Source: a virus
Virus record (IMG/VR): IMGVR_UViG_3300010389_000028
Coordinates: 1-47,450 of that record
Reading direction: 5' to 3' (one strand)
Length of the DNA: 47,450 nt
Part shown: positions 1 through 47,450 of the stretch, in pieces
Layout of the letters: each line of letters starts with the position of its first letter
How positions within the stretch are numbered: position 1 is the first letter of the stretch
The notes under the pieces: generated by a model
What the model saw: the letters and a program-made list of their open reading frames with translations, nothing else
Databases searched by the model: none
What the model was told of the DNA's origin: nothing
Program-made: the position numbers and the translations under genes

Positions 1-18
1 CTTATTCCACTGTGCCAT
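1..18 (-). CDS. Start of an unidentified gene, cut by the window edge
   Basis: An ATG on the minus strand lies three bases after the stop codon of the 106-aa gene, in the same operon-like spacing as its neighbours. Only six codons are inside the window (MAQWNK). This is too little to recognise the family; the start is supported by spacing and strand only. Confidence 0.45.
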
Positions 19-21
19 AAC

Positions 22-342
22 TTATACCCAATCTAATTTTGCTGGATGATATCTCTTATCTTGTTTAATTATAATATTTTTTTCCGAATCCTCTGATACA
101 TAAATGTTCTGCACAATAGCTCCAGGATATTCGTCTTGAAGGTATTCTGCCAATTCAGTCCTTGTTGGAATTCCATTTTCAGTCATCATAGAAATTCTAT
201 GAATGTTCCCTCTATAAACAATATCAGCAGAAAATTCTTCACCAACTTCTTTCTGAAGATCTTCACCTCCAACAATTAGTGTTCCATTAAAATCTCCAGA
301 GATATTAACACTCTCTGATAAAAACTCTTTGAATGATTTCAT
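22..342 (-). CDS. 106-aa protein with capsid-targeting-like leader
   Basis: No family with known function was recognised. Residues 1-10 (MKSFKEFLSE) closely resemble the capsid-targeting leader of T4 internal head proteins (MKTYQEFIAE) and end in an L-x-E motif, the type cut by the prohead protease gp21. Residues 37-86 are a compact module with Y-R-G, P-T-R-T-E-L, L-Q-D-E-Y-P-G and V-Q-x-x-Y-V-S elements; the same module occurs inside the adjacent 659-aa protein (about residues 465-515). The ATG lies one base after that gene's stop, so the two are probably translated together. Inference: a small protein packaged into the head and trimmed after residue 10. It could instead be an unprocessed structural protein. 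Confidence 0.85.
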   Translation of the reverse strand: MKSFKEFLSESVNISGDFNGTLIVGGEDLQKEVGEEFSADIVYRGNIHRISMMTENGIPTRTELAEYLQDEYPGAIVQNIYVSEDSEKNIIIKQDKRYHPAKLDWV

Positions 343-343
343 A

Positions 344-2323
344 TCAGCAGTTCCAAGCTCTTAAACTTTTGTTAATTCTGCTATCTGGATCATTAGCAGT
401 TTTAGATGAAGTTAATTTTTCCTTCATACCTTTCATTCTTGCACAGAATGATGCTCTCCTTTTATTGCCAACCTTCTTTGATGGTGCCTTTAAGTCGCTG
501 CCAGGATTTTCTCTTTCATAGGACTTTCTACCTTTCTCATTTAAACCACCTTCTTTATTCTGCCCCTCTTTACGTGTCCAGGCAGCGCCTTCTTCTATTT
601 CAACTTCTTCCTTTTTCATTGCTGCTTTTTTTGCTGCAACTTTAGCAAGAAGTCTTTCTCTTGCTGCTTCTCTTTCATCCTTAGGAATATTGAACATATT
701 CCTATCAGTCTTCAGTCTCTCTTTAGGTGGTTCAACTTCTTCATTCATTTTGCCAACATTAATGTATGGGTCATTTGAATCAATAGTTGATACATCAAAT
801 CTCTGAACCTTTGATCCAGGATATACCTTTTGAAGTGCTGCCTCAACTTCTTGTCTAGAAGGTCTCTTGAGTTCTGGGAAGAACATCTTCATCATCATGA
901 ATTTTCCTCTCCACTGGAAGGAAACCAAATAGACATTTCCACTTTGGGATGGAACTCTAACAGACTCTCCCATTGGTTTTACATAATTTTTATCTGGACC
1001 TGGTTTTGCTGCATCTCCACCACGTAGTCTCTTGCATTCACATGGACACTTTCCACATCTTTCACAAACTTCTGCTTGCTCACTCACAGATTTCCAACTA
1101 CCACCTGCTTTCTTATATTCTTTAGCAGCCCAACCATTAGCATAAGCAGAAGGATATACATCAAACTTTGCTTTTGCTCTTGCCTTCATTTTGGACCAAA
1201 GTGCTGGATTGGTGGGAACATTCTTTTCCTCAAGAGTTTGAAGTTCCAACTGTCCTTGATATCTTTCAAGTACTCTTCTTACAACAGGACTTGCACTTTC
1301 ACTTACAGAGACACAGTTGGGGACCATCTTCCCACCCTTCTTTTTCATTCCCACTTGCTTATATCCAGTCCAGCAAGGATCTTTTGCTTCACTCATCTCA
1401 TCATCTTTCATGATGCCACCATTAGGCATTAAATGATAACCTTTTGGAATAGGCTTGCACTTATTTTCTCTATTGCAGAAATACTGACCTTCTGGACATT
1501 TTTTTTCTGCTTCATCCATTGATCCATGAACATTATGTTCACCACTATCAATATAATCAGCAGCTGCATCGATGTAATCTGCTGCTTTGGTAATTTTTGA
1601 TTGGACCCATGCCTCTACATTACCTTCACCCTTCATTTTTTTCTTGAGACGGTCTGCTGCCTTTTTAATTGTCTCAAGTTCAGAGCGAATCATGGAGTGT
1701 TCATGATCTGGTTGTTTCTTTGCTTCATTGAAGTTGAAAGATTCATGATTATCACCACTGGGGTGCTTCTTGTAGTCTTCTGGTTTTGAAAATGTTTTTA
1801 CCATTGTTGGTTTTGCACCTCCACTTTTTCCTTGCTGTCCAGGGTCTTGCTCTCTTTTTCTTCTTACTGCTGCACGAATCTTTGCTTCTCCCTTTTTCCC
1901 CTGTGCTTTTAGACTTGCTAATCTTTGAGAAGAAAAGCATTTTGGTGTTTTTCCTTTATCATCTGGTTCATTGGCACATGGTGACCCATCTGCTTGAACC
2001 CAACCAGGTTTTCCGTCCTTTGATTTTGATTTTCCAAACCAATCTCTCAAATCCTCATAAGCCATACCTCTTTTAGTATGCTTAATTTCGCCTTTTTGTT
2101 TGGCAATTAGTTTTTTTGAGATTTTTTCATAATCACCTACAGGATTTTCATCTGGAACCAGTTTTGGTTTTCTATCATATTCATCGACATCTCCATCATT
2201 ATCCCAGTCCACATACTGAACAGTAGCGTGATGAACTGACTGCTTCAGATCAAGATTTGGGTCCAACTGATGTTGTTTTCCCTTTAAATGTGGTGTTTTA
2301 TGAGAAAATTTTGGATTTTTCAT
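344..2323 (-). CDS. 659-aa modular mosaic protein (DUF5872/DUF6321-like modules)
   Basis: A lysine-rich, mostly hydrophilic protein that reads as a chain of small modules. In order: a calcium-loop-like DxDxDGDVDxxD at 39-50; a DUF5872-like basic region at about 86-175 (RGMAYEDLRDWF...CFSSQRL); a helical segment at 205-260 (RSELETIKKAAD...AWVQSKITKAADYI); Cys modules at 276-311 (CPEGQYFC...KCKPIPKGY) and 314-340 (DPCWTGYKQVG...VPNC); a YPSAYANGW region at 345-412; a Cys cluster C420, C423, C426, C428, C430; a paralogue of the 106-aa protein's module at 465-515; a charged helix at 533-561; and a DUF6321-like C-terminus at 578-659. Its ATG overlaps the stop of the 51-aa gene (ATGA). Function unknown; a structural or internal head protein is plausible. 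Family names are from memory and moderately sure. Confidence 0.88.
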   Translation of the reverse strand: MKNPKFSHKTPHLKGKQHQLDPNLDLKQSVHHATVQYVDWDNDGDVDEYDRKPKLVPDENPVGDYEKISKKLIAKQKGEIKHTKRGMAYEDLRDWFGKSKSKDGKPGWVQADGSPCANEPDDKGKTPKCFSSQRLASLKAQGKKGEAKIRAAVRRKREQDPGQQGKSGGAKPTMVKTFSKPEDYKKHPSGDNHESFNFNEAKKQPDHEHSMIRSELETIKKAADRLKKKMKGEGNVEAWVQSKITKAADYIDAAADYIDSGEHNVHGSMDEAEKKCPEGQYFCNRENKCKPIPKGYHLMPNGGIMKDDEMSEAKDPCWTGYKQVGMKKKGGKMVPNCVSVSESASPVVRRVLERYQGQLELQTLEEKNVPTNPALWSKMKARAKAKFDVYPSAYANGWAAKEYKKAGGSWKSVSEQAEVCERCGKCPCECKRLRGGDAAKPGPDKNYVKPMGESVRVPSQSGNVYLVSFQWRGKFMMMKMFFPELKRPSRQEVEAALQKVYPGSKVQRFDVSTIDSNDPYINVGKMNEEVEPPKERLKTDRNMFNIPKDEREAARERLLAKVAAKKAAMKKEEVEIEEGAAWTRKEGQNKEGGLNEKGRKSYERENPGSDLKAPSKKVGNKRRASFCARMKGMKEKLTSSKTANDPDSRINKSLRAWNC

Positions 2324-2475
2324 TCAACTGGTTTTGATTTAGTTTCTTCACCTTTTGCTCTCTTTCTTCTTGCTGCACAATGTGCACGTTGAGAAAACCC
2401 TTTGGGGTTTGAGCAATCAATACTCTTTTTATATTTATTAGTCCACTCTTCTTGAAATTCTTTAAATGTTTTCAC
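2320..2475 (-). CDS. 51-aa basic protein, GTG start
   Basis: A short reading frame between the S74 protein and the 659-aa protein. It begins GTG (VKTFKEFQEEW) and ends ...KSKPVE, with its stop overlapping the next ATG as ATGA. The centre reads SIDCSNPKGFSQRAHCAARRKR, a two-cysteine basic motif seen in many T4-like cyanophage structural-region proteins (from memory). The N-terminus resembles the leader of the 106-aa protein (KTFKEF versus KSFKEF). The GTG sits very close to the upstream GAGAAG; an in-frame TTG three codons earlier is an alternative start. Function unknown. Confidence 0.72.
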   Translation of the reverse strand: MKTFKEFQEEWTNKYKKSIDCSNPKGFSQRAHCAARRKRAKGEETKSKPVE

Positions 2476-2480
2476 TCTTC

Positions 2481-3239
2481 TCAAGACTCAAGAACTTTAA
2501 TTCTTTCAGTTAATGATTCGATTTGTTTCTGTTGCTCTTTAACTGCCTCAATCAACACACCAATCAAACCATTGTAGTTTACGGATTTGTGGTCATTTTC
2601 TGTTACAAGTTGTGGTAATACAGTCTCAACTTCTTGAGCAATTACACCATATGACTCTCTTCCATCCTCTTTCCAACTAAATTTAACACCACGAAGGTCA
2701 TTGACTTTATCTAATGCGCCTTCAACTGTTTCAACATTTTCCTTCAATGTGATATCAGATGATGAGTTAATATCTGTTGCTGTTAAAGTTCCTGTAGAAG
2801 GATTATAAGTCAACTTCGTTGAACTTACATCTTCACCAGAAATTGATCCAGATGTTGCAGAAGTGAATGTTACATATCTGGTAGCATTTGTAGTAGTATC
2901 ATCAGTTACTGTGATACCAGAAACAATAGCTGCAGTTGAAACTCCAGTAATTAATCCCTTTGCATTAACTGTAATGCTGGGAATAGAACCACCATCACCA
3001 AATGTTCCTACATCTGAATTCACAGTTGCAAGTGTCAATGTTGTACCTGATGAGGTGGCATCACCAGATAAAGTGGTATTTGCTAAATCTGTTCTTGCAA
3101 GCTCAAAACCACCTGCAGTTGTTCCATCATGAACATGAAGTGATTTATTTGTAGTATTGACTGTAACTTCAGCAGTTGCACCAGTAAATCCTACATGCTG
3201 TGATCCAGTTCCTCTTCTAAATTGAATTTGAGTTGCCAT
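2481..3239 (-). CDS. Fibre/receptor-binding protein: Mtd-like N-terminus plus peptidase S74 chaperone
   Basis: Residues 1-52 (IQFRRGT..QH..FTGA..EVTV...VHDGTTAGGFELAR.DL) match the N-terminal beta-prism of Mtd, the receptor-binding protein of Bordetella phage BPP-1. The middle (55-158) is a Ser/Thr/Gly-rich beta shaft. Residues 160-252 are a C-terminal intramolecular chaperone of the endosialidase type (peptidase S74): S161-D162 is the expected self-cleavage site with K166 five residues on, followed by YGVIAQEV, VNYNGLIGVLIEAVKEQ and a terminal coiled coil. Expected role: a trimeric surface fibre whose chaperone drives trimerisation and is then cut off. A good ribosome site (AAGGAG) precedes the ATG. 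No Mtd-type variable C-terminus is present. Confidence 0.92.
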   Translation of the reverse strand: MATQIQFRRGTGSQHVGFTGATAEVTVNTTNKSLHVHDGTTAGGFELARTDLANTTLSGDATSSGTTLTLATVNSDVGTFGDGGSIPSITVNAKGLITGVSTAAIVSGITVTDDTTTNATRYVTFTSATSGSISGEDVSSTKLTYNPSTGTLTATDINSSSDITLKENVETVEGALDKVNDLRGVKFSWKEDGRESYGVIAQEVETVLPQLVTENDHKSVNYNGLIGVLIEAVKEQQKQIESLTERIKVLES

Positions 3240-3260
3240 TTTTAATCTCCTTTATTTGTA

Positions 3261-4274
3261 CTATGAAACAATTTGTCTGTCTGTAACTCTTCTCCAGTTT
3301 GTGCCATCTGAGAATGCAGGTACAGATCCTCCAGTTTCATCAGTTACAAATAACATACCACCAGCTGGGTTTGCAGATGGTAAAGTACTTACTGTATATG
3401 ATGGTAAAACAAATGTATCTGGGTAAATTACACCGCCTGTTGATATTGCTCCTAGATTGTAAATGTTTAAAACTGCATCTCCAGTTCCACCAAGATCTAC
3501 TGATTCAGTTACTGAATCAGTTATTAATCCAAGATCTTGGTCAGATTCCCAATCAAATCCAGAAAGAGATGAAACACTAAGAAATTGTAATGTACCAGAT
3601 CCATCAGTTGCTAATACCTGATTTTGAGATCCATCTGATGTGGGATATGTAACTCCACCAAATGTTACTGCTGTTGCTACAATATTTGGAGAACTAATTC
3701 CATATCCTGAAGAAACTATAATCCCCTTTCTTGCTGTTATGATTCCAATGGAATCGATGTTAGTTACATCTTCATATGTTAAAGTTCCGCCAATTGTAAC
3801 ATTTCCATCTAAAGTAATATTTCCAGTAATGTCAATATTACCAGTTCCTGTTATATCATTTCCATTTAAGTCGAGGTTTCCACCAAGCTGTGGTGAAGTG
3901 TCTTCCACCACATCACTGACTATATTATCGAGGGTAGAACCATCTCCATAGTATGCTGTAGCAGTTACTGTTCCAGCAACAGAAACATTTCCACTAAAAT
4001 TGCCATCTTCTCCAGTTAAATCGTCAAGTTGTGAAACTTGTGTTTCAGTTAAGGTTACTGTACCGACACCAATAATACCATTATCACCATCTATAGTGAT
4101 AGTTCCGGAACCTACAGATAATATTCCTACAACTCTTGTATTTCCAGAAATATAAGCGTCGCCACCTACAGAAAGCTTTGATCCTGGTAGTGTGGATCCT
4201 ATGCCAACATATTTGGTGCTATTGTCAACTACAATTACAGATGCAAGTTGAGATAATTCTCTAATATTGGACAT
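3261..4274 (-). CDS. Tail-fibre-like structural protein, 337 aa
   Basis: Low-complexity beta-rich protein dominated by G, T, S, D, N and V. The N-terminus (RELSQLA..., PGSKLSVGGDAYISG) is shared with the giant repeat fibre encoded just upstream (RELSQFA..., PGSKLTVNGDAHISG), suggesting both use the same attachment module. The middle has short shaft-like repeats (LDLNGNDITGTGNIDITGN) and a YGDGSTLDNI element; the C-terminus ends PAFSDGTNWRRVTDRQIVS. A perfect TATAAATA late promoter sits 21 bases before the ATG, and a strong terminator separates it from the giant fibre. Probable role: a fibre segment or adaptor in the adsorption apparatus. Assignment rests on composition and neighbours. Confidence 0.85.
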   Translation of the reverse strand: MSNIRELSQLASVIVVDNSTKYVGIGSTLPGSKLSVGGDAYISGNTRVVGILSVGSGTITIDGDNGIIGVGTVTLTETQVSQLDDLTGEDGNFSGNVSVAGTVTATAYYGDGSTLDNIVSDVVEDTSPQLGGNLDLNGNDITGTGNIDITGNITLDGNVTIGGTLTYEDVTNIDSIGIITARKGIIVSSGYGISSPNIVATAVTFGGVTYPTSDGSQNQVLATDGSGTLQFLSVSSLSGFDWESDQDLGLITDSVTESVDLGGTGDAVLNIYNLGAISTGGVIYPDTFVLPSYTVSTLPSANPAGGMLFVTDETGGSVPAFSDGTNWRRVTDRQIVS

Positions 4275-4294
4275 CTAAATCCACTTTTTAAATG

Positions 4295-4302
4295 TATTTA
4301 TA
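4295..4302 (-). promoter_or_regulatory. T4-type late promoter TATAAATA
   Basis: Exact match to the T4 late promoter consensus, 21 bases before the 337-aa fibre ATG. It begins at the end of the U-tract of the upstream terminator. Confidence 0.8.
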
Positions 4303-4334
4303 AAAAAAGAGGGGGGAGTTCCCTCCCACCCTCT
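4303..4334 (-). terminator. Intrinsic terminator after the giant fibre gene
   Basis: On the minus strand an 11-bp G/C-rich stem with one bulged base (arms at 4308-4318 and 4323-4334, loop 4319-4322) is followed directly by seven T. It lies 21 bases past the stop of the 1833-aa gene. Confidence 0.85.
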
Positions 4335-4354
4335 AAAAATTATTTAATTAAGGA

Positions 4355-7300
4355 TCACTTTTTGAGTTCTGCAATCTCAGCCTTGAGGGCTTCAATTTGC
4401 TGACCCTGTTCCTTAACTGCCTCAATCAGAACACCAATGAGACCATTGTAGTTAACAGTCTTATGTGTGTCACCAGTTTGAACCAGTTGTGGAAGATGCT
4501 CTTCAATCTGTTGAGCAATTACACCAATGGTCTCTTGACCATTTGACTTCCAGGTGAAATGTACACCTTCGAGTTTGCCAACAAGTTCAGAAGCTCCCTC
4601 AACAACTCTGATATTATCCTTGAGGTTTCTATCAGAAGTTGAGTTGAAGTTAGGTGCTTCAACATCTTTGTTGGATACAAACTTATCACCAGTAGAAGCA
4701 TATGTGAAGGTTGCATTTGCACCATCAACTGTCAGACCAGCACCATCTGCAGCAGCTGCACTAGCAGCACCACTTGCAACAACAATGTTGAGGTCGTCTA
4801 CTGTCAGAGTAGTGGAATTGATTGTAGTGGTAGTACCATTAACAGTCAAGTTTCCAGTAACAGTAAGATCACCACCAACTTCAGCATCACTAGAAATGGT
4901 TGTAACTCCAGTAACAACAATACCATTAGTATTTGCCTGGACAATTACACTTCCACCATTATCCTTCAGTGCAGTTGCATCAATTCCAGTGAGGTTTGAA
5001 CCATCACCATAGAATGAGGTAGCAGTAACTGAAGTGATGCCAGAGATGTTTGAGGTGTTGACCCAACCTGATCCATTGTAGGATAAGATTTGACCTGAAG
5101 AAGAACTTGTTAAAGTTACATCTGACAGATCATTCAAGCTATTGACTGAACCTGATCCAGTACCAGCAGTATTATAGGAAACAAGTTCTACAGTATCTCC
5201 ACCAAAAGCAGCTTCAGACAGAGTAACACTTGTACCATTGGTAGCAGTGTACTCACTAGAAGACAGTTTAACACCATTCAGATATACATCAAGGTAGTTT
5301 ACATTATAATTGAAACTGAATGCTGTTTGACCTGCAGTTGCAGTAAATGTCTGAGTTGTTCTGGTTTGTGGCAGAACATCTGCAATATCTGCCCAGGAAA
5401 CACCTGCACCAACTGCCTTCAGGATATAACCAGAAGTTCCAGTGCTGCTGTTTGTATCTGCAAGAGTTCCAGTAATTTCAATATTGGTGAATGTTGAAAT
5501 TCCTGAAGAAGCATAAACATTGCCAGTCAGATCGCCAGTAACATTACCCGTTACGTTTCCAGTGAGATCACCAGTTACGTCTCCAGTTACATTACCTGTA
5601 ACATCGCCAGTCAGATCACCTGTAACATTTCCAGTTACATTACCAGTAAGGTCTCCAGTTACATCACCTGTAACATTTCCAGTTACATTACCAGTGAGAT
5701 CACCAGTTACGTCTCCAGTAACATTACCTGTAACATCACCAGTAAGGTCACCTGTTACGTTACCAGTTACGTTACCAGTCAGGTCACCTGTAACATCACC
5801 TGTCACATTACCTGTAACATCACCTGTAAGATCACCAGTTACGTTACCTGTTACGTTACCTGTAACATCGCCAGTCAGATCTCCAGTGACATTTCCAGTA
5901 ACATTACCAGTCAGGTCACCTGTAACGTCACCAGTAACATTTCCTGTTACATTACCAGTCAGATCTCCAGTTACATCTCCTGTTACATTACCAGTAAGAT
6001 TTCCTGAGAAACCACTAGTTGCAGTAATAACACCGGAAGCACTTACACTTACCAATGAGATATTATCATCAAGATTAATGGTAACAGTATCTGAAGCAGC
6101 AGATGAAGTCAGGTTTGTTCCACCAGCAATTGTTAACGTCTCAGTTAACATATTAATGGTTTCTGAACCAGTGTCACCAGCAACAGTCATTCCTGTAGAA
6201 ACAGTAGCTTCACCAGCAACGGTTAATCTACCTTTAGAATCGACAGTGAAAGTTGGAATTGCAGTTGAAGAACCGTAAGATCCAGCAGTTACACCTGAGT
6301 TGGCAAGAGTCAGAACTAAATCTACATTTCCAGTTCCATCGAATGAAACAGCTGATGCTGTTGCATCTCCAGATGCACTAAAATCTCTAGAAGTTTGGAG
6401 TGCAGTTGCAGTATCGGCATTACCAGTAAGATCACCAGTTACGTCTCCGGTTACATCTCCAGTTACATTACCAGTCAGATCTCCAGTTACGTTACCTGTT
6501 ACGTTACCTGTAAGGTCTCCAGTTACATCACCTGTAACATTTCCAGTAACATTGCCCGTTACGTTTCCAGTGAGATCACCAGTTACGTCTCCAGTGACAT
6601 TACCTGTTACATTACCTGTAAGATCACCAGTTACGTCTCCTGTAACATCGCCAGTAACATTACCAGTGAGATTCCCTGAGAAACCACCAGTTGAAGTTGT
6701 AACACCAGAAACTTCCAGTTGACCAAGAGTTCCAACAGAAGTCAGTGAAGAATTAACTACATTTGAACCAAGAGTAGTTGAAGACAGAACTTCAGTGTTA
6801 TTGATCTTATAAACCTTGCCAGATGCAAGATTCATATTTTCAGATGAACCAAAGTTATCTCCAGTTGCTTCAAACTGGAATGTCTTATTTCCATCACCAG
6901 ATTGAACTGTAATACCACCACCATTAGCAGCAGCATCATTAGCAGCTCCATCAGCCAGCATTACATTCAGGTCATTGACTGTAACAGTCGTGCTGTTGAT
7001 GATTGTTTGAGTACCTTCAACCTGAAGATCACCAAGAATGAATACTGTACCAGTATTGTCGCCAACACCAGCAGGGTCAAGGGTGATTGAAGAAGGTCCA
7101 GTAATAGTGTCACTGTTGACAATGATAGCACTTCCTTCTGCACCAGTTGCGAAAGATGATGCTGTGATAATGCCAGAAGCATTAACAGTAGCAAGATTGA
7201 TATCATTATCAAGATTGATTGTAATAGTGTCAGATGCAGCAGCTGAAGTCAGGTTTGTTCCACCAGCAATTGTCAGAGTTTCTGTAAGAAGATCAATGTT

Positions 7301-9856
7301 CTCTGATCCACTGTCACCAGCAACAGTCAATGCTGTTCCAACAGATGCAGTAGAAACTGCTGTTACAAGACCTTTAGCATTAACTGTAACTACAGGAATT
7401 GCAGTTGATGAACCATAAGAACCAACATCAGAATTTACAGTTGCTAAAGTAAGTGCAAGATCAACATTGCCAGTTCCGTCAAAAGATACTGCTGAAGCAG
7501 ATGCGTCGCCACTTGCAGAGAAATCTCTAGAAGTTTGGAGTGCAGTTGCAGTGTCTGCATTACCAGTAACATCACCTGTAACATTTCCAGTTACATTACC
7601 AGTAAGGTCTCCTGTAACATCACCTGTAACATTACCTGTTACATTACCAGTAAGGTCTCCAGTTACATCACCAGTAAGGTTTCCAGTAACATTACCTGTT
7701 ACGTTACCTGTAAGGTCTCCAGTTACATCACCAGTAAGGTCACCTGTTACGTTACCTGTTACGTTACCAGTGAGATCACCAGTTACGTCTCCAGTGACAT
7801 TTCCAGTTACGTTACCTGTTACGTTACCAGTCAGATCGCCTGTTACATCACCAGTAAGGTTTCCAGTAACATTACCTGTTACGTTACCTGTAAGGTCTCC
7901 AGTTACGTCTCCAGTGACATTACCTGTTACATTACCTGTAAGATCACCAGTTACGTCTCCAGTGACATTTCCAGTTACGTTACCAGTAACATTACCTGTA
8001 AGGTCTCCAGTTACATCGCCAGTCAGATCCCCAGTTACATTACCAGTTACGTTACCAGTCAGATCACCAGTTACATCGCCTGTTACATTACCTGTTACAT
8101 TACCTGTAAGGTCTCCAGTTACATCACCAGTTACGTTACCAGTTACATCACCGGTTACGTTACCAGTCAGATCGCCTGTTACATCGCCAGTAACATTACC
8201 AGTTACATTACCTGTGAGGTCACCTGTAACATCACCTGTTACGTTACCAGTTACATTACCAGTAAGGTCTCCAGTTACATCACCAGTCAGATCTCCATCA
8301 AATCCACTAGTAGCAGTAATGACACCTGTAGCAGTAACAGTAGTCAGTGAAATCTCATCATTGAGATTGATGGTAATTGTATCTGAAGCAGCAGATGAAG
8401 TCAGGTTTGTTCCACCTGAAATAGTAAGTGTCTCATTCAGAAGTTGAATAGTTTCTGAACCAGTGTCACCAGCAACAGTAAGATCAGTTCCAACAGATGT
8501 TGTTCCTGCAGCAGTTAATCTACCTTTAGAGTCAACTGTGAATGTAGGAATCTCTGAGGATGAACCATAAGATCCAGCAGTTACACCTGAGTTGGCAAGA
8601 GTCAGAGCAAGATCAACATTACCTGTTCCATCGAATGAAACAGCTGATGCTGTTGCATCTCCAGATGCACTAAAATCTCTAGCAGTTTCAAGTGCTGTAG
8701 CTGTATCAGCATTACCAGTCAGGTCACCAGTTACGTCTCCAGTTACATTACCTGTAACATCACCAGTAAGATCACCTGTTACGTTACCAGTCAAGTTTCC
8801 TGAGAAACCACCAGATGCAGTAACAATTCCTGTTGAATTTACATTACCAACATCTAATTTGCCAAGAGTTCCAACAGAAGTCAGTGAAGAACTAACTACA
8901 CCTGATCCAAGAGTATCTCCTGAAAGAACATCAGTATTATTAATCTTATATGTCTTTCCAGTAGCAAGATTTAAGTTTTCTGATGAACCGAAGTTATCAC
9001 CAGTTGACTCAAATTGGAAAGTTTTATTTCCATCACCAGAATTAACAGTAATACCTGCTCCATCAGCAGCTGCATCATTAGCAGCTCCATCAGCAACCTG
9101 GATGTTCTTATCATTAACAGTTACAGTAGTACTATTAATGATTGTCTGTGTACCATCAACTTGCAGGTCACCTTTAATGATAACAAGACCTGTGTTATCA
9201 CCAACGCCAGCAGGGTCAAGAGTGATTGAAGATGGTCCAGTAATTGAATCAGAACTAATTCTGATTGCAGAACCCTCTGAACCTGTGTGGAATTGGGTGG
9301 CAGTTACAACGCCTGTAGTGTAGAGATCTCCAGTTACATTACCAGTCAGGTTTCCAGTAACATTACCTGTTACGTTACCAGTGAGATCACCAGTTACGTC
9401 TCCAGTAACATTGCCAGTGACATTACCAGTGAGATCGCCAGTTACGTCTCCTGTTACATCGCCAGTAACATTACCAGTTACATTACCTGTGAGGTCACCT
9501 GTAACATCACCTGTTACGTTACCTGTTACGTTACCAGTGAGATCACCAGTTACGTCTCCAGTTAGGTCTCCTGTCACATTACCTGTGACATTACCAGTCA
9601 GGTCACCTGTAACGTCACCTGTTACGTTACCTGTTACGTTACCAGTCAGATCGCCTGTTACATCACCAACAAAACCTCCAAGTGAAGTTGTTACTCCACT
9701 AATATGTGCATCGCCATTTACTGTTAACTTTGATCCTGGGGTAGCAGAACCAATACCAACATTTGTGCCAGATGCTGTAGTAATTCCAATATAGTTTGCT
9801 GACGCATCTAATGCTAGATATGCAGCAAATTGTGATAGCTCTCTATTAAAAGCCAT
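4355..9856 (-). CDS. Giant repeat tail fibre (1833 aa) with peptidase S74 domain
   Basis: The N-terminus (RELSQFA, then PGSKLTVNGDAHISG) is an attachment-type module shared with the 337-aa protein. About 640 residues in five blocks are uninterrupted G-[DN]-[VL]-T tetrapeptides, alternating with globular beta modules: three copies beginning NADTATAL.T.RDFSASGD and two beginning EGSAI...GPSSITLDPAGVGDNTG. Near residues 1500-1565 is an AGQTAF...LDVYLNGVKL...AAFGGD module shared with the C1q-like fibre. The C-terminus (about 1740-1833) is an S74 chaperone with S1741-D1742 cleavage site, K1746, IGVIAQQIEE and VNYNGLIGVLIEAVKEQ. Expected role: a long trimeric host-recognition fibre whose repeats form a beta-helical shaft. 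The ribosome site is AAGGAG. The 5' leader of about 75-80 bases may mask it by pairing. Confidence 0.93.
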   Translation of the reverse strand: MAFNRELSQFAAYLALDASANYIGITTASGTNVGIGSATPGSKLTVNGDAHISGVTTSLGGFVGDVTGDLTGNVTGNVTGDVTGDLTGNVTGNVTGDLTGDVTGDLTGNVTGNVTGDVTGDLTGNVTGNVTGDVTGDVTGDLTGNVTGNVTGDVTGDLTGNVTGNVTGNLTGNVTGDLYTTGVVTATQFHTGSEGSAIRISSDSITGPSSITLDPAGVGDNTGLVIIKGDLQVDGTQTIINSTTVTVNDKNIQVADGAANDAAADGAGITVNSGDGNKTFQFESTGDNFGSSENLNLATGKTYKINNTDVLSGDTLGSGVVSSSLTSVGTLGKLDVGNVNSTGIVTASGGFSGNLTGNVTGDLTGDVTGNVTGDVTGDLTGNADTATALETARDFSASGDATASAVSFDGTGNVDLALTLANSGVTAGSYGSSSEIPTFTVDSKGRLTAAGTTSVGTDLTVAGDTGSETIQLLNETLTISGGTNLTSSAASDTITINLNDEISLTTVTATGVITATSGFDGDLTGDVTGDLTGNVTGNVTGDVTGDLTGNVTGNVTGDVTGDLTGNVTGDVTGNVTGDVTGDLTGNVTGNVTGDVTGDLTGNVTGNVTGDLTGDVTGDLTGNVTGNVTGNVTGDVTGDLTGNVTGNVTGDVTGDLTGNVTGNVTGNLTGDVTGDLTGNVTGNVTGNVTGDVTGDLTGNVTGNVTGDLTGDVTGDLTGNVTGNVTGNLTGDVTGDLTGNVTGNVTGDVTGDLTGNVTGNVTGDVTGNADTATALQTSRDFSASGDASASAVSFDGTGNVDLALTLATVNSDVGSYGSSTAIPVVTVNAKGLVTAVSTASVGTALTVAGDSGSENIDLLTETLTIAGGTNLTSAAASDTITINLDNDINLATVNASGIITASSFATGAEGSAIIVNSDTITGPSSITLDPAGVGDNTGTVFILGDLQVEGTQTIINSTTVTVNDLNVMLADGAANDAAANGGGITVQSGDGNKTFQFEATGDNFGSSENMNLASGKVYKINNTEVLSSTTLGSNVVNSSLTSVGTLGQLEVSGVTTSTGGFSGNLTGNVTGDVTGDVTGDLTGNVTGNVTGDVTGDLTGNVTGNVTGNVTGDVTGDLTGNVTGNVTGDLTGNVTGDVTGDVTGDLTGNADTATALQTSRDFSASGDATASAVSFDGTGNVDLVLTLANSGVTAGSYGSSTAIPTFTVDSKGRLTVAGEATVSTGMTVAGDTGSETINMLTETLTIAGGTNLTSSAASDTVTINLDDNISLVSVSASGVITATSGFSGNLTGNVTGDVTGDLTGNVTGNVTGDVTGDLTGNVTGNVTGDLTGDVTGNVTGNVTGDLTGDVTGNVTGDVTGDLTGNVTGNVTGDLTGDVTGNVTGDVTGDLTGNVTGNVTGDVTGDLTGNVTGNVTGDLTGDVTGNVTGDVTGDLTGNVTGNVTGDLTGNVYASSGISTFTNIEITGTLADTNSSTGTSGYILKAVGAGVSWADIADVLPQTRTTQTFTATAGQTAFSFNYNVNYLDVYLNGVKLSSSEYTATNGTSVTLSEAAFGGDTVELVSYNTAGTGSGSVNSLNDLSDVTLTSSSSGQILSYNGSGWVNTSNISGITSVTATSFYGDGSNLTGIDATALKDNGGSVIVQANTNGIVVTGVTTISSDAEVGGDLTVTGNLTVNGTTTTINSTTLTVDDLNIVVASGAASAAAADGAGLTVDGANATFTYASTGDKFVSNKDVEAPNFNSTSDRNLKDNIRVVEGASELVGKLEGVHFTWKSNGQETIGVIAQQIEEHLPQLVQTGDTHKTVNYNGLIGVLIEAVKEQGQQIEALKAEIAELKK
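5516..6004 (-). repeat. Tetrapeptide (12-bp) repeat block 5
   Basis: About 40 consecutive G[DN][VL]T units. Each 12-bp unit is degenerate at synonymous positions (plus strand: CCAGTTACATTA, CCAGTAAGATCA and variants). Confidence 0.95.
6005..6418 (-). repeat. Inter-block module A, copy 3 (414 bp)
   Basis: Encodes NADTATALQTSRDFSASGDATASAV...SGF between blocks 4 and 5. It has the same length as copy 1 (8297-8710) with closely similar sequence, pointing to internal duplication. Confidence 0.85.
6419..6676 (-). repeat. Tetrapeptide repeat block 4
   Basis: About 21 consecutive G[DN][VL]T units of 12 bp, flanked by a GFSG module end and a NADTATAL module start. Confidence 0.95.
6677..7558 (-). 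repeat. Inter-block modules A (copy 2) and B (copy 2)
   Basis: Encodes a NADTATALQTSRDFSASGDASASAV module followed by an EGSAIIVNSDTITGPSSITLDP module. These parallel modules A and B elsewhere in the gene with diverged codons. Confidence 0.8.
7559..8296 (-). repeat. Tetrapeptide repeat block 3 (longest)
   Basis: About 61 consecutive G[DN][VL]T units over 738 bp with no interruption. There is a recurring higher-order pattern of four units, GDVT-GDLT-GNVT-GNVT. Confidence 0.95.
8297..8710 (-). repeat. Inter-block module A, copy 1 (414 bp)
   Basis: Encodes NADTATALETARDFSASGDATASAV...TSGFDG between blocks 2 and 3. Same length as copy 3. Confidence 0.85.
8711..8800 (-). repeat. Tetrapeptide repeat block 2 (short)
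   Basis: Seven to eight G[DN][VL]T units between modules B and A. The large difference in unit number between blocks (7 to 61) fits repeat expansion and contraction. Confidence 0.93.
8801..9322 (-). repeat. Inter-block module B, copy 1
   Basis: Encodes YTTGVVTATQFHTGSEGSAI...GPSSITLDPAGVGDNTG...SGGFSG, similar to the module B copy that follows in the protein. Confidence 0.8.
9323..9667 (-). repeat. Tetrapeptide repeat block 1
   Basis: About 28 consecutive G[DN][VL]T units directly after the N-terminal attachment module (GFV-GDVT...). Confidence 0.95.
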
Positions 9857-9863
9857 TTTTCTC

Positions 9864-9938
9864 CTTGTTATGGGTTTGATAAAATATAACTAAGTGTGTC
9901 GTCTTCGCGCTAAAAAGCACTGGGCTCACCCATACAAG
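9864..9938 (-). promoter_or_regulatory. Possible SD-masking long-range stem in the giant-fibre leader
   Basis: Arms 9864-9875 and 9928-9938 can pair over 11 bp with one bulged base. The downstream arm covers half of the AAGGAG ribosome site at 9861-9866. The expected late start point falls inside the upstream arm, so readthrough mRNA would hold the full stem and newly started mRNA only part of it. Confidence 0.35.
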
Positions 9939-9956
9939 TATTTATTTGAGAGTGCT
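9912..9956 (-). terminator. Possible weak terminator after the C1q-like fibre gene
   Basis: Arms AGCACT/AGTGCT (9916-9921 and 9951-9956) form a 6-bp stem followed by a short T-tract on the minus strand. The loop is large (29 bases) and encloses a late promoter. Confidence 0.3.
9939..9946 (-). promoter_or_regulatory. Late promoter-like AATAAATA for the giant fibre
   Basis: Seven of eight match to TATAAATA, in the gap before the 1833-aa gene. It is 83 bases from the ATG, much farther than the other late promoters here. Confidence 0.55.
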
Positions 9957-11097
9957 ATTCGGCTTGCTTAACTAAAAGTGCTTCAAAGAAACTGTTTTGA
10001 ACACTTTGTCCTCTGGTAGTTGCACTTTGAGTATATGCTTTGAATTGCACATAATCAGTTGTACCATTCATATAGAGATGTGTAACTATCTGACCTCTAA
10101 TGAAACCAATATGTGAGTTTTGTGCAACAGAAGTTCCATTTTTTTCAATAAATATACCACCTTCTTGGGTAGCACCAGAGTATGCATCAACACTTGCACG
10201 AAAGTACCAAAGACCTGCAACAGTAGGAGTAAATCTATCAGTTGAACTATCCCACATTGCATCCGTAGAACCATAGTCATCTCCAGCATCTTCATAATCA
10301 ATTGTAACAGCACCATAACTACCTGGATATGTGATATTGGTATTGGTTGAGCGTTTTACAAAATAAAATGTGTCAGATTTAATAGCACCCTGAACTGTAA
10401 GATCTCCTGTTACAGTTGACACTCCACTAACAACCAAATCAGTAGTAATTCCAACACCACCATTTACTCTTACTTTGGGAGTTACTCCATTTCCAGCATA
10501 TATTTTTATTGAACCTGCATCAAGAGCAATTTTTGTATTGGTACTATTATTTGTCTTTCTTCTAATAGTGTCTGTATAAACACTGGTTGCTGATAGTATT
10601 CCAACAGTGACATTATTTGTAGTAGATCCTCCTCTACCAGTTACAGAATCTAGCGTATCTCTTTCTGATCCAGAACTTACAGAACCAGCAGCAGTATAAG
10701 CAATAATATCTACAGATTCTCCACCAAATGCTGCTTCATTTAAAACAACACTTGTCCCATTTGATGCAGTGTACTCAGAATCAGTTAATCTTACACCATT
10801 AAAATATACATCAATTAATCCTACTGTATATGATACTGGAAATGCAGTTTGACCTGCAGACGCAGTGAACTTATTGTCTGATCTAATTGCAGAAGCTGAT
10901 GCCCAAGTAACACCAGTTCCTGTTGATTGAAGATATTGACCATTTGATCCAGTAGTTCCACCAGCACTGACAGAACCATTTAATACTACATCACTAAGGG
11001 ATGAGATTCCTATAACTTTTAATGTTGTAGTATTTTCACTAAATGAAACTATACCTACATTTAGTGTTCTTTGTGTACCGCTCAGTAGTTCTGCCAT
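9955..11097 (-). CDS. Tail fibre with C1q/TNF-like head domain (380 aa)
   Basis: Residues 1-75 are an N-terminal attachment and shaft region (LLSGTQRTLNVGIVSFSENTTTLKVIG). Residues 77-138 carry the AGQTAF..SYTVGLIDVYFNGVRL...EAAFGGESVDIIAYT module also found in the giant fibre. From about 240 to the end the sequence reads like a C1q/TNF-type jelly roll: FYFVKRS, then DRFTPTVAGLWYFRASV, then GGIFIEKNGTSVAQN, ending NSFFEALLVKQAE. Such domains trimerise and often form receptor-binding tips. Expected role: a short adsorption fibre. The ribosome site is AGGAG and the gene follows the 112-aa gene within 16 bases, so they are probably co-transcribed. The fold call is from motifs, not a search. Confidence 0.88.
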   Translation of the reverse strand: MAELLSGTQRTLNVGIVSFSENTTTLKVIGISSLSDVVLNGSVSAGGTTGSNGQYLQSTGTGVTWASASAIRSDNKFTASAGQTAFPVSYTVGLIDVYFNGVRLTDSEYTASNGTSVVLNEAAFGGESVDIIAYTAAGSVSSGSERDTLDSVTGRGGSTTNNVTVGILSATSVYTDTIRRKTNNSTNTKIALDAGSIKIYAGNGVTPKVRVNGGVGITTDLVVSGVSTVTGDLTVQGAIKSDTFYFVKRSTNTNITYPGSYGAVTIDYEDAGDDYGSTDAMWDSSTDRFTPTVAGLWYFRASVDAYSGATQEGGIFIEKNGTSVAQNSHIGFIRGQIVTHLYMNGTTDYVQFKAYTQSATTRGQSVQNSFFEALLVKQAE

Positions 11098-11112
11098 TTA
11101 TATCTACTCCTA

Positions 11113-11451
11113 TCAATTAAGTGTTTCTAAAACACTACCAATGAATTTAAGATCTGTACTGCTTCCAGAGATCTTTATAACATCATTAGTTTCCATAACA
11201 AGTTTCCCATCCAAGACACTTACTGCATCCTTTGCTGGAACAGGAAAGTCTTTTACAATTTCAGTTGTTACTGCAGTTCCAGCAATTGTTCTAACATGAG
11301 ATACAGTTAGAGTTTCTGTAGATGTTCCAGTATTTGAAATTTGTGCCAAAAGAACCACACCAGAATAACCAACTGGAGCAGTATAAATTCCTACTGGACT
11401 TGCTGGTAGAACTTGAGTTATTGTCTTGTAGACATTTAATGCTAGTGCCAT
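11113..11451 (-). CDS. 112-aa conserved structural protein
   Basis: Single small beta-rich domain (ALNVYKTITQVLPASPVGIYTAPVGYSGVVLLAQISNTGTSTETLTVSH...). It resembles small virion proteins found beside fibre genes in T4-like cyanophages, but no function is known. It lacks hydrophobic or signal segments. It has a near-perfect ribosome site (AGGAGG) and starts one base after the stop of the beta-helix gene. The position in the adsorption cassette suggests a fibre-associated or baseplate accessory role; this is inference. Confidence 0.85.
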   Translation of the reverse strand: MALALNVYKTITQVLPASPVGIYTAPVGYSGVVLLAQISNTGTSTETLTVSHVRTIAGTAVTTEIVKDFPVPAKDAVSVLDGKLVMETNDVIKISGSSTDLKFIGSVLETLN

Positions 11452-11452
11452 C

Positions 11453-13039
11453 TTACTTACCTCCTAATGCTAATACAATTGGTGTGACATTTGCAATCAA
11501 ACTTTTAGAATAAAAATTACCAGAAATGGTTCCAGCTGCCTGGTCAATCAGAACTCCATCTCCAATTCTAAAGTTTCCTGACTGATCAGTACTGGTATAG
11601 ATTACTATTCCACCATTTTTTGATACAACTTCATTCTCTTGGATTGGTATGCCACCAGTTTGAGGTAATGCTGTAGTTATTGTTACTCCACTACCAATAT
11701 ATTCAAATGAATGGCTGGATGCCAAAATCCTACTCTGTTTATACATTGGTGCAGTTGTTCCCACACCAACAGAGTAAGGTAATCTTTCTGTAATGGTTAC
11801 AGTAGAAATACCAGAATGTGGTTTAGTTGCACTTTCAATTGTATAATATTTTGGTCTTAAAACTGCTGTAACTGTTGCAGTATTGACTCCAACATTGGGA
11901 GAAGAAATGGTCACATTTGGTGGAGTTGAACCATAACCTCTTCCATTTGAAATCATATTGATAGAAATTAATTTTCCATCTTGGATATTTGCTGCTGCAG
12001 TTGCTCTTACACCCCATGGTTCACTTGGAGCATCTACAGTAATTGATGGTGGTGAGGTGTATCCTGTTCCACCAGATCCAACAACCAATTCATCAATTTC
12101 ATAGTAAAGATCATCAAATAAAATAACTTGACCATCAAATGGTCTATTTGTCCCTACTCCAGCTATAGTAAATACAGAACTCCCTGCATCTGCATCTGCA
12201 GTTACAATTCCAGATATTCTTTGATCACCAACACCATCTGCAATCAGACCATAGTTTCCAAAGGAAGAGTTTGAGTTGGTTAGGTCACAACCACCACCAG
12301 AACCACAATAGATTGCAATATCAGTACAGATAGTAAATAATGAAACTAATTGAGCATATCCTTCATTTGTAATAGAAACTCCAATACCATTTTTATTGAA
12401 TTGAGTATAGGAGTCAGTTACCATGCTCTTTGTTTCTCCAAGAACATGGTCTCCATCAATCTTCATACCAATGCTATTTTCAATGAAATTTGTGCAATTT
12501 CTAATATATGGCGATTGATTTGATTCTCTAATAGTGTCTGGGTCAAAAGCTACTACTGCCTTTCCTGGGTCCATTGTTCCAGTAAAAGACATTTCTGTAA
12601 GATAGTTTCCTGGTCCTACATGAAATAAATCTTGATTTGAATTTTGGGGTTGTACTGTTACTTCCCTCAAACTATCTCCAATAATACTAACTTGGGGAGG
12701 TAATTTTACAGGATTATCTTCTACATATGTTCCAGCAGAAACTCTAATTACAGTTCCTGTTGTGGAGATGGCAACTGCTCCTGCAATTGTTGCTTTTGCA
12801 TCTCCCAATTTCTTACCTGTATTTTCATCACTTCCATCAGCAGTAACATATAGGATATTTGATACTGTAGCACCAGCGCCTACACTTACAATATCAGATC
12901 CTATACCAGATCTTTCTCTTCTTATATAAAGATCTGCATCAAAGAAGTTAAGACCAAGTTCGCCTACGGCTAATTGCTCTAAAGACGGTTTCCTTCCAGG
13001 AACCGCCGTCCTTTTTATCCTAATATTTGGATTTGCCAT
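11453..13039 (-). CDS. Beta-helix (pectin-lyase-like) fibre/spike protein with GxGY repeats
   Basis: Residues 1-55 (MANPNIRIKRTAVPGRKPSLEQLAVGELGLNFFDADLYIRR) form an N-terminal attachment module like that of many phage fibres. From about 65 the sequence enters a right-handed beta-helix pattern: YVTADGSDENTGKKLGDAKATIAGAV, then VIRVSAGTYVEDNPVKLPPQVSIIGD. This layout is typical of polysaccharide-binding or -cleaving spikes. A later segment holds two GxGY-type repeats (GSGGTGYTSPPSITV and NGRGYGSTPPNVTISSPN). Probable role: surface-glycan recognition. No catalytic residues can be assigned. The ATG has a GGGGA ribosome site and a leader with a perfect 20-bp palindrome. Confidence 0.88.
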   Translation of the reverse strand: MANPNIRIKRTAVPGRKPSLEQLAVGELGLNFFDADLYIRRERSGIGSDIVSVGAGATVSNILYVTADGSDENTGKKLGDAKATIAGAVAISTTGTVIRVSAGTYVEDNPVKLPPQVSIIGDSLREVTVQPQNSNQDLFHVGPGNYLTEMSFTGTMDPGKAVVAFDPDTIRESNQSPYIRNCTNFIENSIGMKIDGDHVLGETKSMVTDSYTQFNKNGIGVSITNEGYAQLVSLFTICTDIAIYCGSGGGCDLTNSNSSFGNYGLIADGVGDQRISGIVTADADAGSSVFTIAGVGTNRPFDGQVILFDDLYYEIDELVVGSGGTGYTSPPSITVDAPSEPWGVRATAAANIQDGKLISINMISNGRGYGSTPPNVTISSPNVGVNTATVTAVLRPKYYTIESATKPHSGISTVTITERLPYSVGVGTTAPMYKQSRILASSHSFEYIGSGVTITTALPQTGGIPIQENEVVSKNGGIVIYTSTDQSGNFRIGDGVLIDQAAGTISGNFYSKSLIANVTPIVLALGGK

Positions 13040-13069
13040 TCAATTCCCCATGTTAGGTATGTACCTTTA

Positions 13070-13089
13070 AATCTGATATATATCAGATT
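13070..13089. other. Perfect 20-bp palindrome in the leader of the beta-helix gene
   Basis: AATCTGATATATATCAGATT reads identically on both strands. From the late promoter just upstream it would lie near the 5' end of the mRNA as a 5' hairpin. There is no U-tract. Confidence 0.6.
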
Positions 13090-13098
13090 ACATAAGTA

Positions 13099-13106
13099 TA
13101 TTTATC
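13099..13106 (-). promoter_or_regulatory. Late promoter-like GATAAATA for the beta-helix gene
   Basis: Seven of eight match to the late consensus, 60 bases before the ATG at 13039 and immediately before the 20-bp palindrome. Confidence 0.5.
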
Positions 13107-13108
13107 TC

Positions 13109-13288
13109 TTAAAGATTTCCATCCATTTCCTTTTTCATACTTTTTAAAGTAGAAATTTCAGATTGTAATTCTAAAATATCCCTCTTCAAAGTACTAATTT
13201 GAGTCTCATAAACAATATTCTGATTGAATAATTCAAATGCCTTTTGTTGATAGGATGCTATAACCGCTTTATAATCTTCTTCAGTCAT
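13109..13288 (-). CDS. 59-aa coiled-coil protein
   Basis: A short frame (MTEEDYKAVIASYQQKAFELFNQNIVYETQ...) in the gap between the 547-aa and beta-helix genes. It shows heptad-like I/L spacing from about 24 to 50 (IVYETQISTLKRDILELQSEISTLKSM), so a helical coiled coil is likely. It begins directly after a hairpin with a U-tract. A TCTAAATA late-promoter-like sequence lies 30 bases before the ATG. No close ribosome site is visible. Function unknown; small trimerisation or chaperone-type proteins occur beside fibre genes. Confidence 0.7.
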   Translation of the reverse strand: MTEEDYKAVIASYQQKAFELFNQNIVYETQISTLKRDILELQSEISTLKSMKKEMDGNL

Positions 13289-13318
13289 AAAAAAAGTGGA
13301 AGTATTTCTACTTCCACT
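13288..13318 (-). terminator. Strong hairpin terminator with GAAA loop
   Basis: Minus strand: arms AGTGGAAGTA/TACTTCCACT (13295-13304 and 13309-13318), a GAAA tetraloop and a run of seven T. It stands between the 547-aa gene and the 59-aa gene. Confidence 0.85.
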
Positions 13319-13325
13319 ATTTAGA
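13318..13325 (-). promoter_or_regulatory. Late promoter-like TCTAAATA abutting a terminator hairpin
   Basis: Six of eight match to TATAAATA. It ends at the outer base of the terminator arm; the expected start point lies inside the hairpin. Confidence 0.4.
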
Positions 13326-13343
13326 GTTTATTGTTCTTTTTTA

Positions 13344-14987
13344 TTAGAAGGTTCCAGCATCAATTGTGATATTTTGAAGGAATCTTTCTGAACCAGTACA
13401 AGTAATGACTTGAGATTGTCCAGCACAATCATTGACCCAAAGAGATCCAATTTCAATTCCAGCATAATTGGAAACAGTAATTTGTGGACTATCATTATCT
13501 GTTCCACCACCATCAGTTACTTGGGATCCAAACTTAAATCTGCTATCTGCATGTTCCCAGATAACACCAGATTTTTTAGCACCAGATGCATTATAGTTGA
13601 AGAGAACACCTAAGTCCCAAGTAGTTGCTGATGAAGGTGCAGAACCATCAACTTGACCCAACTCAATAGTTCTATCCTCAACAGTCATTGAGGATGTATT
13701 TACCTGAGTTGTGGATCCATTAACATAAAGATTTCCAGAAACTGTCAGATCCTGTGATGCAGTAATATTTCCGGAACTATCAATTGTTGCTGCAGTTGTT
13801 CCATTGTTATGCTCAATGGTCGCAACTTTAAGAGTTGGGGTGCTTACTGCAGTTCCAACAATAACTGTATTTGGTAAACCAACTGTAATTGTTTGTCCAG
13901 ATGCTGATGTTACAATTTCTCCAGCAGTTCCAGAAACAGTTAATGTTTGACTGTCCAGATCAATAGCACCAGTTCCACTATCACCAGCAAAATCTAAATC
14001 TTGGGCAGTTACTTGAGAATCTACATATGCCTTAACTGCTTTTTGTGTTGCAAGATAATCATCACTATCTTCAGAAAGTGATGTATCAGCAGAAATAGCA
14101 GTAATGCCAATTCCAGATGTTCCTGAAAGAACAAATGTTCCAGTTGTTGTTATTCCAGAAATATTTAAATTTTCTTGAATATCAATTGAACCAACTGAAA
14201 ATTCTGAAGCAGATAGTGATGTTGCTGAGACAGTACCTGCAAAGTTTGCATTTCTCCACTGCCTATTCTGATCACCCAAATCATAAGTATTGGTGGCATT
14301 CGGGTACAGACCTGATGTGAACTCACCACCAACGCTAATATTGTCTGAAGTGGAATCACCTAAACCAATAGTTCCACCGCGGAATGTTGCAACACCAATA
14401 AATTCAGAATATCCCTGAACATTAAGATTTCCACCAACAGTTACATTCTTATCTACACCCAAACCACCATCAATCTGAACTGAACCAGTATCAGAATCTC
14501 CTAATACATTGTCAGTTGTATTGCTGAAAGTAGTAATTCCAGAAAAATCTGTATTTGAATTTACAGTAAATGTACCTTCTACTGTAGAAATTCCAGTTAA
14601 TGTTGCATTTGTAAATGTACCATTGGTTCCACCTACAGTATCCCAAGAAAGGGTTCCATCAGATGCAACTTTTAGGAAATAACCATCAGTGATGGTATTT
14701 GTATCTGGAAGAGTATATGTACCAACTCCAGCAAGTGAATCAGGAGACTTTAATGTGATGTATCCAGATCCATTTGAGGTTCCTTCAACTAAATTGACTC
14801 CACTACCAGTTGAAGAAGATTCTTTTGTCCAGTATCTATGTGAACCAAAGAATTTATTTGTGCTTGTTTCTGAAGTCAGACCAATATAAAAGTCATAACT
14901 GTCAGTTGTAAATCCGGGTTCACCAGCCCTTAGAGCAGGGAGATTAGCAAGAAGACCCCTTTTAAACTGAATTACTGGAGTTGTCAT
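13344..14987 (-). CDS. Tail fibre protein, 547 aa
   Basis: Residues 1-45 (MTTPVIQFKRGLLANLPALRAGEPGFTTDSYDFYIGL) are a common phage-fibre attachment module. The rest is a long beta-rich shaft with repeated elements (GVDKNVTVGGNLNVQGYSEFIGVATFRGGTIGLGD; SGNLYVNGSTTQVNTSSMTVEDRTIELGQ). A module near 340-380 (DFAGDSGTGAIDLDSQTLTVSGT) recalls the AGDTGSETI...LTISGGTNL elements of the giant fibre. The C-terminus ends LQNITIDAGTF, a tail shared in form with the next upstream 96-aa protein. Expected role: part of the adsorption fibre set. It has a late promoter 26 bases before the ATG and a terminator behind it, so it may be its own transcription unit. Confidence 0.88.
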   Translation of the reverse strand: MTTPVIQFKRGLLANLPALRAGEPGFTTDSYDFYIGLTSETSTNKFFGSHRYWTKESSSTGSGVNLVEGTSNGSGYITLKSPDSLAGVGTYTLPDTNTITDGYFLKVASDGTLSWDTVGGTNGTFTNATLTGISTVEGTFTVNSNTDFSGITTFSNTTDNVLGDSDTGSVQIDGGLGVDKNVTVGGNLNVQGYSEFIGVATFRGGTIGLGDSTSDNISVGGEFTSGLYPNATNTYDLGDQNRQWRNANFAGTVSATSLSASEFSVGSIDIQENLNISGITTTGTFVLSGTSGIGITAISADTSLSEDSDDYLATQKAVKAYVDSQVTAQDLDFAGDSGTGAIDLDSQTLTVSGTAGEIVTSASGQTITVGLPNTVIVGTAVSTPTLKVATIEHNNGTTAATIDSSGNITASQDLTVSGNLYVNGSTTQVNTSSMTVEDRTIELGQVDGSAPSSATTWDLGVLFNYNASGAKKSGVIWEHADSRFKFGSQVTDGGGTDNDSPQITVSNYAGIEIGSLWVNDCAGQSQVITCTGSERFLQNITIDAGTF

Positions 14988-15012
14988 TACTCTTCTTTTA
15001 TTTTTATAGTAT

Positions 15013-15020
15013 TATTTATT
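15013..15020 (-). promoter_or_regulatory. Late promoter-like AATAAATA for the 547-aa fibre
   Basis: Seven of eight match, 26 bases before the ATG, within the standard spacing seen at other genes here. Confidence 0.6.
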
Positions 15021-15022
15021 AA

Positions 15023-15313
15023 TCAAAATGATCCTGCATCCAAATCAATCTTATTGTCTAACTCAACATCCAACTGATTAACAAAGTTTGCTGGAAGAGA
15101 AGAATCCTCTGCAGAATTTGCTAACACTTGATCAGCAGAAACTAACTCATATTTTTTACTGGTAGCATTATATGTCAATACAAATTTATCTTTTTGGGTT
15201 AGATTTGGAACTGAAACATCTGCCAAATCTGATAGAAATTCTGCCACTACTGTTTTCTCCTGAGTTACAGTGTAGTTTTTACTTCCATCTAGTTTTATTT
15301 GAAAGTCTGCCAT
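15023..15313 (-). CDS. 96-aa small structural protein
   Basis: No named family recognised. Residues 1-60 look beta-rich (FQIKLDGSKNYTVTQEKTVVAEF; KFVLTYNATSKKYELVSADQVL). The C-terminus is QLDVELDNKIDLDAGSF, and the neighbouring 547-aa fibre ends ITIDAGTF. A late promoter overlaps the stop codon of the gene that follows it on the map at 15337 and lies 21 bases before this ATG. The position between gp16 and the fibre genes is where T4-like cyanophages carry small virion proteins. Role unknown. Confidence 0.83.
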   Translation of the reverse strand: MADFQIKLDGSKNYTVTQEKTVVAEFLSDLADVSVPNLTQKDKFVLTYNATSKKYELVSADQVLANSAEDSSLPANFVNQLDVELDNKIDLDAGSF

Positions 15314-15333
15314 TTTTTATTGGGCATTTGAAG

Positions 15334-15341
15334 TATTTATG
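15334..15341 (-). promoter_or_regulatory. Late promoter-like CATAAATA for the 96-aa gene
   Basis: Seven of eight match, 21 bases before the ATG, overlapping the stop codon of the 110-aa gene. Confidence 0.6.
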
Positions 15342-15669
15342 AAATGGCTGCAGACACAAATGCCATCCCTTCTATAACTCTTGTTTTTAATCCAGTTACA
15401 TTATTGGTAATCAAAATATCATAGTAATATCTTCCAGCAGGAATAGTACTAGTTACTGTATCTGTCATTGTAAGATTTATTTTTCCAGTGCTCACTGTAA
15501 TTGATGTATTGAATGAATATGATGTGGTGGATTCTGGAAATTTCTTAAGTTTTGCAGTAGCTGTATTGTTCAGCAGATTGAATACTGTTCCGTCAGAATT
15601 TGTTATGGTAAATGTTGAAGCAAAATCTGCCCCCTGCTCAATAGTTATATTGACTGCTGGAACTGCCAT
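15337..15669 (-). CDS. 110-aa beta-sandwich protein, upper-baseplate/Ig-like type
   Basis: A single small domain: ITIEQGADFASTFTITNSDGTVFNLLNNTATAKLKK, then TSTIPAGRYYYDILITNNVTGLKTRVIEGMAFVS. The order of a strand, an N/D-S-D-G turn, an A-x-L-K strand, then PAGRYYYDL and a final V-x-x-G strand is the pattern of small phage beta-sandwich proteins such as BppU N-terminal-like domains. This is motif-level similarity and not sure. It would act as a structural adaptor in the particle. The gene begins 13 bases after the gp16 stop. Confidence 0.84.
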   Translation of the reverse strand: MAVPAVNITIEQGADFASTFTITNSDGTVFNLLNNTATAKLKKFPESTTSYSFNTSITVSTGKINLTMTDTVTSTIPAGRYYYDILITNNVTGLKTRVIEGMAFVSAAIS

Positions 15670-15681
15670 TGTTTTTTTCTT

Positions 15682-16104
15682 TTATTTATCATCATTGATG
15701 TTTTTTGACTTCAATAATTTTTGAAGTTCTGCTGTTGATCCAACAAAAAGCGCATTTGTGACATTCGTTGGTCCCTTTGCTTCTTTAGTTTCATTGATAT
15801 CCTTTAATTTCTTTTGTAGGTCCATCAATTTATCTGTTGCATCTGAGACATTCTTGATTAATTGACCTGCAACTTCATATGCTCTTGGCATATCACTCTC
15901 TTGAGCCAGTTCTAAAATACCATTAATTGCTTCTTGTCCCTTTTCAATAATAGAATATAAATTACCTCTAGTGTATTCATAATCTTTCTTAATATCATCC
16001 ACTTGAGATTTTATTTTTTCAATTTTGCTTTCTACTTCCACCTTTTCAATCTCTGTAGACTGTACATCAAATGCACTGTTTAAGCTTTCATACTTATCTT
16101 CCAT
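15682..16104 (-). CDS. gp16: Terminase small subunit (T4 gp16 homologue)
   Basis: 140 aa against 164 in T4. It acts with the large terminase gp17 in recognising and starting packaging of phage DNA. Shared landmarks with T4 gp16: an acidic N-terminus; the DDIKKDYEYTRGNLYSIIEKGQEAI helix; DMPRAYEVAGQLI (T4 DSPRHMEVFATLM); the LQKKLKDI coiled-coil helix; and NVTNALFVGSTAELQKLL (T4 QNATVFMGSPTELMDEI). It follows gp15 with a 9-base gap and a GAGGATGATGT ribosome site, keeping the T4 order 13-14-15-16. The large subunit does not lie next to it here; unrelated small structural genes follow instead. Confidence 0.93.
   Translation of the reverse strand: MEDKYESLNSAFDVQSTEIEKVEVESKIEKIKSQVDDIKKDYEYTRGNLYSIIEKGQEAINGILELAQESDMPRAYEVAGQLIKNVSDATDKLMDLQKKLKDINETKEAKGPTNVTNALFVGSTAELQKLLKSKNINDDK
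15683..15690 (-). promoter_or_regulatory. Late promoter-like GATAAATA for the 110-aa gene
   Basis: Seven of eight match, overlapping the gp16 stop codon. It is only 14 bases before the ATG, shorter than the usual 21-28. Confidence 0.4.
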
Positions 16105-16113
16105 ACATCATCC

Positions 16114-17115
16114 TCAAAATACATTGCCATCAAATCCAAAATTATCACCAAATTCAATCAGATTGTTATCTGCTGAAGTAATAGTGAATACTTTTGAACC
16201 AAGAACATGATTTTCTTGTGTAGTGTTATCTTGTGCTCTTCTTACAGTGAGTTTATTTCCAGTTACTGCCTCAACATACATTTCTTCATTGTCAATGTAA
16301 ATGTAAGTTTCTGCTGTGATAGTAGAACCATCATCAACTTCAATGATATTGTCCACAAGATTTACATTTTCTGCAAGAAGTGTTGCCACACTTCCATCAT
16401 AGTCCTTGGTTGCTCTTGGAGTGACCTGATAAGTGAGATCTCTTGTAGCAGCAGTAGATCCTTTGGATCCAGCAACATAACCAACAGAGACCTTTCTGAT
16501 GATGTCTCCAGTAATATCGGAAACAGGACCAAACAGGTATACTTTTGCAGTAAAATCTAAAGTATAAATTAGTGCTCTTCTTGTATCAAAATTTCCCTCA
16601 TAATCATCTTCCATAGAAATGCCATCAAGTTGGATGGGAATATCTCTTTTCTCTTTTAGATTTCCCAAAAAATTGATTGATAAATTATATGCTGGTTGAA
16701 AATATGGAAGAATTTGTTCAATAATTTGAAGCATATCATCATTCAGTTTGGTCATAATAGACAACTGAAATCTCATATTATATGGAACTGGCATATAGTT
16801 CCTTTTTAAATTTGCTCCATCTGGAGTTTGGTTTATGATTGTTTGTGTTTGAGTAGATTTTCTTCCTGGATCATATTGCAGTCCAATAAACTCAAATGAC
16901 ATTCTGGGTAGAGTCATTTGAACTGGGCGATTCAAATCAGCTTCTTGCTGCATCCTTGCAAGAAACTTTTGAGTTGGACCATATGCAAGAGGAACTTTAA
17001 TGACACTTACAGTATCATCATCGGAATTCTTATGTTGTATCTCAATTCCATTAAAGAGAGATCCAAATCCGATGATTACGGATCTGAATATCTCGTTATA
17101 AAAATACTCAAACAT
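16114..17115 (-). CDS. gp15: Tail sheath stabiliser/completion protein (T4 gp15 homologue)
   Basis: Caps the contracted-tail tube and sheath so that the head can join. T4-matching landmarks: FEYFYNEIFRSVIIGFGSLFNGIEI (T4 FGYFYNSSFRRYATLMGDLFSNIQI), a TLPRMSF motif, NYMPVPYNMRFQLSIMTKLNDDMLQIIEQILPYFQP (T4 ...YELSIFTRYEDDMFQIVEQILPYFQP), and KRDIPIQLDGISMEDDYEG. It is 333 aa against 272 in T4. The extra C-terminal region at about 250-318 (VNLVDNIIEVDDG...YIDNEEMYVEAV...LTVRRAQ) is a module also present in gp7 and the DUF4815 protein. The leader contains a hairpin abutting a late-promoter-like sequence, and no close ribosome site is seen. Confidence 0.95.
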   Translation of the reverse strand: MFEYFYNEIFRSVIIGFGSLFNGIEIQHKNSDDDTVSVIKVPLAYGPTQKFLARMQQEADLNRPVQMTLPRMSFEFIGLQYDPGRKSTQTQTIINQTPDGANLKRNYMPVPYNMRFQLSIMTKLNDDMLQIIEQILPYFQPAYNLSINFLGNLKEKRDIPIQLDGISMEDDYEGNFDTRRALIYTLDFTAKVYLFGPVSDITGDIIRKVSVGYVAGSKGSTAATRDLTYQVTPRATKDYDGSVATLLAENVNLVDNIIEVDDGSTITAETYIYIDNEEMYVEAVTGNKLTVRRAQDNTTQENHVLGSKVFTITSADNNLIEFGDNFGFDGNVF

Positions 17116-17121
17116 TATTCT

Positions 17122-17139
17122 AAGTATAAGGATATACTT
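17122..17139 (-). promoter_or_regulatory. Hairpin directly before gp15 start
   Basis: Perfect 7-bp stem AAGTATA/TATACTT with a 4-base loop, ending six bases before the ATG. The expected late start point lies inside its first arm, so only readthrough mRNA would carry the whole hairpin. Confidence 0.55.
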
Positions 17140-17140
17140 C

Positions 17141-17148
17141 TATTTAGA
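17141..17148 (-). promoter_or_regulatory. Late promoter-like TCTAAATA for gp15
   Basis: Six of eight match to TATAAATA, 26 bases before the ATG, next to the hairpin at 17122-17139 and ending at the gp14 stop. Confidence 0.45.
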
Positions 17149-18552
17149 TCAAGGCATTCCAAATGGATTTATTTCACTAAAATCTATAATAGAATCAGCC
17201 TCTAATTCTATTGTGTCATTATCTGCATAAGGAGTTATTAAGTCATCAGTATTTTGGTTTTTCAGAGAATAGATAGCTCCAGATGTTTGTCCATAGATTC
17301 TTTCTCCTGGAGTAAATGTTCCATCAACAATAGAAACTTCAAGTGTACTTGATGATCTTGTGTATTTCTTAACTCTTGCAGTAGTTCCAGAACTTGATCC
17401 AATTACAATTTCATTGAACACATATGTTCCTATTCCAATAGTTGCTCCTATTCCTGTTGGGGAACTAATGGTAATCGTTGGTGCTGAGGTATAACCAACA
17501 CCAGCATGTGTCATATAAATTGCAGTAACATTACCAGCAGAATTGATATATCCAATACCAGTAGCAGTAATTCCTCCTCCAACTGGTCCACTAAAGGTAA
17601 CTGTTGGATTTGATATGTATCCACTACCACTATTTCCAATAGAAACAGTTTGAATAGTTCCTGTTCCAATTCCTGTTGTTGCAGCTGCTCCTGTTCCAGT
17701 ATTGTCACCAATTACATTGAACTTGATCCAAGGTGCAACAGTATAACCACAACCTGAATTTGAAATATAAACTGCTTGAACTTTTCCTCCAGTATTTCCA
17801 GTACAATTTACATAATCATTTGTGATTGATGCGATACCTATAGCAGTAATTCCTCCAGAAGGTGCTGATGAAAAACCTATTGTGGGTTCAGTATTATAGT
17901 TATTGCCCATATTACTGATGTAAATTTTATTAACACCACCATTTGCACAAATAGTTGCTGTAGCAGTTGCAGTAACTGCTGATCCAACAAGTGTTAACGT
18001 TTGAATATATCCAATTTGTTCTATTTCATTGTCAATTTCTTCTACACCAGTGTCAAGAACTTCATCTTCATATCTAAACAGTTCACATCTCAATGTATAC
18101 ACATAATTTTTTTGAAGTTGATAGAATGGCTGTTCATGCTCAACATACTTAATCTCAAATAACTTATCACCAAGAGGAAAATAGATTAGATCTCCTTCCT
18201 TTGGTCTTGTGGAAAGTTCTATATTTAAAAGACTTCTTGATAATGGAGTAATGTAATTCTCATATCTTTCTTTAGAAATGATAAGAGTCAAATCATCAAC
18301 TTCTTGAATACCAAACTTTGATAAAATAGTTCCTTGCCCACCATATCCTTCATAACTATCAACATATGCTTCTAAAGGAAATGCACTATCAAATTTGGAC
18401 TCAATTACTTCTCTAATTACAGTATTTGTAGTTATAAATTTTCTAGGCAAGTAATATATTTCGACGCCATACATTCTCAATTGTTCATTGATCAAGTCTT
18501 GTACCAAACTTTGTTCAGTCTTTGAACCTTGGAGAAAAAATGGGTTTAACAT
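17149..18552 (-). CDS. gp14: Neck protein (T4 gp14 homologue) with GxGY insertion
   Basis: Part of the head-tail neck with gp13. The N-terminal half follows T4 gp14: [20 protein letters not shown] (T4 ...ESIQMRGVECYYVPREY), [71 protein letters not shown] (T4 [31 protein letters not shown]). It is 467 aa against 256 in T4. The excess, about 190-390, holds at least four repeats of the form (V/I)xIxNxGxGYxxxPxIxF ([64 protein letters not shown]). The C-terminal [12 protein letters not shown] recalls the T4 end. It sits four bases after gp13. Confidence 0.95.
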   Translation of the reverse strand: [467 protein letters not shown]

Positions 18553-18556
18553 TTAA

Positions 18557-19420
18557 TTAACCTATCATATCCAGTGGTGGAAGTTCATATGTGCTAGACA
18601 TTTTTTGTCTTATTTCATCCAATTCTCTAATTGCATCATCATACATCTGTCTTCCATTGAGTTCTACTCCACCAGGAAGTTTGACTCCTTGGAATTTTAT
18701 CATATTCTGTCCCCACTGCCTCTTAATTAAGGACGTTAAGTATGGTTTCAAGAAAGAATCATTCCATACTCTAGGGTAATCACTTGGATTCATTGCTCTA
18801 TAGCAATCTATAATTAAATATTCTCCCACTCTCAAATTGTTCCAATCAACATCAAGATACATCCTATCCTGTCTTTGATTGAATCTAATTTGTTTATGAG
18901 TATTCAGTAAGAAATTCATGGTTTCCAAATAAGTCATTGCCATTGAATATGACAATAAATCAGTAGAACCCCAATAATAGATATCATTCAAGAATAATTG
19001 ATATTTAAAGCTGAACATGTTAGACATGCTCATAGTCTGAGAGTCATCAAACTGGAATACTTTATTGACACCAATTACATCAGGAGGGATTTGTAAATAA
19101 TTGCTGTTTTCATAATATGTAAATGTTGTTGCAGTTCCTACAATATTAGTACTAGCACTAGTTGATGCAATTCCCACTGAAGAACCTGCACTTGGTGCTC
19201 CAGGAGGACGTGCTTTCCCTCTATCTACATCATTTTGAGTTACTTGATACTTCAGATATACTTGAGCAACTCCATCGAAATGCCTTTCCTGAAAATATTG
19301 AATTGCATCATCAACCAGATCTTCAATCTGTTCATCTGCAACATTAATTTCCAAGACAGGATAACCTAACTGCCTCTTACAGTAATCTATGAGTTCTTGT
19401 CTAGTAGAGGGCTGAGCCAT
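18557..19420 (-). CDS. gp13: Neck protein (T4 gp13 homologue)
   Basis: 287 aa against 309 in T4. It forms the neck ring with gp14 after DNA filling. Landmarks: an N-terminal STRQELIDYCKRQLGYPVLEINVADEQIEDLVDDAIQYFQERHFDGV (T4 ...[36 protein letters not shown]), and a C-terminal GVKLPGGVELNGRQMYDDAIRELDEI...LPPLDMIG (T4 MLPGGVTIDGQRLIEEA...LLDPPFGILVG). The middle has YLQIPPDVIGVNKVFQFDDSQTMSMSNMFSFKYQLFLND. A late promoter lies 22 bases before the ATG, overlapping the stop of the 75-aa gene. Confidence 0.95.
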   Translation of the reverse strand: MAQPSTRQELIDYCKRQLGYPVLEINVADEQIEDLVDDAIQYFQERHFDGVAQVYLKYQVTQNDVDRGKARPPGAPSAGSSVGIASTSASTNIVGTATTFTYYENSNYLQIPPDVIGVNKVFQFDDSQTMSMSNMFSFKYQLFLNDIYYWGSTDLLSYSMAMTYLETMNFLLNTHKQIRFNQRQDRMYLDVDWNNLRVGEYLIIDCYRAMNPSDYPRVWNDSFLKPYLTSLIKRQWGQNMIKFQGVKLPGGVELNGRQMYDDAIRELDEIRQKMSSTYELPPLDMIG

Positions 19421-19440
19421 TTATATAACTACTATTTTCT

Positions 19441-19668
19441 TTATTTATGATGCTCCATAAAATGCTGAAGCATCATCTTAATATCTCCCAAATCACCTTT
19501 TATCTGAGTCATTTCATTCTCAAGGTTATCAATTCTCTGCTTATCAGATAAAAGTTTTTGTCTATTCATAAGATAGGTATTATAGTCTTGTGTGTTTTTA
19601 TTTACAATAGCATTTGATTTGCTATCTCTATAATACCCATCTTTACCTTCAATTGGAATCAAAGTCAT
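19441..19668 (-). CDS. 75-aa coiled-coil protein between DUF4815 protein and gp13
   Basis: The N-terminus (MTLIPIEGKDGYYRDSKSNAIVNKNTQDYNTYLMNRQ) is a compact motif I recall from T4-like cyanophages at this position. Residues 35-70 (LLSDKQRIDNLENEMTQIKGDLGDIKMMLQHFMEHH) have heptad spacing of I/L/M, so a coiled coil is likely. Its ATG overlaps the stop of the giant upstream gene by one base (TAATG), implying translational coupling. In T4 this slot follows wac (fibritin), but no sequence evidence makes it a fibritin. Function unknown. Confidence 0.85.
   Translation of the reverse strand: MTLIPIEGKDGYYRDSKSNAIVNKNTQDYNTYLMNRQKLLSDKQRIDNLENEMTQIKGDLGDIKMMLQHFMEHHK
19442..19449 (-). promoter_or_regulatory. 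Late promoter-like CATAAATA for gp13
   Basis: Seven of eight match, 22 bases before the gp13 ATG, overlapping the stop codon of the 75-aa gene. Confidence 0.6.
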
Positions 19669-22600
19669 TATGCTAAAGCAAGAACACGAAGATTTTTAAA
19701 TTGTGGAACAACAGACTGATTAGTTGAAGTGCCCACTATTTTAATTCTGAATGAACTAAATGGTGGCATTCTATCTACAGTGAATGTATATTCTCTGAAG
19801 AGTGATATGTCAGGACTTGTAGTGTAAGTATCTACTTTTGGAACAAATATATCTGATGATCCATTGCTATTTGCAAAATTAATTATGTTTCCAGAATTAT
19901 CAATATTTGCATATCCAGGGAATGGGACAAAGATGGTTTCTTTCAAAGGAGAATTTTGATTTATTGCATAGAATACTCTTACATCATTATAATTGGAGAT
20001 ATATGAATCCAGATATACTTTCAGTGAAGTTGCTGGGTTTTCTAAAAGAATATTCTTTGTGACGTACATGAATGAATGTGGATCATCATAAACTGTATTC
20101 ACTCTTGGATCAGTTGCATAATTTGTTATAGGACTATTGACTCTATTATTTGTGAAAATTGCAGAAGCTTTGTCTAAATCAATCATTGGAGTCAATCTAG
20201 TGTCACTAGTAACAAGACTGAAATCCATAGCAAATGATTTATTTCCAGTCAAACTTGTCAAATACTGATTCTCATTATACTGAGAAGCAATCATTCTTGG
20301 GTCTGGGAAGAATACTGGGAATTCATTAGCAGCATCTTGGAATCCTTTATCAAAGTAAGAAGCTTCATTGCCAGAAACACTGGTTTGTGAAATTGTTCTT
20401 ATTTGAGTATTTGTGAGTGTTCCTTTGGGGTTGATTGTCTTGATTTTTGGAAGTACTTGTGTGAAAGGTAAGTTATAAGATCCCTTTGCATTCAATCCTG
20501 CACCAACATAATTTTCATTGAAATACAATGACTTAAATGTTGGTGAAGTGGATGATCTATTTGTTCCATTCTGGGACATATCAATTTTGACATAATATGA
20601 ATCCAAAGTTATTGGATTTGGTACAGTAACATCTGAAAGATTATGAGTCTTATTAATTCTTCTCAATGAAACTTTATCAAACTCATACTTATAAACCAAA
20701 TCATTTGAAGAATGATTTGCAATCAAAGTATTGTCAATTCCTCTTGTGATACCATTCAAACTATTTGCAGTGACACTAGTGTATGAAATAATTTCACTGC
20801 CAATCTTGACATATCCAGGATTGGTTGATCCTACACCAACATTTTCAAATGTTCCAAATGATGAGGTGTTTGCTATAGAAATTGAACCAATATCAGTATT
20901 TGAATATGAAACTGTGAGGGATGTTGGCTCAATATTTGATTGAATATCTGATAATGTTACATTATTGACTCTGGAATAAAGTCCATGATTTCTTTGGAAT
21001 ACCTTGAGATGTAATCCATCTGTTACAACTCTAATTGGTGATACTGGTACAACATTCCCTCCAACAGTATAGTTCAATGTTGTGGTTACACCAACATTAT
21101 TCACAAATGTAAGATAATTTGATGCACCAGTTAAAAATTCACCTTGAACATTATCAACTATCAGTTCATTGAGTCCATAAATTTGATTTACAGACAGTTT
21201 CATTCCAGTACCAAGTTGACTATTTCCAACCTGAATTGGTGTCAGTACATCACCAACAGTATATCCTTTTCCTCCATTATTAATTGTTGCCCCAACTGCA
21301 ACTCCATTATTAATGAAGATATCAGCTGTAGCATTGATTCCAGTTCCTGTGATACTTGTGAGAGCAACACCTGAGAATGTATATGATCCAGAAGAAGGTG
21401 TATAACCAACTCCAGCATTTGTTATGGTCAGTGTGGAAGTTGCAGATCCACCATATCCAACTAGGTTTCCAGTTGCAGATGATCCATTTTGAGTAATAGT
21501 ATTACCAAGAGTTAGATCTGCATCTTGAATTGTTGTTCCAATTCCAATCTTTAAATTCCTGGAGTTGACTGAAACTCCATTTTGAGAAATTTCTTCAAGA
21601 TATGAGGGAAGAGTTGGATTGAAGAATTGAATAGAACCTTGTGGGTTGAAGTTTGCACGATATAAAGTAAACTTCAGGTCTTCATACTGGCTAGGAGTCC
21701 AAACACTGGCATTTTGTGATTTGAACAGTGATCCAAGAGTTGGTTGCTCAGAAACTAAAACTTGACCAGACTCTGCACCAAGAGTTGAAACTTCAACTTC
21801 ACCAAGTCTAGAAATCCAAACATTATAATCAGTACTATCTGATTGGAGAACAACAGCATATTCTCTTTCTGGATTCAAATAAACTGGTGAATCAAATACG
21901 AAACTGGTTGGAACAGTTCCATCATCGGACAGATTTATTTGATCTGGAGACAGATATACAACAGAGAATGGTAGTATAGTAGAACTAGGAGTTCCTAACT
22001 GCACCTCTCTTATTTGGCACCATACTGGAAGACTTTCTGCCTTACTTTGGAAGAATACATCTAATTTTGTGAGGAAAACACCAGTAGTATCTGGAACATA
22101 GAATGTTTGTGCCAGTGGATCTCCGCCTCCTCCTCCTCTAGGAGTGGTATCTACAACAAATGTATTAACTGCAACATTAGTTGTTACTTGGAAATCTTCA
22201 ACAACTCTTTCCTCTGTTCTATCTTCTCTTTCATATTCAACATTTTTAATAGAGAGAGTGGTTTCTTGTCTATTTTCAAGTTCTCCTTGAGAATAGAAAA
22301 TTTGTTCTCCAGCAGTTGATGCTGCTCCAGGAATTAGACTATTTGATGAACTTGCAGTAAGTCTAAACACAGACCTTCCTGTTTCAAAAACAGGATTAGC
22401 ATTGGAAGAAGAATCTGGAACTCTAAATGATCCAATGATGGTTCCCAATCTATCAGTTATTAATCTGATATCAGATACAGTAGCTTGAGCACCACTACTT
22501 AAACCTCTAAGAACCATTCCAGATTGAATATATCCGCCAAATCTATCATCATCCTCATTGGAAAGTGAGAATGTGTCTACATTTAGAACTGTGGAAGTTT

Positions 22601-25600
22601 CTGAGTATGTTGATGGTAGAAGATTATTTCTATCATATGGATTCTGATTGAAAACATCAGTTGGTGCATTAAACGGACCATACTTGTGATTAGAGTTTGC
22701 AACTCTAAATCTGATAGATGCTACTGCTGCAGGATTTACTAAATCACTATTTTCTGAGGAAGGCATAGTGCCTACAACAGTTTCACCAACTTGGAAAGTT
22801 CCATTGTTCATTTCAATTTCTACAAGTTTATTAAATGTAAACTTGTTGACATCTACACCCTCAAAGAATGAATATAATCTAGTGAAGGGTTTGAAGGCAT
22901 TTCCAGTGAACTCAATATTACGAGTTCTCATAAAGTGGATGAGTTCTCTATTTACAATTCTGTCACCAAGTGATTCTGTTTGAGTTGACTCTGATATAGT
23001 TAAATCATATCCTTCTCTGAGTTGTTGTAACTCTAGTTGCTCAAGATCTCTAGTTGTTGTAGTTGTTTCAAGAGTAATAAGCCAAGGATTGTCACCCAGT
23101 GCGCCAAGGCGCCTTGTATTTGATCTTCTTTGTAAATTAATTGGATCTCCTACTGCTCTTGTATCTACAGTTTCCCAAGAACTCCAAACAGTTGGTGCAA
23201 CACCAATTCTATTTCCATTCTCATCTACAGTTATCTCTGCATTGAGAGATTCTGCTACACTATTAAATGCACTATCAAAAGTTATGTTTCTTGGTTCTAA
23301 GTTAGTTACATCAATCCAAATATCTTCTTCAGGTTGCAACTTAATTCTTCCATTCCAGAATTGAACCAGGAAAGGAGTTACATTCTCAATTCTGGTTGCA
23401 TATGGTTGTTTTGTATATTCAACTTCTGTATAATCAAGAGTAACAACTTGTCCCTTTCTCTTTACTCCAGAACCCAACAACTGAGAATATCTTGAGTCTT
23501 GATTGGCAGATGTTGTTGTGCCAATACCAGCAATTGAATTTGAACCAACTTGTAGATTCAGTGCTGTAGTATAGTGTGATGGTCTCAGTATCTTATTCTT
23601 TGGATCAATGGAGTTTTTGATACCAATAGAAATATCTTGTGAATCTGTTGTGGTGAAATTATCTACAAAAATACCTGACTTGAACTTGTTCAGACCATTT
23701 GCATCAGGAACAAATAAGTTAAGAGTTTCAGTTTCTAAGAGGCTTATAGAGCTATAATATTCTAAACTCTTAATTCTCTTTTCTAATTTGAAGATATCAC
23801 TCATTTGATATCTCTTATAATCAACAGATTCTACTCTTGCATCAGATACATTATAAAGATATGGTGGAAGATATATATTTGCAATGTTCAATGCATCATT
23901 TACTCTTTCTGGTAACTTTGGATTATCATCAGGAACACCATAGGTTACGATAGTGTCTCCTTCTGGAGTTATATTTACTCTATCTGCTCTTCCCAAGTAG
24001 TAATTATATCCAAGAGCCATAGACTCATCAGAAGCTATGATGTTTTTTGAACTATGCTGCCCACCATCAAATACTCTTCCATAAAATTCAAATGGCGATC
24101 TTGCGCCAGCAGATACTGTATAGTTAGAAACTCTTGGCCTTGCATCAATTATATCTGTTACTCTGTTACCAGATATTAAAGAAATTTCATTTTTATAATC
24201 AAAGGATGAGTATGAATTTACTGTAGTGATGTCTCCAGTATCTGATGCATCATATTGTGCTTTTGAGTAATAAACTACTATTTTTCTGACTGGAGCTTGG
24301 AACTGTGGTAGTCTTTCAATTCTTGAGTAATCATAAATTGTGTTTTTCTGTCCATTATATAACTTAAATTGACCTGTTATGTTCTTAGAATTGGTCAATA
24401 TGTTAGTTGCTACAGCACTTACTCCTGATTGCTCAAAATTAATAATTTCATTGGTCTCAAATGTATTATTATTCAAGTATATAAAACCAATGCTAGTGTC
24501 TGTCTTTCTTGTCAAATAAATTGCCTTTGCTCCACTAATCGAACCAGTTAAGATATCTCCAATGATTAAATCATTAGTAGTCGCAGAGGGACCATCAAGT
24601 GATGCTGTTGTCATTGATGGAGATTCTGGATCAGAAGTACTATTTGATTCAAATATTCCATGAATTTTGATGACATCTGGGACATTCAAAGAAATAACAC
24701 TATCTTGAACTCTTGTTCCAAATGGATAGCTTCCATAAACCAATCCATCATTTAATGTTGATTGTCCAATTCCAGAAGAACTGATTTTTGATTTGTCAAT
24801 TACAATACTGTTAGAAATTATTTTTTGCTTCAATTTAGAAGTAATGTTAGTCTTTCTAATAGTTGTTGTTAAGGTTGCACCAATATCATCTACTCCAGAA
24901 ATACCAATAATCTGGATTGAATTGCCTCCATTTGTAATAGAAACTTTATCAGCAGTCAAACTTACTGTTGATCCATTGGATCTAATTAAAGTATATCTTT
25001 CCTCATCAAATGGAAGGAAGGTTTCATTTGGATCTGCATCAATTTGTGCAGTCTCTCCACTAGTTATTGCAGTAGTGAATTGTTTTCTAATAATCAAATT
25101 AGAGTTAACCAGATCAACTGATTCAATGTTTCTCTTAGGGAAAATGCTAAAAAGTGATGTATTTGATACTGCATTTCCGCTTCCAGCAGAAGTTTGGAGT
25201 TTTGACTCAATTACTGTCAGATCTGTAACTGATGTTGAGGTAGTAGGATTGCTACCTTCACAGAAACCAGAAACTGTTGTTACACCAACAATGGTCAAAC
25301 TTCCAGAAGTTACTGCTGTAATTCTTGCTATAGTTGGATCTGAATTTGTTGGTACTGAGTATCTGACTAAATTACCAACAGTTGCAATTCCAACAAAATT
25401 TACACCAGGACTAGTGACTGTAGAAATTCCAGAACTGCTTCTTGCACTAATAGATGCAATACCAATAGTTTGAACATTCTTTGGTACTAAATCAGCAGTA
25501 AAAGTTCCACCTGTTCCTACAATACCATATACAGATTGAACATCAGAAATCTCGTAGTTTTTGACACCAGTTACAAATCTACTGTTATCTACAACTCCAT

Positions 25601-27179
25601 TGAATATGATATTTTCCCCAATGAAGAAGTTTCCTTGAACTTCATATGCTGTTAAACCTACTCCTGCACTCACATCATATCTTAAATATGCAGATGCTCC
25701 ACTTGACTCACCTTGAATGTATGCTGGAGTAGAAACAGTTACATTTTCATTCAGAGTCAAATCTGTATAAGTTTGTAAATCAAAGAGAGAAAGGTCCCAT
25801 GTATTCAAATCTGGAGTAGATGTGTCATAAGAACCAGATTCTAAGACAAAATCATAAACTCTTGAAACACCAATTTCCTTTCCCGAACCAGTTTTTTGAT
25901 CAGTCCCTACTCTTTGATCTCTAAGACTCAATACATTTGTGGTATTGAATCCAATAGTTGGAGATCCATAAACTCTATTAACTTCTATGGTGGGTCCAAA
26001 TCCAAAATTGATTGATTGTTCACCAATAAATTTTGTAGTTCTTGGTTTTTTCGTATCAATTAAAGATGTGGTTCTTATTTCAGTTTCATATCCTTTGACA
26101 TATGCTTTACCTGAACTAATCCTATAGACTGCCAAATCCTCGCTTGGACTATTTCCAGTTTGAGTAACTTGATTTGGTGAATAAATTCCTCTATTGCCTT
26201 CTCCATCATTTAAAGATTCATTAACAGTTACAGTGAATGGCTTAACATAATAATTTCCAGATTCGTCATAAGTTCTTCTAGCAAGTTCCTTGCTTAACTC
26301 ATTATATTGAGTGACATTGGAATTATTTTTTAATACACCATTAATTATTTCATTTATTTGAACAAAGTTTGTATCTTCAAAATCATTTGGATCTTTTTTG
26401 GTAAGATTTACTGATATTTTAAATCTATCCGCACCAGGCGCACTAAAGTTATTGAAACCCTGTGCATTATCTGTTAATGTTTGATCTATATCAGAAGAAA
26501 TGATATTTTCTACAACACTAAAACCGATCCTATAACTTGGAGTATTGCTATATTGGTCAAGAATTAGAATTTGAGATGGAACATTTACAAAATGTCCTCT
26601 AAGAAAATATATACCTTGATTCACACTAAAGGAAGAACCAACCGAAGAAGCATCTGTTAAAATTGTATTAGCAAATCCTTCTCCAGCAGAAATAAATGTG
26701 GTTGCATAATTAATGCTAGAATCTGTTATGAGAATTTCATTATCAAAAAATGTTCTGGTCGCAGCATCAGTAGAACTAGAGTTTTGATAATCTAAGTATA
26801 AGGTATAATTTCCTCTTTCTGATTGTTGATTGGTAATATAGGTTATGACCTTTGCAGTTACTCCAGAAGATCTACCAGTAATAGTTTTCCCTACTATTTG
26901 ATCAAGGTACAATGATACAGGAATACCTAAAAATTCTTCCTGGATCTGAATCGCATAAAATGCTCCATTATAATTAGTATTTCCAGGAATGACTACAGAA
27001 CCCTCTTTGAAGAAGTGGTTCCCCATATCCTCAACCTGATTTTGAAGGATAGATTGAAGATTATTTAACTCTCTTGCCTGAATAGGATATCCAGGTTTGA
27101 ACAATACTTTATAATAGTTACTCTGCGGATCAAAGTCATCAAAGTAGGGAGCAACATTGAGGTTAGTTTCCTGTGGCAT
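19668..27179 (-). CDS. Giant DUF4815-type baseplate/fibre-attachment protein (2503 aa)
   Basis: The N-terminus (NLNVAPYFDDFDPQSNYYKVLFKPGYPIQARELNNLQSILQNQVEDMGNHFFKEGSVVIPG) is the DUF4815 signature. Further family-like segments follow, such as DQQ/YFLRGHFVNVPSQILILDQYSNTPSYRIGF and VNDALNIANIYLPPYLYNVSDARVESVDYKRYQMSDIFKLEKRIKSLE. A second part near 1600-1800 starts DPLAQTFYVPDTTGVFLTKLDVFFQSK. Around residue 1920 are GxGY repeats (ITNAGVGYTPSSGSYTF, INNGGKGYTVGDVL). Around 2130 is the VKIGSEIISYTSV...LNGITRGIDNT module shared with gp7 and gp15. It occupies the T4 interval of genes 9-12/wac, so it probably replaces some of those baseplate-to-fibre functions; this is inferred from position. 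It is translated seven bases after gp8. Confidence 0.9.
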   Translation of the reverse strand: MPQETNLNVAPYFDDFDPQSNYYKVLFKPGYPIQARELNNLQSILQNQVEDMGNHFFKEGSVVIPGNTNYNGAFYAIQIQEEFLGIPVSLYLDQIVGKTITGRSSGVTAKVITYITNQQSERGNYTLYLDYQNSSSTDAATRTFFDNEILITDSSINYATTFISAGEGFANTILTDASSVGSSFSVNQGIYFLRGHFVNVPSQILILDQYSNTPSYRIGFSVVENIISSDIDQTLTDNAQGFNNFSAPGADRFKISVNLTKKDPNDFEDTNFVQINEIINGVLKNNSNVTQYNELSKELARRTYDESGNYYVKPFTVTVNESLNDGEGNRGIYSPNQVTQTGNSPSEDLAVYRISSGKAYVKGYETEIRTTSLIDTKKPRTTKFIGEQSINFGFGPTIEVNRVYGSPTIGFNTTNVLSLRDQRVGTDQKTGSGKEIGVSRVYDFVLESGSYDTSTPDLNTWDLSLFDLQTYTDLTLNENVTVSTPAYIQGESSGASAYLRYDVSAGVGLTAYEVQGNFFIGENIIFNGVVDNSRFVTGVKNYEISDVQSVYGIVGTGGTFTADLVPKNVQTIGIASISARSSSGISTVTSPGVNFVGIATVGNLVRYSVPTNSDPTIARITAVTSGSLTIVGVTTVSGFCEGSNPTTSTSVTDLTVIESKLQTSAGSGNAVSNTSLFSIFPKRNIESVDLVNSNLIIRKQFTTAITSGETAQIDADPNETFLPFDEERYTLIRSNGSTVSLTADKVSITNGGNSIQIIGISGVDDIGATLTTTIRKTNITSKLKQKIISNSIVIDKSKISSSGIGQSTLNDGLVYGSYPFGTRVQDSVISLNVPDVIKIHGIFESNSTSDPESPSMTTASLDGPSATTNDLIIGDILTGSISGAKAIYLTRKTDTSIGFIYLNNNTFETNEIINFEQSGVSAVATNILTNSKNITGQFKLYNGQKNTIYDYSRIERLPQFQAPVRKIVVYYSKAQYDASDTGDITTVNSYSSFDYKNEISLISGNRVTDIIDARPRVSNYTVSAGARSPFEFYGRVFDGGQHSSKNIIASDESMALGYNYYLGRADRVNITPEGDTIVTYGVPDDNPKLPERVNDALNIANIYLPPYLYNVSDARVESVDYKRYQMSDIFKLEKRIKSLEYYSSISLLETETLNLFVPDANGLNKFKSGIFVDNFTTTDSQDISIGIKNSIDPKNKILRPSHYTTALNLQVGSNSIAGIGTTTSANQDSRYSQLLGSGVKRKGQVVTLDYTEVEYTKQPYATRIENVTPFLVQFWNGRIKLQPEEDIWIDVTNLEPRNITFDSAFNSVAESLNAEITVDENGNRIGVAPTVWSSWETVDTRAVGDPINLQRRSNTRRLGALGDNPWLITLETTTTTRDLEQLELQQLREGYDLTISESTQTESLGDRIVNRELIHFMRTRNIEFTGNAFKPFTRLYSFFEGVDVNKFTFNKLVEIEMNNGTFQVGETVVGTMPSSENSDLVNPAAVASIRFRVANSNHKYGPFNAPTDVFNQNPYDRNNLLPSTYSETSTVLNVDTFSLSNEDDDRFGGYIQSGMVLRGLSSGAQATVSDIRLITDRLGTIIGSFRVPDSSSNANPVFETGRSVFRLTASSSNSLIPGAASTAGEQIFYSQGELENRQETTLSIKNVEYEREDRTEERVVEDFQVTTNVAVNTFVVDTTPRGGGGGDPLAQTFYVPDTTGVFLTKLDVFFQSKAESLPVWCQIREVQLGTPSSTILPFSVVYLSPDQINLSDDGTVPTSFVFDSPVYLNPEREYAVVLQSDSTDYNVWISRLGEVEVSTLGAESGQVLVSEQPTLGSLFKSQNASVWTPSQYEDLKFTLYRANFNPQGSIQFFNPTLPSYLEEISQNGVSVNSRNLKIGIGTTIQDADLTLGNTITQNGSSATGNLVGYGGSATSTLTITNAGVGYTPSSGSYTFSGVALTSITGTGINATADIFINNGVAVGATINNGGKGYTVGDVLTPIQVGNSQLGTGMKLSVNQIYGLNELIVDNVQGEFLTGASNYLTFVNNVGVTTTLNYTVGGNVVPVSPIRVVTDGLHLKVFQRNHGLYSRVNNVTLSDIQSNIEPTSLTVSYSNTDIGSISIANTSSFGTFENVGVGSTNPGYVKIGSEIISYTSVTANSLNGITRGIDNTLIANHSSNDLVYKYEFDKVSLRRINKTHNLSDVTVPNPITLDSYYVKIDMSQNGTNRSSTSPTFKSLYFNENYVGAGLNAKGSYNLPFTQVLPKIKTINPKGTLTNTQIRTISQTSVSGNEASYFDKGFQDAANEFPVFFPDPRMIASQYNENQYLTSLTGNKSFAMDFSLVTSDTRLTPMIDLDKASAIFTNNRVNSPITNYATDPRVNTVYDDPHSFMYVTKNILLENPATSLKVYLDSYISNYNDVRVFYAINQNSPLKETIFVPFPGYANIDNSGNIINFANSNGSSDIFVPKVDTYTTSPDISLFREYTFTVDRMPPFSSFRIKIVGTSTNQSVVPQFKNLRVLALA

Positions 27180-27185
27180 AATTCT

Positions 27186-28742
27186 TTAGAACTGCAAGAT
27201 AATCTTTACATCTTCCTTTTGGGATGAAGACCTTGTTACGGAAGGTCTATTGTCAATATAAATGATGTTTCCAGAATATTTTTTGGATTCTGGTTGAGAA
27301 ACACCATTTGTGAAATTTTGACCAAGATAATATGTCCTACTATTTAGAACTGTTGAAATACCAGTAAATGTAGTATCAATCCCAAGATTTACACTTCCCC
27401 CAACAATTGTTAGACTTCCTCCAGTTGTTGGTGTTGATGTGAAACTATTGAGTTTAAATCCATATATAGGACTAGCATTTAGTGATCCATTGGTATTAAA
27501 ACCAGCAAGAGATTTATCCTGCCAATATTTCAGAACACCTGTTCTTGGATCATAAGACACTACTCTTCCAACCGCAGTAGAACCAACTCCTACAGTTTGA
27601 GTAATTCTTGTATCAGGTGTAAAAGTTGCACTACTATATCCAGCTCCAGTTAATCTAAGTGCATAGACAGAACTTGCTTTATCTAAAGTCAATATTGAAT
27701 TTGATCCATATGATTGTGGATTTTCTACAAGTCCAACTGCTGCAAATTGATTTCCAGTGATAAAATCTGGATTTTCTGTGTCATTTTCAAATCTTGCATA
27801 AGTTAATACATTATATGCCCCAAGTTCTCTATAAATGTCAGCACCATGTCCTCCTGAAGGGGGAATGATAACATTGAATACTGGTTTTGTTGTTCCTGTT
27901 GGGACACCACCAGATGCCAAATCCAAAGTACCAAATGTATATCCAGATCCTCCTTTTGAAATTGAGACACTCTGAACTTTAGAATCATTATTGATAACGA
28001 CTGTTGCTTCTGCACCAGATCCATCTCCCTTAATTGGGACTCTAGTGTAAGTTTGGTTTGCAGTTCCTAACCCAACTCCACGATTCCTAATAGTTACAAT
28101 CTTTAACTGTCCACTAGATGCTGCATTTGTTCTTACTGGAGCATGTGTTGAACTTGTGTACCAGTCACTTGGGACAGGAATGTAGTTTGTAGAATCGAAC
28201 TTAATTGCCTGACTTGGACTAATTGTATAAAGATACTTCCAAATGTAACCATCACCACTACTTCCTGCTGCTCTTGGTTCTAAGTCAGTAAAAGTAGGCT
28301 CGTCTAATGATGGACCTCCAGTAAAATTATTCTCAGGATTTGCATTATTATACAAGCAAATATAGACCCTATAATCACTATTCATTACATAATAATTGGC
28401 AGAATATAGATCAAAGGATCCTGATGGGAGTGAAGGATTATTTCTACTAATATCATTCCTATACATGTCATATGTAATACCAGATTGCCAAGTTACTTTT
28501 CTTATAACTTGACTCACATCACTGGAATTGATTTTTTTCATCGCAATCATAGAATCCCAATAATCATTATATTTCTCAAGACTATCAATGGGGGAAGGCG
28601 GATTAGTATCCCAATCAGATTGATAATCTGAAGCATTTGGTATCCCAATAAATGCATAATATGAATTTGTACTGGATTGGACACCAGAAACAAAATTCTT
28701 AGCATTTAATATACGAAGTTGGTCAGTAATTATCGCTGCCAT
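27186..28742 (-). CDS. gp8: Baseplate wedge subunit (T4 gp8 homologue) with insertion
   Basis: 518 aa against 334 in T4. gp8 dimers sit in each wedge, joined to gp7 and gp6. Matches: the N-terminal SYYAFIGIPNASDYQSDWDTNPPSPIDSLEKYNDYWDSMIAMKKI...VIRKVTW layout (T4 TIFITFGRSEPW...PPYPTDSVLGVTDMWTHMMGTVKVL...VIPRRDW), GDGYIWKYLYTISP (T4 GDGYVWEYLFEIPP), and the C-terminal SGNIIYIDNRPSVTRSSSQKEDVKIILQF (T4 SGEMIYMENRPPIIMAMDQTEEINILFTF). The extra residues, about 205-400, include a GxGY repeat (VTIRNRGVGLGT and VSISKGGSGYTFGTLDL). A perfect TATAAATA lies 21 bases before the ATG. Confidence 0.94.
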   Translation of the reverse strand: MAAIITDQLRILNAKNFVSGVQSSTNSYYAFIGIPNASDYQSDWDTNPPSPIDSLEKYNDYWDSMIAMKKINSSDVSQVIRKVTWQSGITYDMYRNDISRNNPSLPSGSFDLYSANYYVMNSDYRVYICLYNNANPENNFTGGPSLDEPTFTDLEPRAAGSSGDGYIWKYLYTISPSQAIKFDSTNYIPVPSDWYTSSTHAPVRTNAASSGQLKIVTIRNRGVGLGTANQTYTRVPIKGDGSGAEATVVINNDSKVQSVSISKGGSGYTFGTLDLASGGVPTGTTKPVFNVIIPPSGGHGADIYRELGAYNVLTYARFENDTENPDFITGNQFAAVGLVENPQSYGSNSILTLDKASSVYALRLTGAGYSSATFTPDTRITQTVGVGSTAVGRVVSYDPRTGVLKYWQDKSLAGFNTNGSLNASPIYGFKLNSFTSTPTTGGSLTIVGGSVNLGIDTTFTGISTVLNSRTYYLGQNFTNGVSQPESKKYSGNIIYIDNRPSVTRSSSQKEDVKIILQF

Positions 28743-28762
28743 TTTATGATAGAATTTTTAGT

Positions 28763-28770
28763 TATTTATA
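28763..28770 (-). promoter_or_regulatory. T4-type late promoter TATAAATA for gp8
   Basis: Exact consensus, 21 bases before the gp8 ATG. Confidence 0.8.
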
Positions 28771-28780
28771 GATGGTTTTA

Positions 28781-30103
28781 TTATTCTTTCTTCAATTCTT
28801 TAATTTCTGAAGAAAGTTCTTTAACTGCTTCAATAAGAACACCAATGATACCATTGTAATTTACTGTTTTTGGGTCACCAGAGCTTACAAGTTCTGGAAG
28901 TATCTCCTGCAGTTCTTGTGCAATGACACCATAAGATGGTCTCCCATCTTTTTTCCATTCAAATCTGACACCACGAAGTCTATTAGTTACATCTAATGCA
29001 TTGTCAACTGTGGTGATATTTTCCTTCAGATTAATATCTGATGTTGAATTGAAGTCAGTTGCTGTTACAACACCAACTACCATACCCAAATCTGAAGTAT
29101 TTCCAATTCCAAGAACAGAATCTAATCCTTGAATAGAATCATCAGTACCACTAATTGTTACATTTCCTGTTGATTGGTCAATCAGTATTCCAGATCCAGC
29201 AGTAATAGAGGTGACTATTCCAGTTAAGTTGGAACCATCTCCAATAAATGAACCTCCAACAAAAGAAGGTGCTGTGATAACTCCACTGATGACAATATTT
29301 GATGGTAATCTGGATGTGCTAATAGTTCCAGAAGATAAATTTGATGCATTAGTATAGTAAGATCCTTCTTGACCATCCAGCAAATCTGCATTCAAATTTG
29401 AAACAAGAGTTGTTGATGAAACTTTGATTGGTGCAGTTCCAGTTGTCTGAGTTGAAACAAATGTCGTTGCACTGGATATTCCAGCAATACTTACACCAAC
29501 ACCAGTTGTTTGGAATTTTTTAGAATTGTTGAAATATAGATCTACAGATGAACCTTCATTAAATTGAGCAATAGTTTGAGATCCATCATATTTTTTTAAT
29601 ATGATAGAATCGGATTGAATAAAGAAATCCTCTCCAGTATTTCCAGTCTTATTTTTTAATATAGTGTTTGATCCATTGAAGAAAATCTCAAAATCTTTAT
29701 CATCTCCTAGTAACAATTTGTCATTGTCTTTTAGATTTACATTATTTGTAAATGTAGAAACACCGGTTACTAAAACATTACCTTTCACAAGTAATTCTGT
29801 TTTTGCTCCTCCAACAACTGTATTTCCAAGAGTAGAGACTCCAGTGACAACTACACTTTGGGATTTAACATTTGCAGTGGATAATCCAACAACAGAAATA
29901 GTTGGTCTGCCATATGATGTACTGATACTTATATTGTTACCAGCAGTAATGGCAGTAACAACTCCTACTGAAAGGACTGATCCGTCACCAAGTAATGAAT
30001 AGAGTTCATTGAAGTTACTATTGATTTTAAGAGCACCCTGTAATAGGGTATCACCTGTTCCATCATTTGGAGCTGAACCTGTATTAATTCCTAGTTTTGC
30101 CAT
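28781..30103 (-). CDS. gp10-like N-terminal domain fused to shaft and peptidase S74 (440 aa)
   Basis: Residues 3-41 (KLGINTGSAPNDGTGDTLLQGALKINSNFNELYSLLGDGS) match the N-terminus of T4 gp10 (INIGNVVDDGTGDYLRKGGIKINENFDELYYELGDGD), the part that in T4 anchors gp10 to the baseplate. The rest is not gp10-like: a beta-rich shaft (VVTGVSTLGNTVVGGAKTELLVKGNVLVTGVSTFTNNVNL; FIGDGSNLTGIVTSI) and a C-terminal S74 chaperone at about 354-440 with S355-D356, K360, YGVIAQELQEILPELV and VNYNGIIGVLIEAVKE. It is encoded between gp7 and gp8, so it probably docks on the gp7 wedge and projects a self-trimerising fibre. The ribosome site is an AAGGGG stretch. Confidence 0.92.
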   Translation of the reverse strand: MAKLGINTGSAPNDGTGDTLLQGALKINSNFNELYSLLGDGSVLSVGVVTAITAGNNISISTSYGRPTISVVGLSTANVKSQSVVVTGVSTLGNTVVGGAKTELLVKGNVLVTGVSTFTNNVNLKDNDKLLLGDDKDFEIFFNGSNTILKNKTGNTGEDFFIQSDSIILKKYDGSQTIAQFNEGSSVDLYFNNSKKFQTTGVGVSIAGISSATTFVSTQTTGTAPIKVSSTTLVSNLNADLLDGQEGSYYTNASNLSSGTISTSRLPSNIVISGVITAPSFVGGSFIGDGSNLTGIVTSITAGSGILIDQSTGNVTISGTDDSIQGLDSVLGIGNTSDLGMVVGVVTATDFNSTSDINLKENITTVDNALDVTNRLRGVRFEWKKDGRPSYGVIAQELQEILPELVSSGDPKTVNYNGIIGVLIEAVKELSSEIKELKKE

Positions 30104-30130
30104 CTGCCGCTAAGTGCCCCTTTATAGATT

Positions 30131-30138
30131 TATTTATT
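30131..30138 (-). promoter_or_regulatory. Late promoter-like AATAAATA for the gp10-like fibre
   Basis: Seven of eight match, 28 bases before the ATG. Confidence 0.55.
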
Positions 30139-30140
30139 GA

Positions 30141-33100
30141 TTATGTGATATACTTATCTGATTTCAGAGGAACAGATCTAGTAATCAATGCCGAAGTGGA
30201 AATTCCAGAATAGCCTCTATTGCCATAGAAATTAAATGTGTGAATTCCAACTCTAGAATCGAAGTTAATTTTTCCCCAACTAAATGAACCATAATTGAAT
30301 GATGCAGAGATTCCTCCTTGGTAAACTCTAAAATCGCTATTGTCATAAGTATAGACTGTTGAATCAAAAGTTAGTGATAGGTCATCAAATGATTGACCTG
30401 TTGAAATTCCAGAAACATTTGTAAATATTCTTCTCACATATGTATTTCCCACTCCTATGACATTAGCTATTGTGGTATATGCCTTTTGGACTTGATATAC
30501 TAAATCTGCACTAGCTAAACTTATTCCAATTTGAGATTTATCTATTCTTGCAGATATAACAGTCTCAGTAGATGCTATTCCCACACTAGTATTAAATGCT
30601 GTAAAATAATCTCCTGTAGAAATTCCACTAACTGTAATTGCAGAACCAACATATCCAGGAACTCTTAGGAATGAATTTTCTGGAATATAGAAATCAAATA
30701 TTAATTGAGCATCTGTTCCGATGGAAGTTTTGCCAAAACCAACAATAGTACCATAATCACCAGTATACGATTCAACATCAATTTTTTCTTCTACCAATTT
30801 TGGTGGCGCAATTAGAACTGCTGGTGGATTTGATGATGTGTAACCTGCTCCTGGATTTGTTACAATTATTGAATTTATTTTTCCATAACCAATAGAAGCA
30901 GATGCAGATGCTTTTTGGGTTGTTCCTGTTTCAACAGGATTTGAAATTGTCACAGCAGGATTTGGATTTGTATATCCAAATCCAGGATTAGTTATAATTA
31001 TGGATGATATTGTTCCAGCAGAAGAGACAACTGCTCTAGCAGTAGCAGGAGTAAGGGTGTCTTGAGATGATATTTTAATTGAATTTTGGAATGTTTTTAC
31101 TGGAGATTCATTTGCAGAATTGAATATTGGAACCAAATTATCCACATAAGCAAAAGAGGATCCATAGGAAACTGGCTGGATGATATATGAACCGGGATAA
31201 ATTGATGGTTCATATTTAATTCTATCTTTTCCTACAAAACTACCATCAATTAACTTATCTACAGTTTGTTTACACCATTTAACTGGTCTTAATAAATCTC
31301 TATCAGTAGTTACTCCTGGAGAAATATAAGAATTTGTTTCTACGGTATCAATTGTATTGATACCAACCACAACTCTTTGATCTTGATCCAATGAGATGTT
31401 TTGTCCTTCTTCTACAAGATTGTCAATATCCAAAGTATCACCAACTTTGACTGTCTCTAAAATATCAATGAACTTAACATCAATTCCACTGGTTCCTTTG
31501 TAGAAAAGAATCTTGGAAGAATCACCTTGTTTTGGTGGTTCTGTGAATTTAATAACACTTCCTCCATCGAATATGTAACCTACTCCAGGAACTTGAAGTA
31601 TGTCATTTATGAACACCAATAAAGTTTGATCAAGAATAACTTTTGAACCCTTTGGTGCTATGATGGAATATAGGGAACCATTTTGTCTCAGTCTGAAATT
31701 AGTCTCAAAACCATCAAATTCTTCATCCAATCTATCAAGTACATCAATTTCACCAATTCCCCAAGAATTGAATGAGTCACTAAAAACTCTATCTATTGTG
31801 ATTTGGAACTCATTGAATGCTAAACTTGTATTTGTAGGAATACCTGAACTTCCTCCAACAGGAACTGTCAAAATTTCACCATTACCATAACCAAATCCAT
31901 AATTCTGGAATTCAAATGTTAAAATACTTGAACCACTACCAACTATAATGTCTACTGTTGCACTTTGACCAGAACCAACTAAGGATGATGAACTATATTC
32001 CAATGGAATATTGTCATATCTAAGAGGAGCATCAAAAACTACTATTGGTGGATTAGAAGAAGTATATCCGGCACCAGGATTTGTTATAGCAACACTTACA
32101 ATATGTCCACCACTAATAGCAGCAGTTCCAATAAATTCAATATTTGGTACGCCAGAACTGTAAGTTTGGACACCAACATTAACTACAGTTTGTATTCCAG
32201 ATCTATAACCAGATCCACTATTTCCAATGCTAATTGATTGTATTGTTCCAGTAACAGAAACTATAGCAGTTCCTCCAGCAGAAACTAAGGGTTGATATCC
32301 AAATCCGTTGGTGGATGCAACAGAAACTATTAATCCTCCTACTGGATATTCTCCATTATTTGGATCCCATCCACTTGGGAGTCCATCATTTCCTGTGAAA
32401 GTGATGCTTGTAATTCCAGAGTTTTCTGATAAAGTGTAGTCTCCTTGTTGGAAGGATGGTGGTTGAATTCCATTTGGTTCTTGGAATATTCCATTGATAA
32501 GAGTAATTGGTCTTTGAGTGGAAATACCAATTACATCAGATCCATTAACTGTCATACTAAATTCACTTCTTATACCAGTAAATTTCATGGATATATCATC
32601 ATAAATGTAATTTTCATTGTATGTTTCTAATGATGAATTGATATATCCAGATCTCATAAAACTTCTTCCTTGGAAAACCGAACTTGTGGTTATTCCTGAC
32701 CAGTCAACACCATCTGGATCTACTTCAGTAGAAACTCCTACAGGAATATTTCCTTTGGGTGCCTCTGCAAAATGTAGAGTATTGTTTATAATATTATAGT
32801 TTCCATTTAACTTCTTAACTAATGATCCTGTAGGATGGAAAGTCAAAGGTGAACCAAGTTGACTTCTTCTAACTCCCAATGTATTTGCTGAACTGTTCAC
32901 AGAAGTAATAATCATTATTTCATCATTTATCTGGATATTGTCTCTTGGGAAAAATGATGTTACTCCAGCTAATCCTATGGTAGTATCAAAATTGATATTT
33001 GAAGTAATAATACTCGTTACACCAGATGAAACTATTGGACTTTGAATCATATTGTCAATAGCAAGCAAAACTTTTGAATTTTGCTTAGTGGAAGTTATAC

Positions 33101-36100
33101 TATGCCCTGTTCCAACTCCAACAGATGTCAAATCAAGAACTATAGGAGTTCTTGCTAAAGCATTTTGTGCAGTAGAAGCAAATTTTAAGGTTTTTTCATC
33201 AGGAGAAACCACATATAAAGTAGATGGCAATTTGTCTGTAAGACCTATTCCAGGAATTGATACTGTTGATATTCCTATATTCGTTGTAGTTCCTGCTCCA
33301 GGTGGAGAATATGTCACTTCTTCTCCTGTAACAAAGAAATGATTATTAATAGTTAAAGAATTCTCAACCAAGTTTACAATATTTGAATTGCTTCCATCAA
33401 ATGTTCTGCTGAAAATTGGGTTGCCCTCATGCGTCAAATCAAAAGATGTTTTTAAATCGAGGAGAGACCCAACATAAAAACCATTGTTAAAATGAATATC
33501 TGCATTTGATAAATCAATTCTATATGGAGTATTTACTTCCAAATCGTAAATTCTGGTTCTAACTCCAAATATTCTAACTTGAACCTCTGTATTTACATTT
33601 GGTGTATATGTTAATTGGAAAGAATTGGATGCAGTATCGATACCAACTTGTCCAATAGATGAACCAATTGAAACATTTGCATATTCCACAAAATGCGATT
33701 CTGCATATGAATTTCCATATACACTGCCAACTTCAAATAATTCATAGTTACTATTTGTCAGATCTTCTACAGAAACAATATAGTATTCTGAATCATATGG
33801 AGAGGTGAATTCGTCAATAATGACTGGAACAGGATTTGTTGTTGCTGCTATAGATGTCTGTCTAGAATGCAATAAACCATTATAAAATGTAGTTGTTCCT
33901 ATTCCAGTAGATGCAGTATTTCCTATTGAAATTGAAGAAGTGTTTGCTGTAATAGCTACTCCTACGCTAGGAATAAAATCTACCAGTACATTTCCACCAC
34001 TAAGATATGCATTAAATGTCCCAAACCCAGAACTGGTCTCCATATTTGCATATTGAAGAACAGAAACATTTGTTCCATCATGAATAATATTAAGTTCTGA
34101 TGATGCATATTCTCCATTTTCATCACCAAGAAGAATCAAGTGCTTAGATGATCTATATGAATCATCAATTTGAATTATATTAGTTGTTGTTCCAGCAGAT
34201 ACATTTACTTGAGATGAGAAAATATTTACAACATCACCAAGAGATGTTGACCCTACACCAACTACATCATTCAATGTCGAAAATGCCACAGTTGTTGTAT
34301 AATATGAATTATATTCATATTCATTTGGATAGAAAAGTAAGTCCCATCCAGTTGAAGAATTCATATGATCAAATGAACCAAGAGGATTTACTGTATTTGT
34401 ATTTGCATATTCTTGAATAAAACCTTGCCCATCTCTTTGAAGAACAGAAACAATACTAAATTGCCTCTTATTCATAAGAACTTGATCTTGAACAAAAGAA
34501 AAAATCTTATTATAAGTGTGATTTGATGGGTAAGAAGCAACTTTGCTATAATTTATTGATCGTATAGTGCTATTGAAAGACCCACTAAAATCATCTATAC
34601 TGAGAACCCTATTACCAGATGATTCAAAATAATCTGTAAGTATCTTATTTTCAAATATTATTTCTTTGGAAATAATTCTCTGTCCGGTGTTGATTGTTCT
34701 CTCTGAGACAAAATCGAAATCATAGAAACAATTTAAACTTGCTTCTCCAATTACATCTACTATCAGATCTATAGTTGAATCTTGAGTTTCAATAATAGAT
34801 TTTGCTTGATCCTCAATACTTTCAACAACATAATCAGAGAATTTGGCAAATCCACTAGTATGATTCAATGCACTTACTGCATCATTCCAGGTTTCATATG
34901 GAACTTTAGACTTAAGAGAATATGATAGATTTTGATAATACTCGTTATTTGGTATTCTCTGCAAATTACTATTGAGGAATCCTGAAATGGATTGCCATCC
35001 ATTGACAAAAGTTGCACCTGCTCCAGTAATAATTTCTGCATCAAAGTCCTTTCTACTCTGAACAACACCTTGAGAGTTGGAACTTTCTCCTATAATTTTA
35101 CTTCCAACTAAAAAGTCTGCACTAGAACTAATCACCAATAATTCATTGTTTGGATTCCATCTCTCAACAAATCCAACTTTGGTTCCATTATTCATTACCT
35201 TTTCACCAATAAAGAAATCATTTTTTCTTAATTTTGGATCAAAAGTTGGGAAGTCAACTTCAGGAATTGCTCTACCAACAGATTTTGATGGATCATAATT
35301 TCCTGGATATTCTGATGCAGAAAGAAGTGAAGAAAGATTGTACTCGAACCATGCTCCAGATCCTCCTAACTGACTATCACTATTTGTGATCTCAAACAAT
35401 TCGTAATTATAGTTTTCTGAATTATATCCTTTACCAGTAGATCCTATTCCAACACTTGTATTTTCAATTAAAACTCTAGATCCATTTCCAAATCTAAAAT
35501 CTTGTGCGTCGCTGAATGTTGCTGAAAGATATATTCTGACAGTTTTTGTTGAAGAATTGTAAGTCAGTGTAGAAATTCCAACTCCATTAGAATTTTGTGT
35601 TGGGATGATTGTTGGTTTTACATCATATAGACCAGTGGTATTTTTTACAATATCTACACGATTATCTCCGAGGGAATATTTCAAATCTAAATCTTCAACT
35701 ACTTCTTTGGTATAACCATCAAGAACTACCAAAGTTGGAGCAACCAAGTAGTTTTTTCCATTGGATGTTATTCCAATATATTCAAAGGAAGATAATGCTT
35801 TTATGTTAAGAATTTCTGGAAGATTTGCAACAGCTCTTAGTGTTTGATCCGTGGGATAATCAAATCCAATACTATTGAATTGATGCGTCAGTATTTTTCC
35901 AATGCTGTTGCTATTGGGATAGAGAATTGCTCCTGTCCCCAATCCACTTCTGACTCCTAAGATTGCAGGAATTTCCCTATATCCAGTTCCTCCATTAAAT
36001 ACTTTAATTTCAGAAATTGGACCTAAAGTATTTTTAGATGTTGTTTTGTATGACGAAATAGAATTAGTGCTATCATATAACGAAGTCTTTGGTTTAATTG

Positions 36101-39100
36101 GAATATTATAACTAAAACTTGTTGGAGTCACATTAGTTACAGTGTGATTTCCGTCATATTTGGTTTTTATTATTTGAATTGTATTGAATCCATCAATACT
36201 CATGTCTGTAGAAATACCAGATTTGAAATCTGGAGCCAAATCTATATTATCTAATTCAAATCTATAATAAAGAACATTTGGTACACTATCACTGACTACT
36301 AATGATAAATTTGCATTAGAGTCTATACCTGGTTTTCCTACTTTTGATACTTCAAAATTATCTGTCGTGCTTGAAGTATAATATGGTGAAGAATAATTGA
36401 TATCTCTATAGAGATTCATATCAAAAGCAGAATAATCCGATCCTCCTGAAACAAATTTAAGAGATGGATCAGACAAATCAAATTTAAGAATATTATTTCT
36501 ACTTACATTAACTGATGGATTTATTTTAGATAATGATCCACTTGATGCACTAGTAATTTTTACGAAATTTGGTGATTCTGATGACAGCTCGCTCTTATTT
36601 TTGACTAATCTTACTTTAGTACCATTGAATGGGATGACATAATACATTCCTTCATTTTCCAACCCACCAGATGGAGAAGTGGATGTATGAAGAACTCTAT
36701 CTCCAATCTGGAAATATTCATCTGAAAATTCAATTGAATTTTCGGATACATTAACATCTATAGCAGAGAATGATCTTTGATCAAATACAATTCTTCTGTT
36801 GTAATTGTCATATTTTACAGATACTATAGTTGTATCCTTTGGTTTTACAGTAACTTCTACTTCATCTCCAACTTTTATTCCATGAGTAGATGAAGTAGAG
36901 ACTGTTACTATATTTTGAATTACTTCCCCTACAATTACATTACTCAAATTGGTTTTAAAGCTGTGATATTCACCAGATCCTATTGTGCCAAAATAAAGAA
37001 GTCCAGTAGATGTATTTACTCCAACATATGATCCAGTTGATCCTATTCCAATTTTATTTGTACCTATTCCAATCAAATCTTTTGAGATTGGAGCAGCATA
37101 TAATATTGGATATTCATCCAAATTAATATATGTTGGTGTTTTCCCATCCCAGACTTGAATACTTGATCCACCATTAGTTCTGTATGAAAGGATATTATTC
37201 AATTTTAATCCATGATCTGGATAATACAACGCTTGTGATTGTACAAATACCTGAGTTTGACCTACACCTGGATTAGAAAAAGTGATAGTACTTCCTAAAC
37301 CAGTTCCAGTAATTGTTCCTAAACCTACAGATTCTGCAGGATTGAAATAAAGTTCTTTGTTGTAGTTAAATGTTTTTGATGTTGATATTGAACCTGAATT
37401 AAATGTAAATTTCCTTGGATTTTCATATAATGGAGTTGAGTTGCTATGAGCAGCTGCTACTGTTCCATTCTGACCCCTTAAAACTCTAATTCTTGAAGTT
37501 TGGGAATCTATATTGAGTACTTTGACTTCTTCTTGATCAATGATTAGTATATCATTTTCACGAATATATGGAAAATATAATGCTCCGCTTACATAAAAAT
37601 ATTCAACATCATTGGAACTTGCAGAATTTACTCCTAGAGAAAGAACAAAACTATCAGTTCTTATTCCTACATTATATTTTCCATCAAATCCTTTAAAGTA
37701 ATCTGATAATCCAGAAATATTAATTTGATTACTGTCTTTGAGATTATGTGGTTGTGTAGATAATCCTATAAATGTATTTGAATCACTAAATGGCAAAAAT
37801 TCGACATTGTAAATTGTAGACGTAGCTACACTTACTTGATTGATCTCTTTGCCACCAATCGACTTTACTTTTACGTCACTACCAGATCCTCCAGAGATTT
37901 TATTGTCAATTATAATTTTGTCTCCAACTTTATAATTATCACCACCAGTAAGAATATCAACATTGTCAATGGATCCAAATGATGCAGATGTTATATCAAT
38001 AGTTTGTTCTACTTCATCATTAGAATTAAAAATATAATCATAATTACTATTTGATTTGCTGATATTATAAACCGTTGTCTCTCTAAACCAATCATTTGAC
38101 TGTATATCATAATCTAGTTGATTTGATGATAAAGAGAAGTTAAAAATATTTGGTACAGACTTATAAGTATCACCAATTAAGTATGGGAATACTGGTCTTC
38201 TATAATTTGTAAATGGACCAAATGAATCTGTAACACTATTAATTGTGGCAAAATAAGCATAGACCCCATTTGGAAAATCTGGAGTTACACAGAATCTTCC
38301 ATTATGAATATCTAAGTCCCCTTTCCCGGTAAAAATATAATCCTCTACAAAAAATCCTTTTGGATATATTGATACTGGTGGTCTATTTGGGGGAGTAGTA
38401 GAATTCAATTCATATCCTGATAGCATCCCTCTAATAGAGCTGGATCCACTAGGAGAATCAAATCCATATGGACCATAAATTGGATTTCCATCATACGCCC
38501 AACCGATTATTGGTGAGTGATAATTCGATGAAACTTCTACATTTGATGAGGGATCCACCAAAAGATCCGATTCTCCATATACGATATTATCATCACCAGA
38601 TCCCGATATTGAGTATGTGGTCTCTCTTAATGGTCTTGGTGCATATATGTGATAGTATTGTAATGAGTCATTGCTAATATTCTGATTGACAATTCCATCA
38701 TCAGATTGTATTCTTGATAAACTGCTTTCAAATAAATTTATATTCCACTCATCAATTTTGCACTCTACAGTTGCTTCATTGCCAGCAGCAGTAACAGTTA
38801 TAGAAGTTTTTCCTGAAACATATCCAGCTCCACCTTTAATTACCTTTACTTCTATAATTCTACCGTCTTTTATGACTGGAGTTAAAGATGCATTTTTTCC
38901 TGTAGAACTGATAATATTAATATCTGGTTGAGAATTGTATCCTCTGCCACTATAATTAATTAATACATCTACTATTTGTCCATTATTATTGATAACTGGA
39001 ACTAACTCAGCACCACTTCCACTAAAGAATGAAACTACAGGTTGTCTATTAAAGTTTATAATTTCAGATGATCCATATCCAACTCCTTTTGATGTAACAT

Positions 39101-42100
39101 CAATAGAATCAATATTTCCTCTAAAAACAGGAATTACTTTACATCTAAAATCTTGATCTGTCCTTGTAGAAACACCTGTTACACCATCTACAGTAACAGT
39201 AATTGGTTTATAATTAAATGATCCAGATCCTTCTGATCTTAAATTTGTTAATATGTTATTATTAATATAATAATCTATAGATGTGTTTCCAAATCCAACT
39301 TCTGCCAATGAAAATCTATCATTATCAATTTTTACAATATAATAATCTTTTGATTCTAAGAGACCTTCTACAGTTGTTCCGAAAGAATTGTATCTAACCA
39401 CTTCTTTTGTAGAATATCCATGATTATGAGAAATGATTTGATTTAAGGCAGTATTTACTCCTACAATATTTCTTTGCTTATTCTCATATCCAGTTCCAGG
39501 ATTAGTTACAACAATTCCAGTGACTACACTTTTTAGGTTAGCAGATTTGATATTTTGAGAACCAATTCCATAATCAGTAAAGGCTACAGTGTTTACTCCA
39601 CTAACAGCATCTACCTCCGTTTTATATAGTTTTATAGTTTTACTATCTACTACTCCCACATAATAAACTGCATCTGTGGAGAGTCCACCTACTGCTCTCT
39701 GTCCATTGGTTTCATATATGACTCGTTCATTATCTCTGAACTTGTGGTATGTGGAAAAACCAATGGTGCTACTGGCAAGACTTACATTTGAAAATATTGA
39801 TTCAGCATAGAAAGACACCTTATGCTCTATTGAAGAAAGTCTGACTTCAGCAGATGCCCCTTTTCCATTTCCTCCAGAAATATTAATAACTGGTTTATTC
39901 TGGTAATCAAACCCTGTATCAACTATATCAATTCTTTCCAGTCTACCTCTTACTGCTACCACTCCTGTAGCACCAGTTCCAACTGAATCTGAAATTTTTA
40001 GAATTGGTGGATTAATTACATCGTAGTTTGATCCATTGTTGAATAAATCAATTCCGGCAATTCCTCCATAGATGATTTTATCTGGCGACTTATAATTTAG
40101 AATTTCAACTCCGTTAATTAAAATACCAGTTTGTCCCGGTTCAGTTTTATATACTCCCTCTTTGTTTAATGGGGTAGTTAAAGTTCTATAAAGCGATTGT
40201 GGTTCTAAAGATTTATTATAAAAATCATAATACTCTATTTTATTATTTTTTACGTTTCCATTTAAAAGAACGAATTTATTACTAAACAGATCTGATTTAC
40301 TCTTTGATAATCTGATATTATCTTGGTCATCTTTCTTTACATAATATATTCCTTCTTCAAGATCAGAAAATTTACTTATCTGATCTCTAGTAATAATTGC
40401 TCCATCTGGAGTTGTGGTTGTTATCTTTTCAATTCCTGGTTTATAATATACAGAATCACCAGTGATAAATCCATGATTTATGAGATTTATCTGATATCCT
40501 GAATAAAAACCATCTGGTATATTGATCTTTTTATCATATGGATTGGTTTCTATTTCACTATAAGATGCTATTGAATTCGAAGATACAATAAGATCTCCAT
40601 TAAATTTTGAGTATAGATTTTGAACATTAGAAATATAATTTTTCAGATTGGTATACTTAGAAGAATTTCCTCTAAGGGTTTGATTTTCGATAGTATATTC
40701 AAAATTTAAATTTAAAATTAAAGAATTGAATTTGACAGTTATTGTATTTTCTGAATTTACAGATAAAACAGTCCCATTAATAGAAGATGTAGATCCTATT
40801 CTCTTTAAAGAAACTATGTAACCTTCAGAAAGATATAGTTTATCATAAGATGTTACATTATAAATTCTTTCCGAAGCATCCAACAAAGTTATTCTTCTTA
40901 CATTCCATTTAGTTTTTATATTATATTTCCAATTTTTAGTCTTTTTATTAGTAGTTTCTATACCTAGAGACTTTACCCTAACAGTGTCACCTTTCCTAAA
41001 ATAGTAATTCGTACTAGGAAGTTTTAGATCTTTAAGGGAAGAAGCAATTCTGACTGTTATTATGTCAGTCCCATTCAATCCTGTATATGCATATGAAAAG
41101 TCATCTTTTCTAATATCAGTAGCACTTTGTATATTTGATAATACACCTGAGACATTGAAAAATTGATTATCATTCTTTCCGCTATATGATAACTTTAATG
41201 TGTTATCATCTATATCTTTAGTGACAAGAATTCCACTTTCAGAAAATCCTACTGTAGAATCCACATCAATTATTGATGATCCTGCAGAAACTGTGTTTAG
41301 AACTTTAGTTTTATTATTTGGAGAAAACTCACTAAAAATTGTTCCCCTTACATCGAGGTCTCTCTGATAACCATAGTCAATACTTACCTGATAATATTGG
41401 GAATCATTATACCTTACAGGTTTTACATTAGTTACAGTTCCTCTGGCCCCTGTTATGTCTTGATATAGTGTTCTATTTTTCAAATCCAGAGGATCACCCT
41501 GAATCTTTTCTACAATATAATCTCTAGTTACTTTATAGTTTGCATTTGATGGTCTAATCAAATACTCACTTGGTTTTATAACTTGAACATCTTCTCCATA
41601 GAGAGCTCGAAACAGAATTTCAAAAGATTGATCTGTTCCTTTTGAACTATAGAAACTACCTGCATTAAAGATGAAGTTTCTTTGATCCAGACCTGAGTAA
41701 AGGTCTCTCTCAGAAAATCCTGGAACTACTTGATATTTTAATTTTCTAAAGAATTCTTGTAAGAAAAGAATGTTTAAATTCTGGATTGTAGCTCCAGAAG
41801 TGTGTTCATCAATCTCAGAAGTTGAAAATACTAACTCGTCTGGAGTACTAGAGTTCTCATAAGAAGTGACGGCACTAAAACCCCTTGTACACCCCTCAAA
41901 AGAAGTGCTGGTCTTATAGTCGTATAAAATGATCTCATCATCAATTTTAATCAGACCATTTCTATCTGGAAACCCTTCTGTAAAGTTTCCATTTACAGAA
42001 GTGCTTATACTGGTGTCATCATAAGATATATCAGCTCCAAGAACTGTTGAGTTCTTAAGATTGAACAACTCATCGACTTTTACATACTGATCTATATTTT

Positions 42101-42245
42101 GAATAAGATCATATGTCCCTCCCTGATACTCTTGAGAGACATAGTACTGCTTTAAAAAGTCAGTAAGAAGCGGAAAGTCTTCCCTAACAAAATCAGGGAC
42201 CTGACTTTCGAGAATGTCCTGGAACTTGACTCTATCTATTGCCAT
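30141..42245 (-). CDS. gp7: Giant baseplate wedge initiator (T4 gp7 homologue, 4034 aa) with YHYH domain
   Basis: T4 gp7 is 1032 aa; this is almost four times longer. Homology is to the T4 C-terminal part: residues 197-275 (SFYSSKGTDQSFEILFRALYGEDVQV...LYQDITGARGTVTNV) follow T4 FYSTKGIEASYKFLFKVLYNEEVEI...IYTATGRCNVTYI. The first 60 residues (VPDFVREDFPLLTDFLKQYY) match the preceding gp7 helices. Around 1200-1360 is a YHYH-type domain (SPIIGWAYDGNPIYGPYG; LDIHNGRFCVTPDFPNGVYAYFAT; FPYLIG). The remainder is beta-rich, with many GxGY repeats (IDIVDTGFDYQNKPVINI, INYSGRGYNSQPDINI, IITNPGFGYTNPNPAVTI, IVTNPGAGYTSSNPPAV) and at least two D-x-E-x-x-x-V...L-x-V-x-RGQ-type modules. The position between gp6 and gp8 is exactly that of T4 gene 7. 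Role: organises wedge assembly; the extra mass probably forms a surface elaboration. Confidence 0.92.
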   Translation of the reverse strand: MAIDRVKFQDILESQVPDFVREDFPLLTDFLKQYYVSQEYQGGTYDLIQNIDQYVKVDELFNLKNSTVLGADISYDDTSISTSVNGNFTEGFPDRNGLIKIDDEIILYDYKTSTSFEGCTRGFSAVTSYENSSTPDELVFSTSEIDEHTSGATIQNLNILFLQEFFRKLKYQVVPGFSERDLYSGLDQRNFIFNAGSFYSSKGTDQSFEILFRALYGEDVQVIKPSEYLIRPSNANYKVTRDYIVEKIQGDPLDLKNRTLYQDITGARGTVTNVKPVRYNDSQYYQVSIDYGYQRDLDVRGTIFSEFSPNNKTKVLNTVSAGSSIIDVDSTVGFSESGILVTKDIDDNTLKLSYSGKNDNQFFNVSGVLSNIQSATDIRKDDFSYAYTGLNGTDIITVRIASSLKDLKLPSTNYYFRKGDTVRVKSLGIETTNKKTKNWKYNIKTKWNVRRITLLDASERIYNVTSYDKLYLSEGYIVSLKRIGSTSSINGTVLSVNSENTITVKFNSLILNLNFEYTIENQTLRGNSSKYTNLKNYISNVQNLYSKFNGDLIVSSNSIASYSEIETNPYDKKINIPDGFYSGYQINLINHGFITGDSVYYKPGIEKITTTTPDGAIITRDQISKFSDLEEGIYYVKKDDQDNIRLSKSKSDLFSNKFVLLNGNVKNNKIEYYDFYNKSLEPQSLYRTLTTPLNKEGVYKTEPGQTGILINGVEILNYKSPDKIIYGGIAGIDLFNNGSNYDVINPPILKISDSVGTGATGVVAVRGRLERIDIVDTGFDYQNKPVINISGGNGKGASAEVRLSSIEHKVSFYAESIFSNVSLASSTIGFSTYHKFRDNERVIYETNGQRAVGGLSTDAVYYVGVVDSKTIKLYKTEVDAVSGVNTVAFTDYGIGSQNIKSANLKSVVTGIVVTNPGTGYENKQRNIVGVNTALNQIISHNHGYSTKEVVRYNSFGTTVEGLLESKDYYIVKIDNDRFSLAEVGFGNTSIDYYINNNILTNLRSEGSGSFNYKPITVTVDGVTGVSTRTDQDFRCKVIPVFRGNIDSIDVTSKGVGYGSSEIINFNRQPVVSFFSGSGAELVPVINNNGQIVDVLINYSGRGYNSQPDINIISSTGKNASLTPVIKDGRIIEVKVIKGGAGYVSGKTSITVTAAGNEATVECKIDEWNINLFESSLSRIQSDDGIVNQNISNDSLQYYHIYAPRPLRETTYSISGSGDDNIVYGESDLLVDPSSNVEVSSNYHSPIIGWAYDGNPIYGPYGFDSPSGSSSIRGMLSGYELNSTTPPNRPPVSIYPKGFFVEDYIFTGKGDLDIHNGRFCVTPDFPNGVYAYFATINSVTDSFGPFTNYRRPVFPYLIGDTYKSVPNIFNFSLSSNQLDYDIQSNDWFRETTVYNISKSNSNYDYIFNSNDEVEQTIDITSASFGSIDNVDILTGGDNYKVGDKIIIDNKISGGSGSDVKVKSIGGKEINQVSVATSTIYNVEFLPFSDSNTFIGLSTQPHNLKDSNQINISGLSDYFKGFDGKYNVGIRTDSFVLSLGVNSASSNDVEYFYVSGALYFPYIRENDILIIDQEEVKVLNIDSQTSRIRVLRGQNGTVAAAHSNSTPLYENPRKFTFNSGSISTSKTFNYNKELYFNPAESVGLGTITGTGLGSTITFSNPGVGQTQVFVQSQALYYPDHGLKLNNILSYRTNGGSSIQVWDGKTPTYINLDEYPILYAAPISKDLIGIGTNKIGIGSTGSYVGVNTSTGLLYFGTIGSGEYHSFKTNLSNVIVGEVIQNIVTVSTSSTHGIKVGDEVEVTVKPKDTTIVSVKYDNYNRRIVFDQRSFSAIDVNVSENSIEFSDEYFQIGDRVLHTSTSPSGGLENEGMYYVIPFNGTKVRLVKNKSELSSESPNFVKITSASSGSLSKINPSVNVSRNNILKFDLSDPSLKFVSGGSDYSAFDMNLYRDINYSSPYYTSSTTDNFEVSKVGKPGIDSNANLSLVVSDSVPNVLYYRFELDNIDLAPDFKSGISTDMSIDGFNTIQIIKTKYDGNHTVTNVTPTSFSYNIPIKPKTSLYDSTNSISSYKTTSKNTLGPISEIKVFNGGTGYREIPAILGVRSGLGTGAILYPNSNSIGKILTHQFNSIGFDYPTDQTLRAVANLPEILNIKALSSFEYIGITSNGKNYLVAPTLVVLDGYTKEVVEDLDLKYSLGDNRVDIVKNTTGLYDVKPTIIPTQNSNGVGISTLTYNSSTKTVRIYLSATFSDAQDFRFGNGSRVLIENTSVGIGSTGKGYNSENYNYELFEITNSDSQLGGSGAWFEYNLSSLLSASEYPGNYDPSKSVGRAIPEVDFPTFDPKLRKNDFFIGEKVMNNGTKVGFVERWNPNNELLVISSSADFLVGSKIIGESSNSQGVVQSRKDFDAEIITGAGATFVNGWQSISGFLNSNLQRIPNNEYYQNLSYSLKSKVPYETWNDAVSALNHTSGFAKFSDYVVESIEDQAKSIIETQDSTIDLIVDVIGEASLNCFYDFDFVSERTINTGQRIISKEIIFENKILTDYFESSGNRVLSIDDFSGSFNSTIRSINYSKVASYPSNHTYNKIFSFVQDQVLMNKRQFSIVSVLQRDGQGFIQEYANTNTVNPLGSFDHMNSSTGWDLLFYPNEYEYNSYYTTTVAFSTLNDVVGVGSTSLGDVVNIFSSQVNVSAGTTTNIIQIDDSYRSSKHLILLGDENGEYASSELNIIHDGTNVSVLQYANMETSSGFGTFNAYLSGGNVLVDFIPSVGVAITANTSSISIGNTASTGIGTTTFYNGLLHSRQTSIAATTNPVPVIIDEFTSPYDSEYYIVSVEDLTNSNYELFEVGSVYGNSYAESHFVEYANVSIGSSIGQVGIDTASNSFQLTYTPNVNTEVQVRIFGVRTRIYDLEVNTPYRIDLSNADIHFNNGFYVGSLLDLKTSFDLTHEGNPIFSRTFDGSNSNIVNLVENSLTINNHFFVTGEEVTYSPPGAGTTTNIGISTVSIPGIGLTDKLPSTLYVVSPDEKTLKFASTAQNALARTPIVLDLTSVGVGTGHSITSTKQNSKVLLAIDNMIQSPIVSSGVTSIITSNINFDTTIGLAGVTSFFPRDNIQINDEIMIITSVNSSANTLGVRRSQLGSPLTFHPTGSLVKKLNGNYNIINNTLHFAEAPKGNIPVGVSTEVDPDGVDWSGITTSSVFQGRSFMRSGYINSSLETYNENYIYDDISMKFTGIRSEFSMTVNGSDVIGISTQRPITLINGIFQEPNGIQPPSFQQGDYTLSENSGITSITFTGNDGLPSGWDPNNGEYPVGGLIVSVASTNGFGYQPLVSAGGTAIVSVTGTIQSISIGNSGSGYRSGIQTVVNVGVQTYSSGVPNIEFIGTAAISGGHIVSVAITNPGAGYTSSNPPIVVFDAPLRYDNIPLEYSSSSLVGSGQSATVDIIVGSGSSILTFEFQNYGFGYGNGEILTVPVGGSSGIPTNTSLAFNEFQITIDRVFSDSFNSWGIGEIDVLDRLDEEFDGFETNFRLRQNGSLYSIIAPKGSKVILDQTLLVFINDILQVPGVGYIFDGGSVIKFTEPPKQGDSSKILFYKGTSGIDVKFIDILETVKVGDTLDIDNLVEEGQNISLDQDQRVVVGINTIDTVETNSYISPGVTTDRDLLRPVKWCKQTVDKLIDGSFVGKDRIKYEPSIYPGSYIIQPVSYGSSFAYVDNLVPIFNSANESPVKTFQNSIKISSQDTLTPATARAVVSSAGTISSIIITNPGFGYTNPNPAVTISNPVETGTTQKASASASIGYGKINSIIVTNPGAGYTSSNPPAVLIAPPKLVEEKIDVESYTGDYGTIVGFGKTSIGTDAQLIFDFYIPENSFLRVPGYVGSAITVSGISTGDYFTAFNTSVGIASTETVISARIDKSQIGISLASADLVYQVQKAYTTIANVIGVGNTYVRRIFTNVSGISTGQSFDDLSLTFDSTVYTYDNSDFRVYQGGISASFNYGSFSWGKINFDSRVGIHTFNFYGNRGYSGISTSALITRSVPLKSDKYIT

Positions 42246-42251
42246 TCTTTA

Positions 42252-44156
42252 TTATCTAGTGAGAGATCCGTTTGAATAACTGGAGGTTACTGTATAGTTA
42301 CTTCCTGAGGTATCATTGCCAGAAGCAATGTTATCAGAAACCATATTAACAACAGTGTTATTAATATCTAGCTGCAAATAAAGATCCTGTAATCCAATCA
42401 CATCATTTGAATATGGTATTGCAGAAATTTCAATTAATGGAACATTATTTGAAACTTTTGTAGATATAATTTTGATTGGGTTGAGTAAAATCTCTCCCTT
42501 GATATAATCAATTGTACCAATTGATTTTTTCAATACAACTGGTTCTGTTGGTGAATTTAATTTGAACAAGAAGATTGTTCCTGTTCTCATATCTGCATTT
42601 GGTGTATCACCAAAGTAGACTACATCATTAATTCCACTGACAATAAAACCAGATGATTTGATGTTATATCCAAGTTCACTCTTGATATGGAATCTATTGC
42701 CAAAACAAATTTCATACTGTGCAAATGTATTCAGTGCAGGTTCCATATCTCTTCTGATGTTTACTGTTGTAATATCAGAAGTAATTGACTGATGACTATC
42801 ATCAATAATTTTCAAGAATTTGCTATACTTAAACCTCGCTCCAAACTTATTTAACTCAGTTGAATTGGCATATGTTGTGATATTATCAAGTACAAAAGAC
42901 TTGACATACTCTGCAGATGGTGCCAAGTTGGTATTGTAGTATACTTGAGAATTTGTCTCTACATAAAGATACTTAAGGTCAACAATCTCTGTAACAATAC
43001 CAGCAACAGAATATTTTTTCAGTGAACTTACAACATTCTCCTTAGTATCTGATGAGAGGTACACACCATTCCTTGGTTTTATGCTGATGAACACCTTCCC
43101 ATATGCAGGAGGGCTCAAATCTTCGCCACCATAAACAGATACTGAATCTGTTTCTGGAAATACCTTTGGAACAATTGCTTCATAATCCGAAGAAGTAACT
43201 GCTCTATTCTGAGAAGAATAGATCTGTGTAGCAAATTTTTTAATTGAATCTACAGACTCAATTGATTTGCCACCATATGATGCCTGGTTTGTTGTGATCA
43301 GAGATACACCTCTTGTTACAGGTGTGCCATTGTTATCTAAGATTCTTCCACTAAATGTAAATCTTGAAACATTATTTGCATCTGCACCACTGGTCACAAT
43401 GTAATTGATCACAACATAGTTTGGTTCTTCAAGTTTCAAACCAAATACTCCATCACCAAATAGAACTTCATATCTCTCATCAGAGATCTCTTGAAGGAAG
43501 TATACTGGTGTTGTTGAAGTAATATCAAATAAACTATCTGCTCTTCTGAATTTACGTTGAATAGTTGACTGCTGAGAATCATAAACAAGAACAGTCATCA
43601 ATGACGTATCAATTCCAATATTATCTAAGATATACTTTTGATTAGGATTTCTAGAACTTACAGTATATGGTTGAGAAATATATGTTCCTTCATAGATGTC
43701 AATATTATCAAAGAATGCTATTCCTGTAGAAGAAACAGGAACAGTAATGTCTGATGGTATTGCAAAATTATAAGGTCTATTTGACCTTGCATTATTAGAT
43801 GTTGATATAACAGTACCTGCCTTCAATGTCAATGAAGTTGCACTTGTATTAGATACATCAACAGAAAAGGAAACATTTGCAGTTGCTGCTTTTCTGGATT
43901 TAGGTACATATCCAATATTTCTTGCAAGAGATACTACATTCTCTCTTAAGGTAGCGCTATCAATGAATACCTCATTAGATACCATATTGGCATTATATGA
44001 GGTGATATATGTGTTATATGCTAACACATCTAGAATTGTTGAAAGGTTTGACCCTTCAAAATCATAATCAGTAAAGTTTGAATTCGCCCTTAGGTAATCC
44101 TTAATGGACGTCTTTATCTGATCAAAATCTAAGTTGCTAAAATTGACTAAAGGCAT
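42252..44156 (-). CDS. gp6: Baseplate wedge subunit (T4 gp6 homologue)
   Basis: 634 aa against 660 in T4. gp6 rings join the wedges through the inner baseplate and are a conserved core of contractile tails (gpJ-like). The N-terminus (LVNFSNLDFDQIKTSIKDYLRANSNFTDYDFEGSNLSTILDVLAYNTYITSYNANMVSNEVFIDSATLRENVVSLARNIGYVP) is the typical gp6 start. A middle VTSSDYEAIVPKVFPETDSVSVYGGEDLSPPAYGKVFISIKPRNG and the C-terminal YLQLDINNTVVNMVSDN region also fit the family. The ATG lies on the base next to the gp25 stop, and gp7 follows with a six-base gap, so 25-6-7 form one tightly packed unit. Confidence 0.95.
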   Translation of the reverse strand: MPLVNFSNLDFDQIKTSIKDYLRANSNFTDYDFEGSNLSTILDVLAYNTYITSYNANMVSNEVFIDSATLRENVVSLARNIGYVPKSRKAATANVSFSVDVSNTSATSLTLKAGTVISTSNNARSNRPYNFAIPSDITVPVSSTGIAFFDNIDIYEGTYISQPYTVSSRNPNQKYILDNIGIDTSLMTVLVYDSQQSTIQRKFRRADSLFDITSTTPVYFLQEISDERYEVLFGDGVFGLKLEEPNYVVINYIVTSGADANNVSRFTFSGRILDNNGTPVTRGVSLITTNQASYGGKSIESVDSIKKFATQIYSSQNRAVTSSDYEAIVPKVFPETDSVSVYGGEDLSPPAYGKVFISIKPRNGVYLSSDTKENVVSSLKKYSVAGIVTEIVDLKYLYVETNSQVYYNTNLAPSAEYVKSFVLDNITTYANSTELNKFGARFKYSKFLKIIDDSHQSITSDITTVNIRRDMEPALNTFAQYEICFGNRFHIKSELGYNIKSSGFIVSGINDVVYFGDTPNADMRTGTIFLFKLNSPTEPVVLKKSIGTIDYIKGEILLNPIKIISTKVSNNVPLIEISAIPYSNDVIGLQDLYLQLDINNTVVNMVSDNIASGNDTSGSNYTVTSSYSNGSLTR

Positions 44157-44558
44157 TTACCTAGTGGGTTGTAATGCAAATGATAGTTCTTGTCCAGGAA
44201 CATCCAAACCTACAATGTAATATTGTATTGTGATGTCCATTGCACCTTCATCATAATTTGGTGCTACTAATACTTCAATAATTTCAACTCTTGGTTCAAA
44301 ATTTTGAATAGTATTAATAATCTCATCACGAATAGCAATAGCAGTCATCTTATCCAAATTTTCAAAAAGAAGACCATTAACACCAGATCCAAGAACTGGG
44401 CTGAATGGTCTTTCTCCTGGTTGCGTTAAGATAAGGTTACGAACTGAACGTGCAATAGCACTTTCATTTGTAATAGCGATCAGATCATCATTCAGGGGAT
44501 TAACCTGAAAGGAGGCACTAATATCCTTAAAACCTCTACTGATCCTTTCAACTGGCAC
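44157..44558 (-). CDS. gp25: Baseplate wedge subunit (T4 gp25 homologue), GTG start
   Basis: 133 aa, the usual gp25 length. This lysozyme-like small protein is universal in contractile tails and links wedge to hub and sheath start. Landmarks: GFKDISASFQVNPLNDDLIAITNESAIARSVRNLILTQPGERPFSPVLGSGVNGLLFE and the conserved E-P-R at 88-90 (NFEPRVEIIEV). The start is GTG. No strong ribosome site is present. An AATAAATA late-promoter-like sequence lies 23 bases ahead, making this the first gene of the late wedge cluster. Confidence 0.95.
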   Translation of the reverse strand: MPVERISRGFKDISASFQVNPLNDDLIAITNESAIARSVRNLILTQPGERPFSPVLGSGVNGLLFENLDKMTAIAIRDEIINTIQNFEPRVEIIEVLVAPNYDEGAMDITIQYYIVGLDVPGQELSFALQPTR

Positions 44559-44580
44559 TTTGATACAAGAATACTCACAT

Positions 44581-44588
44581 TATTTATT
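44581..44588 (-). promoter_or_regulatory. Late promoter-like AATAAATA for gp25 and the wedge cluster
   Basis: Seven of eight match, 23 bases before the GTG start of gp25. Confidence 0.6.
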
Positions 44589-44591
44589 ACA

Positions 44592-44840
44592 CTAAAATTC
44601 AGTTAAGGGGATGGGTTCTGTACCATATTCCCAATCATCATAGTCATCATCATTACGAATCTTTTCATGTAAATCTTTTTGTGTCTTGAAATCATGCTTC
44701 TTTGGTGTGAGTTCATCATTAGCAATCTCACGAAGCATCTTTCCTTCCGAATTTACATCATAGTCTGTAATTAAATTTTTAGTACCCCATCTTTCATACA
44801 TGTAGTTGGAGTCCCTATCTGGATTTGGGTTCATAGCCAT
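44592..44840 (-). CDS. 82-aa hypothetical acidic protein
   Basis: No family recognised. It is hydrophilic and rich in D, E, N and K (NPNPDRDSNYMYERWGTKNLITDYDVNSEGKMLREIANDEL...DDDYDDWEYGTEPIPLTEF), with no membrane segment. A GGAGAAAACAG ribosome site precedes the ATG. It lies just upstream of the gp25-6-7 cluster and its stop codon is four bases from the gp25 late promoter. Similar small proteins occur beside gp25 in cyanophages as far as I recall. Role unknown. Confidence 0.8.
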   Translation of the reverse strand: MAMNPNPDRDSNYMYERWGTKNLITDYDVNSEGKMLREIANDELTPKKHDFKTQKDLHEKIRNDDDYDDWEYGTEPIPLTEF

Positions 44841-44877
44841 CTGTTTTCTCCATAAAGGTTGAACAGAACTTTTATAA

Positions 44878-44895
44878 AGGCGGTTGCTATCGCCT
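44878..44895 (-). terminator. Weak hairpin at the end of the 201-aa gene
   Basis: A 5-bp stem AGGCG/CGCCT with an 8-base loop, followed by TTTATAAAA on the minus strand, overlapping the stop codon. Short stem, so only tentative. Confidence 0.3.
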
Positions 44896-45499
44896 AGTCA
44901 ATCCAAAAACCAAGTCTGTGATAATCTTTATCTTTAATATATTTGTATTTACTCAAGTCTTCATCTATAAATTCTTCATGATCCCATACTGGTATTGCAA
45001 TACTATTACCATACCTGAAATCAGAATTCCTACGAAAATGCACTTCAATTAGTTTACCACCTATGAATTCACAATTGATCCATTCATAATTACCAACTAA
45101 CTCATGAAGTAAATCTGGAAAGATTACATCACGTTCTACTTTATACCACTTATACCACTTATGGAATAGATCATATTCTTTACGTTCACCTTTTACTATT
45201 AGTTCTGGTTTCTTATGATAAAAGTCCACAGATATATGTTCACCATCAAATATCTCACACCAGAACTCACCAGGATGTAAATGTTCAGTATCTTTTTCTA
45301 AGTACTCTATACGAGTAAACCGCCCCATACCCATAAAGTTCTGTGATGGTCTGATAATATAAAAGTCAGGTTTAGGAACCTGAAGTCCTGCAGGACCACA
45401 AGTATAACCTAAAACCTGACTTAAATGCAGTTTATTGTAGATCCACAGATCCTTTGAGTTAATTGAATTCCACTCTTCAGATACTGTGAGATGATACAT
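44894..45499 (-). CDS. 201-aa conserved hypothetical protein
   Basis: No certain family. Features: MYHLTVSEEWNSINSKDLWIYNKLHLSQVLGYTCGPAGLQVPKPDFYIIRPSQNFMGMGRFTRIEYLEKDTEHLHPGEFWCEIFDGEHISVDFYHKK. The IIRPSQNFMGMGR loop followed by GEFWCEIFDGEHISVDF faintly recalls a nucleotide-grip and acidic-strand layout of ATP-grasp proteins, but the rest of the fold cannot be confirmed by eye, so no function is assigned. The C-terminal half is W/Y/K-rich. Its ATG is five bases past the stop of the 47-aa gene, and both are likely read from the promoter before the glycosyltransferase gene. Confidence 0.82.
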   Translation of the reverse strand: MYHLTVSEEWNSINSKDLWIYNKLHLSQVLGYTCGPAGLQVPKPDFYIIRPSQNFMGMGRFTRIEYLEKDTEHLHPGEFWCEIFDGEHISVDFYHKKPELIVKGERKEYDLFHKWYKWYKVERDVIFPDLLHELVGNYEWINCEFIGGKLIEVHFRRNSDFRYGNSIAIPVWDHEEFIDEDLSKYKYIKDKDYHRLGFWID

Positions 45500-45504
45500 G
45501 AATA

Positions 45505-45648
45505 TTAACCTTTTCCTTGACCACGATAACGCTTCTTACGACCATTACGAGAAGTAGCACTCAACAATGTACGAGAAGATCGCCCTTGACGAGTTTTCTT
45601 TGGTGCGCCTGGTTCAAAAATAGTTTTATTAGATCCACCTTTTGCCAT
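45505..45648 (-). CDS. 47-aa very basic protein
   Basis: MAKGGSNKTIFEPGAPKKTRQGRSSRTLLSATSRNGRKKRYRGQGKG: about one third of residues are K or R, with no hydrophobic core. It has an AGGAGAAAACT ribosome site and starts 13 bases after the glycosyltransferase stop. Proteins of this kind recur beside structural genes in T4-like cyanophages (from memory). It is likely a nucleic-acid-binding or particle-associated small protein; this is inferred from charge alone. Confidence 0.75.
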   Translation of the reverse strand: MAKGGSNKTIFEPGAPKKTRQGRSSRTLLSATSRNGRKKRYRGQGKG

Positions 45649-45661
45649 AGTTTTCTCCTAA

Positions 45662-46438
45662 TCAAATTACACGCATTTTTTCATGACCAACACGAATACG
45701 AGGATCACACCAGATCTCATATCCTGCTTCAATTGCATCAAGACAGAATGATACATCTTCACCACACATGTCTTGTACTGCACCAGATTCAAATACTTGC
45801 ATCTTAGGTGCAAACCAAGGATACTTCATCATCTCATGTTCAAATACACCCTTTTGAATCATAACCCATCCAAAACCAGTGTAGTCTACAGTAAAGGGTT
45901 TAGTACGCTTACTAATACCATCTACCATCTCATGATTCATTACACCACCATTGTTACGGAAATCATCCTCATCCAACCAGTGTGCAACTGATGTAGTACG
46001 TCCATCTTCTGTACTATACCATCCAGCAACAATTGCTTTCTCCTCGCCATCTTCATTAAGCGCAAGGTCACACAGTTGCCAGAACTTCTCACTAGTAAAC
46101 ACAATATCACTATCAATCCATAATTGATAATCATAATTCAGTTTACCATCCCAAGGAATTTGATCAGGTCCACGAAGAACATTTGCACCAAGACATTTAC
46201 AACGTGCAAAGTTCACCATAGAACTATAGTCTTGAGAAATCTGAATACTCATTCCATTTTGTACCATATCAAAGCACAATTGAACAAAGTTCTTCAGAAA
46301 CGTAAAGGAGCATCCGCGGCCTGGTAAACAGAACACAATACTCTTACCACGCATTCGCTCCTTAATAGCTTCATAATCCCAATCCTCTTTCTTTTGTGTC
46401 TTGGGAGTTGCCGCCTTCACAGTAAATCCTTTTGCCAT
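45662..46438 (-). CDS. Glycosyltransferase-like protein (GT-A fold type), 258 aa
   Basis: Residues 32-60 (KSIVFCLPGRGCSFTFLKNFVQLCFDMVQNG) form the first strand-helix unit. Then YDYQLWIDSDIVF carries the D109-x-D111 motif typical of nucleotide-sugar/metal binding. A middle AGWYSTEDGRTTSVAHW follows, and the end has CGEDVSFCLDAIEAGYEIWCDPRIRVGHEK with an acidic GED and H252, in the order seen in family-2-like GT-A enzymes. Expected role: transfer of a sugar to a phage or host target; which one is not shown. It is preceded by a good sigma-70-type promoter and may be expressed earlier than the structural genes. The first 20 residues (KGFTVKAATPKTQKKED) are a basic extension. Confidence 0.82.
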   Translation of the reverse strand: MAKGFTVKAATPKTQKKEDWDYEAIKERMRGKSIVFCLPGRGCSFTFLKNFVQLCFDMVQNGMSIQISQDYSSMVNFARCKCLGANVLRGPDQIPWDGKLNYDYQLWIDSDIVFTSEKFWQLCDLALNEDGEEKAIVAGWYSTEDGRTTSVAHWLDEDDFRNNGGVMNHEMVDGISKRTKPFTVDYTGFGWVMIQKGVFEHEMMKYPWFAPKMQVFESGAVQDMCGEDVSFCLDAIEAGYEIWCDPRIRVGHEKMRVI

Positions 46439-46466
46439 TCTTTGAAATCACTCCATTTCAGTTCTT

Positions 46467-46495
46467 ATTATACTTGGGTAGACTCTGTAAGTCAA
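46467..46495 (-). promoter_or_regulatory. Sigma-70-type promoter TTGACT-17-TATAAT
   Basis: On the minus strand TTGACT (46490-46495), a 17-base spacer and perfect TATAAT (46467-46472), 28 bases before the glycosyltransferase ATG. The -35 overlaps the stop codon of the 69-aa gene. Confidence 0.78.
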
Positions 46496-46701
46496 TAACT
46501 ACTTGAACATACTTCTTCCTTTCTTGGGAGTGCTACTGATGTGTATGATAGATCTTCTTTGTTGTGACCATTATCAAGAAGATCAATCATATTACAGAGC
46601 ATCTCCCAATGTTGTTTGAAACTCTCCTCACTTAATGAATGATATAAACACCTATCCTTTAAGTATATGTGATATATCATTGTATCAACCTTTTTAGTCA
46701 T
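46492..46701 (-). CDS. 69-aa small conserved hypothetical protein
   Basis: MTKKVDTMIYHIYLKDRCLYHSLSEESFKQHWEMLCNMIDLLDNG...EDLSYTSVALPRKEEVCSSSY. The segment IYHIYLKDRCLYHSLSEESFKQHWEML is a motif I recall from many T4-like cyanophages, usually read as a small soluble protein of unknown function. An internal ATG at codon 8 (MIYHIYL) could be the true start. It follows a long gene-free stretch and has no strong ribosome site next to the first ATG. Confidence 0.7.
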   Translation of the reverse strand: MTKKVDTMIYHIYLKDRCLYHSLSEESFKQHWEMLCNMIDLLDNGHNKEDLSYTSVALPRKEEVCSSSY

Positions 46702-47006
46702 AAAAATTCTTGGGAAATTTTTTCTAAGGATCTTGAATACCCTTGATGAATTATATATGGTGCCCTCTATATGAACCTTGTGGGGGTTTTCAGTACCTGG
46801 GGGTTTATAAAAAACCCCTGCAGTCCTTATAGAACCTGGGGAATTTTTTTATTAGGGAGATATTGAGCTCTCAAAAGACATACAGTGTAGGTTAGGTAGA
46901 CCGGTCTTTTTCGATAAGGGGGGGGGCAATAACTTATAACACGCTAGGCAACCCACAAGGCGCCACAAAATATCAACAACAACTGTCCTTTTCACTGTCA
47001 CTTAAG

Positions 47007-47035
47007 AGTCTAACATAAATGCCCCTCAGTGTCAA
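47007..47035 (-). promoter_or_regulatory. Promoter-like TTGACA-17-TAGACT
   Basis: Perfect -35 (47030-47035), 17-base spacer and 4/6 -10 (47007-47012) on the minus strand. Transcription would enter the long gene-free region, giving a leader of about 300 bases before the 69-aa gene. The -35 lies in the loop of the hairpin at 47020-47045. Confidence 0.5.
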
Positions 47036-47045
47036 CCAAGGGGCA
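47020..47045 (-). terminator. Hairpin after the 78-aa gene
   Basis: A 7-bp stem TGCCCCT/AGGGGCA with a 12-base loop, followed by TTTATGTT on the minus strand. Located 11 bases after the stop of the 78-aa gene. The U-tract is imperfect. Confidence 0.45.
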
Positions 47046-47055
47046 CACAGTTAGT

Positions 47056-47292
47056 TCACAGTTCCTGCATCATTTCATTGATCTCAATGCCATCAATCTT
47101 GGCATCATCCCACTTCACACCATCAGGCGTTTCTGTGGAACCACAATCATACAGAAGACTCACAAGTTCTTGATAGTTAGTGCATGTCTTTGCTGCATCA
47201 TAAAGACCCTGATCATTCTGAATCCAGAGTGATACATTCCAGGTCTCATAGTTAGCATAACCATTGTAGGTCATTTCAAGAGTAGCAGTCAT
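47056..47292 (-). CDS. 78-aa YANYETWNV-type protein (DUF7249-like)
   Basis: The core YNGYANYETWNVSLWIQNDQGLYDAA is a motif found in small proteins of many phages and some bacteria; I recall it as DUF7249, with unknown function. The rest (CTNYQELVSLLYDCGSTETPDGVKWDDAKIDGIEINEMMQEL) is acidic and probably helical. The ATG is preceded by a weak TTACCT-17-TATAAG promoter-like pair and followed after its stop by a hairpin, so it may be a separately transcribed non-structural gene. Confidence 0.85.
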   Translation of the reverse strand: MTATLEMTYNGYANYETWNVSLWIQNDQGLYDAAKTCTNYQELVSLLYDCGSTETPDGVKWDDAKIDGIEINEMMQEL

Positions 47293-47306
47293 GAATTTGT
47301 GTGTGT

Positions 47307-47335
47307 CTTATACTACTGGAACAGTTTAGAGGTAA
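47307..47335 (-). promoter_or_regulatory. Weak promoter-like TTACCT-17-TATAAG
   Basis: -35 at 47330-47335 and -10 at 47307-47312 on the minus strand, 15 bases before the 78-aa ATG. Both boxes deviate from consensus. Confidence 0.35.
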
Positions 47336-47349
47336 CTAACTTTAATACC

Positions 47350-47450
47350 TCAGAAGTTCACAGGATCAAGAGTAGGCATTGCAATGGAAATACAAGTGTC
47401 ATGTTCAATTACCTCTGCACTGTTAGTATCAACAATTGCATCCAAGATTT
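47350..47450 (-). CDS. C-terminal end of an unidentified gene, cut by the window edge
   Basis: An open frame runs in from the right edge and ends with TGA after ...EVIEHDTCISIAMPTLDPVNF. About 33 residues are visible, without a recognised motif. The strand and frame fit the neighbouring genes. Confidence 0.5.
   Translation of the reverse strand, partial: ILDAIVDTNSAEVIEHDTCISIAMPTLDPVNF

Follow-up and report, generated by a model that had tools for sequence, protein, structure and literature searches.

A predicted T4-like capsid-targeting leader on a small cyanophage protein and on unrelated proteins of marine T4-like phages

A small leader-bearing gene in a T4-like late region

The window, i.e., the whole stretch of DNA analysed here, is a virus record of 47,450 bases with a T4-like late-gene region, in which the tail and neck gene names are our own reading from PHROG matches and synteny. 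The minus-strand open reading frame at 22-342 lies in a late-gene position between the terminase subunits, adjoins a DUF6321 gene and encodes a 106-aa protein with the N-terminus MKSFKEFLSE|SV (the bar marks the predicted cut). The features on which the argument rests are the following:

22..342 (-): gene of the 106-aa protein (ATG at 342-340, stop at 24-22; start MKSFKEFLSESVNISG / MKSFKEFLSESVNISGDFNG), with a CTS-like leader, a flexible linker and a small bbab domain; PHROG 1742
313..342 (-): leader codons, residues 1-10 (MKSFKEFLSE), with predicted targeting by F4 and F7, predicted processing at L8 and E10, and a predicted helix at 4-11
310..315 (-): predicted gp21-type cleavage point E10/S11 (FLSE|S), placed by the L/I-x-E consensus (PMC9026906) from sequence only
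97..240 (-): bbab domain, residues 35-82, shared with the adjoining 659-aa protein and, in S-SCSM1 and S-CREM2, with virion proteins detected by MS
344..2323 (-): 659-aa DUF6321 protein, encoded immediately upstream in the direction of transcription; its S-SCSM1 homologue gp029 is labelled a virion protein; a mosaic in which several of the module borders show L/I/V/M-x-E
764..964 (-): the bbab domain again, within the 659-aa protein and after MGE|SVRVP
2320..2475 (-): second leader gene of the window, with a GTG start, MKTFKEFQEEWTNKYKKSIDC... (MKTFKEFQEEW...) and a SIDC module; F4 and F7 are kept and position 8 is Q

The match of the 106-aa protein to PHROG 1742 (8e-32), a family without assigned function, indicates a real gene, and tblastn with the protein gave matches in 137 phage records, cyanophages in every case; the Pfam search matched no family. 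PHROG 1742 is a conserved family of T4-like cyanophages. Among the genomes checked, it is absent from S-SM1, Syn9, S-PM2 and P-SSM2, and thus it is not essential. The gp21 region lies beyond the reach of this 47-kb fragment, within which gp21 is not found. Elsewhere in the window (4355-9856, minus strand), there is a tail fibre-like protein of 1,833 aa composed mostly of GNVTGDVTGDLTG repeats, whose chaperone-type C-terminus resembles those of other window proteins.

The sequence-only reading of this DNA had likened the first ten residues of the 106-aa protein to the leader of the T4 internal proteins, and this likeness is confirmed. In the T4 IPIII leader, as summarized in a review of T4 head assembly, mutations map targeting to residues 4 and 7 and processing to residues 8 and 10, and gp21 cleaves after L/I-x-E (PMC9026906). 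The leader of the 106-aa protein agrees with that of IPIII at all four mapped positions (F4, F7, L8 and E10); the match thus falls on functional positions, two for targeting and two for gp21 cleavage. Among 52 homologues, M1, K2, F4, F7 and E10 are invariant, S11 is nearly invariant, and position 8 is L or I (M in a few others). Because the leader peptide was among the probes of that search, the search was repeated with the body alone, and the leader is kept in 15 of the 15 homologues retrieved in this way. The leader codons vary synonymously among homologues at positions 3, 4, 6, 7, 8, 10 and 11, and therefore selection acts on the peptide. This freedom also decides against reading the conserved start as an RNA element, such as a translational operator: the location at gene starts would suit such an element, but the codons vary as described, the Cas9-like ORF12 of S-CREM2 has the motif some 18-25 residues from its N-terminus, and there may be copies at C-termini. 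We reject the RNA element on codon variation and leave it only a minimal probability. Judged by the residues compared, the leader on the 106-aa protein is not a product of chance, and very probably it does serve as a signal for head targeting and processing.

As a cyanophage counterpart of T4 capsid targeting, the leader system is well supported; in the literature searched (subscription journals lay outside its scope), we found no description of a capsid-targeting sequence in cyanophages. Like the T4 IPI-IPIII sequence (MKTYQEFIAE), the cyanophage leader is N-terminal and ten residues long, with K2, an aromatic residue at 4, F7, L or I at 8 and E10; in both cases it is common to otherwise unrelated proteins of phages with a gp21 protease. 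It differs in occurring in Kyanoviridae and other marine T4-like phages, in having F instead of Y at position 4 and in its unrelated cargo, for which packaging and cleavage are here predicted. T4 itself has a leader nearly identical to that of the 106-aa protein, on gp61.1 (MKTFKEFIKE..., L278 667-831, minus strand); however, gp61.1 is 54 aa long, its body is, by eye, like the segment of gp23 after its cut, and its gene lies beside the primase gene and not among late genes. gp61.1, which adjoins anti-toxin genes, may be an unrecognised capsid-targeted protein of T4.

Spread of the leader over unrelated proteins

To count the leader, we used a strict motif (aromatic, two residues, F, L/I/V/M, any residue, E), which occurs inside S-CREM2 proteins at 4.3e-5 per internal position. 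Over all fetched loci, which are enriched for two families, the strict motif marks 155 distinct proteins, compared with 0-2 for shifted or permuted motifs. A looser DNA pattern, M..[FY]..F..E, gave 14 matches in nine complete T4-like genomes versus 3 with the reversed pattern; in T4, it recovers gp61.1 and two MKTYQEFIAE genes, which we take to be those of IPII and IPIII. Most telling for specificity was a scan of IMG/VR with the leader DNA pattern, in which at least 120 stretches matched, while the codon-permuted control gave 0. Among the IMG/VR matches listed, there are 82 matches in 80 loci, 81 of them in open frames of at least 25 aa, and the cargo falls into about 32 families that are mutually dissimilar after the leader. 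In the same listed set, the cargo over the Pfam cut-off comprises ART-PolyVal ADP-ribosyltransferase, lytic transglycosylase and glucosaminidase; methyltransferase-like and GNAT-like proteins stay below the cut-off, and an NMNAT-like protein with the leader was recognized by eye. The leader-bearing ADP-ribosyltransferase-like proteins of uncultured viruses (loci L325, L305 and L371, with ART-PolyVal over the cut-off only in L325) recall T4 Alt.

Co-occurrence of the leader with gp21, which had been suggested for survey, holds in most of the large contigs: among the matches listed, the prohead protease family PF03420 (gp21-type) is encoded in 15 of the 24 leader contigs longer than 40 kb and Gp23 in 14 of the 24, leader contigs alone being counted. 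Furthermore, a gp21-family protease is annotated in both S-SCSM1 and S-CREM2, and gp23 of S-SCSM1 bears the related site SFLAE|A. These counts bear on another explanation, in which the leader is an N-terminal helix of a different role, for example oligomerisation or attachment to a protein of the tail or neck, and resembles the T4 leader by convergence on a common amphipathic pattern. The motif is indeed short, and a weaker form, [FY]..[FY]..E, also occurs in S-CREM2 proteins undetected in virions. Nevertheless, we consider such a helix improbable: the motif sits at the extreme N-terminus of about 32 unrelated families among the matches listed, residue 10 being glutamate, and the codon-permuted pattern gave 0 matches; the conserved residues are those mapped in T4; and the contigs that carry the leader encode the gp21 and gp23 families.

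A C-terminal version of the tag, possibly an uncleaved form, is suggested by proteins that end in KTFKEF[LIM]..I or similar (S-SCSM1 gp279, L005 41626-41835; L104, L122, L137), with six plausible cases versus three chance-like control matches. S-SCSM1 gp279 is labelled a virion protein, and the virion-detected, Cas9-like ORF12 of S-CREM2 has a similar KTFRDFLN at its C-terminus.

The leader on enzymes found in virions

The cyanophage NMNAT/cytidylyltransferase has been detected in virions of S-SCSM1, S-SZBM1, S-CREM2, S-CBWM1 and S-SM1 (as T4-GC190) (PMC9602691, PMC9146016, PMC10665884, PMC3037559). All 68 distinct homologue sequences retrieved with the catalytic core alone, which are closely related and one of which (L123) is covered to residue 7 only, start with MK[SNRH][FL]xxF[LI]xE|A. 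More distant NMNATs, from S-SM1, Syn9, S-RIM8, P-SSM2, Sf-FS3 and S-CREM2, agree on the leader; the leader of the S-SZBM1 enzyme is one residue shorter (MRFRQFIIE|A), and the NMNAT/GC190 protein of S-PM2 (p142, L289 2633-3805) is an exception without a leader. Sullivan et al. detected the GC190 protein in virions of S-SM1 but not in those of S-PM2, a contrast that fits leader-based packaging, though it is confounded by sensitivity.

S-CREM2, with 219 annotated genes and 52 published virion proteins, served as the test set. The strict leader is present on three of the 219 gene products, all MS-positive (Fisher p 0.013): a SAM hydrolase (MKDFDSFLEE), an APH/ChoK-like kinase (MKRFDAFLTE, GTG start) and the cytidylyltransferase, i.e., NMNAT (MKNFSSFLTE). 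With a relaxed leader allowed within the first 28 residues, seven of eight are MS-positive (p 0.0002), the additions including ORF13, ORF136 and the Cas9-like nuclease (LRFASFMAE|A), whose gene, ORF12 (L292 7704-10313, minus strand), is the one with the internal motif mentioned above. The enrichment test is not fully balanced, because MS-positive proteins are longer (median 327 aa versus 92 aa for undetected ones). A kinase of S-CRM01, related to that of S-CREM2, starts with MISFDQFLSE and is likewise reported from virions (cited in PMC10665884); S-CREM1, for which proteomics detected 14 proteins, was left out of the comparison. These virion-associated enzymes (NMNAT, SAM hydrolase, APH-like kinase and Cas9-like protein of S-CREM2, S-SCSM1, S-SZBM1 and S-CRM01) share with the 106-aa protein the same leader or a close variant; they are large and virion-detected, whereas the 106-aa protein is a small domain with no known enzymatic activity, and its homologues are absent from two virion lists.

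Indeed, the homologue in S-SCSM1 (gp030) is annotated as hypothetical with no virion label, while both its neighbours are labelled virion proteins; this proteome is shallow, and we counted 47 such labels in the annotation versus 45 proteins by MS in the paper. The S-SZBM1 homologue (S-SZBM1_191 by position) is not in the published virion list of 30 proteins of a likewise shallow study, though two nearby proteins are. Both homologue sequences contain ordinary tryptic peptides. The sequence-only reading had named absence from virion proteomes as evidence against it; the absence from these two lists counts in part against it, but both are shallow, and the 106-aa protein may be present at low copy or expelled. 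It is likely a member of the class of packaged internal proteins.

Body domain, prohead cargo and delivery

AlphaFold predicts that residues 4-11 of the 106-aa protein form a separate helix, that residues 11-33 are disordered and that residues 35-82 fold into the bbab domain (mean pLDDT 68; 79-88 over most of the domain). By sequence and structure comparison, the domain recurs in the 659-aa DUF6321 protein and in the DUF6321 virion protein of S-SCSM1; by eye, it is also found in the MS-positive ORF137 of S-CREM2, and a second leader-bearing protein of Sf-FS3 contains it as well. Against solved structures the domain has no significant match, and Foldseek returned none in the PDB at E below 0.3. 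Low-ranking Foldseek resemblances, with E-values of 0.5-0.8 and unsupported by sequence, to T7 Gp2 and to YkzG, a protein that interacts with RNA polymerase, are a lead only.

The cyanophage DUF6321 proteins (Pfam PF19846) are linked to the 106-aa protein by the adjoining gene, by the same bbab domain and by shorter members that start with leader variants; they differ in being large mosaics, and the 659-aa one of the window is without an N-terminal leader. Modules of the 659-aa protein occur elsewhere as small leader proteins, both the SIDC module (at 2320-2475 in the window and in others) and DUF6321 itself (S-SZBM1 gp084, MKTFKQYITE|A). Since the 2320-2475 product keeps F4 and F7 and has Q at position 8, it is predicted to be targeted but perhaps uncleaved. 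In other phages, where the SIDC module is fused to the large DUF6321 protein, the leader is missing. L/I/V/M/F-x-E stands just before the GAAWT module in 29 of 47 cases, compared with 12% at random, but neither the PSAYA nor the CxxGxYYC module is preceded by it. A regular polyprotein cut by gp21 is therefore only a partly supported reading of the 659-aa protein.

We propose, and consider it probable, that the gene at 22-342 encodes prohead cargo of a T4-like cyanophage, targeted by its leader, trimmed by a gp21-family protease and sharing its tag with other cargo. F4 and F7 of a short helix, formed by residues 1-10, would dock on the scaffolding core, and the protein would in this way be carried into the growing prohead. 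The protease would then cut after L8-x-E10, and the 96 residues left inside the head would comprise a disordered arm and the small bbab domain. A low number of copies of this product may stay and pass into the host along with the DNA; alternatively, part of it may be lost as the head matures. The leader would be a common tag on many unrelated proteins of marine T4-like phages. Head loading and trimming after E10, as first read from the letters, thus stand as predictions with good indirect support: they fit the T4-mapped positions, the same leader on virion-detected enzymes and the contigs with gp21, while the homologues are absent from two shallow virion lists.

A second course, which we hold to be possible though unlikely, is that the leader brings the protein to the prohead core, where it aids head assembly together with the DUF6321 protein before being cut and expelled ahead of DNA packaging, so that it is never delivered. 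T4 gp67 and gp68 are mostly cut and expelled before DNA packaging. The absence of homologues from the S-SCSM1 and S-SZBM1 virion lists would agree with such a fate, as would the late-gene site between the terminase subunits beside the DUF6321 gene and the bbab domain shared with a DUF6321 virion protein. However, two proteins with the same bbab domain, S-CREM2 ORF137 and the DUF6321 protein of S-SCSM1, remain in virions, and the compact domain predicted for the mature body need not be further digested.

For cargo retained in the head, the question is what it does in the host. T4 IPI and Alt are injected anti-host or anti-restriction effectors. The suggestion that the 106-aa protein is an anti-host effector is speculative: Pfam, solved-structure and Foldseek searches of its body found no host target or enzymatic fold, and bearing the tag is not in itself a sign of an effector, because the leader is also on proteins that look structural or core-like.

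The leader finding is, by the motif comparisons, wider than first noted, in that many unrelated marine phage proteins carry it. At about even odds, we put forward that a single cleavable leader of ten residues serves marine T4-like phages as a general delivery code. It would load a broad and exchangeable range of proteins into the head, to be released into the host when infection begins; this range would comprise NMNAT, SAM hydrolase, kinases, a Cas9-like protein, ADP-ribosyltransferases, proteins resembling methyltransferases or muramidases, and small domains like that of the 106-aa protein. If this is true, the leader alone would predict packaged cargo in uncultured viruses. Cyanophage proteomics left undecided whether the enzymes found in virions are packaged or contaminants (PMC9602691, PMC10665884). 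That these enzymes bear a conserved leader of the head-targeting kind gives testable ground for thinking them packaged. NMNAT is a cyanophage core gene, and therefore the packaging question touches most T4-like cyanophages. The leader also provides a simple sequence rule for seeking early-delivered proteins in uncultured ocean viruses.
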